From Acidobacteriota bacterium (GTDB lineage: Bacteria > Acidobacteriota > Vicinamibacteria > Fen-336), in contig WYBL01000152.1 in NCBI GenBank assembly GCA_011526565.1, positions 1-64,000 on the forward strand: a stretch of DNA of 64,000 bases, written 5' to 3'. The notes beneath the pieces are model-generated. The model made no database searches. It was given only the letters and a program-made list of their open reading frames with translations, and was not told where the DNA came from. Made by a program: the position numbers and the translations under genes. Positions within the stretch are counted from its first letter, which is position 1, and every line of letters begins with the position of its first letter. Of the stretch, positions 1 through 64,000 are shown in pieces.

Positions 1-1141
1 CCCGGTCGAGGCGGCTGCCGGGCTCGCGCGGGCGGGGGGTGACGCGCACTCCCGCGCGGGCGAGCTGCTCGATCACGCCGGTGGCCACGCTCTCGATGCC
101 CGCGTACCGGCGGTCCTCCCAGTCGAGTTCCATCGCGAGGTCCGTGGCGCCGGCGGCCGCGAGCAGCCCCTGCGCCGCCTCCGGGTCGGGAGGCTCGACC
201 GCCAGGTGGCCATGCGCACCCACGAGCTCGGGTGGCACCAGCTCGCGGAACGGGACGCCGGGCGCGGGATCGATCGGCGCCAGGAGGGCCCGCGGGTCCA
301 GCGCGCGGCGCAGGGCGCGCCGCACCCGGACGTCGCGCAGCTCGGGGCGGCGGGTCGACGGCAGGCTGTTGAGGCCGAGGAAGAGGACCCGCAGGCTGGG
401 GCGCTCGATCGTGCGCAGGCCGGGCTCGCTCCGCAGCGCGTGCCAGGCCTGGCCGTCGGGCTCCGAGACGAGGTGGACCTCGCCGGCCCGCAGTCGTCGC
501 ACCGCTTCCGCCGGGTCCGGCACCGGGACGAAAGCGACGCGAGGCATGGCCGGGGCCCCGTCGCGGTGGCCGTCGACGGCGACCAGTTCCACCGCGCCGC
601 CCGGGGTCCAGCTCGTGACGCGGTAGGGCCCGGTGCCGAGCGGGATCGGGCTGCCGGGGGTTTCGACCGCGACCAGCAGTCGCGCGAGTTGCGAAGGCAG
701 CCAGCCGACGGGCCGCCGGGTGCGCAGTTGCACGGTGTCGGCGCCGACCGCCTGGACGACGGCCAGCAGGTGGCCGGGGCTGCGCTGCGTGTCGGGATCG
801 CCGAGGATGCGGTTGAAGTACGCGGCGACGTGGGCGGCCGTCAGCGTCGTGCCGTCGTGCAGTCGCACGCCGGGCCGCAGCCGGAACTCCCAGGTCAGGT
901 CGTCGGGGTTGTGCCACGACTCGGCGAGCGCCGGTTCGAGCCGCAGGTCGGCCGAGAGGTCGACCAGCGGCTCGTAGGCGCTGCGCAGGACGGAGTTGCT
1001 GACCTCGTCCGCCGAGCGGTGGGCCCACAGGTCCTGGGGGCCGTAGGGCACGGCCACCGCGATGCGCTCCAGCGCCGGAGCGCGCTGACAGCCGGCCCCG
1101 AGGGCGGCGAGGAGCGCGAGCGTCGTCAGCCTCCGGCGCAT
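1..1141 (-). CDS. ABC transporter solute-binding lipoprotein, family 5 (3' end cut by window)
   Basis: Reading leftward from an ATG at 1141-1139 the frame stays open to base 1, giving about 380 residues without a stop, so the C-terminus is missing. The N-terminus is a lipoprotein signal: MRRR, a hydrophobic run, then LGAGC with the lipidated Cys at about residue 18. Downstream the motif SAYEPLVDLS followed by LAESWHNPDDLTWEFRLRPG is typical of SBP_bac_5 (oligopeptide/nickel/dipeptide-binding) proteins, which capture a substrate outside the membrane for an ABC importer. No permease or ATPase is visible because the window ends. The start lies 12 bases after the stop of the upstream histidine kinase, so it is probably the last visible gene of that operon. 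Substrate unknown. Confidence 0.85.
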   Translation of the reverse strand, partial: MRRRLTTLALLAALGAGCQRAPALERIAVAVPYGPQDLWAHRSADEVSNSVLRSAYEPLVDLSADLRLEPALAESWHNPDDLTWEFRLRPGVRLHDGTTLTAAHVAAYFNRILGDPDTQRSPGHLLAVVQAVGADTVQLRTRRPVGWLPSQLARLLVAVETPGSPIPLGTGPYRVTSWTPGGAVELVAVDGHRDGAPAMPRVAFVPVPDPAEAVRRLRAGEVHLVSEPDGQAWHALRSEPGLRTIERPSLRVLFLGLNSLPSTRRPELRDVRVRRALRRALDPRALLAPIDPAPGVPFRELVPPELVGAHGHLAVEPPDPEAAQGLLAAAGATDLAMELDWEDRRYAGIESVATGVIEQLARAGVRVTPRPREPGSRLDR

Positions 1142-1153
1142 GGCCGGGGCATC

Positions 1154-2215
1154 CTACCGCGGCGCGGCCTCCGGCTCGGCGGGCAACTCGAGCCGCACCC
1201 GGAAGCTCCCGGCGGCCCCGCCGGCCTCCAGGCGCCCGCGCCCGCCGCTGGCGGCCGCCAGCCGGCGCCGCACGTTCTCGAGGCCCACCCCCTCTCCGCG
1301 GCGCCGCGGCGGGGCGTCGACGTCGACGGGGTTCTCCACCTCGAGCCAGAGCCGGTCGCCCGCGCGCCCCGCGGCGACCCGCACGACGCCGCCCTCGACG
1401 AGCCCCGCGATGCCGTGGCCGACGGCGTTCTCCACCAGCGGCTGCAGCAGGAGCGGCGGCACAGGCACGGCGCGCGCGTTCTCGTCCACCTCCCAGGCGA
1501 CGCGCAGCCGATCGCCGAAGCGGACCTGCTCGATCGCCAGGTAGCGCTCGACGAGGCCCAGCTCTTCGCCCAGCGGAATCGCGTCGCGCTGGCCGTGGCG
1601 CAACGACAGGCGCAGGAACTCGGCGAGTCGCACGCACATGTCGCGGGCCCCGGCCGGGTGGGCCGTGGTCAGCGCGCTGATCGAGTTGAGGGCGTTGAAC
1701 AGGAAGTGGGGCTGGAGCTGGGCGCGCAGCGCCTTGAGCTCCGCCTCGCGCGAGAGCACGCGCTGGTCCAGTTCGCGCCGCTCCGCCTCGTGCGAGCGCC
1801 GGGCCGCGGCCTGCGCGTGCTGCAGCGCGGCGGCGAGCAGGAAGCCGAGGCCGCCGATCGAGGTCAGCAGCGGCACGGCGGCCTCGAGCCGGGCCTCGAC
1901 GCCGGGGAAGGCGGGCGCCGCGGCGGCGGCCAGGCCGCGCGCGGTGGCGACCCAGACGGCGCTGGCCATCGCCGCCGCCAGCGCGTGGACGAGGATCAGC
2001 CGCCACAGGGCCGTGCGGCCGAGCGGCTGCGAGTCCGCGAGCGAGCGGGCGGGGAAGCCGAACCCGCCGAGCACCGCGGCCAGCGGCAGGGCCAGCACCA
2101 GCGCTTCGCCGCCGCCGAGCCCGCCCGACCGCAGCGCCAGGGCCAGCAGGCCCCAGACCGGCGGCACCGCCGCCAGCAGGGGGCCCAGCCGGCCCGGGCT
2201 CGTCTCGGGCGCCAT
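1154..2215 (-). CDS. LytS/YehU-type sensor histidine kinase
   Basis: Predicted 353-residue membrane histidine kinase of the His_kinase (PF06580) class, which pairs with LytTR-type response regulators. The N-terminal 130 residues contain several hydrophobic segments. A short coiled region leads to the H-box QPHFLFNALNSIS with the phosphoacceptor His at about residue 170. The C-terminal ATPase shows an N-box-like LLLQPLVENAVGHG and a G-box GVGLENVRRRL. I chose the ATG at 2215, five bases after the stop of the LiaF-like gene; an in-frame upstream extension would run through that gene. The likely partner is the LytTR protein encoded divergently at 3416. The stimulus is unknown, but the LiaF-like neighbours suggest envelope stress. 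Confidence 0.88.
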   Translation of the reverse strand: MAPETSPGRLGPLLAAVPPVWGLLALALRSGGLGGGEALVLALPLAAVLGGFGFPARSLADSQPLGRTALWRLILVHALAAAMASAVWVATARGLAAAAAPAFPGVEARLEAAVPLLTSIGGLGFLLAAALQHAQAAARRSHEAERRELDQRVLSREAELKALRAQLQPHFLFNALNSISALTTAHPAGARDMCVRLAEFLRLSLRHGQRDAIPLGEELGLVERYLAIEQVRFGDRLRVAWEVDENARAVPVPPLLLQPLVENAVGHGIAGLVEGGVVRVAAGRAGDRLWLEVENPVDVDAPPRRRGEGVGLENVRRRLAAASGGRGRLEAGGAAGSFRVRLELPAEPEAAPR

Positions 2216-2220
2216 CGCCT

Positions 2221-2904
2221 TCAGTTCTTGATCTCGACGCCGCCCATCATCGCGAAGGCGTTGACGACCAGCCGCTTGCCGGTCTCCTCGCCCGGCGCCT
2301 CGGTCTCGTCCGTGATGCCGCCCATGAAGGGGATGCCGCGGATCACGACGTGCCAGTCGCGGGGCACGCGGATCTCGATCCCGCCCATGAAGGCCACCGC
2401 GTCGATCAGCGCCTCGCCGTCGCGCGGGGTGGCGTGACGCAGGTCGAACTCGCAGCCGCCCATGACCGCCATCATGTCGGCGCCCTCGAACTCGGGCGAG
2501 TCGTTCTTGAGCTGGTGCGCGCCCATCACGGCGACGACGTGGCTGCGGCGCGCGGTCGTCACCGGCAGGTCGCCGCGCCGGCGGAAGCCGCCGAAGGCGA
2601 CGTGGGCGCCGATCAGGACGAACAGCGCGCCGGGCCACAGGTCCCAGAAGCTGACCGCCACGAGGCCCAGGTTGCTGCCCAGCATCCACGCTCCGGCGGC
2701 GCTCCACAGCGCGCCGGCCACCCGGCGCCGTGGGTCGAGCGCGAGCGTGATGCCGAAGGCGATCAGGAACAGCGGCCACCACTTGAGGTACTGGCGCGCC
2801 TCGATCAGGCGCAGGTTGCCGAGCGTGAACACCACGCCGACGGCCATCAGCAGCAGGCCGAGCACGGTGCGGGGCTGCAGCGCGGGGCTCTTCTCAACGG
2901 TCAT
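2221..2904 (-). CDS. LiaF-like membrane protein
   Basis: 227 residues. The first half holds about four hydrophobic segments (for example LGLLLMAVGVVFTLGNL and WWPLFLIAFGITLAL), matching the LiaF/LiaI transmembrane region. The second half, from about residue 118, is a beta-strand-rich domain with five short repeats: AVMGAHQLKN, AVMGGCEFDL, AFMGGIEIRV, PFMGGITDET and AMMGGVEIKN. This is characteristic of the LiaF C-terminal domain family. LiaF proteins inhibit a cognate LiaS-type kinase during envelope stress, and a similar role toward the downstream kinase is an inference. The start overlaps the upstream gene by 11 bases. Confidence 0.8.
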   Translation of the reverse strand: MTVEKSPALQPRTVLGLLLMAVGVVFTLGNLRLIEARQYLKWWPLFLIAFGITLALDPRRRVAGALWSAAGAWMLGSNLGLVAVSFWDLWPGALFVLIGAHVAFGGFRRRGDLPVTTARRSHVVAVMGAHQLKNDSPEFEGADMMAVMGGCEFDLRHATPRDGEALIDAVAFMGGIEIRVPRDWHVVIRGIPFMGGITDETEAPGEETGKRLVVNAFAMMGGVEIKN

Positions 2905-3277
2905 GGCGGGCCTCCGAGGTGGCGGACGAGGTGGGCGCGGGGCGACGGGACTCCATCAGCGACTCGAACACGAGCGAAGCGCCGGCGGCGACGAGGAACA
3001 GGGGCCAGGAGTCCCACAACGACAGGACCTCCAGGTTGTGGGCCAGCAGCAGCAGGCCGGCGCCCGCGAGACCCAGGCCGTCGCACCAGCCCCGGCGGTT
3101 GAGCCACTGGCCGAGGCCGAGGAAGACGAGGGCCAGCGGCCAGAACTTCTGGTACTGGTAGACCCGGATCTCGATCCACCCCAGCCGGTCCGCGGTCATC
3201 AGCAGGCCCAGGCTCATCATCATCAGGCCCACGGCGACCGCGCCCGTGGAGTCGACCCGCCCGCCCTTCCTGGCCAT
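2894..3277 (-). CDS. Small LiaI/LiaF-like transmembrane protein (DUF5668-type)
   Basis: 127 residues. It has about four membrane segments, including AVGLMMMSLGLLMTADRLGW, FWPLALVFLGLGQW, GLGLAGAGLLLLAH and WPLFLVAAGASLVFES, then a polar tail. This resembles the transmembrane half of the adjacent LiaF-like protein without its beta-repeat domain. The ATG at 3277 is chosen because AGGAGGGATCGGA lies immediately upstream on the minus strand; a much longer in-frame extension runs antisense through the kinase gene and is spurious. It is the first gene of the minus-strand operon. It may be a membrane anchor or regulator of the kinase, but this is not established. Confidence 0.72.
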   Translation of the reverse strand: MARKGGRVDSTGAVAVGLMMMSLGLLMTADRLGWIEIRVYQYQKFWPLALVFLGLGQWLNRRGWCDGLGLAGAGLLLLAHNLEVLSLWDSWPLFLVAAGASLVFESLMESRRPAPTSSATSEARHDR

Positions 3278-3328
3278 TCCGATCCCTCCTGCGAATCCTA
3301 ACGAGGCCGGCCCTGCTGCCGGGCCCGT

Positions 3329-3365
3329 GACCCGGCGAACGGCGGCGGAGACCCGGCGAACGGCG
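3329..3365. promoter_or_regulatory. Direct-repeat operator of LytTR type in the divergent intergenic region
   Basis: Two identical 16-base copies, GACCCGGCGAACGGCG, lie at 3329-3344 and 3350-3365, exactly 21 bases apart. Read on the minus strand the core is GCCGTTCGC, twice, with 12 bases between. LytTR regulators are known to bind pairs of about 9-base direct repeats with a GTT core and about 12-base spacing, so sequence, spacing and position all fit. It lies upstream of the minus-strand operon, and the regulator gene is on the other side. Binding is an inference. Confidence 0.6.
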
Positions 3366-3399
3366 CAGGCCGCGGGCAGCGCGGCTCGTACTGCACCTC

Positions 3400-3405
3400 T
3401 AGAAT
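3400..3405 (+). promoter_or_regulatory. Candidate -10 element of the kinase-LytTR gene
   Basis: TAGAAT lies 10 bases before the preferred ATG at 3416, so the transcript would be nearly leaderless. No convincing -35 was found. The upstream in-frame ATG at 3404 overlaps this element, which argues for the later start. Confidence 0.35.
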
Positions 3406-3415
3406 GGGCCTGCGC

Positions 3416-5098
3416 ATGATCGGGCGAACGCTGTCGCACTATCGAGTCACCGGGGAACTGAGCCGTGGGGGCATCGGGGTCGTCTACGTCGCGACCGACT
3501 TGGGCCTCGGCCGCGAGGTCGCCCTCAAGGTGCTGCGGCCCGACCGGGTCGGGGACCCGGAGCTGCGCTCGCGGCTGCTGCGCGAGGCGCGGGCCGCCGC
3601 TTCGCTGCAGCACCCGGCGATCGCGGTCGTGCACGAGGTCGGGGAAGAAGACGGTGTCGCCTTCATCGCCATGGAACGGGTGCCGGGGCGGCGGCTCGAC
3701 GAGTGGGCTGCCGGCGCCGGTGCGGACGCGGGGCTCGCGGCCCGGCTCGACCTCGCCCGGCAGATCGCCGAAGGGCTGGCCGCGGCGCACGCAGCCGGGA
3801 TCGTGCACCGCGACCTGAAGCCCGCGAACGTGCTGGTCACGGCCGAACGGCGCGTCAAGCTGATCGACTTCGGGCTGGCCAAGCTGCTGCACCCGCTGGG
3901 CGACTTCGGCGGCGCGGTCGACACGCCCGCCCAGGCGGGCACCGACCCGGGGCGCATCCTGGGCACCGCGGCGTACATGGCGCCGGAGCAGGCGCGCGGC
4001 GAAGACGTCGACCGCCGCGCCGACGTCTTCTCGTTCGGCGCGCTGCTCCACGAGCTGTTCGCGGGAAGGCCCGCCTTCCTGCGCGCCAACGGCATCGAGA
4101 CGCTGCACGCGGTGCTGAAGGACCCGGCGCCGCGGCTTCCGCCGCTCGCGGGCGCCGCGCCCGATGTGCAGGCGGACCTGCAGGACCTGCTCGACCTCTG
4201 CCTCGCCAAGGACCGCGACGAGCGCTTCGGCTCGATGGCCGACGTGGTCGCCGAGCTGGCGGCGCTGCACGAACGCGCCGGCGCGGCCACCGCGACGCCC
4301 ACGCCCGCCCGCGCGTCGCGCGTCTCAGGCGCCCCGCGCCCGGGCCGGCTGCGGGTCGCGATCGTCGACGACGAGGCGCTGGCCCGCGCGGTGTTGCGCG
4401 AGTACCTGTCGGCGCACGCCGACGTGGACATCGTCGCCGAGTGCGCCAACGGCTTCGAGGCGGTGAAGGCGGCCGCCGAGCACGCGCCGGACCTGCTGAT
4501 GCTCGACGTGCAGATGCCCAAGCTCGACGGCTTCGAAGTGCTGGAGCTGATCGGCCGCGAGATCGGCGTGATCTTCGTGACCGCCTACGACGAGTACGCG
4601 CTGAAGGCGTTCGACGTGCACGCGGTCGACTACCTGCAGAAGCCGGTGTCCCGCGAGCGCTTCGACGCGGCGCTCGCGCGCGCCCGCGCGCGGCTCGGCC
4701 GGGTCGCCCCGCCTTCGGCCGTCGAACTGCGCGCCGCCGCACAACCTCCCGTCCCGGCCGCGGCGCCGCCCGCCTGGGCCGAGCGCATCCTGGTCCGCGA
4801 CGGCGCCCGCGTCCACGTGATCCCGACGCCGAAGCTGGACTGGGCGCAGGCCCAGGACGACTACGTGTGCCTGCGCTCGGAGGGCCGCGACTACCTGAAG
4901 GAACAGACGCTCGCCGAGCTCGAGCGCAGCCTCGACCCGACCCGCTTCGTCCGCATCCACCGCTCGTACCTGCTGAACCTCGAGCGCCTGGCGAGGATCG
5001 AGGCGTACGCCAAGGACTCGCGCACGGCGATCCTCCACGACGGCCACAAGCTCCCGGTCAGCCGCGCCGGGTACGCGAGGCTCAAGGCCCTGCTGTAG
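3416..5098 (+). CDS. Ser/Thr protein kinase - receiver - LytTR DNA-binding fusion
   Basis: About 560 residues with three modules. Residues 5-275 are a Pkn-type kinase: GGIGVVY glycine loop, VALKVL lysine, HRDLKPANVL, DFGLAK and YMAPEQARGE. Residues about 315-430 are a CheY-like receiver: VDDE acidic pair, phosphoacceptor Asp near 364 in LMLDVQMPKLDGFEVL, the VTAYDEYALKAF switch and the conserved Lys in LQKPV. Residues about 455-560 are a LytTR domain, with DYVCLRSEGRDYL and FVRIHRSYLLNL. MIGRTLSHYR at 3416 is preferred as the start because it matches the usual beginning of such kinases; an ATG four codons earlier is possible. A LytS-type kinase lies divergently. This architecture could accept both His-Asp and Ser/Thr phosphorylation input. 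Confidence 0.9.
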   Translation: MIGRTLSHYRVTGELSRGGIGVVYVATDLGLGREVALKVLRPDRVGDPELRSRLLREARAAASLQHPAIAVVHEVGEEDGVAFIAMERVPGRRLDEWAAGAGADAGLAARLDLARQIAEGLAAAHAAGIVHRDLKPANVLVTAERRVKLIDFGLAKLLHPLGDFGGAVDTPAQAGTDPGRILGTAAYMAPEQARGEDVDRRADVFSFGALLHELFAGRPAFLRANGIETLHAVLKDPAPRLPPLAGAAPDVQADLQDLLDLCLAKDRDERFGSMADVVAELAALHERAGAATATPTPARASRVSGAPRPGRLRVAIVDDEALARAVLREYLSAHADVDIVAECANGFEAVKAAAEHAPDLLMLDVQMPKLDGFEVLELIGREIGVIFVTAYDEYALKAFDVHAVDYLQKPVSRERFDAALARARARLGRVAPPSAVELRAAAQPPVPAAAPPAWAERILVRDGARVHVIPTPKLDWAQAQDDYVCLRSEGRDYLKEQTLAELERSLDPTRFVRIHRSYLLNLERLARIEAYAKDSRTAILHDGHKLPVSRAGYARLKALL

Positions 5099-5123
5099 CT
5101 GCGACATCGCTCCAGACTAGGCG

Positions 5124-5154
5124 TGATATCATGTTCGCAATGAGATCGATATCA
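5124..5154. promoter_or_regulatory. Repeated GATATCA boxes at the MNT gene start
   Basis: GATATCA occurs at 5125-5131 and again at 5148-5154, 23 bases apart, and the first copy is part of the palindrome TGATATCA (5124-5131). They flank the candidate start codons of the antitoxin gene, whose N-terminus resembles a ribbon-helix-helix domain. Autoregulatory binding is a guess. Confidence 0.25.
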
Positions 5155-5718
5155 ATAGATGCCGCGGCCCGCGTCGCCCGGGTGCTGCTGCGGTTGCCGG
5201 CGCCGCTCCACGCCGCGCTCTCGGCTGCGGCCTCCGCCCAGGGGCTCTCGTTCAACGCATACTGCGTGCGGCGGCTGGGTGCGCCGGCGCACCCGCACGA
5301 GGCCTCGCCGCTGCGCACGCTCGTGCTCGAGCGCGCGCTCGCCGCGTTCGGTGAGCGGCTCCAGGGCGCGCTCGCGCTCGGGTCGTGGGCGCGCGGGGAA
5401 GCAGGAGCGGGCTCGGACATCGACGTGCTGATCGCCGTCGATCGCGAGGTGGCGCTGACGCGGGACCTGTACCGGCGCTGGGACGCGTCGCCGCTCGTCT
5501 TCGAGGGCCGCGCGATCGACGCCCACTTCGTGCACCTGCCAGAGCCCGGCGCGGCGCCGACGGCGGTGTGGTGCGAGGCCGCAGTCGACGGCCTCGTCTG
5601 GTACGACCGTGACGGGGCGGTGGAGCGTCGCCTGGCCGACGTGCGGCGCGCGATCGCCGACGGCCGCGTCGTGCGCCGTCGCGTTCACGGCCAGCCGTAC
5701 TGGAAGGGAGCCGCCTGA
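5131..5718 (+). CDS. MNT-type nucleotidyltransferase with RHH-like N-terminus (antitoxin of MNT/HEPN pair)
   Basis: About 195 residues from the ATG at 5131 (192 from the ATG at 5140). Residues 15-50, with RVLLRLPAPLHAALSAAASA followed by LSFNAYCVRRL, resemble the ribbon-helix-helix segment of HicB/Arc-like antitoxins. Residues about 85-105 carry the minimal nucleotidyltransferase signature LGSWARGEAGAGSDIDVLIA (GS-x-ARGE-x-SD-x-D), and a later Asp in AIDAHFV could complete the metal site. In known MNT/HEPN pairs the nucleotidyltransferase AMPylates and silences the HEPN RNase. The stop overlaps the next start by one base (TGATG), as expected for a co-translated pair. Confidence 0.78.
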   Translation: MFAMRSISIDAAARVARVLLRLPAPLHAALSAAASAQGLSFNAYCVRRLGAPAHPHEASPLRTLVLERALAAFGERLQGALALGSWARGEAGAGSDIDVLIAVDREVALTRDLYRRWDASPLVFEGRAIDAHFVHLPEPGAAPTAVWCEAAVDGLVWYDRDGAVERRLADVRRAIADGRVVRRRVHGQPYWKGAA

Positions 5719-6137
5719 TGCGGAACCTGGACCTCGCGGCGGACTACCTGCGCCGCGCCGCCGCGCGGTTGCGGGCGCTCGACGTGCTGTACGAGGAGAA
5801 GAGCTGGGCCGACGTCGTGCGCGAATCGCAGGAAGTGGTCGAGCTGGCCCTCAAGGGGCTGCTCCGCGCGAGCGGGATCGAGCCGCCTCGCATCCACGAC
5901 GTCGCCGACGTGCTGCTCGCGGAGCGGAAGCGCCTGCCGGAAGGGCTCCAGGCGAAGGTCGAGTCGCTGGCAGCCCACTCCCGCGCGCTGCGCCGCGACC
6001 GCGAGCTGGCTTTCTACGGTGCCGAGGACCTCACTCCTTCGTCGTTCTACCGCGAGGCCGACGCCACCCAGGCGCGCGCCGCGGCCCGCGAGGTCGTGGC
6101 CGCCGTCCGCCCCCACGTCGCCGCTCCCAGCGCCTGA
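5718..6137 (+). CDS. HEPN-domain protein (toxin partner of MNT)
   Basis: 139 residues, almost wholly helical. The segment WADVVRESQEVVELALKGLL followed by RASGIEPPRIHDVADVL is the typical core of PF05168 HEPN proteins. The R-x4-6-H RNase motif is not clear-cut: R-IHD near PPRIHDVADVL is the nearest match. It starts on the last base of the nucleotidyltransferase gene. Both genes together form the usual type VII-like toxin-antitoxin arrangement. If the catalytic motif is truly absent, the pair could have been co-opted for another role. Confidence 0.75.
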   Translation: MRNLDLAADYLRRAAARLRALDVLYEEKSWADVVRESQEVVELALKGLLRASGIEPPRIHDVADVLLAERKRLPEGLQAKVESLAAHSRALRRDRELAFYGAEDLTPSSFYREADATQARAAAREVVAAVRPHVAAPSA

Positions 6138-6242
6138 GCCCCGCCGGCGGCCTGGCATCCGTGTTGCCTTTGTGTGACGAGGCGGAGGCGGGCATCGGGC
6201 CCGCCGCCGGCTCCGCGGATCGCGGCAAGGGGCTGAGGCAAA

Positions 6243-8999
6243 GTGAGTTACACGGATCGGGGCGGCCGCTTCCGGCGCCACGACGAAGGCGCGGGGCTGG
6301 TCGGCGGCGTGAACGAGATCGTGCAGGGTGCCCCAAATGGTGCGGCCGGCCCGAGCCGCGCCCGCGTCCGCACCGATGGCAAGTTCTTCCGGCTCGGCGA
6401 CCAGAAGTTCTGGGTCAAGGGTGTCACCTACGGCCCCTTCGCGCCGCGCGAGGGCTCGGGCCTGCAGCTCCCCGAGGCGCCGCAGCTCCACCAGGACTTC
6501 CGCCAGATCCGCGGCCTCGGCGCCAACGTGATCCGCGTGTACCACGTGCCGCCGCGCGAGGTGCTCGACCTCGCCCACGAGTACGGCCTCAAGGTGTTCG
6601 TCGACGTGCCCTGGTCCAAGCACCGCTGCTTCCTCGAGAACCGCGAGGACCGCGAAAGCGGGCGCCGCAACGTGCGCGAGGCCGCGCGCAGCCTGGCCGG
6701 CCACCCCGCCCTGTTCGCGCTCTCGGTGGTCAACGAGCTGCCGCCCGACGTCGTGCGCTGGCTGGGGCCGAAGCAGGTCGAGCGCTTCGTCGACGAACTG
6801 GTCGACGTGGCCCGCGAGCAGGACCCCGGCGCGCTCGTCACCTGCGCCAGCTTCCCGCCGACCGAGTACCTCGCGCCGCAGGCGATCGACTTCATGACGA
6901 TGAACGTCTACCTGCACGATCGCGGCCGCTTCGGCGCCTACCTGCGGCGCCTGCAGAACATCGCCGGCGAGAAGCCGCTGATCCTCGGCGAGTACGGCAT
7001 CGACACGATCCGCAACGGCGAAGAGGAGCAGGCCGAGCTGATCGGCATGCACCTCGAGGAGGTGTTCCGCAACGGCCTGGCGGGCACCTGCGTGTTCTCC
7101 TACACCGACGAGTGGTTCACGGGCGGCCACCCGATCACCGACTGGGCGTTCGGGCTGGTCCGCCGCGACCGCTCGCCCAAGCCCTCGTTCTTCGCGGTGG
7201 CGAAGAGCTGGCGCGCGGAGAGCCCGCTGCCGAAGCTCGAGCGCTACCCGCGGATGTCGGTGGTCGTCTGCACCTACAACGGCTCGCGCACGCTGGACGG
7301 CTGCCTCGACTCGCTGACGAAGCTGAACTACCCCGACTACGAGGCGATCCTCGTCAACGACGGCTCGACCGACAGCGTGCCGGAGATCGCCGCGCGTTTC
7401 CCCTCCATTCGCTACATCGCCCAGCCCAATCGTGGCCTCTCGGTCGCCCGCAACGTGGGCGCCGAGGCGGCGACGGGCGAGATCGTCGTCTACACCGACG
7501 ACGACTGCTTTGCGGACCCCGACTGGCTCTACTACCTGGCGGCCAAGTTCCTCGAGGAGCCGACGGCCGTCGCGGTCGGCGGGCCCAACCTGCTGCCGAT
7601 CGAGGACGGCCCGGTCTCGGCCTGCGTGCAGGCCAGCCCCGGCGCGCCGGCCCACATCCTGCTCGACGACGTCGAGGCCGAGCACATCCCCGGCTGCAAC
7701 ATGGCGTTCCGCCGCGACGCGCTGCTGGCGATCGGCGGCTTCGACCCCGTCTACCGCAAGGCGGGCGACGACGTCGACGTGTGCTGGCGCCTGCAGGCGC
7801 AGGGCGGCCGCATCGTGTACGCGCCGTCGGCGATGGTCTGGCACCACCGCCGCACCACGGTCAAGGCCTACCTGCGCCAGCAGTACGGTTACGGCGAGGC
7901 CGAGGCGCTGCTCAAGCGCAAGCACCCCGAGAAGTTCCACGGCTTCCGCGCCGACCTGTCGTGGATGGGCCGCATCTACACCCGCGCGGGCCTGGGCCTG
8001 ACGGTGGGCGAGCCGTCCATCCACCACGGCGTTTTCGGCACCGGCTTCTTCCAGACGATCTACTCGGCGCCGCAGGTGTGGTGGCCGCTCGTGGCGCTGT
8101 CGCTCGAGTGGTGGGCGCTGGCGCTGGGCCTGATCGGGCTCGGCAACGTGTTCAATCCCGCCGCGGCACTGGCGGGCGCCGGGGTCCTCGGCCCGTGGGC
8201 GCTGTCGCCTCTCGCCAACCCGCTGGTGCTGCTGCCGTCCCTGATGCTGCTGTCGACGTTCGCGCTGGCGTGGCGCGCCTCCGGCGAGGCGACGCCGGCC
8301 GAGCACCAGCGCCGCTGGTGGTCGCGGCCGCTGATCGCCGCCATGAACCTCGCGCAGCCGGTCGAGCGCGGCTGGGCCCGCTACAAGACCCGCTTCCAGA
8401 CGATCGCGATCCCGGACTCGCTGCGGCGCCTGGCCGAGGCCTGGTCGCAGCGGGCGGCGGCGGTGATCAACCGCGACAGCCTCGAGCTGTGGGCGGAGAA
8501 CGGAGCCGGCCGCGACGAGCTGCTGGCGCGAGTGCTGGAGATCGCCCACGCCCACAAGTGGTTCCCCCGCGTCGATTCCGGCTGGGCCCGCCACGACGCC
8601 CGCTTCTACGGCGACCGCTGGTGCAAGACCGACGTGATCACCGTGACCGAGAACCACGGCGGCCCGAAGCGGCTGACCAAGGTGCGGCTCGACGCCCAGG
8701 CGACGCTGTTCCAGAAGGTGCTGTTCATCGCCCTCGCCTACCTGACGCTGGTCGCCGCGGGCCTCGGCCAGGTCGCGCTGCTGGCCCTGGCGCCGGTCGT
8801 GGCCGGAGTGGCGATCGTCACCACGCTCGCCGCGCGGCGGCTGCGGCAGGCCGTCAATGCGACCTTCCTGGAGGCCGCTCGTGACCTCGACCTGCTGGTC
8901 GTCGGCCTGCCGCGCGAGAAGAAGGCCGAGGCTGCGGAGGGCGATCGCGACGAACTTCCCGCCGCGGCTCGCGTCGGCCTCGCCCGCACCGCCCGTTGA
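6243..8999 (+). CDS. Membrane glycosyltransferase family 2 fused to an N-terminal glycoside-hydrolase-like domain
   Basis: 918 residues from a GTG at 6243 preceded by GAGGCAAA. Residues about 35-325 are a GH5/GH2-like TIM barrel: FWVKGVTYGPF, catalytic-type Glu near 165 in SVVNELPP and near 250 in LILGEYGID. Residues about 335-560 are a GT2 transferase: MSVVVCTYNGSRTLDGCL, VNDGSTD, PNRGLSVARNVG, YTDDDC and a GDDVDVCWR acceptor-site motif. Hydrophobic segments follow at about 610-680 and again near 820-860, so the C-terminus is membrane-bound. It begins a run of coupled glycan genes and overlaps the ABC exporter start by TTGA. It probably polymerises or modifies an exported polysaccharide. The GH part may trim or transfer, and substrates are unknown. 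Confidence 0.85.
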   Translation: MSYTDRGGRFRRHDEGAGLVGGVNEIVQGAPNGAAGPSRARVRTDGKFFRLGDQKFWVKGVTYGPFAPREGSGLQLPEAPQLHQDFRQIRGLGANVIRVYHVPPREVLDLAHEYGLKVFVDVPWSKHRCFLENREDRESGRRNVREAARSLAGHPALFALSVVNELPPDVVRWLGPKQVERFVDELVDVAREQDPGALVTCASFPPTEYLAPQAIDFMTMNVYLHDRGRFGAYLRRLQNIAGEKPLILGEYGIDTIRNGEEEQAELIGMHLEEVFRNGLAGTCVFSYTDEWFTGGHPITDWAFGLVRRDRSPKPSFFAVAKSWRAESPLPKLERYPRMSVVVCTYNGSRTLDGCLDSLTKLNYPDYEAILVNDGSTDSVPEIAARFPSIRYIAQPNRGLSVARNVGAEAATGEIVVYTDDDCFADPDWLYYLAAKFLEEPTAVAVGGPNLLPIEDGPVSACVQASPGAPAHILLDDVEAEHIPGCNMAFRRDALLAIGGFDPVYRKAGDDVDVCWRLQAQGGRIVYAPSAMVWHHRRTTVKAYLRQQYGYGEAEALLKRKHPEKFHGFRADLSWMGRIYTRAGLGLTVGEPSIHHGVFGTGFFQTIYSAPQVWWPLVALSLEWWALALGLIGLGNVFNPAAALAGAGVLGPWALSPLANPLVLLPSLMLLSTFALAWRASGEATPAEHQRRWWSRPLIAAMNLAQPVERGWARYKTRFQTIAIPDSLRRLAEAWSQRAAAVINRDSLELWAENGAGRDELLARVLEIAHAHKWFPRVDSGWARHDARFYGDRWCKTDVITVTENHGGPKRLTKVRLDAQATLFQKVLFIALAYLTLVAAGLGQVALLALAPVVAGVAIVTTLAARRLRQAVNATFLEAARDLDLLVVGLPREKKAEAAEGDRDELPAAARVGLARTAR

Positions 9000-10810
9000 A
9001 CTCCTCCGTGCCGACCGCCGTTTCGGCCGCCCGCCGCGTGCTGGGCTACCTGCGCCCGCACCGTCGGCGTTTCGCAGGTGGCATCGGGCTGACCCTCGCC
9101 GGCATCGCCCTCGACCTGCTGAAGCCGGTGCCGCTGGCGATCGTCATCGACTCGGTGCTGTCGGGCCGGCCGCTGCCCGGCGCGCTGCAGCCGGTGCTCG
9201 GCGGGCTCTCGCCGCTGGGGCTGCTGGCCGTCGCGGCCGGCTCGATCGTCGTCTTCACGTTCCTGCGCGGGGCGACGACCGTCGCCGCCAACTACGTGAC
9301 GATCTCGACCGGCCAGCGCATGGTCTCCGACCTGCGCACCGACCTCTACGCGCACCTGCAGAAGCTGTCGCTGCGCTTCCACTACCGGCAGACCACCGGA
9401 GACCTGCTGTTCCGCGTGATGGCCGACACCTACTCGGCGCAGGGCCTGGTGATGAACGGCCTGCTGCCGATGGCCACGGCGGTCGTGATGCTCGGCGGCA
9501 TGTTCGCGGTGATGCTGCGGCTCGACGCGACGCTGGCGCTGGTCGCGCTCGTCGTGTGCCCGCCGCTCTACCTCGCCGTCAGCGGCATCACCGGCCGCAT
9601 CCACGCCCACGCGACCGCCTCGAAGGAGGCCGAGAGCGCGCTCTACGCCAGGGCCGAGAGCACGCTGGGCGCGGTCAAGCTGGTCCAGGCCTACGGCCGC
9701 GAGCAGCGCGCCGTCGACGACTTCCGCCGCGGCTCGGACCACTCGCTGTCGCTGGCGCTGCGCCTCTATTCGACCGAGACCGCGTTCGGCCTGGTGGTCG
9801 ACTCGGTGCTGGCGCTCGGTACCGCTGCGCTGGTGTTCCTCGGCGCACTGCACGTGATGGAGGGCCGGCTGCAGCTCGGCGCGCTGACCGTGTTCCTGTC
9901 CTACCTACGCGACCTGTACGGCCCGATCCAGAGCATCAGCGCCAACCTGGCGGAGATCGCCTCGTCGCGGGCCGGCCTCGAGCGGGTGTTCCAGGTGCTC
10001 GACCAGGAACCCGACGTCGCCGACGCGCCGCACGCCCGTCCGTTGCCCGCGGTGCGCGGCCGGCTGTCGTTCGAAGACGTCACCTTCGCCTACGACGACG
10101 CGCGGCCCGTGCTGCGCGACGTCAACCTGGAGCTGCAGCCCGGAGAAGTGATCGCCCTGGTCGGCCGCACGGGCGCCGGCAAGAGTACGCTGGCGAGCCT
10201 CGCCCTGCGGCTGTTCGACCCCGGCGCCGGGAGCGTGAAGATCGACGGCCACGACCTGCGCGAGGTGACGCTGGCCTCGCTGCGCCGCCAGGTGACGCTG
10301 CTCCTGCAGGAGCCGATCCTGTTCCACTCGAGCGTCGCCGACAACATCGCCTTCGGCTCCGAGGCCAGCCGCGAACAGATCACCGCCGCGGCCCGCCAGG
10401 CCGAGGCGGACGAGTTCGTCCAGAAGCTGCCCCAGGGCTACGACACGGTGCTCGGGGACGGCGGCGTGACGCTGTCCGGCGGCCAGCGCCAGCGCCTCGC
10501 GCTGGCCCGCGCGCTGCTGCGCGACTCGCGGATCGTGATCCTCGACGAGCCGACCAGCGCCCTCGACCTCGGCACCGAGGCCCAGGTGTGGCGCAACGTG
10601 GAGCGGGTGCTCGACGGCCGCACCGCGCTGGTGATCGCCCACCGGCTGTCGACCGCGCGGCGCGCCGACCGCATCGCGGTGATGGAGGACGGGCAGATCG
10701 TCGAGCTCGGCAGCCACGCCGAACTCCTGGCCCGCGGCGGCGTCTACGCCGCGCTGTGGAGCCAGCACGATCCGTCGGCAGTCCTGGACGCCCTGCCGGT
10801 GAGCGCCTGA
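8996..10810 (+). CDS. MsbA-like ABC exporter (permease-ATPase fusion)
   Basis: About 604 residues. The N-terminal half holds six membrane helices of the ABC_membrane type (for example IGLTLAGIALDLLKPVPLAI). The C-terminal half is the ATPase: Walker A GRTGAGKST near residue 393, Q-loop LLLQEPILF, signature LSGGQRQRLALARALL, Walker B VILDEPTSALD and the switch His in VIAHRLS. The TTG at 8996 overlaps the upstream stop; a GTG at 9008 is an alternative. Half-size exporters of this type act as homodimers that flip lipids, lipid-linked glycans or drugs. Its place between glycosyltransferase genes suggests export of the glycan or its lipid carrier. Confidence 0.92.
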   Translation: MNSSVPTAVSAARRVLGYLRPHRRRFAGGIGLTLAGIALDLLKPVPLAIVIDSVLSGRPLPGALQPVLGGLSPLGLLAVAAGSIVVFTFLRGATTVAANYVTISTGQRMVSDLRTDLYAHLQKLSLRFHYRQTTGDLLFRVMADTYSAQGLVMNGLLPMATAVVMLGGMFAVMLRLDATLALVALVVCPPLYLAVSGITGRIHAHATASKEAESALYARAESTLGAVKLVQAYGREQRAVDDFRRGSDHSLSLALRLYSTETAFGLVVDSVLALGTAALVFLGALHVMEGRLQLGALTVFLSYLRDLYGPIQSISANLAEIASSRAGLERVFQVLDQEPDVADAPHARPLPAVRGRLSFEDVTFAYDDARPVLRDVNLELQPGEVIALVGRTGAGKSTLASLALRLFDPGAGSVKIDGHDLREVTLASLRRQVTLLLQEPILFHSSVADNIAFGSEASREQITAAARQAEADEFVQKLPQGYDTVLGDGGVTLSGGQRQRLALARALLRDSRIVILDEPTSALDLGTEAQVWRNVERVLDGRTALVIAHRLSTARRADRIAVMEDGQIVELGSHAELLARGGVYAALWSQHDPSAVLDALPVSA

Positions 10811-10813
10811 GCG

Positions 10814-11977
10814 ATGGCCAAGCTGGTCGTGCTCGGCATGATGGGCCGCTGCCCGTTCGGCGGCCAGACCTGGCTCTATCTCAACTGGCTGCGCGGCCTG
10901 GCCCGCAACGGGCACGAGGTCTGGTACGTCGAAGACGACGCGACCTGGCCCTACGACCCGCGCCGCGACGCGATCACGGACGACCCCGACTACGCGACCT
11001 CGTACCTCGACCGCGTGCTCGGCCGGATCGGCATGGGCGACCGCTGGGCCTACCGCGCCCTCTACCGCGGCAAGGACGACTGCTACGGGCTGTCGCGCGC
11101 GAATCTGGAGCAGCTCTACCGCGACTGCGACGCGCTGCTCAACGTCTGCGGCGCGACCGTGCTCAACGACGACCACATGCAGGCGAAGCGACGCGTGTAC
11201 GTCGAGACCGACCCCGTCACCAACCAGCTCGAGCTGGCCATCGGCAAGCAGAAGACCCGCGACGTGCTGGCCCTCCACGACACGATCGTCACCTACGGCG
11301 AGAACTACGGCGGCCCCGGCTGCGGCGTGCCGCTGGGCGGGCTGAGCTACCTCAAGACCCGCCAGCCGATCGACCTCGACCTGTGGCCCTACGTGTTCGA
11401 CGCCCGGGCGAGGCACTACACGACCTCGGGCAACTTCAGGCAGAAGGGCCAGGACGTGGAGTGGAACGGCTCGACGTACCACTGGAGCAAGCACCACGAG
11501 TTCCTGAAGTTCCTGGAACTGCCGAAGCGGCGGCCGCACGTCTCGTTCGAGCTGTGGCTCAACGTCGACGACCCCGCGGATCGCCGGACGCTCGAGGGCG
11601 CGGGCTTCGCGCTGCAGAGCCCGCTGCAGGGCTCGCTGGAGCCGTTCGGCTACCAGCAGTTCTTCCGCGACTCGCGCGCCGAGTGGACGGTCGCCAAGGA
11701 CCAGAACGTGCGGCTGCAGAGCGGCTGGTTCTCGGAGCGCGACGCCTGCTACCTCGCGACCGGCAAGCCCGTGATCGCGCAGAGCACGGGCTTCGAGCAC
11801 GTGCTGCCGACCGGCGACGGGCTGTTCGCGTTCAGGACCCTGGACGAGTGCTGCACGGCGATCGACGCGATCGAACGAGACTACAAGAAGGCGACGCTGG
11901 CGGCCCGCGCGATCGCGGAGGAGTACCTCGACGCGAAGAAGGTCGCCGCCCGCTTCGTCGCCGACCTGGGCCTGTGA
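10814..11977 (+). CDS. GT-B-type glycosyltransferase-like protein
   Basis: 387 residues. The opening KLVVLGMMGRCPFGGQTW followed by LRGLARNGHEVWYVEDD is typical of the N-terminal Rossmann fold of GT-B enzymes that pass a glycine-rich loop before a helix. The C-terminal part has VRLQSGWFSERDACYLATGKPVIAQ, the donor-binding E-x7 region of family 1/4-like transferases. It starts three bases after the ABC exporter and overlaps the next gene by GTGA. It probably adds a sugar to the glycan handled by this operon. Family assignment is from motifs only. Confidence 0.72.
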   Translation: MAKLVVLGMMGRCPFGGQTWLYLNWLRGLARNGHEVWYVEDDATWPYDPRRDAITDDPDYATSYLDRVLGRIGMGDRWAYRALYRGKDDCYGLSRANLEQLYRDCDALLNVCGATVLNDDHMQAKRRVYVETDPVTNQLELAIGKQKTRDVLALHDTIVTYGENYGGPGCGVPLGGLSYLKTRQPIDLDLWPYVFDARARHYTTSGNFRQKGQDVEWNGSTYHWSKHHEFLKFLELPKRRPHVSFELWLNVDDPADRRTLEGAGFALQSPLQGSLEPFGYQQFFRDSRAEWTVAKDQNVRLQSGWFSERDACYLATGKPVIAQSTGFEHVLPTGDGLFAFRTLDECCTAIDAIERDYKKATLAARAIAEEYLDAKKVAARFVADLGL

Positions 11978-12678
11978 TTCAGAAGCACGTCATCTTCAAC
12001 GCCGACGACTTCGGCTACAGCCGCGGCATCAACCGCGGCATCGTCGAGGCCCACCAGCGCGGCGTCGTGACTTCCGCCACCCTGATGGTGAACGGGCCGG
12101 CGGTCGAGGAGGCGATCGCGCTGTCGAGCGAGAACCCGGAGCTCGCCGTCGGCCTCCACGTGAACTTCACGAACGAGGCGCAGCGCCTGGTCGACCTCGA
12201 GGACCGCAAGGCGACGAAGGAGTTCCTGCGCCGCCAGTTCGACCAGTTCTGCGAGCGCCTCGGCCGCAAGCCCACCCACCTCGACTCCCATCAGCACGTG
12301 CATCGCCACCCCGTGCGCCGCCGCCAGTTCCAGGAGCTGGCCTTCGAGCATGGGATCCCGCTGCGCGACGAGTTCCCGGTCACCTTCAAGGGCGGCTTCT
12401 ACGCGCAGTGGGAGTACGGCGTGACCGACCCCTCGAAGATCTCGTTCGAGGCGCTCGAGGGCATCCTGCGCCGCGAGATCGACGAGGGCGTGTACGAAGT
12501 GTCGTGCCACCCGGGCTACGTCGACGCGGCCCTCGAGTGCGTGTACCACGCCGAGCGCGAGCTGGAGCTGCAGACGCTGTGCGACCCGCGCGTGAGGCAG
12601 GTCCTCGCGGAGGAGGAGATCGGGCTGCTCTCCTACGCCCGCCTGCGGGAGGTCGCTCCCGTGCTCCACCTGCGTTGA
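11974..12678 (+). CDS. YdjC/ChbG-HpnK family carbohydrate deacetylase
   Basis: 234 residues from a GTG at 11974. It has the family's metal-site motifs in order: NADDFGYSRGINRGI near residue 10, VGLHVNFT near 50, HLDSHQHVHRHP near 100 and YEVSCHPGYVD near 175. YdjC-fold enzymes remove N-acetyl groups from di- or oligosaccharides (ChbG) or act in hopanoid glycolipid synthesis (HpnK). The two-base-offset overlap with the upstream glycosyltransferase suggests it deacetylates that product. Start and stop are both in tight overlaps (GTGA upstream, TTGA downstream). Confidence 0.87.
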   Translation: MIQKHVIFNADDFGYSRGINRGIVEAHQRGVVTSATLMVNGPAVEEAIALSSENPELAVGLHVNFTNEAQRLVDLEDRKATKEFLRRQFDQFCERLGRKPTHLDSHQHVHRHPVRRRQFQELAFEHGIPLRDEFPVTFKGGFYAQWEYGVTDPSKISFEALEGILRREIDEGVYEVSCHPGYVDAALECVYHAERELELQTLCDPRVRQVLAEEEIGLLSYARLREVAPVLHLR

Positions 12679-14609
12679 GCGAGCGCACGCCACTGCCGGC
12701 CGCGGCTCCCGTCGAGCGCCTGGCGCCGCGGCTCGCCCGGCTCACGGGCTTCCGCCTCGGGGCCTCGCTGGTGCCCGCGCTGCTGCTCGCCAAGGTCGCC
12801 CACTGGGGACCGCCGCGTCTCGAGTACATCTCGCTGCGCGACTTCGTGCGCGACGTGTTCGCGAGCGCGGCGGCCGACCTCGCCTTCGCCGCGGGCTTCG
12901 GCGCGATCGCCACGGCGCTCCTCGTGCTCCTCCGCCGCTGGCCGCGGGCGGGCCGGGTGGCCGAGTGGGCGCTGCTGGCGGTCGGGGCCTTCGCGGCCCT
13001 CTACGCCGTAGCCTCGATCCAGATCTTCTCGTTCCTGCGCTCGCCGCTGACCTACCCGCTGCTCTACCTCGCGGGCGACATGCAGAGCATGCGCTCCTCG
13101 ATCGGGGCCTTCGTGACGCCGGGGCTCGCGCTCGCGCTGCTGGCTGCGCCAGCGACCTACGTGTGGATGGCCACCACGACCTGGCCGCGGCTGCGGCTGG
13201 CGCGGCCGCTGGCGGTCGCGCTGGCCCTCGCCTGGATCGTCCTCGGCAGCCGCTACGCCGACGGCCGCTGGAAGGACCGCGCCGACCACCTCATCGCGCG
13301 CAGCCCGCACTGGGCGTTCCTCGCGTCGCTGCCGGAGGCGCTGGACGCGACCGGACCGAGCCTCGACGAGGCGTTCGACCCCGACGACCTGACGGACTTC
13401 CGGCCCACCGAGCCGCGCGGCGGCTTCGACCCCGGCAGCCGGCGGCGGCCCAGGAACGTGATCCTGGTCGTCCTCGAGTCGACCGGGGCGAAGTACCTCT
13501 CTCTGTACGGGAGCCGCTACCCGACGACGCCGAACCTCGGCGCCGAGGCCCGCCACGCGCTCGTGTTCGACAACGTCTACGCCCACGTCGGCCTGACCGC
13601 CAACTCGCTGGTCTCGATGATGCTGTCGATCTACCCGTACATGACCTGGCGCGAGTACACCGTCGAGTACCCGCGTTTTCCCGGCGAGACCCTGGCCCAG
13701 CTCCTGAAGCAGCGTGGCTACCGCACCGCGTTCCTGGAGAGCGCCTACCTCGAGTACGTCAACCAGGACGGGTTCCTCGCCGATCGCGGCTTCGACCGGC
13801 TGGAGGACTGGGACGACCTCGGCGACGGGCCGCCGGTCAACTCCTGGGGCGGCCACGACCGTGCGCTGGTCGATCGCGCGCTGAGCTACGCGGACGAGGA
13901 CCGCGACACGCCCTTCTTCGCGGTGCTGTGGACGGCCCAGAGCCACCACCCCTACGACCCGGTCCCGGGCCAGCCCGAGATCGACTTCTTCCGCGAGGAG
14001 CGGCCGGAGGACTGGTGGGACCTCGGCCGCTATCTCAACACCGTTGCGGACGTCGACCGCCAGCTCGGGCGGTTGTTCGCCGGCCTGCGCGAGCGCGGGC
14101 TCGACCAGGACACGGTGGTGATGGTGACGGGCGATCACGGCCAGGCCTTCGGCGACCCGCACCCCACCTGGGGCCACGGCTTTCGCGTGTACCAGGAGAA
14201 CGTGCACGTGCCGCTGATGATCTGGTCGCCGGCACTGTTCCCCGAGGGCCGCCGGGTGCCGACGATCGGTGGACACGTGGACGTCTCGCCGACGCTGGCC
14301 GACCTGCTCGGCGTCAAGCCCTCGCCGACCTGGCAGGGGCGCAGCCTGTTCCACCCGTCGCGGCCGCCGCGGGCCTACTTCTATGCGGTCAACGACGACT
14401 ACCTGCTCGGCGTGCGCGAGGGCAGATTCAAGTACGTCTACAACGCGACCCGCGGCAGCGACGAGCTGTTCGACCTGGTGGCCGATCCCGATGAGCAGCG
14501 CAACGTGGCCGCAGAAAACCCCGAGCTGGTGCGCCGGCTTCGCCGCCGGGTCGCCGCCTGGCGCCACCACGCCGCCGAGCATCTCGAGGGCGCCCGCGTC
14601 GTGAACTGA
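12675..14609 (+). CDS. Membrane-anchored alkaline-phosphatase-superfamily enzyme (LtaS/sulfatase-like)
   Basis: About 644 residues from a TTG overlapping the upstream stop. Residues 1-210 contain around five hydrophobic segments. The extracellular-type catalytic domain begins at about residue 255 with RNVILVVLESTGAKYLSLYG and carries HVGLTANSLVSMM, FFAVLWTAQSHHPY, VVMVTGDHGQAFGDPHPTWGHG and VPLMIWSP. The Cys/Ser-x-Pro-x-Arg formylglycine signature of true sulfatases is missing; a Thr in GLTANS sits where LtaS-type phosphoglycerol transferases keep their nucleophile. It may add or remove a phosphate-linked group on the exported glycan. It is the last gene of the glycan operon. Confidence 0.8.
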   Translation: MSERTPLPAAAPVERLAPRLARLTGFRLGASLVPALLLAKVAHWGPPRLEYISLRDFVRDVFASAAADLAFAAGFGAIATALLVLLRRWPRAGRVAEWALLAVGAFAALYAVASIQIFSFLRSPLTYPLLYLAGDMQSMRSSIGAFVTPGLALALLAAPATYVWMATTTWPRLRLARPLAVALALAWIVLGSRYADGRWKDRADHLIARSPHWAFLASLPEALDATGPSLDEAFDPDDLTDFRPTEPRGGFDPGSRRRPRNVILVVLESTGAKYLSLYGSRYPTTPNLGAEARHALVFDNVYAHVGLTANSLVSMMLSIYPYMTWREYTVEYPRFPGETLAQLLKQRGYRTAFLESAYLEYVNQDGFLADRGFDRLEDWDDLGDGPPVNSWGGHDRALVDRALSYADEDRDTPFFAVLWTAQSHHPYDPVPGQPEIDFFREERPEDWWDLGRYLNTVADVDRQLGRLFAGLRERGLDQDTVVMVTGDHGQAFGDPHPTWGHGFRVYQENVHVPLMIWSPALFPEGRRVPTIGGHVDVSPTLADLLGVKPSPTWQGRSLFHPSRPPRAYFYAVNDDYLLGVREGRFKYVYNATRGSDELFDLVADPDEQRNVAAENPELVRRLRRRVAAWRHHAAEHLEGARVVN

Positions 14610-14676
14610 GAGCCGCACCCCGGGAATCCCGCTGCGGCGCTAGGATGGCCGCGCCGCCGATCGCAAGGAGATTCCC

Positions 14677-15666
14677 ATGCACCAGTCACCGCCCCAGGCT
14701 TGGTCGGCCGCAAGGCCTGGCCGCCGCTTCCTCCACGTGCTGGCGCTCGCCGCGTTCGCGTTCGCGAGCCTCGCCCCGTACCCTGCCAGCGCCCAGGAGG
14801 AGCATCTCTCGATCCTGCGGGCGAAGTTCCAGGCGGGCCTCGAGGCCATCGTCCGCGACTACGAGGGCGTGGCCGCCCTGCACGTCGTCGACCTGACGAC
14901 GGGCGAGCGCTTCGCGGTGCGCGACGACCTGGTCTTCCCGCAGGCGAGCGCGATCAAGGTCCCGATCCTGCTCGAGCTGTTCCGGCGCGCCGAGTCCGAC
15001 CCCGGGCTCCTGCGCCGGCGGGTCGAGATGACGGACGAGGTCCGCACCGGGGGGAGCGGGGTCTTGAACGTGCTGACCGACGGGGGCTCGGCGCTCTCGC
15101 TGGAGGACTACGCGATCTACATGATCCTCCACTCGGACAACACCGCGACCAACGTGCTGATCGACGCCCTGGGCATGGACGCGATCAACGCGCTCTCCGC
15201 CTCGCTCGGCGCTCCCCGCACGCTGCTGCGGCGCAGGATGATCCGCCCGGAGGAGTCCGCCCGCGGCAACGAGAACGTCTCCACCCCCCGGGAGGCCGCG
15301 CTCGTGATGGAGAAGATCGCGCGCTGCGAGCTCCCGATGAGCCAGGCGGCGTGCGCGCGCGTGCGCGAGATCCTCGAGGTCCCGAAAGGCGGTCCGATCC
15401 GGACCCCGGTGCCCTCCTCCGTCCCGATCGCGTTCAAGCCCGGCGGCATCACCGGGGTCGCCACCGTCTGGGGCCTGGTCGGCGTGCCCGACCGGCCCTA
15501 CGTGCTCGTCGTGATGTCGAACTACGGCGGGGACGGCGGCGCGGTGATCGAGGCGGCATCGGCGCTCGCCTACGGCTACTTCAGCCGTCTCTCGGGCATC
15601 ACCGAGCACGGAACCCGCGTGCCGCTCGACGTGAAGCGCCGAGTCCTGGGGGGCTCGCGACGATGA
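14677..15666 (+). CDS. Secreted class-A-beta-lactamase-like serine hydrolase
   Basis: 329 residues with a signal peptide ending ASA before QEEH (about residue 39). The active-site motifs of the serine beta-lactamase/PBP fold are present: SAIKVP (S-x-x-K), HSDNTATN (SDN), an omega-loop-like NENVSTPREAA, and KPGG in place of KTG. The KPG variant and the atypical omega loop leave open whether it hydrolyses beta-lactams or acts on peptidoglycan peptides. AAGGAGA lies just before the ATG. A TAGGAT -10-like box at 14641 and a small hairpin (GCCGCA 14612-14617 with TGCGGC 14633-14638) lie upstream, separating it from the glycan operon. Confidence 0.85.
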   Translation: MHQSPPQAWSAARPGRRFLHVLALAAFAFASLAPYPASAQEEHLSILRAKFQAGLEAIVRDYEGVAALHVVDLTTGERFAVRDDLVFPQASAIKVPILLELFRRAESDPGLLRRRVEMTDEVRTGGSGVLNVLTDGGSALSLEDYAIYMILHSDNTATNVLIDALGMDAINALSASLGAPRTLLRRRMIRPEESARGNENVSTPREAALVMEKIARCELPMSQAACARVREILEVPKGGPIRTPVPSSVPIAFKPGGITGVATVWGLVGVPDRPYVLVVMSNYGGDGGAVIEAASALAYGYFSRLSGITEHGTRVPLDVKRRVLGGSRR

Positions 15667-16457
15667 AGGGCCGGGCGGTGGTGCTGACGGGGGCGTCGCA
15701 GGGGATCGGCAGGGCGCTGGCCCACGCGCTGGCCGGCGAAGGCTGCCGGCTCGTGCTGGCCGCGCGCGACGAAGCGGCGCTCCAGGCGGTCGCGGCCGAG
15801 TGCCGCGCTCGCGGGGGCGAGGCACACGTGGTCCGCTGCGACGTCTCGGTGCAGGCCGACTGCGAGGCGCTCGTCGCGCGGGCCGTCGAGGCGCTCGGCG
15901 GGGTCGACGTGCTGGTCAACAACGCCGGCATCGGCATGATCGCGCGCTTCGACGAGGTCACCGACCTCTCCGCCTACGAGCGGGTGATGCGCGTCAACTA
16001 CCTCTCGTGCGTGTGGCTGACCCACGCGGCGCTGCCCCATCTGAAGCGCTCGCGCGGGCTGATCGTCGCCGTCGCCAGCCTGGCCGGCCTCAACGGCGTG
16101 CCCACCCGCACGGCCTACGCCGCGTCGAAGCACGCGGTGTTCGGCTTCTTCGACTCGCTGCGCATCGAGCTGATGGACAGCGGCGTCGGCGTCACGATCG
16201 CGGCGCCCGACTTCGTGGTCTCCGAGATCCACCGGCGGTCGATGGACGCCGCGGGGCGCGCGCTGGGGAAGAGCCCGATGCAGGAGGCGAAGATCATGGG
16301 CACCGAGGAGTGCGCGCGCCATATCCTCGCCGCCATGCGCCGCCGCGACCGGCTGTGGCTGGGGAGCTGGCGCGGCCGGCTGGGGCGCTGGGTGAAGCTC
16401 CTGGCACCCGGCCTGATCGACCGCGTCGCGAAGCGGGCGGTCGAGCGCGGGGTCTGA
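15663..16457 (+). CDS. Short-chain dehydrogenase/reductase
   Basis: 264 residues. The classical SDR fold is clear: TGASQGIGRAL cofactor loop near residue 10, CDVS, NNAGIGM, then the catalytic Ser in VAVASLAGL, and YAASK with Tyr and Lys. An Ala-Arg-Asp after the second strand (LAARDE) favours NADP(H). The ATG overlaps the hydrolase stop by four bases (ATGA), so the two are co-translated even though no metabolic link is obvious. The C-terminal extension LGSWRGRLGRWVKLLAPGL is hydrophobic-basic and resembles membrane-associated SDRs acting on lipids. Substrate unknown. Confidence 0.87.
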   Translation: MKGRAVVLTGASQGIGRALAHALAGEGCRLVLAARDEAALQAVAAECRARGGEAHVVRCDVSVQADCEALVARAVEALGGVDVLVNNAGIGMIARFDEVTDLSAYERVMRVNYLSCVWLTHAALPHLKRSRGLIVAVASLAGLNGVPTRTAYAASKHAVFGFFDSLRIELMDSGVGVTIAAPDFVVSEIHRRSMDAAGRALGKSPMQEAKIMGTEECARHILAAMRRRDRLWLGSWRGRLGRWVKLLAPGLIDRVAKRAVERGV

Positions 16458-16530
16458 AGGCGGACCGGGGAACGGACGGGCCGCGGCGAATCTGGTAGAA
16501 CCTCCGGGTTCGCCAGGAGGCTGAAGCCGC

Positions 16531-18480
<1,950 letters not shown>

Positions 18481-18486
18481 ACATCG

Positions 18487-20373
<1,887 letters not shown>

Positions 20374-20388
20374 CGTTCCAGCGTTCGG

Positions 20389-20424
20389 ACCAGTATCAAT
20401 GCTGGTGTCGACACTGGTATGCTG
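20389..20424. promoter_or_regulatory. Candidate VapBC operator/promoter
   Basis: ACCAGT (20389-20394) and ACTGGT (20413-20418) form an inverted pair around a perfect 10-base palindrome GTGTCGACAC (20405-20414). TATGCT at 20419-20424 would serve as -10, placing the transcript start at or next to the ATG at 20430. VapBC complexes are known to repress their own promoters through palindromes at this position. Confidence 0.45.
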
Positions 20425-20429
20425 AAGCC

Positions 20430-20636
20430 ATGGGCAGTACTCAGAAGGTCACGATCGAGGTCCCCGCGGACCTGCTCCGGCGAGCCCGGCGTTCCACCGG
20501 TGAGGGCATCACGGCGACCGTGCGCCGAGGCCTGGAGCTGGTGGCGGCTCGAAACGCCTACGAGGAGCTGCGGAAACTGCGAGGCAAGGTCGATTTGGGT
20601 CTCGACCTCGAGGAACTGCGCAGGGACCGCCGTTGA
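20430..20636 (+). CDS. VapB-type antitoxin
   Basis: 68 residues. The N-terminus QKVTIEVPADLLRRARRSTG is a ribbon-helix-helix-like strand and helix, followed by GITATVRRGLELVAAR. The tail is charged (EELRKLRGKVDLGLDLEELR), as in VapB C-termini that wrap the toxin. The stop overlaps the PIN gene's TTG start (TTGA). A palindromic promoter region lies just upstream, with the -10 box ending five bases before the ATG. Confidence 0.8.
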   Translation: MGSTQKVTIEVPADLLRRARRSTGEGITATVRRGLELVAARNAYEELRKLRGKVDLGLDLEELRRDRR

Positions 20637-21007
20637 TCGCGCTCGACACCAGCTCGGTCGCTCACTACCTGGCGGGTTCGACGGGGAGCGACGTCGAGGC
20701 CGTGGAAGTGGCCCTGGCGACCAGCCAGGGTTGCCTGCCGCCCGTGGTCCTGGCCGAGTTGCTGTCGACCCCTGAACGGCCGCGGATTCTCGAGACGACA
20801 TTGCTCCAGATTCCGCTGCTCGAGATCACACCCGGCTACTGGGAGCGTGCGGGCCGGCTCCGCGCCAGGGTCATCGGCAGAGGGCGCGAGGCCAAGCTCG
20901 CCGATACGCTCATCGCACAGACGTGCATCGACCACGACGTACCGCTGGTCACGAGGGACGACGACTTCCAGCAGTTCGTGGAGGCGGGGTTGCGGCTGGC
21001 TCTCTAG
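20633..21007 (+). CDS. vapC: VapC-type PIN-domain toxin
   Basis: 124 residues starting at TTG. PIN RNase acidic residues are visible: Asp in IALDTSSVAHYL near residue 4, Glu in VVLAELLST near 43, Asp in REAKLADTLIAQ near 88, and Asp in LVTRDDDFQQF near 107. PIN toxins of this type cleave specific tRNAs or rRNA when released from VapB. The gene converges on the isoaspartyl peptidase gene with nine bases between the stops. Confidence 0.87.
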   Translation: MIALDTSSVAHYLAGSTGSDVEAVEVALATSQGCLPPVVLAELLSTPERPRILETTLLQIPLLEITPGYWERAGRLRARVIGRGREAKLADTLIAQTCIDHDVPLVTRDDDFQQFVEAGLRLAL

Positions 21008-21016
21008 TCGACACCC

Positions 21017-21895
21017 CTACGAGCGCCGGGCCGTAGCCATGAACGGGGTGTTGCAGGCCTCGTGGAGGCGGCCGTCGGCGTCGACGGCGATCAGGCCCGC
21101 CGCCCCGGCGATCTCGTCCTGCTCTCGGATCACCTGCGCCGCCGCGTCCTCCAGCGAGCGGCCCAGCTCGACGAGGTCGCACAGGCGCCGCGCCGAGAGC
21201 CGCACCAGGATGCGTTCGCCGACGCCGGTCATCGAGACCGCGGCGCGCGGCGTGGCGAACGTGCCGGCGCCGATCACCGGCGTGTCGCCGATGCGGCCGG
21301 GGTAGCACTGGCCCGTGCCGCCGGTCGAAGTCGCCGCCGCCAGCCGGCCCGCAGCGTCGATCGCGACGCAGCCCACGGTGCCGAGGCGCCGCGGGTTCTC
21401 CTGCTTCCACAGCGCGGCCATCGCCGGGTAGTCGAGGGTGCGGCAGGCCTCGTCGAGGTGGTCGCGCCAGTAGTCGATCTTCGACGGCGTGGCGACCGGG
21501 CCGGTCGCGTGGCCGAGCCGGGTCGCGAGCTCGAGCGCCTCGCGCCCGGAGAGCATCACGTGCGCGTCCTGCTCGAGCAGCCAGCGGGCCAGGCGCACGG
21601 GGTTCTTCAGGTTCGGGACCTGGGCGACGGCGCCGGCGCGGCCGTCGTCGCCCATGATCGAGGCGTCGAGGCGGGCGACCCCGTCGGCCTGCAGGTAGGC
21701 GCCCGTGCCCGCGTTCAGGATCGGCTCGTCCTCGAGCCGGCGCACCGCCGCTTCGACGGCGTCGAGCGCGCTGCCGCCGCCCGACAGCACGGCCCAGCCC
21801 GCGTCCGCCGCGCGCTCGCAGGCCGCGAAGCGATCGGCCTCCTCTTCCTTTGGGGGCGTCCCGCACCCGCCGTGCACGATCAGGGCTGGTTTCAT
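21017..21895 (-). CDS. Plant-type asparaginase / isoaspartyl peptidase (Ntn-hydrolase)
   Basis: 292 residues. The precursor has the N-terminal IVHGGCG motif and DAVEAAVRRLEDEP with LNAGTG. The autocleavage site G-T-VGCVAID has its nucleophilic Thr at about residue 173, and the beta-subunit motifs ATSTGGT and GRIGDTPVIGAGTF complete the substrate pocket. Such enzymes split beta-aspartyl dipeptides or asparagine. The divergent neighbour is a cyanophycinase, whose product beta-Asp-Arg is a known substrate of this family, so a cyanophycin-degradation role is plausible. No signal peptide is seen, so it is cytoplasmic. Confidence 0.9.
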   Translation of the reverse strand: MKPALIVHGGCGTPPKEEEADRFAACERAADAGWAVLSGGGSALDAVEAAVRRLEDEPILNAGTGAYLQADGVARLDASIMGDDGRAGAVAQVPNLKNPVRLARWLLEQDAHVMLSGREALELATRLGHATGPVATPSKIDYWRDHLDEACRTLDYPAMAALWKQENPRRLGTVGCVAIDAAGRLAAATSTGGTGQCYPGRIGDTPVIGAGTFATPRAAVSMTGVGERILVRLSARRLCDLVELGRSLEDAAAQVIREQDEIAGAAGLIAVDADGRLHEACNTPFMATARRS

Positions 21896-22092
21896 TCGCT
21901 CCTCTCGAGTGTTCGGGGACGGGTCCGCACCGGGGTGCGGGGGCGGAGCCGCGTCCGTTTGCGGCGTGAGCCCCCATCGGCGGCTCGCGCCGAGATCGAA
22001 TCCCGGCGCTCGGGCCGCTGGGCTCCGTCGCTACGCTCCTCCGCCCAGGCCCGCGGGACCGGCGACGGGTTCATCCCGGCGCCGGAACCCGG

Positions 22093-22127
22093 TTGACGCC
22101 CGCCGGCGACGGTTGCAGAGTCTCTGC
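22093..22127 (+). promoter_or_regulatory. Candidate promoter with palindrome before the cyanophycinase gene
   Basis: TTGACG at 22093-22098 could be a -35 element. At the expected -10 position lies a perfect palindrome GCAGAG-T-CTCTGC (22115-22127), which could be an operator. The rest of the 262-base divergent gap (21896-22157) shows no coding signal. Confidence 0.35.
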
Positions 22128-22157
22128 GGAGTCCGCTCGCGGTTCAAGGAGGCCCCC

Positions 22158-22955
22158 GTGACCAAGCTGTTCACCCGGATCGCGCCGTTCGTCTTCTGTC
22201 TCGTGGCCCTGCCGGCGCTGGCCGGCGAGCGCCTGGTCGTGGTCGGCGGCGGCAACCGCGACGCCGAGGCGATGAAGCGCTTCGTCGACTGGGCGGGCGG
22301 CGCGAACGGCCGCATCGTCTACGTCCCGTGGGCGACCTCGGTGCCGGACGAGAGCCTCGCGGGCTTCGTCAAGGACGTCGAACCGCACGGCGCGAAGGTG
22401 GTCGAGATGCTGCCCCTCGCGCCGCTGACGCCGGAGAAGGCGCAGGCGGCGCGCGCGATGCTCGCGGCCGCGACCGGCGTGTTCTTCTCGGGCGGCGACC
22501 AGGCGAAGCACATGGCCGCGTTCGCCGAGGCGCCGGAGCTGCTGGCGCTGGTGCGCGAGCGGTTCCGCGCCGGCGTCGTGATGGGGGGCACCAGCGCGGG
22601 GGCCGCGGTGATGTCCGACCCGATGATCACGGGCGAAGGCGACTTCACCGTGCTCGACGGCGACAAGGTGGAGACGAAGCCGGGCCTCGGCCTGCTGCCG
22701 GGCGTGATCGTCGACCAGCACTTCGTCAAGCGCCAGCGCCAGAACCGGCTGTTCGGCCTGGTGCTCAAGCACGGCCTGCCCGGGCTCGGCGTCGACGAGG
22801 ACACGGCGGCTCTGGTCACCGACTCGCGCGTCGTCGAGGCCGTGGGCGCCGGCTCGGTGTGGTTCGTGGAGGGACGGCCCGGTCCGGCCTTCCGCCTCGA
22901 GATCCTGCGCCCCGGCGACCGCTTCGACCTGCAGACCCGCCAGCGGCTGCCGTAG
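22158..22955 (+). CDS. Secreted cyanophycinase (peptidase S51)
   Basis: 265 residues from a GTG at 22158, preceded by AAGGAGG with five-base spacing. A signal peptide (RIAPFVFCLVALPALA, cleavage before GERL) shows export, like the extracellular CphE class. The S51 fold is seen in VVVGGGNRDAEAM, FFSGGDQAKHM, and GGTSAGAAVMSD with the nucleophilic Ser at about residue 146, then VIVDQHFVKRQRQNRLF and LGVDEDTAA. The enzyme degrades cyanophycin (multi-L-arginyl-poly-L-aspartate) to beta-Asp-Arg dipeptides. No cyanophycin synthetase gene is present in the window, so the organism may feed on external polymer. Confidence 0.9.
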   Translation: MTKLFTRIAPFVFCLVALPALAGERLVVVGGGNRDAEAMKRFVDWAGGANGRIVYVPWATSVPDESLAGFVKDVEPHGAKVVEMLPLAPLTPEKAQAARAMLAAATGVFFSGGDQAKHMAAFAEAPELLALVRERFRAGVVMGGTSAGAAVMSDPMITGEGDFTVLDGDKVETKPGLGLLPGVIVDQHFVKRQRQNRLFGLVLKHGLPGLGVDEDTAALVTDSRVVEAVGAGSVWFVEGRPGPAFRLEILRPGDRFDLQTRQRLP

Positions 22956-22966
22956 AAAGAAGGTGC

Positions 22967-22995
22967 TTGCGCAGGGAAGCCGTTCGGCTTAACCT
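22967..22995 (+). promoter_or_regulatory. Candidate promoter of the ArsR-SRPBCC operon
   Basis: TTGCGC (22967-22972) and TAACCT (22990-22995) are 17 bases apart. The predicted transcript start falls at about 23002, two bases before the ATG, so the message would be leaderless. Confidence 0.4.
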
Positions 22996-23015
22996 ACAAC
23001 CAGATGGTTGTAGGT
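22992..23015. promoter_or_regulatory. ArsR operator: perfect 10-base inverted repeat over the start codon
   Basis: ACCTACAACC (22992-23001), four bases AGAT, then GGTTGTAGGT (23006-23015). It covers the end of the -10 box, the predicted transcript start and the ATG at 23004. Autorepression by the encoded ArsR-type protein is the natural reading. Confidence 0.7.
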
Positions 23016-23357
23016 ATTCGCCATTCCGACGCGGAGCTGGACCGCCTGTTCCGCGCCCTCGCCGACGCTACGCGCCGCGACATCGTCGCGCGGGTACTGG
23101 CCGGCGAGCCGGCTTCCGTGTCGGCACTCGCCTCTCGCTACGACATGTCGTTCGCCGCGGTCCAGAAGCACGTCGCGGTGCTCGAGGAGGCCGGGCTGGT
23201 GACGAAGCATGCGCAGGGCCGCGAGAAGCTGGTGCGCGGCAACCCCGCGCAGCTCGCGCGCGCCCGCGCGCTGCTCGCCCAGCTCGAGAGCCTGTGGACG
23301 TCCCGTTTCAGCCAGCTCGACGCCGTCCTCGCCGAGCCCCGAAAGCCCAAGGAGTAG
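23004..23357 (+). CDS. ArsR-family transcriptional repressor
   Basis: 117 residues. A winged helix-turn-helix with LDRLFRALADATRRDIVARV and SVSALASRYDMSFAAVQKHVAVLEEAGLV (recognition helix) followed by a wing containing GREKLVRGN. There are no metal-binding Cys residues, so it belongs to the ArsR group usually paired with AHSA1/SRPBCC genes rather than metal sensors. The start is fixed by the lack of any other plausible codon; the ATG sits inside the perfect inverted repeat. The SRPBCC gene follows two bases after the stop. Confidence 0.9.
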   Translation: MVVGIRHSDAELDRLFRALADATRRDIVARVLAGEPASVSALASRYDMSFAAVQKHVAVLEEAGLVTKHAQGREKLVRGNPAQLARARALLAQLESLWTSRFSQLDAVLAEPRKPKE

Positions 23358-23359
23358 AA

Positions 23360-24334
23360 ATGCCGATCACGTCCGTGACCTCCGACCCCGCCGCGCTGAC
23401 GCTGACCGTCGTCGCCGACTATGCCGTGCCGGTCGAGCGCCTGTGGGAGGCCTACTCCGATCCACGCCAGCTCGAGCGCTTCTGGGGTCCGGTGGAGTGG
23501 CCCGCGACGTTCACCCGCCACGACATGGCCGTCGGCGGCCGGTCGCACTACTACATGACGGGGCCCGACGGCCAGAAGGCGGGCGGCTGGTGGCGCTTCC
23601 TGGCGGTCGAGCCGCTGCGCCGGATCGAGGTCGAGGACGGCTTCGGCGACGAGAACGGCGAGCCCAACCCGAAGATGCCCTCGATGCGCATGGTCTTCGA
23701 GTTCAGCGCCACGGAGACGGGCTCGCGCTTCGAGAGCGTGACCCACTTCCCGAGCCTCGAGGCGATGGAGCAGCTCGTGAAGCTGGGGATGATGGAAGGC
23801 CTGAAGTCGGCCATGAGCCAGATCGACGCGGTGCTCGCGGATCTGGCGGCCTTCGCGGCCTCGCGGGCGACGGAAGCGCAGATGCTCTCCGACACCCGGG
23901 TGCGCATCAGCCGCGTGATCCGGGGCTCGGTGCAGGACGTGTGGCGCGCGCACCACGAGCCGAAGCTGATCCAGCGCTGGCTGCTCGGGCCGGACGGCTG
24001 GACGATGCCGGTCTGCCAGGTCGCGACTAAGGTCGGCGAGCGCCACCGCTACGAGTGGGAGAAAGCCGACGGCTCGGAGCGCTTCGGCTTCGAGGGCGAG
24101 CTGCTCGAGTCGGCGCCGCCGTACCGCGCGGTGACCAGCGAGGCGATGATCGGCATGGAAGGCCCCGGCACGCGGAACGAGATGACGCTGGTGGCGGTGC
24201 CGGCCGGCACGCTGCTGTCGATCGTGATCACGTATCCCAGCAAGGAAGTGCGCGACATGGTGCTGGGCACCGGGATGACCGCCGGCATGGAGACGAGCTA
24301 CGCCCGCCTGGAGCGCGAGGTGCTCGCGGCCTGA
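23360..24334 (+). CDS. Tandem AHSA1/SRPBCC-domain protein
   Basis: 324 residues with two SRPBCC (START-like) domains. The first, residues 10-160, has the motif VPVERLWEAYSDPRQLERFWGP. The second, residues about 175-320, has GSVQDVWRAHHEPKLIQRWLLGP. Each module normally binds a hydrophobic ligand in a helix-grip cavity; fused pairs are frequent partners of ArsR-type repressors of this kind. The ATG follows GGAGTAGAA. Function beyond a ligand-binding or stress role is unknown. Confidence 0.87.
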   Translation: MPITSVTSDPAALTLTVVADYAVPVERLWEAYSDPRQLERFWGPVEWPATFTRHDMAVGGRSHYYMTGPDGQKAGGWWRFLAVEPLRRIEVEDGFGDENGEPNPKMPSMRMVFEFSATETGSRFESVTHFPSLEAMEQLVKLGMMEGLKSAMSQIDAVLADLAAFAASRATEAQMLSDTRVRISRVIRGSVQDVWRAHHEPKLIQRWLLGPDGWTMPVCQVATKVGERHRYEWEKADGSERFGFEGELLESAPPYRAVTSEAMIGMEGPGTRNEMTLVAVPAGTLLSIVITYPSKEVRDMVLGTGMTAGMETSYARLEREVLAA

Positions 24335-25015
24335 ACCCGACCGCGGAGCGCCGGACCCCCGGCGCTCCGCCACCCCGCCCGCCCGCCGTCGCATGCCGCG
24401 GTGGGCCACCCCGCCCGAGCGCCGTCGCCCGGACAGCGGCGCTCCCGCCCCGCCCGGACGCCGCCGTGCCCGCGGCGTCCCGCCCCGCCCGCGCAGCCGC
24501 AGGCTGCGCCGGCCCGTCCGTTTCGTTCGTCGGCGTTCGGCTTGAACGGCGAACGGAGAACGGACGGGGTTGGCTTGGCGGGCGGGGTGGCGCGCGGCGG
24601 GCTTCGCACTTCCGCACGCGGGCGGGGTGGCGCAGGCGGTGCTCGGCCTGCGCGGGCGGGGCGGGCTCGCACTTCCATTGCGGGCTCGCCGGGCGGGGTG
24701 GCGCACGCGGTTCTCGGCGTGCGCGGTCGGGGAGGGGGCGCGAGAACGCCTTGCGCCGTGTGCGGGAGCGCAGTAGCTTTCTGGGCCGGTCGATAGAAGA
24801 AGCGGCCGTCTGTTACGCCCCTGATTCAAGCAGGCGCAAGCCTCGCGTAGCAGCGGGCCATTTTTCTGCCACCGACGGGCTTGTTCGAGGCAGCCGCGGG
24901 ACGGCGCAGCCGCGGGAGGCCCGCAGAACCTGACCAAACTCGCGCCCCGGCCACCCAGCATCCGACGTGCCAGACGCACCGGACCTCGCGCGGCGCTTCT
25001 TCGTGGAGCGTGGCA
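24335..25015. other. Gene-free GC-rich region left of the island
   Basis: 743 bases separate the SRPBCC and four-helix-bundle genes. The first part is a C-rich to G-rich iterated element (repeat copy 1, listed separately). From about 24734 to 25015 I see no coding signal, tRNA or clear promoter. Short open frames here lack start signals and have low-complexity Arg/Gly/Ala translations. Confidence 0.6.
24411..24733. repeat. Island-flanking repeat, copy 1
   Basis: About 323 bases related to 41221-41552. The core 24470-24615 matches 41281-41433 with one seven-base insertion and a few substitutions. The left half is built of CCCGCCC runs and the right half of GGGCGGG runs, so strand composition flips in the middle. 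CCGTCCGTT (24513-24521) can pair with AACGGACGG (24560-24568). The right half repeats GGGCGGGGTGGCGC several times. Confidence 0.85.
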
Positions 25016-25051
25016 CCTTGTCGCCCTCTTTGTCGTGAGAGGGCGACAAGG
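25016..25051 (+). promoter_or_regulatory. 13-bp perfect hairpin upstream of the four-helix-bundle gene
   Basis: CCTTGTCGCCCTC (25016-25028) pairs fully with GAGGGCGACAAGG (25039-25051) around a 10-base loop. It ends 27 bases before the ATG and about 15 before the ribosome-binding site. There is no T-run after it on either strand, so a simple intrinsic terminator is unlikely. It could be a 5'-leader structure or operator. Confidence 0.45.
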
Positions 25052-25077
25052 CGCCCCTCACCACGAAGGAGGAAGCG

Positions 25078-25443
25078 ATGGCACAGGTTCCCAGCACCGG
25101 CTCCACGGCCCCGGCTCCGGCCTGCCGGCTCGACGCCTACCGGCTGGCGGTCGAGTTCGACGCTCTGGTCTCGGGCTTCGGACTGACGGGCCCGCTGCGG
25201 GATCAGTTGCAGAGGGCGAGTTCTTCGGTCGCGCTGTGTCTGGCGGAGGGCTACGGGCGGAAGGCGCCCCGGGAAAAGCGGCACCTGTACTCGGTGGCGG
25301 CGGCGAGCGCGCGGGAGTGCGCGGCAGTGTTGGAGCTGCTGGCGAGCCGGCAGCCGGAGCTGGACACGGTCCAGGCACGGGGCGTTCTGGCGCGGGTGAT
25401 TCGGGCCAGCGAGGGTCTGGTCGCGGCGATGGACCGGCGATAG
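25078..25443 (+). CDS. Four-helix-bundle protein (S23 / Avd-like family)
   Basis: 121 residues. The signature LRDQLQRASSSVALCLAEGY (followed by GRKAPREKRHLYSVAAASARECAAVLEL) is that of the four-helix-bundle proteins first described from 23S rRNA intervening sequences and related to the Avd accessory protein of diversity-generating retroelements. No reverse transcriptase or template/variable repeat is nearby. AAGGAGG lies five bases before the ATG, and a GC-rich terminator-like hairpin follows the gene. It stands just outside the defence operon and its role is unknown. Confidence 0.8.
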   Translation: MAQVPSTGSTAPAPACRLDAYRLAVEFDALVSGFGLTGPLRDQLQRASSSVALCLAEGYGRKAPREKRHLYSVAAASARECAAVLELLASRQPELDTVQARGVLARVIRASEGLVAAMDRR

Positions 25444-25454
25444 GTCTTCCAACG

Positions 25455-25494
25455 AAAAATCCGGCCGCCCCGGACCCGGGGCGGCCGGGGATTT
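25455..25494 (+). terminator. Probable intrinsic (bidirectional) terminator
   Basis: CCGGCCGCCCC (25461-25471) pairs with GGGGCGGCCGG (25478-25488) over a six-base loop. An A-rich stretch (GAAAAAT) lies on the left and ATTTCG on the right, so the outer bases can extend pairing and give short U-tracts both ways. Confidence 0.55.
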
Positions 25495-25532
25495 CGTACA
25501 CTGGCCAGCCGCATCCAGATCACCGAGGTGCC

Positions 25533-29036
<3,504 letters not shown>

Positions 29037-29106
29037 TCGTTAGCAGACGGGCCTGACCTCAACGCCGTACCGAAGGTCGGGGCGATGAGGGTGAGAGGAT
29101 TGGCTG

Positions 29107-29784
29107 ATGTTCGACTGGTTCAAGAGAAAGCTGCCACTGGAGGGCCTTCATATCACATCGTCCCGAGAGGAGCTCATCCGGAGAAGCCGAGTCTTGGTTG
29201 TGGATGACGAGCGACCGGAACTAGTCGATGACCTTGAGCGAGCTCACTTCTCCGTCGACTACCTGAGCGACATCACCAACGCAGAACTCGACCGCATCGA
29301 GCAGCCCCTCTACGATCTCGTTCTGCTCGACTTCGGTAGCGTCGGGGCGTCTTTCGGTAACGATCAAGGGCTCTCACTGCTGCGTCACATAAAGCGGGTC
29401 AATCCCTCGCTCGTTGTCCTTGCTTACACGTCCAAGGCCCTCACCAGTGACCAAGCAGACTTCTACCGGCTAGCAGATGGGGTCTTGGCAAAGGACGCCG
29501 GAATAGGTGAGTCGACGGAGCGAATCGAGGAGGGCCTTCGGAAAGCCAGGAGCCCCGAGAACCTATGGCGCGGTGTTCTGGCTGCCTCGAATATCGCTCC
29601 TGGGTCGAAAGTCGATCTGGAGTGGCAGGATCTCCTGGTTCGCGGTGTTTCGGATCAGAAGAAGCTCCGGACCCTTAGGGAGCGCGTAGTCGCAACGCTC
29701 GGAAGCGAGCCCGGCACCAAGCTGGCCCTCGGCTTGGTGGAGAAGATTCTGGAGGCTGCCGTGAAGGCGGCCATAGTGGGCTAG
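29107..29784 (+). CDS. Receiver-domain protein inside the defence operon
   Basis: 225 residues. Residues 27-135 form a CheY-like receiver: VLVVDDE with Asp 33 and 34, phosphoacceptor-type Asp 75 in LVLLDFGSVGASFGND, the switch Thr/Ser in VLAYTSKAL and the Lys in GVLAKDAG. After about residue 140 comes a helical domain (RTLRERVVATLGSEPGT, then LGLVEKILEAAVKAAIVG) that I do not recognise as a DNA-binding output. The G+C is about 60% by eye, clearly below the helicase. A GAGAGGATTGGCTG leader precedes the ATG, 70 bases after the helicase stop. The next gene is a histidine kinase three bases downstream, so the two probably form a His-Asp pair. Confidence 0.82.
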   Translation: MFDWFKRKLPLEGLHITSSREELIRRSRVLVVDDERPELVDDLERAHFSVDYLSDITNAELDRIEQPLYDLVLLDFGSVGASFGNDQGLSLLRHIKRVNPSLVVLAYTSKALTSDQADFYRLADGVLAKDAGIGESTERIEEGLRKARSPENLWRGVLAASNIAPGSKVDLEWQDLLVRGVSDQKKLRTLRERVVATLGSEPGTKLALGLVEKILEAAVKAAIVG

Positions 29785-29787
29785 TTG

Positions 29788-30855
29788 ATGGGAGTCCGCG
29801 ATGAAGCGATCCATCTGAGCCCCTTGCCAGTCGTTGACTTGGATCAAGCCTCCGTTCCTCATGACGGTCTCTTCCTGCGGACACCAGACGTGTGCCGTCG
29901 CAACTTCAACCGGGGCCCGGCCTGTCGCGATCACTACTCTAGGGTGAGGACGGCGGAGGCAGGGAAGTTCGTGCAGTGCCCTTTTGGCTTCGCCTCCATG
30001 CGCATCGACTCCGCTCAGGTTGCCGTTACGTGCCTGATCCCATTCCCTCGCCTCGGCGGGGAGCGCGAGCGGGACCTCAGCAAGAAGCACGCCGCTCACC
30101 GCGTCTCGCTGGAGACCGCTGCTCGGGCCACGTCGGCCATTGCCCGGAGCAGCAGCGCCCTTCTAGAGTTCGAGAGGGAACTCCTGCGGAAGAACTCGAT
30201 GGCGCTCCACGAACTCCGAAAGCTGAACCGGTCAGTGAAGCAGACCGCCGAGCGCCTTTGCGCGAACGAGGCGCCTCGCGACCCGGAATCAGCCGACGTG
30301 AACCTCGTGCGAATCTGGAAGACAGCCGATCTAGTTTCCCATCAGTTTGATGTTATCGAGCTCCTGGCAAACGAGGAGCTCGCTGCGCTTCCGCTGAACT
30401 CTACCGTTGAGCTCTACAAGCTGTTCGATAAGTGCGTGCGGATATACAGGCCCACGGACCCCACCCACAACATCACACTGACGGCAACCCCCAAGGGCTA
30501 CTCCCCCAAGGTCCGGGCTTGTGACAAGACCCTGCCGATCATTCCCACTGTATTGATCGACAACGCCTTGCGATACGCTCAGCCAAACTCCGATGTTCGA
30601 ATCAACCTGCGACCAGAAGGGGACTGTTGCCGGGTCGAAGTCGAGAACCTCGCGAAGGCAAACCCAGACCTTACGGAGAAGATCTTCGAGAGAGGCGTCC
30701 GCGCTCAGAAGGATGCCGAGGGCTCCGGGAACGGTCTCTATATCGCGCAACTGGTGGCGCGGCAGCATCTGACAGAGATCAAACTGGAGGTCGAGAAGGC
30801 AGCCAAAGAGCAGGTGAGGTGCACCCTGTCCTTGGTCTTCCGCACGCTCCTATGA
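29788..30855 (+). CDS. GHKL-type histidine kinase with N-terminal Cys motif
   Basis: About 355 residues; the ATG at 29788 is preferred to the TTG one codon earlier. The C-terminal HATPase has VLIDNALRYA (Asn about 259) and GSGNGLYIAQLVARQH. A candidate phosphoacceptor is His 141 in SMALHELRKLNRSVK within a helical DHp-like region. The N-terminus has no membrane segment and carries DVCRRNFNRGPACRD plus FVQCPFGF, i.e. C-x9-C-x17-C-P-F-G, which could bind a metal or Fe-S cluster. It is therefore a cytoplasmic sensor. It overlaps the methyltransferase gene by ATGA. Lower GC than the backbone, like the receiver gene. Confidence 0.8.
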   Translation: MGVRDEAIHLSPLPVVDLDQASVPHDGLFLRTPDVCRRNFNRGPACRDHYSRVRTAEAGKFVQCPFGFASMRIDSAQVAVTCLIPFPRLGGERERDLSKKHAAHRVSLETAARATSAIARSSSALLEFERELLRKNSMALHELRKLNRSVKQTAERLCANEAPRDPESADVNLVRIWKTADLVSHQFDVIELLANEELAALPLNSTVELYKLFDKCVRIYRPTDPTHNITLTATPKGYSPKVRACDKTLPIIPTVLIDNALRYAQPNSDVRINLRPEGDCCRVEVENLAKANPDLTEKIFERGVRAQKDAEGSGNGLYIAQLVARQHLTEIKLEVEKAAKEQVRCTLSLVFRTLL

Positions 30856-33740
30856 GCAAGGCCACGCGGACGAGCCGTAAGCTCATCGAGGTCGCGCTGC
30901 CGCTCGAGGCGATCAACGTTGCCTCCGCCCGGGAAAAGTCGATTCGACATGGGCACCCTTCCACGTTGCATCTTTGGTGGGCGCGGCGGCCGCTGGCGGC
31001 AGCGCGGGCTGTCATCTTTGCGCAGATGGTGGACGACCCGTCCTCTTGGCCCGACCTGTTTCCGACCGATAAGGCGCAGGAGAAGGAGCGGCAGCGGCTG
31101 TTCCGGATCATCGAGAAGCTGGTGATCTGGGAGAACACCACCAACGAGGATGTGCTGGAGGAGGCGCGGCGGGAGATCTGGGCGAGCTGGCGGCGGGCGT
31201 GCGCCGAGAATGCCGACCACCCGCGGGCGGCCGAGCTGTTCGACCGCAACAAGCTGCCCGCGTTCCACGATCCGTTCGCGGGCGGCGGGTCGCTGCCGCT
31301 GGAGGCGCAGCGGCTGGGGCTCGAGGCGTACGCGACCGACCTCAACCCGGTGGCGGTGCTGATCAATAAGGCGATGATCGAGATCCCGCCGAAGTTCGCG
31401 GGCCGGCCGCCGGTGAACCCGGAGTGGCAAGCGAAGCCCCAGCGCGAGAAGGAGCTGCGGGTCTGGAAGGGCGCGCAGGGCCTGGCCGAGGACGTGCGCT
31501 ACTACGGGAAGTGGATGCGCGACGAGGCCGAGAAGCGCATCGGCCACCTCTACCCGAAGGTCGATATCACGACGGAGATGGTGAAGGAGCGGCCCGACCT
31601 GAAGCCGTACGAGGGCCGCAAGCTCACCGTGATCGCGTGGCTGTGGGCGCGGACGGTGAAGAGCCCCAACCCCGCCTTCGCCCACGTCGACGTACCGCTG
31701 GCCTCAACCTTCATGCTCTCGACAAGGCCTGGCAGGGAGGCGTACGTCGAGCCGGTGATCGAGGGCGGGGGCTACCGGTTCACGGTGAAGGTGGGGAAGC
31801 CTAAGGACGCGAATGCGGCGAAGGCGGGGACAAAGCTCGCGCGCGCGAATTTCTGCTGCCTCATGTCGGGCTCTCCGATTGCCGGAGACTTCATCAAGGC
31901 CGAGAGCCGGGCAGGTCGCATGGGTGCGCGGATGATGGCGATCGTGGCTGAAGGCGACCGCGGTCGCGTCTACCTCGCGCCAACGGCGGAGCACGAAGCA
32001 ACGGCGCGTGACGCGAAGCCGGAATGGTCCCCTGACCTCACGATCTCGGGCAGCACTCAGTACTTGGGCGTGAAGCCGTACGGACTTGAGCACTTCGGGC
32101 AACTCTTTACTCAACGGCAGCTGGCCGCATTGGCCACGTTCTCCGAGTTGGTCGGAGGTGCGGGCCACCAACTCGCGCGTGACGGCCGGTCGGCGGTTCA
32201 GCGGGCCGCCCTCAAGCCCGATTCGGGCGAGATCACCCATGCCGGGGCGCTCGCACTGTACCTGGCCTTCGCGATAGACAAGGGTGCCAACTACTGGTCG
32301 TCTTTGTGTGCCTGGCACGTGACTCGGGACGGAATCGTCTCGACCTTCGGCAGGCAAGCGATTCCGATGATCTTCGACTATGCAGAGGCTAATCCCCTGA
32401 GTGACTCGTCTGGCAATTTCCTGCTCGGGGTCGAGCAGGCCGCGAAAATGCTCGAAGTGCTCGGCGAGGGACCAGCCGGCGTGGCGCTGCAAGCCGATGC
32501 AGCAACTCAGGAGGCGAGCACGAACAAGGTCGTGTCAACGGACCCACCCTACTTCGACAACGTGCCCTACGCCGATCTCTCCGACTTCTTCTATGTGTGG
32601 ATGCGTCGCTCGCTGAAGAATCTGTTCGGCGACGTTCTTTCGACGATGGCAGTGCCGAAAGAGGAGGAGCTGGTCGCGTTTGCCTACCGTCATGCCAGCA
32701 AAGCTGGTGCCGAGCGGTTTTTCCTGGACGGGATGACGAGGGCAATGCGGCGCGTTGCAGATGGGGCCCATCCCGCTCTCCCCACGACCATCTACTACGC
32801 CTTCAGGCAGTCGGAGAGCGACGATGAGACCGGGACGGCCAGTACGGGGTGGGACACGTTCCTCGACGGAGTGATCCGCGCTGGTTTCGGGATCAGCGGG
32901 ACGTGGCCGATGCGGACCGAGTACACGGGCAACCTCAAGACGAAGCGAAACGCCCTGGCCTCCAGCATCGTCCTCGTGTGCCGCAAGCGCGACGCTGCGG
33001 CGCCGCAAGCCACACGCCGCGAGTTCGTCGCGGCGCTCAAGTCCGAGCTGCCGAAGGCCCTCACTCTCCTCCAGCGTGGAAACATCGCACCGGTCGACCT
33101 TGCGCAGGCCGCGATCGGACCCGGAATGGCCGTCTACACTCGCTACTCGCAGGTGCTCGACGCCGAGGGCAAGCCGCTCGCGGTCCGCGACGCGCTCGCG
33201 CTCATCAATCAGGTCCTGGACGAGGCGCTAGCCGAGCAGGAGGGCGACTTCGACGCGGACAGCCGCTGGGCGCTCGCCTGGTTCGAGCAGTCAGGTTTCG
33301 GTGAGGGCGAGTACGGCGTCGCCGAGACCCTCTCCAAGGCCAAGAACACCAGCGTCCAGGGCCTGGTCGACGCCGGCATCCTCGAGTCCCGCCGCGGCAA
33401 GGTCCGCCTGCTCAAGCCCGCCGAGCTGCCCGCGACCTGGGACCCCGACAAGGACGCCCGCCTCACCGCGTGGGAGACGGTCCACCACCTGATCCGCGTG
33501 CTGGAGAAGGGCGAAACCGAAGCCGCGGCCCTCGTCGCCAAGCTCGGCACGAAAGCCGAGACCGCCCGCGAACTCTGCTACCGCCTCTACACGATCGCCG
33601 AACGCAAGAAGCGCGCCGCGGAAGCCCTCTCCTACAACGCCCTCGTCCAGTCCTGGCCCGAACTCACCCGCCTCGCCCGCGAAGGCGGCAAGCCCCGCTC
33701 GGCCCAAGCCGACCTGTTTGCCGGGACTGAGGAGAAGTGA
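30852..33740 (+). CDS. DUF1156 (COG1743-type) DNA methyltransferase
   Basis: 962 residues. The DUF1156 N-terminus is plain (SRKLIEVALPLEAINVASAR, then STLHLWWARRPLAAARAVIF). Motif I DPFAGGGSLPLEA begins at Asp 140, and the catalytic DPPY is at 564 (STDPPYFDNVPY), so an unusually long insert separates them, as in this family. The insert contains LWARTVKSPNPAF and FCCLMSGSPIAGDF; the Zn-ribbon Cys pairs of relatives are mostly lost here. It probably makes N6-adenine or N4-cytosine marks. G+C is uneven: I count 69 of 120 at 32341-32460 but 46 of 60 at 33421-33480. It overlaps the kinase by ATGA; the next gene starts one base after its stop. Confidence 0.9.
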   Translation: MSKATRTSRKLIEVALPLEAINVASAREKSIRHGHPSTLHLWWARRPLAAARAVIFAQMVDDPSSWPDLFPTDKAQEKERQRLFRIIEKLVIWENTTNEDVLEEARREIWASWRRACAENADHPRAAELFDRNKLPAFHDPFAGGGSLPLEAQRLGLEAYATDLNPVAVLINKAMIEIPPKFAGRPPVNPEWQAKPQREKELRVWKGAQGLAEDVRYYGKWMRDEAEKRIGHLYPKVDITTEMVKERPDLKPYEGRKLTVIAWLWARTVKSPNPAFAHVDVPLASTFMLSTRPGREAYVEPVIEGGGYRFTVKVGKPKDANAAKAGTKLARANFCCLMSGSPIAGDFIKAESRAGRMGARMMAIVAEGDRGRVYLAPTAEHEATARDAKPEWSPDLTISGSTQYLGVKPYGLEHFGQLFTQRQLAALATFSELVGGAGHQLARDGRSAVQRAALKPDSGEITHAGALALYLAFAIDKGANYWSSLCAWHVTRDGIVSTFGRQAIPMIFDYAEANPLSDSSGNFLLGVEQAAKMLEVLGEGPAGVALQADAATQEASTNKVVSTDPPYFDNVPYADLSDFFYVWMRRSLKNLFGDVLSTMAVPKEEELVAFAYRHASKAGAERFFLDGMTRAMRRVADGAHPALPTTIYYAFRQSESDDETGTASTGWDTFLDGVIRAGFGISGTWPMRTEYTGNLKTKRNALASSIVLVCRKRDAAAPQATRREFVAALKSELPKALTLLQRGNIAPVDLAQAAIGPGMAVYTRYSQVLDAEGKPLAVRDALALINQVLDEALAEQEGDFDADSRWALAWFEQSGFGEGEYGVAETLSKAKNTSVQGLVDAGILESRRGKVRLLKPAELPATWDPDKDARLTAWETVHHLIRVLEKGETEAAALVAKLGTKAETARELCYRLYTIAERKKRAAEALSYNALVQSWPELTRLAREGGKPRSAQADLFAGTEEK

Positions 33741-33741
33741 C

Positions 33742-36477
33742 ATGCGAAAACCGAGGGCGGAGAATCGAGTGGAAGCTGTGAACACCTACCCCGCCAGTCC
33801 GTCGGCCCAGGTTCCTGGAGCGGTGTTTCACCGCTGCGCCTTGCAGGTGAACCCACACGCCTACTCGGAGAAGTTCCGGGGGCAGGCGGCGCCGGAAGAC
33901 GCAGCGACGCATGCACGCGGGATCGTCCAGAAGGCACGTGAGTTGGGGATCTCGGTCCTTGCAATCACCGATCACAACGACGCTTCGGGTGTCGGTGCAT
34001 TCAGAGCCGCCGCAGAAGGCAGCGGGGTGCACGTCTTCCCGGGCTTCGAGTTGGCGTCGAGTGAAGGGGTGCACGTCTTGTGCCTGTATGGCCCGGAGAC
34101 GCCTGAGGAGCAACTCAGGCTCTTTTTGGGCGCCTGCGGCATCACGAAGGCCGGCTCATCCTCCGACCTCAGCGACCTGGCACTTGTGGATGTCCTCGCG
34201 ACTGTGGTCCAACAGGGCGGGGTGGCGATAGCCGCGCATGCGACCAGCGAGAAGGGCGGGTTGCTCCGTGTTCTGAGAGGCCAGGCCAGAATGCGCGCTT
34301 GGTCCTGCGAAGACCTGCTGGCAATCCAGATTCCCGGTACGATTGGAGAGCTTCCCGACGACCTGCGCTCCATAGTCGAGAACAGCGACCCCAACTACCG
34401 CCGTGCTCACCCGGCCGAGGACGCTCTCGCGGTGGCCGTTGTGAACGCGAAGGACGTCGTCAGGTCCGGGGACCTAGAAGATGCCTCCGCGTCCTGCTGG
34501 ATCAAGATGTCGGAGGTGACGATCGAAGGCTTGCGGCAGGCGTTCCTCGACCCCGGATCGCGAGTTCGGCTCAACCCGAGAGAAGGAACGCTCGAGCGAG
34601 ATGAACACGCAGAACTTCTGTCTGTCTCCTGGCAAGGCGGCTTCCTCGACGGAACCACCTTACGGCTCAACCCGAATCTGAACGTCCTCGTGGGCGGCCG
34701 CGGAGCCGGCAAGTCCACCGTGGTGGAGAGCGTGCGGGCCGTCCTCGGACTGGAGCCGCTTGGCGACGAAGCCCGCAAGGCCCATGAAGGCATCGTTCGG
34801 CACGTTCTGGGGAGTGCCACCAAGATCTCACTCCGCGTCAGGGTTCACCGGCCGGCAGCCCGCGAGTACACCATCGAGCGCACCCTCCCGAATCCGGCCC
34901 TGGTTCGTGACGAGCGCGGTGAGGTGTCGAACCTCACACCCAGAGAAGTGCTTGGCCGCATCGAAGTCTTCGGGCAGCACGAGATATCCGAACTCACCAA
35001 GAGCAAGGAGAAGCTGACCCGGTTACTGGACCGGTTCCTGGACCCTGACGACTCGGCACCCCGGAGACGAGGCGAGCTGAAGAGGGCCCTCGAGAAGAGC
35101 CGCCGCGGCATTCTCGACACGCGGCGCGAGTTGCTGCAGATCGAGGAAGGACTCGCGGCGCTTCCTGGGCTCGAGGAAACACTCCGGAAGTTCCAGGAAG
35201 CGGGCCTCGAGGAGCGGCTCAGAGAGCGGAGCCTCCTGGTTCGCGAAGAGAAGATCCTTGCGTCGATTCAAGAACGTACAGCGAGCTTCCGCGAGGCTCT
35301 CGTGACCCTGAAGGACGGGGTTCCGATAGATCGGACCTTCCTCTCGCGGAAGGCGCTCGAAGATCTGCCCGGCAGGGAGATCCTCGGACGCCTGAACGAG
35401 GTCTTCGATACGCTCAGTGGGGACCTGGGGGATGTCTCCGTTGCGCTCGAGTCCGCCCTGGTTCGAGCTGATCGGGCTGTGGACGAGGTCCGCGCCCGCT
35501 GGAACCACCGGAAACAGGAGGTACAGGCGAGCTACGAAGCCATTCTGCGTGACCTTCAGAAGTCGCGCGTGGACGGCGAGGAGTTCATCCGCCTTCGACG
35601 CAGGATCGAGGACCTCCGGCCGCTCCGAGAGCGGCAGCACCAAGCCGAACGGCTCGAAAAGGAGCAGGCCGATCGGAGACGCTCACTGTTGGCGGAGTGG
35701 GAGGAGTTCAAGGCCGCCGAGTTTCGACGACTTGCCAGCGCCGCAAAGGGGGTCAGTTCTCGACTCCGAGGGCGCGTGCAGGTCGACGTGACCTTCGCCG
35801 GAGATCGCGAACCACTGTTCGATCTGTTGCGCCAGTCGGTGGGTGGGCGTCTGTCGGAAGCGATCGACACACTGCGGGACGTTCCGGACCTATCCTTGAC
35901 TAGGCTGGTGGAAGCAGCACGGGCGGGGGCGGGCCAACTCGTCAAGGCGTTCGGGATCACCCCTGCACAGGCGGAGCGCTTCGCGAAGGCTGAGCCCGAA
36001 GTGCTGCTTCGCATCGAAGAACTCGAGCTGGCTCCCGCGACGACGATTCGCCTGAACACAGCGCCGCTCGGCGTGCCGCCTGTGTGGCAGGAGCTGAGGG
36101 AGCTCTCCACCGGGCAGAAGGCGACCGCTGTGCTTCTTCTGCTCCTGCTCGAATCGGATGCCCCGCTTGTCGTGGATCAGCCAGAAGACGACCTCGACAA
36201 CCGCTTCATCACCGAAGGCGTTGTGCCACGCATGCGCGAGGAGAAGCAGCGCCGACAGTTTCTGTTTTCGACCCACAACGCCAACATCCCCGTGCTGGGA
36301 GATGCCGAACTGATCGTCGGCATGACGGCGATGGGCGAGGCGGAGGGGGGGCGGGCGCAGATCGCGCCTCAGCACGTCGGGTCCATTGACTCCAGGGACG
36401 TGCGCGAGCTAGTCGAGGAGATCCTCGAAGGTGGCAAGCAGGCGTTTGAGCGAAGGCGCCGCAAGTACGGGTTCTGA
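33742..36477 (+). CDS. TrlF-like PHP-domain / SMC-type ATPase
   Basis: 911 residues. Residues about 20-220 resemble a PHP phosphoesterase: ISVLAITDHNDASG, VFPGFELASSEGVHVLCLYG and GGVAIAAHAT. The usual first H-x-H is replaced by NPHAYSEKF, so activity is uncertain. Residues about 290-911 are an SMC/RecF-type ATPase: Walker A VGGRGAGKST with Lys near 324, a long coiled-coil (about 440-690), a signature-like ELSTGQKATAVLLLLLL and Walker B PLVVDQPEDDLDN, then FLFSTHNANIPVLGDAEL. This two-part layout matches the TrlF family of defence-associated ATPases. GGAGAAGTGAC precedes the ATG at 33742; longer upstream starts lie inside the methyltransferase gene. Confidence 0.85.
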   Translation: MRKPRAENRVEAVNTYPASPSAQVPGAVFHRCALQVNPHAYSEKFRGQAAPEDAATHARGIVQKARELGISVLAITDHNDASGVGAFRAAAEGSGVHVFPGFELASSEGVHVLCLYGPETPEEQLRLFLGACGITKAGSSSDLSDLALVDVLATVVQQGGVAIAAHATSEKGGLLRVLRGQARMRAWSCEDLLAIQIPGTIGELPDDLRSIVENSDPNYRRAHPAEDALAVAVVNAKDVVRSGDLEDASASCWIKMSEVTIEGLRQAFLDPGSRVRLNPREGTLERDEHAELLSVSWQGGFLDGTTLRLNPNLNVLVGGRGAGKSTVVESVRAVLGLEPLGDEARKAHEGIVRHVLGSATKISLRVRVHRPAAREYTIERTLPNPALVRDERGEVSNLTPREVLGRIEVFGQHEISELTKSKEKLTRLLDRFLDPDDSAPRRRGELKRALEKSRRGILDTRRELLQIEEGLAALPGLEETLRKFQEAGLEERLRERSLLVREEKILASIQERTASFREALVTLKDGVPIDRTFLSRKALEDLPGREILGRLNEVFDTLSGDLGDVSVALESALVRADRAVDEVRARWNHRKQEVQASYEAILRDLQKSRVDGEEFIRLRRRIEDLRPLRERQHQAERLEKEQADRRRSLLAEWEEFKAAEFRRLASAAKGVSSRLRGRVQVDVTFAGDREPLFDLLRQSVGGRLSEAIDTLRDVPDLSLTRLVEAARAGAGQLVKAFGITPAQAERFAKAEPEVLLRIEELELAPATTIRLNTAPLGVPPVWQELRELSTGQKATAVLLLLLLESDAPLVVDQPEDDLDNRFITEGVVPRMREEKQRRQFLFSTHNANIPVLGDAELIVGMTAMGEAEGGRAQIAPQHVGSIDSRDVRELVEEILEGGKQAFERRRRKYGF

Positions 36478-36484
36478 GAACGAA

Positions 36485-37791
36485 ATGAACCGAATCGAGC
36501 TGGCCGAGCTAATTCGCAACGGGGAGAACTCGGGGATCGACTTCAAGCGCGACGGTGTCCCCGCCGATGGCCTGGCCAAGGTGGCCGCCGCCTTCCTCAA
36601 CCTCGAGGGTGGCCGCATTCTGATCGGCGTTGAGGACGACGGCGCGGTGTCCGGCCTGACCCGAGACAGGACGGCGGCCGAGGAATGGGTGATGCAGGTG
36701 TTGCGCGACAACGTGCAACCGCCGGTGATCCCGTTCTGGGAGACGGTCGTCTGGGACGACGCCAAGGTCGTCGGCGTAGTGACCCTGCCAGCGGACGCTC
36801 CGGACAAACCCTACAAGGTGAAGCGTGGCAGCGGCGCCTGGGTGACACCCGTTCGTGTGGGCACGACAACCCGCGACGCAAGCCGTGAGGAAGAAGCGCG
36901 GCTGTACATGCAGTCAGGGCACCTCCAGTACGACCGCAAGCCGGTCTCCGGCTCGACTCTGGATGACCTCGACCTGAGGCGCCTCGTAGACTACTTCCGC
37001 AACTTCCGAAGGCAAGCCTGCCCCGAGGCAGAGGACCACGAAGCCTGGAGCCGGCTCTTGGTCAATACAGAGCTGATGGCGCAGGATCGAGGACGCGCTG
37101 TGCCGAGTGTTGCAGGCCTGCTGCTCTTCGGGACCAAGCCGAAGAGATTCCTACCTCACGCGGGAATCAGTGCCGCAGCGTATGTGGGTGACACGAAGGA
37201 CTACGCGGCCCGCTCCCGCGACACGATGCACGGTCCACTGGTCTCGCTGTTTCCGAATCCAGGAAACGCGGCAGCAGAACCTCAAAGGCTGCCGAGGACG
37301 TTCGGAGAAGGGGTCATTGCCACGGAAGCGGGCGTGATCGAGCAGGCTCTGGACTTCGTCCGCCGACACATCGACGTCTCAGCTTCGGTCGACGAAGGGG
37401 GGCGCCGGCAGGAGCAGTGGGACTATCCCCTGGAGGCTCTCCGCGAGACAATCGTCAACGCGGTCGCCCACCGAGACTACACGATTGGTGTCATGGACAT
37501 CGAGCTATCGGTCTTCTCGGATCGCATCGAGGTCATCTCTCCAGGGCGTCTTCCGAACACCGTCACGGTGGAGAAGATGCGGGCTGGGTACCGTGCCTCG
37601 CGAAACGAACTCATCAAGGAGGTTCTGAGGGACTACCGCTATATCGAGGCGACCGGTCTTGGCGTCCCGCGGAAGATCATCGAAGGCATGCGGGCCAACA
37701 ACCAGACGGAGCCGGATCTCGTCGAGGAGGAGTCGCGTTTCGTGGTGCGACTCTGGAAGGGGACGGCCCCGGGCGTCCGCCAGAACGCCTG

Positions 37792-37792
<1 letters not shown>
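36485..37792 (+). CDS. AlbA/Schlafen-type and RecG-like ATP-binding protein
   Basis: 435 residues. Residues 1-130 are an AlbA_2 (Schlafen-like) domain: ELIRNGENSGIDFKRDG and AAFLNLEGGRILIGVEDDG. Residues about 180-420 match the C-terminal region found with it, with WDYPLEALRETIVNAVAHRDYT (a GHKL-like N-box) and DRIEVISPGRLPNTVTVE, ending in a wing-like GLGVPRKIIEGM segment. Proteins of this class are usually annotated as transcriptional regulators or RecG-like, but many sit in defence loci and Schlafen domains can be RNases. The start follows the TrlF stop by seven bases, and the stop overlaps the next ATG (TGATG). Confidence 0.87.
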
Positions 37793-41142
<3,350 letters not shown>

Positions 41143-41572
41143 GCCCTTCGTTCCCGCCCGCGCAGCCGCAGGCTGCCCCACCCCGCCCGTGGAGCGCCGA
41201 GTCCCCATCGCTCCGTCGCCCCGCCCGAGCGCCGTCGCCCGAACCGCGGCGCTCCCGCCCCGCCCGAACGCCCCCGCGCACCGCGGCGTCCCGCCCCGCC
41301 CGCGCAGCCTCAGGCTGCGCCGCCCCGTCCGTTTCGTTCGTCGGCGTTCGGCTTGAACGGCGAACGGAGAACGGACAACGGACGGGGTTGGTTCGGCGGG
41401 CGGGGTGGCGCGCGGCGGGCTTCGCACTTCCGCGCGCGGGCGGGGTGGGCTCGCACTTCGATTGTGGGCTCGCCGGGCGGGGTGGGGCACGCGGTATCTC
41501 GGCGTGCCCGGGCGGGGTGGCGCACGCTGTCTCCGGCGTGCGCGGTCGGGGACCGGGCGCTGGCGCGCCCGG
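41143..41572. other. Gene-free convergent region right of the island
   Basis: 430 bases between the stops of the DUF499 gene (+) and the serine dehydratase gene (-). Almost all of it is repeat copy 2. An extra partial unit, CGCCCGCGCAGCCGCAGGCT (41156-41175), precedes it. I see no gene, RNA or terminator with a U-tract; the inverted C-rich/G-rich layout may itself act as a bidirectional transcription barrier. Confidence 0.6.
41221..41552. repeat. Island-flanking repeat, copy 2
   Basis: About 332 bases in the same orientation as copy 1 (24411-24733). The core 41281-41433 aligns with 24470-24615 apart from an extra AACGGAC unit and a few substitutions. Same C-rich left half, G-rich right half and central AACGG-rich segment. 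Outside the core the copies diverge through gain and loss of GGGCGGGGTGG units. Confidence 0.85.
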
Positions 41573-42985
41573 TCAGCACTCCGGGAGGGAGACGCTGAAG
41601 TCCAGGGGGGCGTCGAGGACGTTGAGGGCGAGGCCGCCTCTCGCCGTTTCCTTGTAGTGGTCCTTCATGTCCATGCCCGTGTCGCGCATGGTCTTGATCA
41701 CCTTGTCGAGCGAGACGAAGTGCAGGCCGTCGCCGCGCAGGGCCATGCGAGCCGCGTTGATCGCCTTGATCGAGGCCATTGCGTTGCGCTCGATGCAGGG
41801 GACCTGGACGAGCCCGCCGATCGGGTCGCAGGTGAGGCCGAGGTTGTGTTCCATCGCGATCTCGGCCGCGTTCTCCACCTGCTCCGGCGTGCCGCCCATC
41901 ACCTCGGCGAGGCCGCCGGCCGCCATCGAGCAGGCGGAACCGACCTCGCCCTGGCAGCCGACCTCGGCCCCGCTGATCGAGGCGTTCTGCTTGTAGAGCG
42001 CGCCGATCGCGCCGGCCGTGAGCAGGAAGCGCACCACGCCCTCGTCGGACGCGCCGGGCACGAAGCGCGCGTAGTAGTGCAGCACCGCGGGGATGATGCC
42101 CGCGGCGCCGTTCGTGGGGGCCGTCACCACGCGCCCGCCCGCCGCGTTCTCCTCGTTGACCGCGAGGGCGTAGAGGTTGACCCAGTCGAGCGCCGTCAGC
42201 GGGTCGCGCAGGCCGGCCTCGGGATGCGCCAGCAGGCGCTGGTGGAGGTCGGCCGCGCGGCGCTTGACCTTGAGCCCGCCGGGCAGCACGCCTTCGGCGC
42301 GGCAGCCACGGCGCACGCACTCCTGCATCACGCCCCAGATCACGAGCAGCGCGGCGCGGGTCTCGGCCTCGGGGCGGAACGCGCCCTCGTTCTCGAGCAT
42401 CACGCGCGAAATCGACGAGCCTGTGCGGTGGCAGATCGCGAGCAGCTCGTCGCCGCTCGCGAAGGGGTGGGGCAGCGCTCGGTCGTCGGCGCGCAGCGGG
42501 CTCTCGCCCGCGGCCGCCCGCTCGTCGACCACGAACCCGCCGCCGACCGAGTAGTACGCGCGCGCGAACAGCGGCTCGTTCTCCACGTCGAGCGCCGTGA
42601 AGCGCATCCCGTTGGGGTGGAAGGGCAGGTTCTGGCGCTGGAACAGCAGGTGCTCGGCGTCGCGGAAGTGGGTCTCGTGGCGACCGAGCAGCAGGAGGCG
42701 CCCCGAGGTGCGGACGTGGGCGAGGCGGGCCGGGATCGTCTCGACGTCGACGCCCTCGGGCGTCTCGCCCAGCAGGCCCAGGATCACGGCCTTGTCGGTG
42801 CCGTGGCCGCGGCCCGTGGCGCCGAGGCTGCCGAACAGCTCGGCGCGCACGCCGCGCGTGCGGGCGGCGAGACCCGCCGCTTCGACCTCGGCCGCGAAGG
42901 TCCGCGCGGCCCGCATCGGGCCCACCGTGTGCGACGACGAGGGCCCGATCCCGACCCTGAACAGGTCGAGGACGGAAATCGTCAT
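41573..42985 (-). CDS. sdaA: L-serine ammonia-lyase (Fe-S dependent)
   Basis: 470 residues, the single-chain length. It converts L-serine to pyruvate and ammonia. The N-terminal domain has [21 protein letters not shown]. The C-terminal catalytic domain has [12 protein letters not shown], and the Cys ligands of the [4Fe-4S] cluster appear in [13 protein letters not shown] and [18 protein letters not shown]. The ATG at 42985 follows the signal-peptide gene by 12 bases, so both may share a transcript. Confidence 0.95.
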
Positions 42986-42997
42986 CGGGACCCCAGA

Positions 42998-43480
42998 TCA
43001 GTCCTCGCGGCCGACGCTGGCGATGTCGAAGCCGTCGCCAGCCCGGCGCAGGACGACCTCGATCGCTTTTCGCCAGCGGGGCTCGGCGGCGCTGGCCGTG
43101 CGCAGCCGGGCGACCAGCACGGGGTAGGGCCGGCGCGGGATCGCGATCGACGGAGTGCTGAAGCGGGCCGACTCCGCGACGAGCAAGCGCTCGCCGCTGC
43201 CGTCGTCGCACGCCCACCACTCGACGTCGTAGCCCTCGATCGCCGCCAGCTTGCGCTCGTCGCCGAGGTTGCGGAAGGCGAGCCGCCCGCGGTCGATGTG
43301 GAACTCGGCGAGCGGGTTGAGCCGCCGCAGGTCGCGGTCGGAGAACGAGTCGTCGGGCACGACCGTGGCCGAGGGCACGTCGCAGGCCGCCGGCAGCACG
43401 GCGCGAGGCGGCGGGTCCTCCGCGGCCACCGAGGCCGCGACGACCGAAGACAGCGCGAGCGGGAGCAGGGCAGTGCGCAT
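42998..43480 (-). CDS. Secreted protein of unknown function
   Basis: 160 residues with an N-terminal signal (MRTALLPLALSSVVAASVAA, cleavage before EDPPP). The mature part is a small mixed domain, with EFHIDRGRLAFRN, DVEWWACDDGSGERLLV and PYPVLVARLRTASAAEP, and two Cys residues (33 and about 90) that could pair in the periplasm. I recognise no family. It precedes sdaA and is divergent from the Ser/Thr kinase gene, 89 bases apart. A periplasmic role is all that can be inferred. Confidence 0.6.
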   Translation of the reverse strand: MRTALLPLALSSVVAASVAAEDPPPRAVLPAACDVPSATVVPDDSFSDRDLRRLNPLAEFHIDRGRLAFRNLGDERKLAAIEGYDVEWWACDDGSGERLLVAESARFSTPSIAIPRRPYPVLVARLRTASAAEPRWRKAIEVVLRRAGDGFDIASVGRED

Positions 43481-43533
43481 GCGCCCCGAATCGTACGCCA
43501 GGAGCGGCGCGCGGCAGCGCGGCGGCGGCGCAC

Positions 43534-43560
43534 TACAATGGCCCGTCCCGTGGGACGGGC
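43534..43560 (+). promoter_or_regulatory. Candidate -10 box and palindrome before the second Ser/Thr kinase gene
   Basis: TACAAT (43534-43539) is a good -10. Directly after it, GCCCGTCCC (43541-43549) and GGGACGGGC (43552-43560) form a nine-base inverted repeat with a two-base centre, placed over the expected transcript start. It could be an operator or a leader hairpin. Confidence 0.4.
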
Positions 43561-43569
43561 GGAGCGCGA

Positions 43570-45153
43570 GTGGCCAGCCGGGATCGGGTCGGCAAGTACG
43601 TCGTCAGGGGCGTCCTCGGGCGCGGGGCGATGGGCGAGGTGCTGCTCGGCGAGGACCCGCTGGTCGGGCGCGAGGTGGCCCTCAAGCTGATGCAGGGCGG
43701 CGACGCCGAGGCCGCCGAGCGCTTCCTGCAGGAGGCCCGCGTGATCGGCAGCTTCCTGCACCCGAACATCGTGATGCTCTACGAGTTCGGCTTCGACGGA
43801 GGCGAGCCGTTCCTGGCCATGGAGCGGGTCGAAGGCGAAGACCTCGAGCGCTGGCTGCGGCAGCCGCGCGCGCTCGACGCCCAGCTCGTGGTGGCCGAGG
43901 GCCTGGCGGCCGCGCTCGCGTACGCGCACGCGCGCGGGGTGCTGCACCGCGACATCAAGCCCTCCAACGTCCACGTGACGCCGCAGGGCCAGGCCAAGCT
44001 GATGGACTTCGGCATCGCGCGCACCGAGGCGGCGAAGCTGACGGCGACCGGCACCGTGCTCGGCACGCCGATGTACATGGCGCCGGAGACGCTGGAGACG
44101 GCCGAGTACTCGGAGCGGTCGGACCTCTACTCGCTCGCGGTGCTGCTGTACGAGATGTGGGCGGGCGCCAACCCGTTCGTCGCGCCGAGCATCGCGACGA
44201 CGCTGCGCAACGTGCTCACCCAGGCCCCCGCCGATCTGGCCGGCCTGCGGCCCGACCTGCCACCGGCGGTGTCGCGGGCGGTGATGGCCTGCCTCTCCAA
44301 GTCGCCGGCCGGGAGGCTTCCTTCGGTCGAAGCGCTGCGCGCGGTCCTCGCCGCGGCACGGGTCGCGCCGGCAGCGGCGAGCGAGACCACGGCGCTGGAC
44401 CTCGAGCGGGCCGCGCCTCCCACGATGGCGCTGCCCGCCGAGCAGCCGCCTGCCCCTCCCGGAGCGGCATCGGCCTCGCCCGCGTTGGACGCGGCTCGCT
44501 GGCGCGGCCCCACGCTGGCCGCGGGCGCGCTCGTCGTCACGGCCGCCGCCCTGTGGCTGCTGCGGCCTCCGACGCCGGCGCCCGTCGCACCGACACCGAC
44601 GACGCAGGGTCAACGCCCGTCCCCGGAGCCGACGGCGTCGCCCACGCCGCTGCCGAGCCCGGAGGTGCCGGGCGCGGCGGCTCGCCCGACGGCAAGGCCC
44701 GCGCCGGCGACACCCGCGGCGACGCCTCCGCCGGCCGCCGCGGCCACGCCTTCGCCGACGCCGTTGCCCACGCCTTCGCCGTCGCCCGAGCCGCGCCCGA
44801 CGCCCTCCGCGCCTCCGGTGTCGACGCCGGCCGCCCCGCTCGTCACCCCAGCCGTGCCCGCTCCGCAGCCGCCGCAACTGAACTCGATCGCTCCGGCCGC
44901 GGCGCGCCGCGGCGCGTCGGTGCGGGTCGAGGTCGCCGTCGAGGGTTGGAGCGAGGCCTTCCGCCCCGTAGTGCTCCACGGCCGACGGCTCGCGGTGGGG
45001 ATCACCGTGTCGGGCGGGCGGCAGCTCGAGGGCGGCAAGCTCAGGCTGACCGTGTCGGTCGACGGCGACGCCGCGCTCGGCTCCTACACGCTGGTGCTGA
45101 CGGACGGCCAGGGGCGCGCGTCCAACGGCCTGGCCTTCGAGGTGACCCTGTGA
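43570..45153 (+). CDS. Membrane Ser/Thr protein kinase with Pro-rich linker and IPT-like extracellular domain
   Basis: 527 residues from a GTG at 43570. Residues 10-270 are a Pkn-type kinase: LGRGAMGEVLLGED, VALKLM, HRDIKPSNVHV, DFGIAR and GTPMYMAPETLE. A membrane helix lies near 315-335 (AAGALVVTAAALWLL). A Pro/Thr/Ser/Ala-rich stalk of about 95 residues follows. The last 90 residues, LNSIAPAAARRGASVRVEVAVEG to VLTDGQGRASNGLAFEVTL, look like an IPT/TIG Ig-like sensor domain outside the membrane. The stop overlaps the next gene's ATG by one base. It may sense the envelope and could be linked to the porin-like protein. Confidence 0.9.
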   Translation: MASRDRVGKYVVRGVLGRGAMGEVLLGEDPLVGREVALKLMQGGDAEAAERFLQEARVIGSFLHPNIVMLYEFGFDGGEPFLAMERVEGEDLERWLRQPRALDAQLVVAEGLAAALAYAHARGVLHRDIKPSNVHVTPQGQAKLMDFGIARTEAAKLTATGTVLGTPMYMAPETLETAEYSERSDLYSLAVLLYEMWAGANPFVAPSIATTLRNVLTQAPADLAGLRPDLPPAVSRAVMACLSKSPAGRLPSVEALRAVLAAARVAPAAASETTALDLERAAPPTMALPAEQPPAPPGAASASPALDAARWRGPTLAAGALVVTAAALWLLRPPTPAPVAPTPTTQGQRPSPEPTASPTPLPSPEVPGAAARPTARPAPATPAATPPPAAAATPSPTPLPTPSPSPEPRPTPSAPPVSTPAAPLVTPAVPAPQPPQLNSIAPAAARRGASVRVEVAVEGWSEAFRPVVLHGRRLAVGITVSGGRQLEGGKLRLTVSVDGDAALGSYTLVLTDGQGRASNGLAFEVTL

Positions 45154-46496
45154 TGCGGCTGCGCTGCGCCGTCCTGTCGTCGTTGCTCCTGCTGGCGCCG
45201 GCGTGGCCCGCGGCGTCGGCGCCGCCCGGGCCCGCGGAAGAGCGTCTCGTGCAGCTCGAGCAGCGCCTCCGCGCGCTCGAGCAGGCGCTCGCGGAACTGC
45301 GCGCGCAGCTCGCGGCCGATCCGGTCGCGGCGCTGGAGGCGCGCCTCGCCGCGCTCGAGGCCGGCACCCGGGAGCTGGCGGCCGAGGCCGCGCGCATGCG
45401 CGCCGCGGCCGAGGATGAGCAGGCGCGGCAGGCGGAGCTCGCCGACGCCGTCGATCGCGCGGCCCAGGCCGAGGCCGGCAAGCTCGACCTGTCGGTCTAC
45501 GGCGCGCTCGACGCGCTCGCGTACCGCGGCCGGGACGCCGACTTCGACGGCAAGGCCTTCGAGCTGGTCATCTCGGGCCGCCCGCACCCGCGGCTGGGCG
45601 TGTTCGCCGAGATCGAGTTCGAGCGCGCCGCGGGCGTCGGCGGCGAGCGCGGCGGCGAGGTCGTCGTCGAGCAGGCCTACGCGAACCTGGTCTTCAGCCC
45701 GGCGGTCAACCTGCGCGGCGGCATCCTGCTGGTGCCGTTCGGCAACGTCAACCTCGATCACTTCGCGCCGCGCCGCGACCTGGTCAACAAGCCGCTGCCC
45801 TCGATCGCCATCGCGCCGTCGGACTGGACCGACAACGGGCTCGGCCTCTACGGCCGCTTCGACGCCGGGGCCGAGTGGCGGGTCGCCTACGAGGCCTACG
45901 CCGTCGCCGGGCTCGGCGAGCCGATCGACGCGCGCGGGGCGCGCCGGGCGCGGCTCGGCTACGGCGCGGACAACAACGCGGACAAGGCGCTGGTGGGCCG
46001 GGTCGCCGCCTCGCGGCTGTCGACGCTGGAGCTGGGCCTCTCGGGCTATCGCGGCCGCTACGACGGGGCGGGCGAGCGCACGCTCGCGGGATGGGCCATC
46101 GACGCCAGCGCGACGCTGGGCCGCGTGCGCCTGGCGGGGGAGTACGACGCGATGAACGCGGCGCGCGCGTCGGGCCCGGACGTGGAGATGAGCGGCGGCT
46201 TCGGCCGCGCCACGGTGTCGCTGCCGCGCGGCTGGCTGCCGGGGTTCCTGCGCCGCGACTTCGAGGAGCCGGCGCTGCAGGCGGTCGCGCAGTACGACTG
46301 GATCTCGCTGCAGGGGCCGGGGCCGCAGGGCGCACTCGAGCACAACCGCGAGCGTCGCTTCACGCTCGGCCTCAACTACCGTCCCGCCCGCCAGCTCGTG
46401 CTGAAGCTCGACTACGAGTTCGCGAAGGTGTTCGGCAACCCGGTGGTGACCGGGGGAGCCGACGGCTTCGTCGGCTCCCTCGGCTTCGTGTTCTAG
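45153..46496 (+). CDS. Porin-like outer-membrane protein with N-terminal coiled coil
   Basis: 447 residues with a signal peptide (about residues 1-23, ending ASA). Residues 25-110 are an Ala/Leu/Glu-rich coiled coil such as is found in trimeric porins and OprP-like proteins. From about residue 115 the chain alternates polar and hydrophobic residues as in beta-barrels (LDLSVYGALDALAYRG, RLGVFAEIEFERAAG, RRFTLGLNYRPARQLVLKLDYEF) and ends in Phe (GSLGFVF), the usual outer-membrane insertion signal. GTG/ATG choice: the ATG at 45153 shares a base with the kinase stop. This protein shows the cell has an outer membrane. Substrate unknown. Confidence 0.82.
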   Translation: MRLRCAVLSSLLLLAPAWPAASAPPGPAEERLVQLEQRLRALEQALAELRAQLAADPVAALEARLAALEAGTRELAAEAARMRAAAEDEQARQAELADAVDRAAQAEAGKLDLSVYGALDALAYRGRDADFDGKAFELVISGRPHPRLGVFAEIEFERAAGVGGERGGEVVVEQAYANLVFSPAVNLRGGILLVPFGNVNLDHFAPRRDLVNKPLPSIAIAPSDWTDNGLGLYGRFDAGAEWRVAYEAYAVAGLGEPIDARGARRARLGYGADNNADKALVGRVAASRLSTLELGLSGYRGRYDGAGERTLAGWAIDASATLGRVRLAGEYDAMNAARASGPDVEMSGGFGRATVSLPRGWLPGFLRRDFEEPALQAVAQYDWISLQGPGPQGALEHNRERRFTLGLNYRPARQLVLKLDYEFAKVFGNPVVTGGADGFVGSLGFVF

Positions 46497-46497
46497 C

Positions 46498-48147
<1,650 letters not shown>

Positions 48148-48287
48148 TTTCTTGCCTCGCGATCTGGGTTTCGAGCTGCGGGGCGCGCAAGCGGGCCGCG
48201 CCCTTTTTCTTCAGGAAGGCGAGGATATCGCGGCGCAGCAGGGCCCGCCAAAACGCGATCCCGCCCGCGCAGCGCGCCTCCGCGGGG

Positions 48288-49673
48288 TCAGGCTGTGGCC
48301 GGAGCCTGCGCGCGCACGAGGCGCCCGAGCACCACGACGCCGCCGATGCCCGAGACCAGGGAGCCGATCAGCACCCCGAGCTTGGCCTGTTCCTGCAGGG
48401 CCGGGTCGCCGAAGGCGAGGCCGCCGATGAACAGCGACATCGTGAACCCGATCCCGGTCAGCCAGGCCACCCCGTAGTAGTGACGCAGGTCGACCCCCGG
48501 CGGCAGCCGCGCCACGCCGGAGCGCACCAGCAGCCACGTCGTGCCGAAGACGCCGACCTGCTTGCCGACGGCGAGACCCAGCCCCACGCCGAGCACGATC
48601 GGCTGGCCGAGAGCGCCCAGCGCGCTGCGGTCGAGGGCGAGCCCGGCGTTGAAGAGCGCGAAGATCGGCATCACGGCGAAGGCGACCCACGGGTGCAGCA
48701 GGTGCTCGAAGCGCTGCAGCGGCGTCTTCGCCTCTTCACTGGCGCGCCGGACCATGGAGATCACCGCGTAGCGGCGGGCGTCCATCTCGGCGGCCGCGCC
48801 TTCGGCGTCGAGCGCGTCGAGCCGGTCGGCCGCCTTGCGCACGACGCCGGCGAGCCGCCCGGGCTGCAGCCGCACGCGCGCCGGCACGGTCAGCGCCGCG
48901 ATCACGCCGGCGAGCGTCGCGTGCACGCCGGAGATCAGGAAGCCGTACCAGAGGCCGATGCCGAGCAGCAGGTAGGCGAGGGCGTGGCGCACGCCGCCGC
49001 GGTTGGCGAGCAGCAGCGCCGCCAGGAACAGCGCCGCCAGCCCGAGACCGGACCAGTTCAGGCTGCTCGTGTAGAAGATCGCGATCACCAGCACCGCGCC
49101 CAGGTCGTCGACGATCGCCAGCGCCACGAGGAACACCTTGAGCGCGTCGGGCAGGCCACGCCCGACCAGGGCCAGCACGCCCAGCGCGAAGGCGATGTCG
49201 GTGGCCATCGGGATGCCCCAGCCGGCGGCCCCCGCGCCGCTCCCGTTGAAGGCCCAGTAGACCGCCGCCGGCACCACCATGCCGCCGACCGCCGCCCCGA
49301 TCGGCAGCAGCGCCTTGCGCGGGTCGGCCAGCTCGCCGACCAGCAGTTCGCGCTTGATTTCGAGGCCGACGACGAAGAAGAAGATCGCCATCAGGCCGTC
49401 GTTGATCCAGTGGTGCAGGTCGTGGGAGATGCTGTGTGCGCCGAGCGAGATCGCGAACGGCTCGTGCAGCAGGTGCTGGTAGCTCTCGGCCCAGGGCGAG
49501 TTGGCCCACGCCAGGGCCACGAGCGTGAAGACGAACAGCACGACGCCGCCCGAGACCTCCAGCCCGGCGAACTGCTGGAAGGGGCGCGCCAGGCGCTGCG
49601 CGAACTCCTCGGTCGCAGTCGGCGCGACCCGGTCCTCGGGTGCGATCAGGCTCTCGTCTTGGCCCCTGGCCAT
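48288..49673 (-). CDS. nhaA: Na+/H+ antiporter NhaA
   Basis: 461 residues, longer than the usual ~390 by N- and C-terminal tails. It exchanges two protons for one Na+ at the inner membrane. Twelve or so hydrophobic segments are visible. The ion-binding pair of Asp residues lies in VALAIVDDLGAVLVIA, and the family motifs NDGLMAIFFFVVGLEIKRE and ATDIAFALGVLALVG are clear. CAGGAGGGGGCCG precedes the ATG on the minus strand. It is transcribed downstream of the GH99-like gene with 45 bases between them. Confidence 0.95.
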   Translation of the reverse strand: MARGQDESLIAPEDRVAPTATEEFAQRLARPFQQFAGLEVSGGVVLFVFTLVALAWANSPWAESYQHLLHEPFAISLGAHSISHDLHHWINDGLMAIFFFVVGLEIKRELLVGELADPRKALLPIGAAVGGMVVPAAVYWAFNGSGAGAAGWGIPMATDIAFALGVLALVGRGLPDALKVFLVALAIVDDLGAVLVIAIFYTSSLNWSGLGLAALFLAALLLANRGGVRHALAYLLLGIGLWYGFLISGVHATLAGVIAALTVPARVRLQPGRLAGVVRKAADRLDALDAEGAAAEMDARRYAVISMVRRASEEAKTPLQRFEHLLHPWVAFAVMPIFALFNAGLALDRSALGALGQPIVLGVGLGLAVGKQVGVFGTTWLLVRSGVARLPPGVDLRHYYGVAWLTGIGFTMSLFIGGLAFGDPALQEQAKLGVLIGSLVSGIGGVVVLGRLVRAQAPATA

Positions 49674-49718
49674 CGGCCCCCTCCTGTCTCTCTCGCGTTT
49701 CGGAAAGGGGCGATCGTA

Positions 49719-51146
49719 TCAGCCGCGGTCCGCGCTCGCAGGTCGCGCGGCTGGCCCCGCGAGCACGGGACCGAGGGCCGACTTCAGGGCCTGCAGGCGG
49801 CCGTCCCCGCGCGCGGGGTTGTGGTATCCGAAGACCCGCTCGGCGGCGCTCAACTCGGCGTGATCCTTCATCGGCTCGATGGCATGGCCCTCGTGCCACT
49901 CGTTGAACGACGTGAGGTAGACGAGCAGGAAACCCCGCCGCGCGTTTTCCAGCAGCGGGTCCTGCTGGACGGCGAGGGTGGCGGCCAGCGACTCGCGCAG
50001 GCGCTCGGCCGCGCGCTCCGCGGCCCGCTCGCGGCCCGCGGCCGTGGCGAAGTCGAGGCCGGGTGTCGGCGGCAGGAACTGCGGCGGCTCGAAGCACTCG
50101 TCCTCGATCGTGCGCGGCGCGATCGCGTCGTAGCCGGGGTTGGCGTTGAGCGAGAAGAGCAGCCCGCGCGCGCTGGCCCCGGCGGCGTGGCCCGGGTAGG
50201 ACTCGGGGGCGACGAAGTTGTCGTAGATCGCGATGCCGTCGAAGCCGGCGGCGGGCGTGCGCCCGAAGTGCAGGGAGTCGGCGAGCAGCGTGACGTGGTC
50301 GAAGGCCGAGCGGAAGCGCTCGCGGACGCGGTCGGTCTCGCGGCGCCAGGCGTCGTCGGGCGTGTAGTCCGGCACCTCGCGCACGCGGCCCCGGCAGTCG
50401 ACCACGCGCTCGGGGAGGATCGTGCGGAAGCCCTTGAACACCGGGCCCTCGCCGCCGTCCTCGTCGCGCAGCACCAGCAGCGCGTCGAAACCGCGGCGCT
50501 CGCCGTACTCGCGGACGAGGTAGGCGACGTCGTCCGCAAACCGCGCCGCGCGGTCGTCGGCGTAGGGCTCGAGGTGGAACGTGACCTTGACGTCGTGGGC
50601 CCGCATCACGTCCATCAGCAGGTGCACGCTGCGGTCCTCGTCGCTGCCCGGGCCCCACCACGAGACGTTGATCGCGCCAGCGCCGGACTCCGCGATCCAC
50701 TCCGCGTGGCGCTCCAGCACCGCGGGGTCGCGCGAGTCGTAGGCGCCCAGCTTGGGCACCGCGGTCGCCGCCAGGTCGTGCGGCGGCACCCGCTCCCACT
50801 GGTCCCAGTGGCGCCAGGGGTCGACGCCGTACCAGGGGTAGTACTCGAACACGAAGTGGCGGCGCAGGTCGGGGAAGCGCTCCGCAAGGGGGCGCGGCGC
50901 GGGCAGGGTCTGGGTCGCGGGCGCGGGGGCCAGGGGGCGGGGCAGCGCGGGCGGCGGCGCGGTGACCGGCGACCACGCCCGCAGGGCGGTGGCCACCGAC
51001 GACTCTCCATGCCAGCCCCGCGCGGGGTCGGGGAACGGCGACCACCCGCGCGAGGACGCACCGTTCGTCGCTCGCGCCCGCCCTGCCGGAAACGCACAAG
51101 CGGCCGCCGCGAGTCCCGCGCGTGCCAGAAAACGCCGTCGCCGCAT
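49719..51146 (-). CDS. Secreted GH99-like hydrolase (endo-alpha-mannosidase-like)
   Basis: 475 residues from the ATG at 51146. The N-terminus RRRRFLARAGLAAAACAFPA is a Tat-like signal (twin Arg with FLARAG). The mature domain has FEYYPWYGVDPWRHWDQW, the GAINVSWWGPGSDED segment, HLEPYADD, and near the end LVYLTSFNEWHEGHAIEP, all features of GH99/GH71-type alpha/beta barrels acting on mannans or complex glycans. Longer in-frame starts would run antisense through the radical SAM operon and are rejected. Substrate is a guess from fold alone. Confidence 0.8.
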   Translation of the reverse strand: MRRRRFLARAGLAAAACAFPAGRARATNGASSRGWSPFPDPARGWHGESSVATALRAWSPVTAPPPALPRPLAPAPATQTLPAPRPLAERFPDLRRHFVFEYYPWYGVDPWRHWDQWERVPPHDLAATAVPKLGAYDSRDPAVLERHAEWIAESGAGAINVSWWGPGSDEDRSVHLLMDVMRAHDVKVTFHLEPYADDRAARFADDVAYLVREYGERRGFDALLVLRDEDGGEGPVFKGFRTILPERVVDCRGRVREVPDYTPDDAWRRETDRVRERFRSAFDHVTLLADSLHFGRTPAAGFDGIAIYDNFVAPESYPGHAAGASARGLLFSLNANPGYDAIAPRTIEDECFEPPQFLPPTPGLDFATAAGRERAAERAAERLRESLAATLAVQQDPLLENARRGFLLVYLTSFNEWHEGHAIEPMKDHAELSAAERVFGYHNPARGDGRLQALKSALGPVLAGPAARPASADRG

Positions 51147-51230
51147 CCAGATTCGAGGATAACTTGCGGTCGCCTCGGACCGAGGCAGAAAAACACGTCG
51201 CCCCCGGGTGGGCGAAGGCCCCGGGCGACG

Positions 51231-51236
51231 TATAGT
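51231..51236 (+). promoter_or_regulatory. Candidate -10 element of the aromatic operon
   Basis: TATAGT lies ten bases before the GTG start of the radical SAM gene. It directly follows an imperfect hairpin (CGTCGCCC at 51196-51203 with GGGCGACG at 51223-51230), which might be an operator shared with the divergent GH99-like gene. Confidence 0.45.
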
Positions 51237-51245
51237 CGAGGGATC

Positions 51246-52565
51246 GTGTCCCAGGACAGCGCCAGCACCGAAGTCGGCTCGTACTTCGTCGCCAACTACC
51301 CGCCGTTCTCCGTGTGGACTCCCGCGGCCGTTCGCGACGCGGCGCTGCCGGCGCTCGGCCGCGCGCCCGTGCCGGGCGTGCCGCTGGGCCTCTACCTGCA
51401 CATCCCGTTCTGCAGGAAGCGGTGCCACTTCTGCTACTTCCGCGTCTACACGGACAAGAACGCGCAGCAGGTGCAGGAATACATCGACGTCCTGATCCGC
51501 GAGTGGGAGCTGCTCGCGCAGCGGCCCGCGCTGGCGGGCCGTCCCCTGCACTTCGTCTACTTCGGCGGCGGCACGCCGTCGTTCCTCTCGACGAAGCAGC
51601 TCGAGCGGCTGGTCGGCGGCCTGTCCGCGATCACGCGCTGGTCGGACGCGGAAGAGGTCACCTTCGAGTGCGAGCCAGGCACCCTCAACGAGGGCAAGCT
51701 CGAGGCGATCCGCGGCATGGGCGTGACGCGGCTGAGCCTCGGCGTCGAGAACTTCGACGACCGCATCCTGGAGCTGAACGGCCGCGCCCACCGCTCGGCC
51801 GAGATCGGCCGCGCCTACGCCTTCGCGCGCTCGATCGGTTTCCCGCAGATCAACGTCGACCTGATCGCCGGCATGCTCGGCGAGACCGAGGCGAACTGGA
51901 AGGCGTGCGTCGCGCGCACGCTGGAGATGCAGCCTGACAGCGTGACGATCTACCAGATGGAGCTGCCCTACAACACGACGATCAGCCGCGACAAGCTGAA
52001 GGGCCTGGGCCAGTTCCAGGAGCCGGTCGCGGACTGGGCCACCAAGCGGCGCTGGGTGGGCGAGGCGTTCGCGGCGCTGGAAGCGGCGGGCTACCACGTC
52101 GGCTCCGCGTACACCGCGGTGAAGGACCCGGCGAAGGCGAAGTTCGTCTACCGCGACCGGCTGTGGGAGGGCGCCGACCTGGTGGGCCTCGGCGTCGCTT
52201 CGTTCGGCCACATCAATGGCGTGCACGTGCAGAACTTCGACCAGTGGGACGACTACCACCGCGCCGTCGCCGCCGGCGAGGTGCCGTGGGCCCGGGCCCA
52301 CGCGCCGAGCGACGAGGAGCGGCTGATCCGCGAGCTGGTGCTGCAGTTGAAGCGGGGCGGCATCCGCCCCGACTACTTCGCGGGCAAGTACGGGGTCGAC
52401 GTGCGCGAGCGCTTCGCCGAGCCGTGGGCCTCGATCCGCGCCGAGGGCTACCTCGCCGAAGACGGCGCCGAGCACGTCGCGCTGACCCGCGACGGCCTGC
52501 TGCGGGCCGACGTGCTGCTCCACCGCTTCTTCCTGCCGGAGCACTCCGGCGTGCGGTACACGTAG
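51246..52565 (+). CDS. HemW/HemN-like radical SAM enzyme
   Basis: 439 residues from a GTG preceded by GAGGGATC. The radical SAM centre LYLHIPFCRKRCHFCYFRVY gives C-x3-C-x2-C, with the following FVYFGGGTPSFLS glycine motif and LSLGVENFDDRILELNGRAH as in coproporphyrinogen oxidase-like proteins. The C-terminus (about 370-439) is HemN_C-like. Known relatives include the haem chaperone HemW and enzymes that methylate or cyclopropanate aromatic substrates with two SAM molecules. It starts an operon of aromatic-acid type enzymes, so the second reading is more attractive, but it is not proved. Confidence 0.85.
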   Translation: MSQDSASTEVGSYFVANYPPFSVWTPAAVRDAALPALGRAPVPGVPLGLYLHIPFCRKRCHFCYFRVYTDKNAQQVQEYIDVLIREWELLAQRPALAGRPLHFVYFGGGTPSFLSTKQLERLVGGLSAITRWSDAEEVTFECEPGTLNEGKLEAIRGMGVTRLSLGVENFDDRILELNGRAHRSAEIGRAYAFARSIGFPQINVDLIAGMLGETEANWKACVARTLEMQPDSVTIYQMELPYNTTISRDKLKGLGQFQEPVADWATKRRWVGEAFAALEAAGYHVGSAYTAVKDPAKAKFVYRDRLWEGADLVGLGVASFGHINGVHVQNFDQWDDYHRAVAAGEVPWARAHAPSDEERLIRELVLQLKRGGIRPDYFAGKYGVDVRERFAEPWASIRAEGYLAEDGAEHVALTRDGLLRADVLLHRFFLPEHSGVRYT

Positions 52566-52568
52566 CGC

Positions 52569-53093
52569 ATGGCCGCGCCCTACCCGCTCGACGTCGTCTA
52601 CGCGCAGGCCGGGATCGCGCCGCCCGCGACCCGCGAGGTGCGGCCGGCCCGGATCCCGACCCCCTACCGCGGCCTGCTGGTCCACGAGGACGACATGACG
52701 CTCACCCTCGAGGCCCACTACGGCGGCCGGGTGGCGCTGCGCCCGCTGTCCGTGTTCGTGCGCGGCCACTCCTACTTCCGCCGCGTGCTGCTGGTCCAGG
52801 AGTACTCGGGCCGGCCGGTGGAGATGGGCGCGATCCGGGTCGACCTGCGGGCGTTCCCGAAGAAGGTGCGCGAGGCGATCGTGAGCGGCCGCGTGCCGCT
52901 CGGTCGGCTGCTGCGCGACGGCGGCGTCGACTACCGCTCGCGTCCGCGCCAGTTCCTGGCGGTGACGCCCAACCCCGAGATGATGGGCGCGTTCTGGATG
53001 CGCGAGCCGCGCACGCTGTACGGCCGCCAGACCGAGGTCTCGCACGACGGCCGCAAGATCGGCGACATCGTGGAGATCCTGCCGCTTGCCTGA
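52569..53093 (+). CDS. Chorismate-lyase-like (UbiC/UTRA-fold) protein
   Basis: 174 residues. The pattern RRVLLVQEYSGRPVEMGAIR, then AIVSGRVPLGRLLRD, TLYGRQTEVSHDGRKIGDIVEILP fits the UbiC/UTRA fold: an Arg-rich strand, a PLG loop and a C-terminal Glu before a hydrophobic end. Chorismate lyases release pyruvate from chorismate to make 4-hydroxybenzoate, and relatives make 3-hydroxybenzoate. Conservation of catalytic residues cannot be checked in detail here. It lies three bases after the radical SAM gene, and it would supply an aromatic starter to the CoA ligase downstream. Confidence 0.65.
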   Translation: MAAPYPLDVVYAQAGIAPPATREVRPARIPTPYRGLLVHEDDMTLTLEAHYGGRVALRPLSVFVRGHSYFRRVLLVQEYSGRPVEMGAIRVDLRAFPKKVREAIVSGRVPLGRLLRDGGVDYRSRPRQFLAVTPNPEMMGAFWMREPRTLYGRQTEVSHDGRKIGDIVEILPLA

Positions 53094-53514
53094 ACCGGTG
53101 TCCGGGTTCGTGCTGCGCCGCCGCGTGCAGTTCCGCGAGACGGACGCCGCCGGTCTCGTCCACTTCAGTTGCTTCTTCAACTACATGGAGGAGGCCGAGC
53201 ACGCGCTGTGGCGCAGTGCGGGGCTCACCATCTTCGAGCGCGAGGCCGAGGTGCACTGGCCGCGGCTCGCGTGCGGGTTCGAGTACCACGCGCCGCTGCG
53301 CTTCGAGGAGGAGTTCGAGGTTCACCTGTGCATCGTCGAGCTGGGCGAGCGCACGATCCGCTACGCCTGCCATGTGCGCCGCGACGGCACGAAGATCGCC
53401 ACGGGGCAGCTCACCGCCGTCTGCGTCATCAAGCGGCCAGGCGAGCCGATCCGCTCCACGCCGATCCCGCCGGAGATCCGCGAGCGCTTCGCCGCCGTGG
53501 AGGCCGCGGCGTGA
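53086..53514 (+). CDS. Hotdog-fold acyl-CoA thioesterase
   Basis: About 142 residues from TTG at 53086, or 138 from GTG at 53098. FRETDAAGLVHFSCFFNYMEEAE is the 4-hydroxybenzoyl-CoA-thioesterase-type signature with the catalytic Asp, followed by the hotdog strands EFEVHLCIVELGERTIRYACHVRR. It overlaps the upstream gene by eight bases and the downstream one by GTGA. It would hydrolyse an aryl- or acyl-CoA or correct loading errors. Confidence 0.85.
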   Translation: MPEPVSGFVLRRRVQFRETDAAGLVHFSCFFNYMEEAEHALWRSAGLTIFEREAEVHWPRLACGFEYHAPLRFEEEFEVHLCIVELGERTIRYACHVRRDGTKIATGQLTAVCVIKRPGEPIRSTPIPPEIRERFAAVEAAA

Positions 53515-54785
53515 ACGACTTCACCCCGGGCTCGCTGGAGCGGCTGGAGCCCGCGGAGCGCGCCGAGCGGCAGGCGATGCAGCTCGGCGTCACGTTCGAC
53601 CATGCCGTTCGCGGCGGCTTCTACGGCGCGAAGCTCGCGGGAATCGAGCGCCCGCGCGGCCTCGAGGACCTGGCGCGGCTACCGCTCACGACCAAGGCCG
53701 AGCTGATCGCCGACCAGGCCGCGCAGCCCCCGTTCGGCAGCGTGGGCACCGAGTCGCTGGCCCGCTACACGCGCTACTGCCAGACCTCGTCGACGACCGG
53801 CGACCCGCTGCGGGTGCTCGACACCAACGAGAGCTGGGCGTGGATGCTCGAGTGCTGGTACGACGTGTTCCGCGCGGCCCACGTGGGTGCCAGCGATCGC
53901 ATCTTCTTCCCGTTCTCGTTCGGCCCCTTCCTCGGCTTCTGGACCGCGTTCGAGGCCGGCGCCCGCCTCGGCGCGCTGTGCGTGCCGGGCGGCGGGCTCG
54001 GCTCGCGGATGCGGCTGCACCTGATCGAACGCCTCGGGGCGACCGCCATCTGTTGCACCCCGACCTACGCGCTTCACCTCGCGGAAGCGCACGACGGGGC
54101 GCGGCCGCTGGCGGAGAGCAGCGTCCGCGTGGTGATCGTGGCGGGCGAGCCCGGCGGCAGCATCCCAGCCACCCGCGAGCGCATCGAGCGCACCTGGGGC
54201 GCGCGGGTCATCGACCACCACGGCCTGACGGAGCTGGGGCCGATGTCCTTCGAGTGCTGGGAGGCGCCAGGCTTCCTGCACCTCAACGAGGAGCACTTCC
54301 TGTGCGAGGTGCTGGATCAGGGGACCGGGGCGCCGGTCGAGGACGGGGAGCGCGGCGAGCTGGTGGTGACCACCCTGGGTCGCTTCGCGTGGCCGCTGCT
54401 GCGGTACCGGACCGGCGACCTGGTCGAGAGGGTCGGAGGCGCCTGCGCCTGTGGACGCACCTTCGCGCGGCTGCGCGGCGGCATCCTGGCCCGCGCCGAC
54501 GACATGGTGAACGTGCGCGGCGTCAACGTGTACCCGGCGGCGATCGAGGCCGTCGTGCGCGGGTTCGCGGAGGTCGTCGAGTTCCGCTCGACCGTGACCA
54601 GCGACGGATCGATGCGGGCGCTGGGGATCGAAGTCGAGACGGCGCAGCGGGCCGAAGGGCTGGAGGCGAGGCTGGCCCAGGCGTTGCGCGAGGCGCTCGG
54701 CCTGCAGGTGGGCGTGCACCAGGTGGCGCCTGGAACGCTGCCGCGCTTCGAGATGAAGGCGCGGCGCTTCGTGGTGGAGGGGTGA
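53511..54785 (+). CDS. Phenylacetate-CoA-ligase-like AMP-forming enzyme
   Basis: 424 residues from a GTG at 53511. Resembles PaaK-type ligases: YCQTSSTTGDPLRVLD (P-loop), VIVAGEPGGSIPATR, DHHGLTELGPMSFEC and the C-terminal RYRTGDLVERV, then ILARADDMVNVRGVNVYPAAIEAVV, which is the PaaK C-terminal hallmark. It activates an aromatic acid as an AMP ester and then usually transfers it to CoA. Being in one operon with a chorismate-lyase-like gene, its substrate may be a hydroxybenzoate. Its stop overlaps the next ATG by one base. Confidence 0.87.
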   Translation: MNDFTPGSLERLEPAERAERQAMQLGVTFDHAVRGGFYGAKLAGIERPRGLEDLARLPLTTKAELIADQAAQPPFGSVGTESLARYTRYCQTSSTTGDPLRVLDTNESWAWMLECWYDVFRAAHVGASDRIFFPFSFGPFLGFWTAFEAGARLGALCVPGGGLGSRMRLHLIERLGATAICCTPTYALHLAEAHDGARPLAESSVRVVIVAGEPGGSIPATRERIERTWGARVIDHHGLTELGPMSFECWEAPGFLHLNEEHFLCEVLDQGTGAPVEDGERGELVVTTLGRFAWPLLRYRTGDLVERVGGACACGRTFARLRGGILARADDMVNVRGVNVYPAAIEAVVRGFAEVVEFRSTVTSDGSMRALGIEVETAQRAEGLEARLAQALREALGLQVGVHQVAPGTLPRFEMKARRFVVEG

Positions 54786-56095
54786 TGGAGGGCGGCGTGG
54801 ACGTCGTGGTGATCGGAGGCGGGCCCGCGGGCTCGACGGCGTCGACGCTGATCGCCCAGCGCGGCCACCGGGTGGAGCTGTTCGAGCGCGAGCGCTTCCC
54901 GCGCTTCCACATCGGCGAGTCGCTGATCCCCGAGACGTACTGGGTGCTCGAGCGGCTCGGCATGCTGCCGAAGATGAAGGCGAGCCCGTTCGTGCAGAAG
55001 CACAGCGTGCAGTTCGTCAACGCCGACAACAAGCTCTCGGCCCCCTTCTACTTCTGGGACAACAAGCCGCACGAGTGCTCGCAGACCTGGCAGGTGGTGC
55101 GCTCGCAGTTCGACCAGATGATGCTGGAGAACGCGCGCGAGCACGGCGTCGTCGCCCACGAAGGCGCGCGCGTGCTCGACGTGCTGTTCGACGGCCTTCG
55201 CGCCGTCGGCGTCCGCGTGCGCCTCGAGGACGGAACCGAGCGCGAGGTGCGCGCGAAGGTCGTGGTCGACGCCAGCGGACAGGTCGGCGTGATCCAGAAC
55301 CGGCTGCGGCTGCGGGTGTGGGACCCGATCCTCAACAAGGGCGCGATCTGGACCTACTGGAAGGGCGCCTACCGGGACACGGGGCGCAACGCCGGCGCGA
55401 CGATGGTCCTGCAGACCGCCGACCGCAAAGGCTGGTTCTGGTCGATCCCCCTTCACGACGACGTGACCAGCCTCGGCGTGGTGAAGCCGTTCGACGACCT
55501 GTTCAAGGGCCGCGGGCCCTACGCGCAGGTCTACGAAGAGGAGATCGCGGCCTGCCCGGCGACGGTCGAGCGCACGGCTGGCGCGACGCGCATCACCGGA
55601 TACTTCGCCACCAAGGACTACTCCTACCGGGCGACGCAGGTCTCTGGCGACGGCTGGGTGATGGTCGGCGACGCCTTCGGCTTCCTCGACCCGCTCTACT
55701 CCTCGGGCGTGCTGCTGGCACTCAAGTCGGGCGAGCTGGCGGCTGACGCGATCTGCGAGGGCCTCGCCAGGGGCGACACGTCGAAGGCGCAGCTCGGCCA
55801 CTGGGGCCCGGCCTTCAACGAGGGCGTCGATCGCATGCGGCGCCTCGTGTGCGAGTACTACGCGGGCTTCAGCTTCGGCCAGTTCATGAAGAAGCACCCG
55901 GAGATGCGCGGGACGGTCACCGACCTGCTGATCGGGGATCTCTTCACGGACAAGGTGGACCGGGTGTGGGCGCCGATGGAGGCGATGTACGGCCCGGAGA
56001 AGGCGCCGATTCCGAAGTGGGACCAGGGCACCCCCGTCGACCAGGCCGAGAGCAAGCTCAACGAGCTGCACCTGCCCGAGGGCTTGCGTCCCTAG
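54785..56095 (+). CDS. Flavin-dependent halogenase-like oxidoreductase
   Basis: 436 residues. The FAD-binding motif VVVIGGGPAGSTAST begins near residue 7, followed by RFHIGESLIPETYWVLERLG. GWFWSIPLHDD supplies W-x-W-x-I-P, the motif of FADH2-dependent halogenases. A second flavin motif is GDGWVMVGDAFGFLDPLYSSG. Such enzymes chlorinate or brominate phenols, pyrroles or tryptophan using FADH2 from a reductase. Some relatives of this size are geranylgeranyl-reductase-like or monooxygenases, so the activity is not fixed. It ends the five-gene aromatic operon. Confidence 0.8.
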   Translation: MEGGVDVVVIGGGPAGSTASTLIAQRGHRVELFERERFPRFHIGESLIPETYWVLERLGMLPKMKASPFVQKHSVQFVNADNKLSAPFYFWDNKPHECSQTWQVVRSQFDQMMLENAREHGVVAHEGARVLDVLFDGLRAVGVRVRLEDGTEREVRAKVVVDASGQVGVIQNRLRLRVWDPILNKGAIWTYWKGAYRDTGRNAGATMVLQTADRKGWFWSIPLHDDVTSLGVVKPFDDLFKGRGPYAQVYEEEIAACPATVERTAGATRITGYFATKDYSYRATQVSGDGWVMVGDAFGFLDPLYSSGVLLALKSGELAADAICEGLARGDTSKAQLGHWGPAFNEGVDRMRRLVCEYYAGFSFGQFMKKHPEMRGTVTDLLIGDLFTDKVDRVWAPMEAMYGPEKAPIPKWDQGTPVDQAESKLNELHLPEGLRP

Positions 56096-56297
56096 ATCGG
56101 CGCCCTCCACGCGGGACCGCTCGAGGCCCGCGGACGCCAGCCTCCCGCTCCTGCGACGAGAACCCGCTCGCCCTGCCGCCCGCGGCTCGCCTGCCCCGGG
56201 AGTTCCGCCGGTCCGGCTCGGACCACCCGCGGTCGCCGCTTGTGCCCTGCCGCCTGGCGCGCCTATGCTAGTGCACGATACGGAACAAGCGGTGCAC
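56096..56297. other. Gap between the aromatic and corrinoid operons
   Basis: About 200 bases. The left part is GC-rich with no open frame of note or clear terminator U-tract. The right part holds a promoter-like pair (listed separately) and repeated GTGCAC hexamers at 56271-56276 and 56292-56297, 21 bases apart, which may be regulator sites. Confidence 0.45.
56240..56269 (+). promoter_or_regulatory. Candidate promoter of the corrinoid methyl-transfer operon
   Basis: TTGTGC (56240-56245) and TATGCT (56264-56269) are 18 bases apart. The predicted start near 56276 lies ahead of the ATG at 56298, which favours that start codon over the upstream ATG at 56265 inside the -10 box. Confidence 0.45.
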
Positions 56298-57113
56298 ATG
56301 GTGAAACACGAGACCCGGGCCGGTGCCGCTCCCTATCCGGGGACCCAGGCCGTCGTGCGCGCCCTTCGCCTGTTGAAGGCGGTCGCGGCCGGAAGCGGGC
56401 GGGGCCTGGGGGAGCTGAGCCGGGCGCAGGGCCTCAACAAGACCACCGCCTACCGCCTGCTGACGGCGCTCGAGAGCGAGGGGCTGGTCGCCCGCGATCC
56501 GGGCGAGGCGTGGCGCCTCGGGCCGGAGCTCTTCGCCCTCGGCCGCGGGGCGGGCGGTGCCGCCGACGTCCGCGAGGCCGCCCGGCCCGAGCTCGAGGCG
56601 CTGGCGCGGGAGACCCGCGAGACGGCCAGCCTCGAGGTGCTGGTTGGGCGTGACACGCTGATCGCCGACGAGGTGCAGGGCGGATACGTGATCGGAACGG
56701 CGCCGGCGGCGGGCACGCGCTGGCCCGCGCACGCGACCTCGACCGGCAAGGCGATCCTGGCCTTCGCCGACCCCGGCTCGCTGGAGGCGTTCCTGGCCGG
56801 GCCGCTGGCGCGGCACACGCCGCGCACGCTGGCCTCGGCGGGCGCGCTGCGCCGCGAGCTGCGCAAGGTGAAGGAGCGCGGCTGGGCCACCACGCACGAA
56901 GAGCTGGAAGCCGGATACGTGGCCGTGGCCGCGCCGGTGTGCGACGCCGCAGGGCGAGTCGTCGCGGCCGTCAGCGTTGGCGGGCCGCGAACCCGACTCA
57001 ACGCCTCCACCCTCAACCGTATCGCCCGGCGGCTGGTCGCCGCCGCGGCCGAGATCTCGTTCCGCCTGGGGCACCGGCCCCCGGCTTCATCCCGGAAGAA
57101 GGCACGCACATGA
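56298..57113 (+). CDS. IclR-family transcriptional regulator
   Basis: 271 residues from the ATG at 56298 (282 if the ATG at 56265 were used). Winged helix: AVVRALRLLKAVAAG, LGELSRAQGLNKTTAYRLLTALESEGLV. The C-terminal ligand domain (about 90-260) has SLEVLVGRDTLIADEVQG, HATSTGKAILAF and GWATTHEELEAGYVAVAAPV, the usual IclR effector pocket. As the first gene of the cluster it probably senses the quaternary amine or a product. Overlaps the next gene by ATGA. Confidence 0.92.
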   Translation: MVKHETRAGAAPYPGTQAVVRALRLLKAVAAGSGRGLGELSRAQGLNKTTAYRLLTALESEGLVARDPGEAWRLGPELFALGRGAGGAADVREAARPELEALARETRETASLEVLVGRDTLIADEVQGGYVIGTAPAAGTRWPAHATSTGKAILAFADPGSLEAFLAGPLARHTPRTLASAGALRRELRKVKERGWATTHEELEAGYVAVAAPVCDAAGRVVAAVSVGGPRTRLNASTLNRIARRLVAAAAEISFRLGHRPPASSRKKART

Positions 57114-58267
57114 AGAAGGCAATCATCCTCGGCGGCGGCATGATCGGTTCGGCGATGGCGCAGGACCTGAAGCGCAGCGGCGCACTCGACGCCACCCTCG
57201 CCGACGTCCGCCAGGACACGGTCGAGCGGCTGAAGGAGCAGGGCATCGCCGCGGTCAGGGCCGACGTCGGCAGCCCGGCCGCCGTGAAGGAGCTGGTCGC
57301 CGGCTACGACCTGGTGCTCGGCGCGCTGCCGTCCGTGCTGGGCCTGCAGACGCTGCAGGCGGTGATCGAGGCGGGCAAGGACTACGTCGACATCAGCTTC
57401 ATGCCCGAGGACGCGCTGGTCCACGACGCGCTGGCCCGCCAGAAGGGCGTCACCGCCGTCGTCGACTGCGGCGTCTCGCCCGGCACCAGCAACCTGATGA
57501 TCGGCCACGGCGCCCGCGTGCTGGACAAGGTCGAGCGCGCCGAGATCCTGGTCGGCGGGCTGCCCAAGGAGCGCCGCTGGCCGTTCGAGTACAAGGCCGG
57601 CTTCGCGCCCCACGACGTGATCGAGGAGTACGTGCGCCCCGCCCGCATCGTCGAGCACGGGCGGATGGTGGTGAAGGAGGCGCTGTCCGAGCCGGAGCTG
57701 ATCGACTTCCCGGGCGTCGGCACGCTGGAGGCCTTCAACACCGACGGCCTGCGCAGCCTGGTCCACACGGTCGAGGCGCCGTTCATGCGCGAGAAGACGC
57801 TGCGCTACCCGGGCCACATCGCGCTGATGCGGGCGCTGCGCGAGACCGGCTTCTTCTCCAAGGAGCCGATCACGGTCGGCGGCGCCACCGTGCGCCCGCT
57901 CGACGTGACCGCGGCGCTGATGTTCCCGCGCTGGACGTTCGAGCCGGGCGAAGCCGACGTCACCGTGATGCGGGTGTTCGTCGAGGGCGTGCGCCGCGGC
58001 GAGCGGGTGCGGCTGTCCTGGGACCTCTACGACGAGTACGACGCGGCGACCGGCCTGCGCAGCATGTCGCGCACGACCGCGTTCCCGGCGACGATCGTGG
58101 CCGCGATGGTGGCCGAGGGCCGCTACCGCAATCCCGGGGTCAACCCGCCCGAGCGGCTGGGCCGCGACGGCGGGCTGCTCGAGCCGGTGATCGCGGGCCT
58201 CGCCGAGCGCGGCGTGCGCGTCCGCTTCGAGGAGAAGGTGCTCGGCCCGGCGGAGCCCGCGCGCTGA
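57110..58267 (+). CDS. Saccharopine-dehydrogenase-family oxidoreductase
   Basis: 385 residues. Rossmann motif KKAIILGGGMIGSAMAQDL at the N-terminus, then GYDLVLGALPSVLGLQTLQA and DCGVSPGTSNLMIGHG, and the C-terminal AFNTDGLRSLVHTV region. Family members are lysine, saccharopine or carboxynorspermidine dehydrogenases acting on amino-acid-like C-N bonds with NAD(P). Placed between the regulator and an MttB-like methyltransferase, it could oxidise the demethylated amine product. Tight ATGA upstream and TGATG-type junction downstream (58267). Confidence 0.88.
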   Translation: MKKAIILGGGMIGSAMAQDLKRSGALDATLADVRQDTVERLKEQGIAAVRADVGSPAAVKELVAGYDLVLGALPSVLGLQTLQAVIEAGKDYVDISFMPEDALVHDALARQKGVTAVVDCGVSPGTSNLMIGHGARVLDKVERAEILVGGLPKERRWPFEYKAGFAPHDVIEEYVRPARIVEHGRMVVKEALSEPELIDFPGVGTLEAFNTDGLRSLVHTVEAPFMREKTLRYPGHIALMRALRETGFFSKEPITVGGATVRPLDVTAALMFPRWTFEPGEADVTVMRVFVEGVRRGERVRLSWDLYDEYDAATGLRSMSRTTAFPATIVAAMVAEGRYRNPGVNPPERLGRDGGLLEPVIAGLAERGVRVRFEEKVLGPAEPAR

Positions 58268-59724
58268 TGCGGCCGCGGCTGCAGGTCCTCGACGACGCCC
58301 TGGTCGGGCGGATCGTCGACGAGGCCCTGTCCGTGCTCGAGAAGCAGGGCGTGCTGATCGAGGACGAAGCCGCGCGCGCGAAGCTCGCCGAGCGGGGCGT
58401 GGTGGCGGACCCGGAGGATCACCGGGTCCGCTTCCCGCGCGCGGTCGTCGAGCAGGCGCTGAAGACGGCGCCGTCGTCGCTCACCCTCCACGACCGCGAC
58501 GGCGCGGAGGCCGCGGTGCTGGCCGGCGACGAGGTCCACTTCGTGCCCGCGTCTTCGGCGCTGCGCGTGCTCGACCGCCGCACGCAGCAGCCGCGCGAAG
58601 CCGACAGCCGCGACTTCGTCGAGTACGTGAAGCTGGCCGACGGGCTCAAGAACATCTCGTACCTGTCGACGGCGTTCATCCCCAAGGACGTGCCGGCCGA
58701 CGTCGCCGACGCCTGGCGGCTGTATCTGGTGCTCGCCCACTCGAAGCGGCCGATCGTGTCGGGCGCATTCACAGCGTACGGGGTGCCGCGGATGGCCGAG
58801 CTGATGCTCCGCTTCCGGTCCTCGCGCGAGGACCTGGCGGCGCGGCCGATGGCGCTGTTCACCTGCTGCCCGAACACGCCGCTGCGCTGGGGCGAAGACC
58901 CGATCGCCAACCTGATCGACTGCGCGGAGTGGGGCGTGCCGGTCGAGATCGTGCCGGTGCTGCTGCTCGGCATGATCTCGCCCGCGACCACGGTCGGCGC
59001 GCTGGTGCTGCACACGGCCGAGGTGCTGTCGGGTCTGACCGTCGCCCAGCTCGTCCGGCCGGGCACGCCCGTCGTGTTCGGCGGCGCGCCCGCCTCGTTC
59101 CACATGCAGCTCATGACCAACCCGATGACCGCGGTCGAGGCGCTGCAGGTGTACTGCGGCTACGCCCAGGTGGCCAAGCACCTGAAGCTGCCGTGCCAGG
59201 CCTACATGGCGCTGTCCGACTCCAAGTTCAACGACCCGCAGGCCGGGATGGAGACGGGCGTCGGCGCGTTCCTGGCGGCGGCAGCCGGCATCAACTCGGT
59301 GTCGGGGCCGGGCATGCTCGAGTACGTCAACTGCTTCAGCCTCGAGAAGCTGGTGTTCGACGACGAGATCGTCGCCCACGCGCGGCGCTTCGTGCGGCCG
59401 ATCGAGGTCCGCGGCGACCTGCCCGCCGGCGAACTGATGGAGGAACTGGTGCGCGACAAGCACCTGCTGACCTCCGAGCACACGCTCGAGCACTGGCCCG
59501 CCGAGCTGTACCTGCCGGGGCCGATGGTCGACCGCACCAACTGGGACCAGTGGGAGGCGCAGGGCAGCAAGGACTGGCGGTCCCGCGCCAACGAGGCGAT
59601 CGACGAGACGCTGGCGGCGTACGAGGTCCCGCCGCTGCCGGCGGCGGACCACGCCGACATCCGCGCGATGTTCGAGAAGACCGCGCTGGAGCCCGGCCTC
59701 GTCCTGCCCGAGATCGGGGCGTAG
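58267..59724 (+). CDS. Trimethylamine-methyltransferase-family protein (non-pyrrolysine MttB homologue)
   Basis: 485 residues, the family length, with no in-frame amber codon, so it is of the pyrrolysine-free type (like MtgB, which demethylates glycine betaine). Hallmarks: ISYLSTAFIPKDVPADVADAW, LFTCCPNTPLRWGEDP, MISPATTVGALVLHTAEVLSG and a C-terminal LLTSEHTLEHWPAELYLPG. It would pass a methyl group from a quaternary amine to the corrinoid protein encoded next. The substrate cannot be read from sequence; betaine, proline betaine, carnitine or butyrobetaine are candidates. Confidence 0.9.
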   Translation: MRPRLQVLDDALVGRIVDEALSVLEKQGVLIEDEAARAKLAERGVVADPEDHRVRFPRAVVEQALKTAPSSLTLHDRDGAEAAVLAGDEVHFVPASSALRVLDRRTQQPREADSRDFVEYVKLADGLKNISYLSTAFIPKDVPADVADAWRLYLVLAHSKRPIVSGAFTAYGVPRMAELMLRFRSSREDLAARPMALFTCCPNTPLRWGEDPIANLIDCAEWGVPVEIVPVLLLGMISPATTVGALVLHTAEVLSGLTVAQLVRPGTPVVFGGAPASFHMQLMTNPMTAVEALQVYCGYAQVAKHLKLPCQAYMALSDSKFNDPQAGMETGVGAFLAAAAGINSVSGPGMLEYVNCFSLEKLVFDDEIVAHARRFVRPIEVRGDLPAGELMEELVRDKHLLTSEHTLEHWPAELYLPGPMVDRTNWDQWEAQGSKDWRSRANEAIDETLAAYEVPPLPAADHADIRAMFEKTALEPGLVLPEIGA

Positions 59725-59728
59725 GCCG

Positions 59729-60403
59729 ATGGCGATCGACTGGGCGCTGATGAACCAGTTGCTCTTCGAGGGCAGGCACGAGCCGGTGAAGCAGATGACG
59801 GAGCAGGCGCTGGCCGAGGGCCACTCCCCGATGGAGGTCCTCGACGAGGGCCTGATCGGCGGCATGCGCGTGGTGGGCGAGGACTTCCGCCACAACCGCA
59901 TCTTCGTGCCCGAGGTGCTGCTGGCGGCGCGCGCGATGAAGGCCGGGATGGCGGTGCTGAAGCCGCTGCTGACCGAGCGCAGGGGCGGCGGCGCCACCTC
60001 GGTGACGATCGTGATGGGCACCGTCAAGGGCGACCTCCACGACATCGGCAAGAACCTGGTCGGGATGATGGCGGAGGGCGCCGGCTTCACGGTGGTCGAC
60101 CTCGGCACCGACACCTCCGCCGAGCGCTTCATCGAGGCGGTCCGCCAGCACGACGCGAAGATCCTCGGCATGAGCGCGCTGCTGACGACGACGATGGTCT
60201 ACATGAAGACCGTCGTGCAGAAGGTGAAGGAGGCGGGCCTCGACGACGTCAAGATCTGCATCGGCGGCGCGCCGACGAGCCCGGAGTGGGCGCGCGAGAT
60301 CGGGGCCGACGGCCACGCGGCCGACGCGGCCAGCGCGGTGGCGCTGTTCAAGCGCCTGCTCGGGATCGGCGAAGAGGCCGCGGCGGAGGCGGGCGCGCGG
60401 TGA
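59729..60403 (+). CDS. Cognate corrinoid protein
   Basis: 224 residues. The helical N-terminal cap (GLIGGMRVVGEDFRHNRIFVPEVLLAARAMKAG) precedes the cobalamin-binding Rossmann domain with TVKGDLHDIGKNLV, where His 104 is the lower axial ligand of D-x-H-x-x-G, then MSALLTTTM and ICIGGAPTS. It shuttles methyl groups from the MttB-like enzyme to an acceptor methyltransferase. It lies four bases after the methyltransferase gene and overlaps the next gene by GTGA. Confidence 0.94.
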   Translation: MAIDWALMNQLLFEGRHEPVKQMTEQALAEGHSPMEVLDEGLIGGMRVVGEDFRHNRIFVPEVLLAARAMKAGMAVLKPLLTERRGGGATSVTIVMGTVKGDLHDIGKNLVGMMAEGAGFTVVDLGTDTSAERFIEAVRQHDAKILGMSALLTTTMVYMKTVVQKVKEAGLDDVKICIGGAPTSPEWAREIGADGHAADAASAVALFKRLLGIGEEAAAEAGAR

Positions 60404-62040
60404 ACGCAGGCGCCCTGCGGGTCGCGATCGACGGCCACGTCGCCGCGGCCGGCCGCGGGCAGAGCCTGTTCGAGTGCGCCGAGGCGCTCGGCGTGCGGGT
60501 GCCCACGTCGTGCGTGAAGCAGGGCAAGTGCCGCGAGTGCCTGGTCGAGGTGGAGGCCGGGGCAGAGCTGCTGAGCCCGCCCGCGCCGCAGGAGTTGCAT
60601 CTCGGCGGGCGCTTCCGCCTGTCGTGCCGGGCGCGGGTCGCGGCCGAGGCCGGCGAGATCCGCTGCCACACGCTGCGCCGCGGCACGCTGCGGGTCGAGA
60701 CCGGGAGCCGGGGGCTCGAGGCGGCCTTCCCGCTCGAGCCCGCGGTGACGCGCGACGGCGAGCGCGTGCTGCTCGACGGGGCGGAGATCGCCCGCGGGAC
60801 GGGGCCGCTGCTGGGGCTCGCGATCGACGTCGGCACGACGACGGTGGCGCTGCGCCTGCACGACGTCGAGACCTCTGCGCGGCTCGCCACCCAGTCCTTC
60901 GAGAACCCGCAGCGCTTCGGCGGCTCCGAGGTGATGGCCCGCATCCGCTACGACGGGGAGCACCCGGGGCGGCTGCTGCAGCGCACGCTGCTCGGCTACC
61001 TCGGCCGCGCGATCGAGGCGCTGCCGTGCGACCCGCGGCGGATCTTCGAGATCGTGGTCGCCGGCAACCCGACGATGCGCGACCTCTTCTTCGGCCTCGA
61101 CGTGTCGCCGATCGGAGTGCTGCCGTACCACTCGCGGACCGAAGAGGAGTTCCGCGCGGGGCAGCGCGCCTCGACCGCGCTGGAGCGGCCCGCGCGGCGG
61201 CTGCGGCTGCCCGTGCACCCCGAGGCGCGGGTCCGGGGGCTGCCGCTGATCGGCAGCCACGTGGGCGCCGACGCGGCGGCGGTCCTGCTGGCCACGGGGA
61301 TCGCCGAGCGCGACGGGCTGGCCGCCGTGCTCGACATCGGCACCAACACCGAGGTGATCGTCGGCCACCGCGGGCGGCTGCTGGCCGCCTCGTGCCCGGC
61401 GGGGCCGGCGTTCGAGGGCGGCGGCGTGGCCTGCGGGATGCCGGCGCTCGACGGCGCGATCGAGCGTGTCGCGATCCGCGGCGACGGCTCGTTCGCGCTC
61501 GAGGTCGTGGGCGGCGGCGATCCAGTCGGCATCTGCGGGTCAGGACTCGTCGACCTGCTGTCGGAGCTGCTGCGCACCGGGCGCATGAACGCGCAGGGCC
61601 GGCTGGAGCACGACGAGGCTCCGGTGCGCCTCGCCGGCGACGTGTTCGTGACCGAGGCGGACGTCAACGAGCTGGCCCAGGCCAAGGGCGCGAACGTCGC
61701 GGGGCTGCGGCTGGTGCTCGAGCAGTTCGGCGCGGGCCTCGACGACCTCGAGACGCTGTTCCTGGCCGGCGGCTTCGCCCGCCATCTCGACGCCGCCGCG
61801 GCGATGCGGATCGGGCTGCTGCCGACGCTCCCGCCGGGGCGGGTGAAGCAGGTGGGCAACGCCGCCCTCGAGGGCGCGTCGCAGGCGCTCCTCTCCGTCT
61901 CCCGCCGAGGCTTCCTGGAGGAGGTCGTGAAGCGCGTCGAGCACGTGCGGCTCGAAGCGCAGCCGGGCTTCTTCGACGCCTTCGTCGACGGCTGCCAGTT
62001 CGAGCCCTGGGGCCGGGTGGCCGCGGAGAGTCCGGCGTGA
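60400..62040 (+). CDS. ASKHA-type corrinoid activation protein with [2Fe-2S] domain (RACo/RamA-like)
   Basis: 546 residues from a GTG. The N-terminal ferredoxin-like domain has Cys 38, 44, 47 and 76 (C-x5-C-x2-C-x28-C). The ASKHA ATPase core begins GLAIDVGTTTVAL and includes VVAGNPTMRDLFFG, LIGSHVGADAAA, DIGTNTEVIVG, CGSGLVDLLSE and LFLAGGFARHLD. Such proteins use ATP to reduce inactive Co(II)-corrinoid to Co(I). The stop overlaps the next start by GTGA. This enzyme together with the preceding two genes completes the methyl-transfer core. Confidence 0.94.
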   Translation: MNAGALRVAIDGHVAAAGRGQSLFECAEALGVRVPTSCVKQGKCRECLVEVEAGAELLSPPAPQELHLGGRFRLSCRARVAAEAGEIRCHTLRRGTLRVETGSRGLEAAFPLEPAVTRDGERVLLDGAEIARGTGPLLGLAIDVGTTTVALRLHDVETSARLATQSFENPQRFGGSEVMARIRYDGEHPGRLLQRTLLGYLGRAIEALPCDPRRIFEIVVAGNPTMRDLFFGLDVSPIGVLPYHSRTEEEFRAGQRASTALERPARRLRLPVHPEARVRGLPLIGSHVGADAAAVLLATGIAERDGLAAVLDIGTNTEVIVGHRGRLLAASCPAGPAFEGGGVACGMPALDGAIERVAIRGDGSFALEVVGGGDPVGICGSGLVDLLSELLRTGRMNAQGRLEHDEAPVRLAGDVFVTEADVNELAQAKGANVAGLRLVLEQFGAGLDDLETLFLAGGFARHLDAAAAMRIGLLPTLPPGRVKQVGNAALEGASQALLSVSRRGFLEEVVKRVEHVRLEAQPGFFDAFVDGCQFEPWGRVAAESPA

Positions 62041-62792
62041 GCCCCGCCACGGCCGAGGTGCTCGTCGACCGATCGCCCTCCGGGGCGGAGGCGGCCGCGC
62101 GGGTGAGCGACGCCGAGTTCGCGCGGCTGCTGCTCGTGCCGCGTGGCCGGCTCGCCGAGGGCCTGCTGCGCGAGCGCGCCGAGGCGGCGCGCGCCTGGTA
62201 CGCCCTTCGCGGGCGCCCGCTGCTGCTCGCGCGGCGGGCGGCGCTGGCGCGTTGCGAGGCGGGAGGCGTGGCGCTGGAGGGCGGCGGGTGGCTTCCCGGC
62301 GCCGCGTTCGCCGAGCGCCTGCGCGCCGCCGGCGGCCGCGGGCTGTTCGCCGTGCTGGCCAGCGCCGGGCCGGAGGTCGACGAGGCGAGTGCCGCCGCGT
62401 GGGCCGAGGGCCGGCCCGACGACGGCTTCTTCCTCGAGCGCTTCGGCGTCGCGGTGGCCGAAGAGCTGCTGCGCGGCGCGGCCGTCGCGCTGTGCCGCGA
62501 GGCCGAAGCGGCGGGGGAGACGTTGCTGCCGCCGCTGTCGCCGGGCTGCGGCGACTGGGAGCTCGCGGCGCAGGCGCCGCTGTGGTCGCTGCTCGCGGGC
62601 GATGCAGCCCTGCCCCCTCCCGTCGAGCTGCTGGCGTCCGGGCAGCTTCGGCCGAAGGCGTCGATCCTGGCGGCGCTCGCCGTGGCAACCCGGGCGGCGG
62701 AGCCGGCGGCCGCGGGCCCGCGCGAGGCCTGCCGCGGCTGCGACCTGCATCCCTGCGCCTTCCGGCGCGCGCCGTATCGGGGAGTGGCATGA
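62037..62792 (+). CDS. Stand-alone MetH-activation-domain-like protein
   Basis: About 251 residues from a GTG at 62037. Residues about 120-220 match the C-terminal reactivation domain of cobalamin-dependent methionine synthase, with LSPGCGDWELAAQAPLWSLL and ASGQLRPKASILAA; MetH itself has Tyr where Cys stands in SPGCG. The C-terminus adds CRGCDLHPCAF, a C-x2-C-x4-C cluster that could hold a metal. Similar genes occur in corrinoid methyltransferase operons. A role in corrinoid repair or methyl-transfer is inferred. It overlaps the next ATG by four bases. Confidence 0.7.
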   Translation: MSPATAEVLVDRSPSGAEAAARVSDAEFARLLLVPRGRLAEGLLRERAEAARAWYALRGRPLLLARRAALARCEAGGVALEGGGWLPGAAFAERLRAAGGRGLFAVLASAGPEVDEASAAAWAEGRPDDGFFLERFGVAVAEELLRGAAVALCREAEAAGETLLPPLSPGCGDWELAAQAPLWSLLAGDAALPPPVELLASGQLRPKASILAALAVATRAAEPAAAGPREACRGCDLHPCAFRRAPYRGVA

Positions 62793-63685
62793 GCAACCTG
62801 CTGAGAGCCGCCGCGGAGCGGGTGCTCCTGGGCGACGGGGCGATGGGCACGCAGTTGCAGCAGGCCGGGCTGGAGTCCGGCCACTGCGGCGAGGCGTGGA
62901 ACCTCGACCACCCGGAGCGCGTGCTGGCGATCCAGCGCGCCTACGTGGCGGCGGGCTCCGACTGCCTGATCACCAACACCTTCGGCGCCAGCCGCGTGAT
63001 GCTCGAGCGCCACGGCGAAGGCGACCGGGTGGTGGCCATCAACCGAGCGGGCGCGGAGCTGGCGCGGCAGGCGTTCGGCGGCCGGCCGGGCTTCGTGCTC
63101 GGCGACATCGGCCCCTTCGGCGGGCTGATGGAGCCCTACGGGGAGATCGCGCGCGCGACCGTGGAGGCCGCGTTCCGCGAGCAGGCGAAGGCGCTGGTCG
63201 CCGGCGGGGTCGACGCCATCATCGTCGAGACCCAGACGGCCCTCGAGGAGCTGGAGATCGTGATCGCCGCGGCCCGCGACGCCGGGGCGAAGGTCGTGAT
63301 CGGCTCCATCGCGTTCGACAAGATGCTCGACGAGGACGACGTGCGGACCATGATGGGGGTGAGTCCCGAGACCGCCGCCGAGTTCCTGGTCGCCCGCGGC
63401 GCCGACGTCGCGGCGCTCAACTGCGGCACGGGCGTCGACATGCGGATGGCGGCGGCGATCGTGCGCCGCTACCGCGCGGCCTGCGGCCTGCCGGTGATGG
63501 CCCAGCCCAACGCGGGCGCCCCGGTGCTGGAGAACCTGCAGGTCGTCTACAAGCAGACGGCGGAGGAGATGGCGGCCGGCCTGCAGGAGCTGCTGGCGGC
63601 GGGCGCCCGCATCGTCGGCGGCTGCTGCGGCAGCACCCCCGCCCACATCGCCGCCCTGCGGGCGAGGCTCGACTCATGCAAGTGA
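62789..63685 (+). CDS. Homocysteine S-methyltransferase-family protein
   Basis: 298 residues. The barrel starts with VLLGDGAMGTQLQQAGL, then DCLITNTFGASRVML, LGDIGPFGG and VETQTALEE. The zinc ligands are Cys 212 in ALNCGTGVD and Cys 279-280 in GGCCGSTPAH. In MetH the N-terminal domain has this fold and takes the methyl group from corrinoid to homocysteine, so this is probably the acceptor side of the pathway. It overlaps the next ATG by ten bases. Confidence 0.92.
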   Translation: MSNLLRAAAERVLLGDGAMGTQLQQAGLESGHCGEAWNLDHPERVLAIQRAYVAAGSDCLITNTFGASRVMLERHGEGDRVVAINRAGAELARQAFGGRPGFVLGDIGPFGGLMEPYGEIARATVEAAFREQAKALVAGGVDAIIVETQTALEELEIVIAAARDAGAKVVIGSIAFDKMLDEDDVRTMMGVSPETAAEFLVARGADVAALNCGTGVDMRMAAAIVRRYRAACGLPVMAQPNAGAPVLENLQVVYKQTAEEMAAGLQELLAAGARIVGGCCGSTPAHIAALRARLDSCK

Positions 63686-64000
63686 CGATCGCGATCGACG
63701 AAGCCGCCGCCGAGCAGCACCTCGGCTCCCACCTGAAGGACGGCTCGGGCATCGGCATCAACTACGCCGACGCCTACCTCAAGCCGTTCAGGCTGACGCT
63801 GGAGGACGGCCGCAAGCTGCTGTGCAAGCGCCGCGGCCTCAAGCTCACGCTGACGATCGGCGACCGCTCGGGCGAGGGCCTGATGCGCCGCCTGCAGCAC
63901 GGCCCCGACGAGCGCCGCATCCTGCGCGAGGCGCTGAAGGAAGCCGCGACGGCGGCCGGCGCGACGATCGCCTTCGAACCCGGCGCGGTGCTCCTGGAGC
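63676..64000 (+). CDS. Unknown protein, 5' part only (cut by window end)
   Basis: Starts at the ATG 63676 and stays open to the last base (about 108 residues). Opening MQVTIAIDEAAAEQHLGSHL, then INYADAYLKPFRLTLEDGRK, LTIGDRSGEGLMRRLQHGPDERRI and ATIAFEPGAVLLE. I recognise no family. It overlaps the homocysteine methyltransferase gene by ten bases, so it belongs to the corrinoid operon. Confidence 0.55.
   Translation, partial: MQVTIAIDEAAAEQHLGSHLKDGSGIGINYADAYLKPFRLTLEDGRKLLCKRRGLKLTLTIGDRSGEGLMRRLQHGPDERRILREALKEAATAAGATIAFEPGAVLLE

Follow-up and report, generated by a model that had tools for sequence, protein, structure and literature searches.

What does a perfectly repeated 16-nt sequence do in the space between a signal-transduction operon and a divergent regulator gene, and which of its neighbors does it serve? 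This question is raised by a locus within a 64-kb stretch of Acidobacteriota DNA, referred to here as the window. A repeat search recovered two exact 16-nt copies of GACCCGGCGAACGGCG at positions 3329-3344 and 3350-3365 with a period of 21, precisely as an earlier note on this DNA had described them. Read on the minus strand, the putative LytTR-type operator (3331..3364) takes the form GCCGTTCGCCGGG-N8-GCCGTTCGCCGGG, i.e., two 13-bp half-sites spaced 21 bp start to start and contained within the 16-bp repeats. Each half-site carries the 9-mer GCCGTTCGC, the copy distal to lia at 3356..3364 and the proximal one at 3335..3343 (both minus strand), and the 12 bp between them fall within the 11-13 bp that separate the ~9-bp direct repeats of LytTR sites. 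GCCGTTCGC fits the LytTR 9-mer consensus, [TA][AC][CA]GTTN[AG][TC], at 8 of 9 positions, the exception being the G at position 1; in relatives, position 4 is usually occupied by G or A. The 12-base spacing proposed in the earlier note was recovered, and a period of 21 proved to be the one preferred in relatives as well. A chance origin of the repeat was rejected, since 60 order-1 simulated windows yielded no repeat at period 21 and only 0.03 per window over periods 17-60. The operator pair is the sole exact direct repeat of ≥16 bp with period 21 in the 64-kb window. A second exact 16-bp direct repeat, the only other one over periods 17-60, occurs at 24578 with a period of 40.

On the lia side of the repeat, the minus strand encodes a LiaI-like membrane protein (2894..3277; PF18917, PF22570), a LiaF-like protein (2221..2904; PF18917, PF22570, PF09922) and a LytS/AlgZ-type histidine kinase (1154..2215; PF06580). 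The LiaF-like protein has both transmembrane and C-terminal (PF09922) domains, with PF22570 and PF09922 above cut-off. The kinase matched PF06580 with 91.3 bits and was counted as LytS/AlgZ-type with a sub-threshold HATPase_c domain (20.4 bits; Pfam cut-off, 26.4). A family 5 solute-binding protein gene (PF00496; 1..1141, minus strand) runs off the window; its start codon lies 12 bp after lytS, a position kept in the same-genus genomes G001 and G002, and it is possibly part of the lia operon. No match to this gene was found in loci L038-L051. On the other side of the repeat, a 560-aa regulator is encoded on the plus strand (3416..5098), its start being taken from alignment with 3404 as an in-frame alternative. 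The placement between a LytS kinase operon and a LytTR gene held up, but the regulator is more than the plain LytTR gene initially assumed, since it consists of a Ser/Thr kinase (aa 9-273; Pkinase, 142.6 bits), a REC domain (aa 314-420; PF00072, 84 bits) and a LytTR domain (aa 465-560; PF04397, 75.9 bits). The phosphorylatable Asp of REC is present, and its Asp54 column was invariant in 17 of 17 aligned sequences. Directly behind the regulator (5140-6137, plus strand) is a toxin-antitoxin-like nucleotidyltransferase-HEPN pair (PF01909 with a HicB-like stretch, and PF05168); G002 shares the pair but G001 lacks it, the next operon there coming straight after the regulator. Genes that by eye resemble a large glycosyltransferase and an ABC exporter follow at 6243-10810 (plus strand), possibly a cell-surface polysaccharide locus; the first of them adjoins the regulator in G001, too, with 98% identity.

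The earlier note had named conservation of the repeat in orthologous intergenic regions as the check on its reading. A matrix was prepared from 14 half-sites of seven loci of the class and used to scan loci in which liaF and lytS are retained on the same strand; a match was scored when, of all 21-bp-period pairs on either strand of a locus, the best one lay ≤900 bp upstream of the operon and on its strand. Of the 90 loci outside the training set, 70 had their best pair at the predicted place, a short way upstream of lia, a count of mutually related loci and hence of non-independent events. Absence of the repeats from orthologs, the outcome that would have refuted the reading, was thus not what the scan showed. 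All seven training loci matched, as did 36/54 loci of the first independent set (2.6 expected), 17/17 of a fresh class set and 17/19 of a fresh phylum set. The first scan covered 97 loci (the window, L036-L051 and L080-L159), 36 of which were dropped for want of a liaF-lytS pair by the rule applied, including L049 and its copy L104. The fresh class set began with 20 loci and lost L188 (a copy of L080), L202 (without liaF or lytS) and L199 (contig ending ~90 bp upstream); the fresh phylum set also began with 20 and lost L230 (a copy of L098). At other spacings (15-20 and 22-29 bp), only 1-6 of the 54 loci in the first set matched. With the half-site score floor removed, the real matrix matched 56 of 71 loci. 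By comparison, 200 column-permuted matrices averaged 5.6 matches and reached 16 at most, and spacings from 10 to 35 other than 21 gave 3-23 of 71.

The matrix missed 20 of the 90 test loci, namely 18 in the first set plus L234 and L240 in the fresh phylum set; the contig of L234 begins 268 bp before liaF. A relaxed pattern supplied an upstream pair in 10 of the 18 (L039, L108, L111, L114-L119 and L121), and neither matrix nor relaxed pattern found one in L045, L050, L082, L092, L109, L110, L112 or L124. The matrix often fails in Bacteroidota. There, the relaxed pattern located a pair ahead of liaF in 13 of the 16 loci, although it was drafted after pairs were already visible in L108, L120, L122, L123 and L126, so that the blind part of this result is 8 of 11. 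No such pair was found elsewhere in these 16 loci, and none at 20 or 22 bp. Operators were present in Acidobacteriota, Pseudomonadota, Ignavibacteriota, Bacteroidota and, by a single locus (L154), Eiseniibacteriota. Three loci with doubtful labels, L086 ("Nevskia"), L102 ("Proteobacteria") and L089 ("Bacteroidetes"), were kept out of this list; in a tree they group among Acidobacteriota or Ignavibacteriota.

Alignment of 43 operators gave a half-site consensus close to GCCRTTCRCCGR, the strength of its columns being partly owed to selection by the matrix. Position 4, the first base of the GTT, is G or A in relatives, and both copies in G002, a genome of the same genus, have ATT; the "GTT core" of the earlier note was too strict in this respect. 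In columns that were not used for selection, a -10 element stood out at a fixed place (T in 35, A in 32 and the final T in 34 of 43). Among 49 operators that belonged neither to the training set nor to Bacteroidota, 44 had TANNNT at 28-30 bp downstream of the proximal half-site, and in 35 the distance was exactly 29 bp; 15 control windows gave 0-3. The fresh phylum set gave 16 of 17, bringing the two sets together to 60 of 66; the element was absent at this distance in 5/49 and 1/17 operators, respectively. In the window, the lia -10 is predicted at 3295..3300 (TAGGAT, minus strand), with a distance of 30 bp from the proximal 13-bp half-site upstream of it. No recognizable -35 was found in the window's lia promoter (CCCGGC at 17-bp spacing), nor did the 43 aligned operators yield a -35 consensus. 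If a 17-bp spacer is assumed, the operator ends 11 bp from the -35 position in the window and 10 bp from it for the majority -10 position; the site is hence about 10 bp upstream of -35 by position, with the -35 sequence itself unrecognizable. Conservation, the poor scores of other spacings and permuted matrices, and a -10 element at a fixed distance all support the LytTR-operator reading. As judged from sequence comparison, the repeat pair is very probably a real and old regulatory site, kept at the same place in several phyla and apparently ordinary for a LytTR operator in its geometry but unusual in its depth of conservation.

We consider it highly probable that the divergently encoded LytTR regulator binds the repeats as a tandem site, that the main target of the site is the lia (liaI-liaF-lytS) promoter, and that it functions in a LiaF/LytS circuit with positive feedback. 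In this circuit, the LytS-type kinase and the LiaI/LiaF membrane proteins would probably sense envelope stress jointly, and the kinase would phosphorylate the Asp of REC. We infer that the phosphorylated regulator would then bind both half-sites as a dimer in head-to-tail arrangement, leaving ~11 bp between it and the -35 position downstream, and would recruit RNA polymerase to a promoter that has a -10 but lacks a recognizable -35. Activation of lia would result in more LiaF and LytS, i.e., positive feedback, and the fused Ser/Thr kinase would probably provide a second phosphorylation input to the regulator. The term "envelope stress" is taken solely from the homology to LiaF. As an inhibitor, LiaF is known alongside LiaS, which belongs to a different kinase family, so the role suggested for LiaF beside LytS is by analogy.

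The main alternative is that the site is a repressor site, or that it serves mainly for autorepression of the regulator gene rather than activation of lia. In the window's family, 7/7 loci with the fused gene have ahead of it a predicted -10 of the TAGAAT or TACAAT type, which reads ATTCTA/ATTGTA on the lia strand; in the window it is TAGAAT (3400..3405, plus strand), 35 bp from the operator edge. In G004, G007, G008 and G013 the operator edge lies only 12-14 bp from this element, and bound regulator would cover the -35 region of the regulator gene. Against this, the gap to the regulator -10 varies, from 35 bp in the window and G001 to 215 bp in G002, whereas the lia -10 keeps an almost constant distance from the operator, even where the regulator sits behind lytS in the lia operon. 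We therefore tie the operator to the lia promoter and regard repression as the principal function of the site as unlikely; in some genera, autorepression on top of lia activation is possible. Feedback may not extend to the regulator itself, whose promoter is 215 bp away in G002. Between operator and regulator gene, the G002 locus (L037) contains ~180 bp of additional sequence made up of repeated GC-rich units. In the window, TAGAAT ends 10 bp before the likely ATG (3416), and the regulator transcript may consequently be leaderless or nearly so.

Ownership of the site by another LytTR protein is conceivable in that the genome (G000) encodes four LytTR domains, three besides that of the regulator, and LytTR sites resemble one another. 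The site nevertheless accompanies liaF-lytS-REC-LytTR orthologs over several phyla, only one of the four LytTR genes adjoins it, and a single copy of the exact tandem was found in the 5.79-Mb genome assembly (93% complete), which makes a foreign owner very improbable. That the repeat is a recent, functionless tandem duplication, as the identity of the copies over 16 bp, more than the conserved half-site, might suggest, is scarcely credible considering that spacing and sequence are kept at the same place in the 70 loci and that both copies in G002 share the same G-to-A change around a different spacer.

Further targets were sought by pattern searches. A degenerate tandem, run against eight genomes, gave zero-mismatch matches at the lia sites of G000, G001 and G002 only; no second zero-mismatch tandem beyond lia was found in G000 or across the eight genomes. 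At two mismatches, the lia sites of G004 and G007 were too degenerate to be detected, and matches outside lia exist in G000, G001, G002, G004, G007 and G035, of which three were inspected. A site common to G000 and G001 (L217/L219) was rejected as a regulon member as it lies within a 521-aa open frame with 98% GC3. A shorter pattern with ≤3 mismatches gave 25 matches in G000, including the operator, compared to 8 for a reversed control pattern. Among four inspected of the other 24, L056 falls within a 926-aa frame, L067 (= L217) and L068 (= L221) are in long open frames, and L073 has no frame >150 aa with GC3 >0.85. Additional weak targets of the regulator are possible.

The kinase-REC-LytTR fusion was found in six further genomes of the window's family (60 genomes searched, the window's own included). 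It is present in 7 of the 14 family genomes searched and is divergent from the lia operon in all seven; G011 has a plain ortholog, and the other six gave no match at ortholog level, two of these being <70% complete. Ten other orthologous loci (L042-L051) have a plain REC-LytTR gene behind lytS on the same strand, which is the usual arrangement among the plain relatives examined; eight of the ten come from different families of the class. Among 114 REC-LytTR proteins examined, eight were fused, i.e., the seven family members plus L083, which stems from a Terriglobia MAG and whose kinase-REC-LytTR gene comes after lytS. In a maximum-likelihood tree of 78 rows, the distribution of the fusion needed two changes, and well-supported branches force two; the seven family fusions form one group with support of 99/79, slightly below the tool's mark. 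In the tree, the fusion was accordingly gained at least twice, independently in the family and in the Terriglobia MAG. Further kinase fusions, suspected from long open frames at orthologs, were discarded as no kinase match adjoined REC on its strand in any of the 20 loci retrieved. The Hanks-type motifs (Lys, HRD, DFG and A/S-PE) are kept in 8/8 fused proteins, with the first Gly of the Gly loop replaced by Ser in the three proteins of the window's genus. Taken together with dN/dS values of 0.10 (G001) and 0.16 (G002), these data suggest that the fused kinase is under purifying selection and probably active. More tentatively, and with somewhat less than even confidence, we suggest that the fusion is a junction of His-Asp and Ser/Thr systems, in which the kinase modifies either its own REC-LytTR portion or LytS/LiaF and the lia promoter thereby responds to both kinds of signal. 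On this reading, the operator would rank among the most widely conserved transcription-factor sites of an envelope-stress regulon not yet described, and would either predate the split of several phyla or have spread between them with its operon.

A survey of the open literature at abstract level gave no description of this lia operator or of a kinase-REC-LytTR fusion. The gene neighborhood is partly known already, as one paper reports LytTR genes beside LiaF-type genes in Firmicutes operons and LiaF-type genes beside two-component systems in Proteobacteria and Ignavibacteriae (PMC11237479), and the site geometry matches known LytTR promoters. The new parts are the deep conservation of the operator and the kinase fusion. 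In the passages of that paper covered here, no operator is given for LiaF-LytTR neighborhoods. Most of what is known about LiaF-type envelope-stress sensing comes from Firmicutes (PMC11237479). In Acidobacteriota and other phyla, a LiaF-LytS-LytTR circuit is marked by an operator whose promoter geometry hardly varies, and the defined site offers an exact object for testing and a route to the regulon.

The circuit resembles LiaFSR/VraTSR of Firmicutes in that LiaI/LiaF membrane proteins adjoin a two-component system, and differs in that LiaS and LiaR are HAMP-HISKIN and REC-wHTH proteins (PMC11237479). Here, a PF06580-type kinase and a LytTR regulator take the places of LiaS and a REC-HTH LiaR, and so the circuit is LiaF-like rather than LiaFSR. 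In the LytTR regulatory systems (LRS), such as HdrRM and BrsRM of Streptococcus mutans, direct repeats are separated by 12 bp and strongly tend to lie 10 bp upstream of -35; the sequences of the individual repeats are little conserved overall among LRS, and positive feedback has been demonstrated for HdrR (PMC6193735). The same repeat geometry is seen here before an operon of membrane proteins that would control a LytTR regulator, but LRS regulators are described as lacking the Asp that is phosphorylated in REC, and the membrane proteins of LRS as lacking a kinase domain, whereas both REC with its Asp and LytS are present in this locus. AlgR does not always use direct repeats with a 12-bp spacing and, to our knowledge, the AlgZ/AlgR system does without LiaF. 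AlgZ/AlgR of Pseudomonas is similar in that AlgZ/FimS, a putative histidine kinase, works with a regulator of the REC-LytTR type, and the AlgR core, CCGTTCGTC, is close to CCRTTCRCC of the lia half-site; imperfect direct repeats ~12 bp apart are described as common to LytTR proteins (PMC4064291). The promoter-proximal repeats of AgrA center near -60 (PMC4227749). The fusion, gained at least twice on one regulator, constitutes natural evidence for Ser/Thr kinases acting on LytTR response regulators. StkP is membrane-bound, and StkP and ComE are separate proteins. They provide the in-trans precedent, as StkP of Streptococcus pneumoniae phosphorylates the LytTR-type ComE at Thr128, with a higher DNA affinity as the result (PMC6010298). 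The two systems are thus alike in joining a Ser/Thr kinase to a LytTR response regulator, and they differ in that here both reside in one polypeptide.
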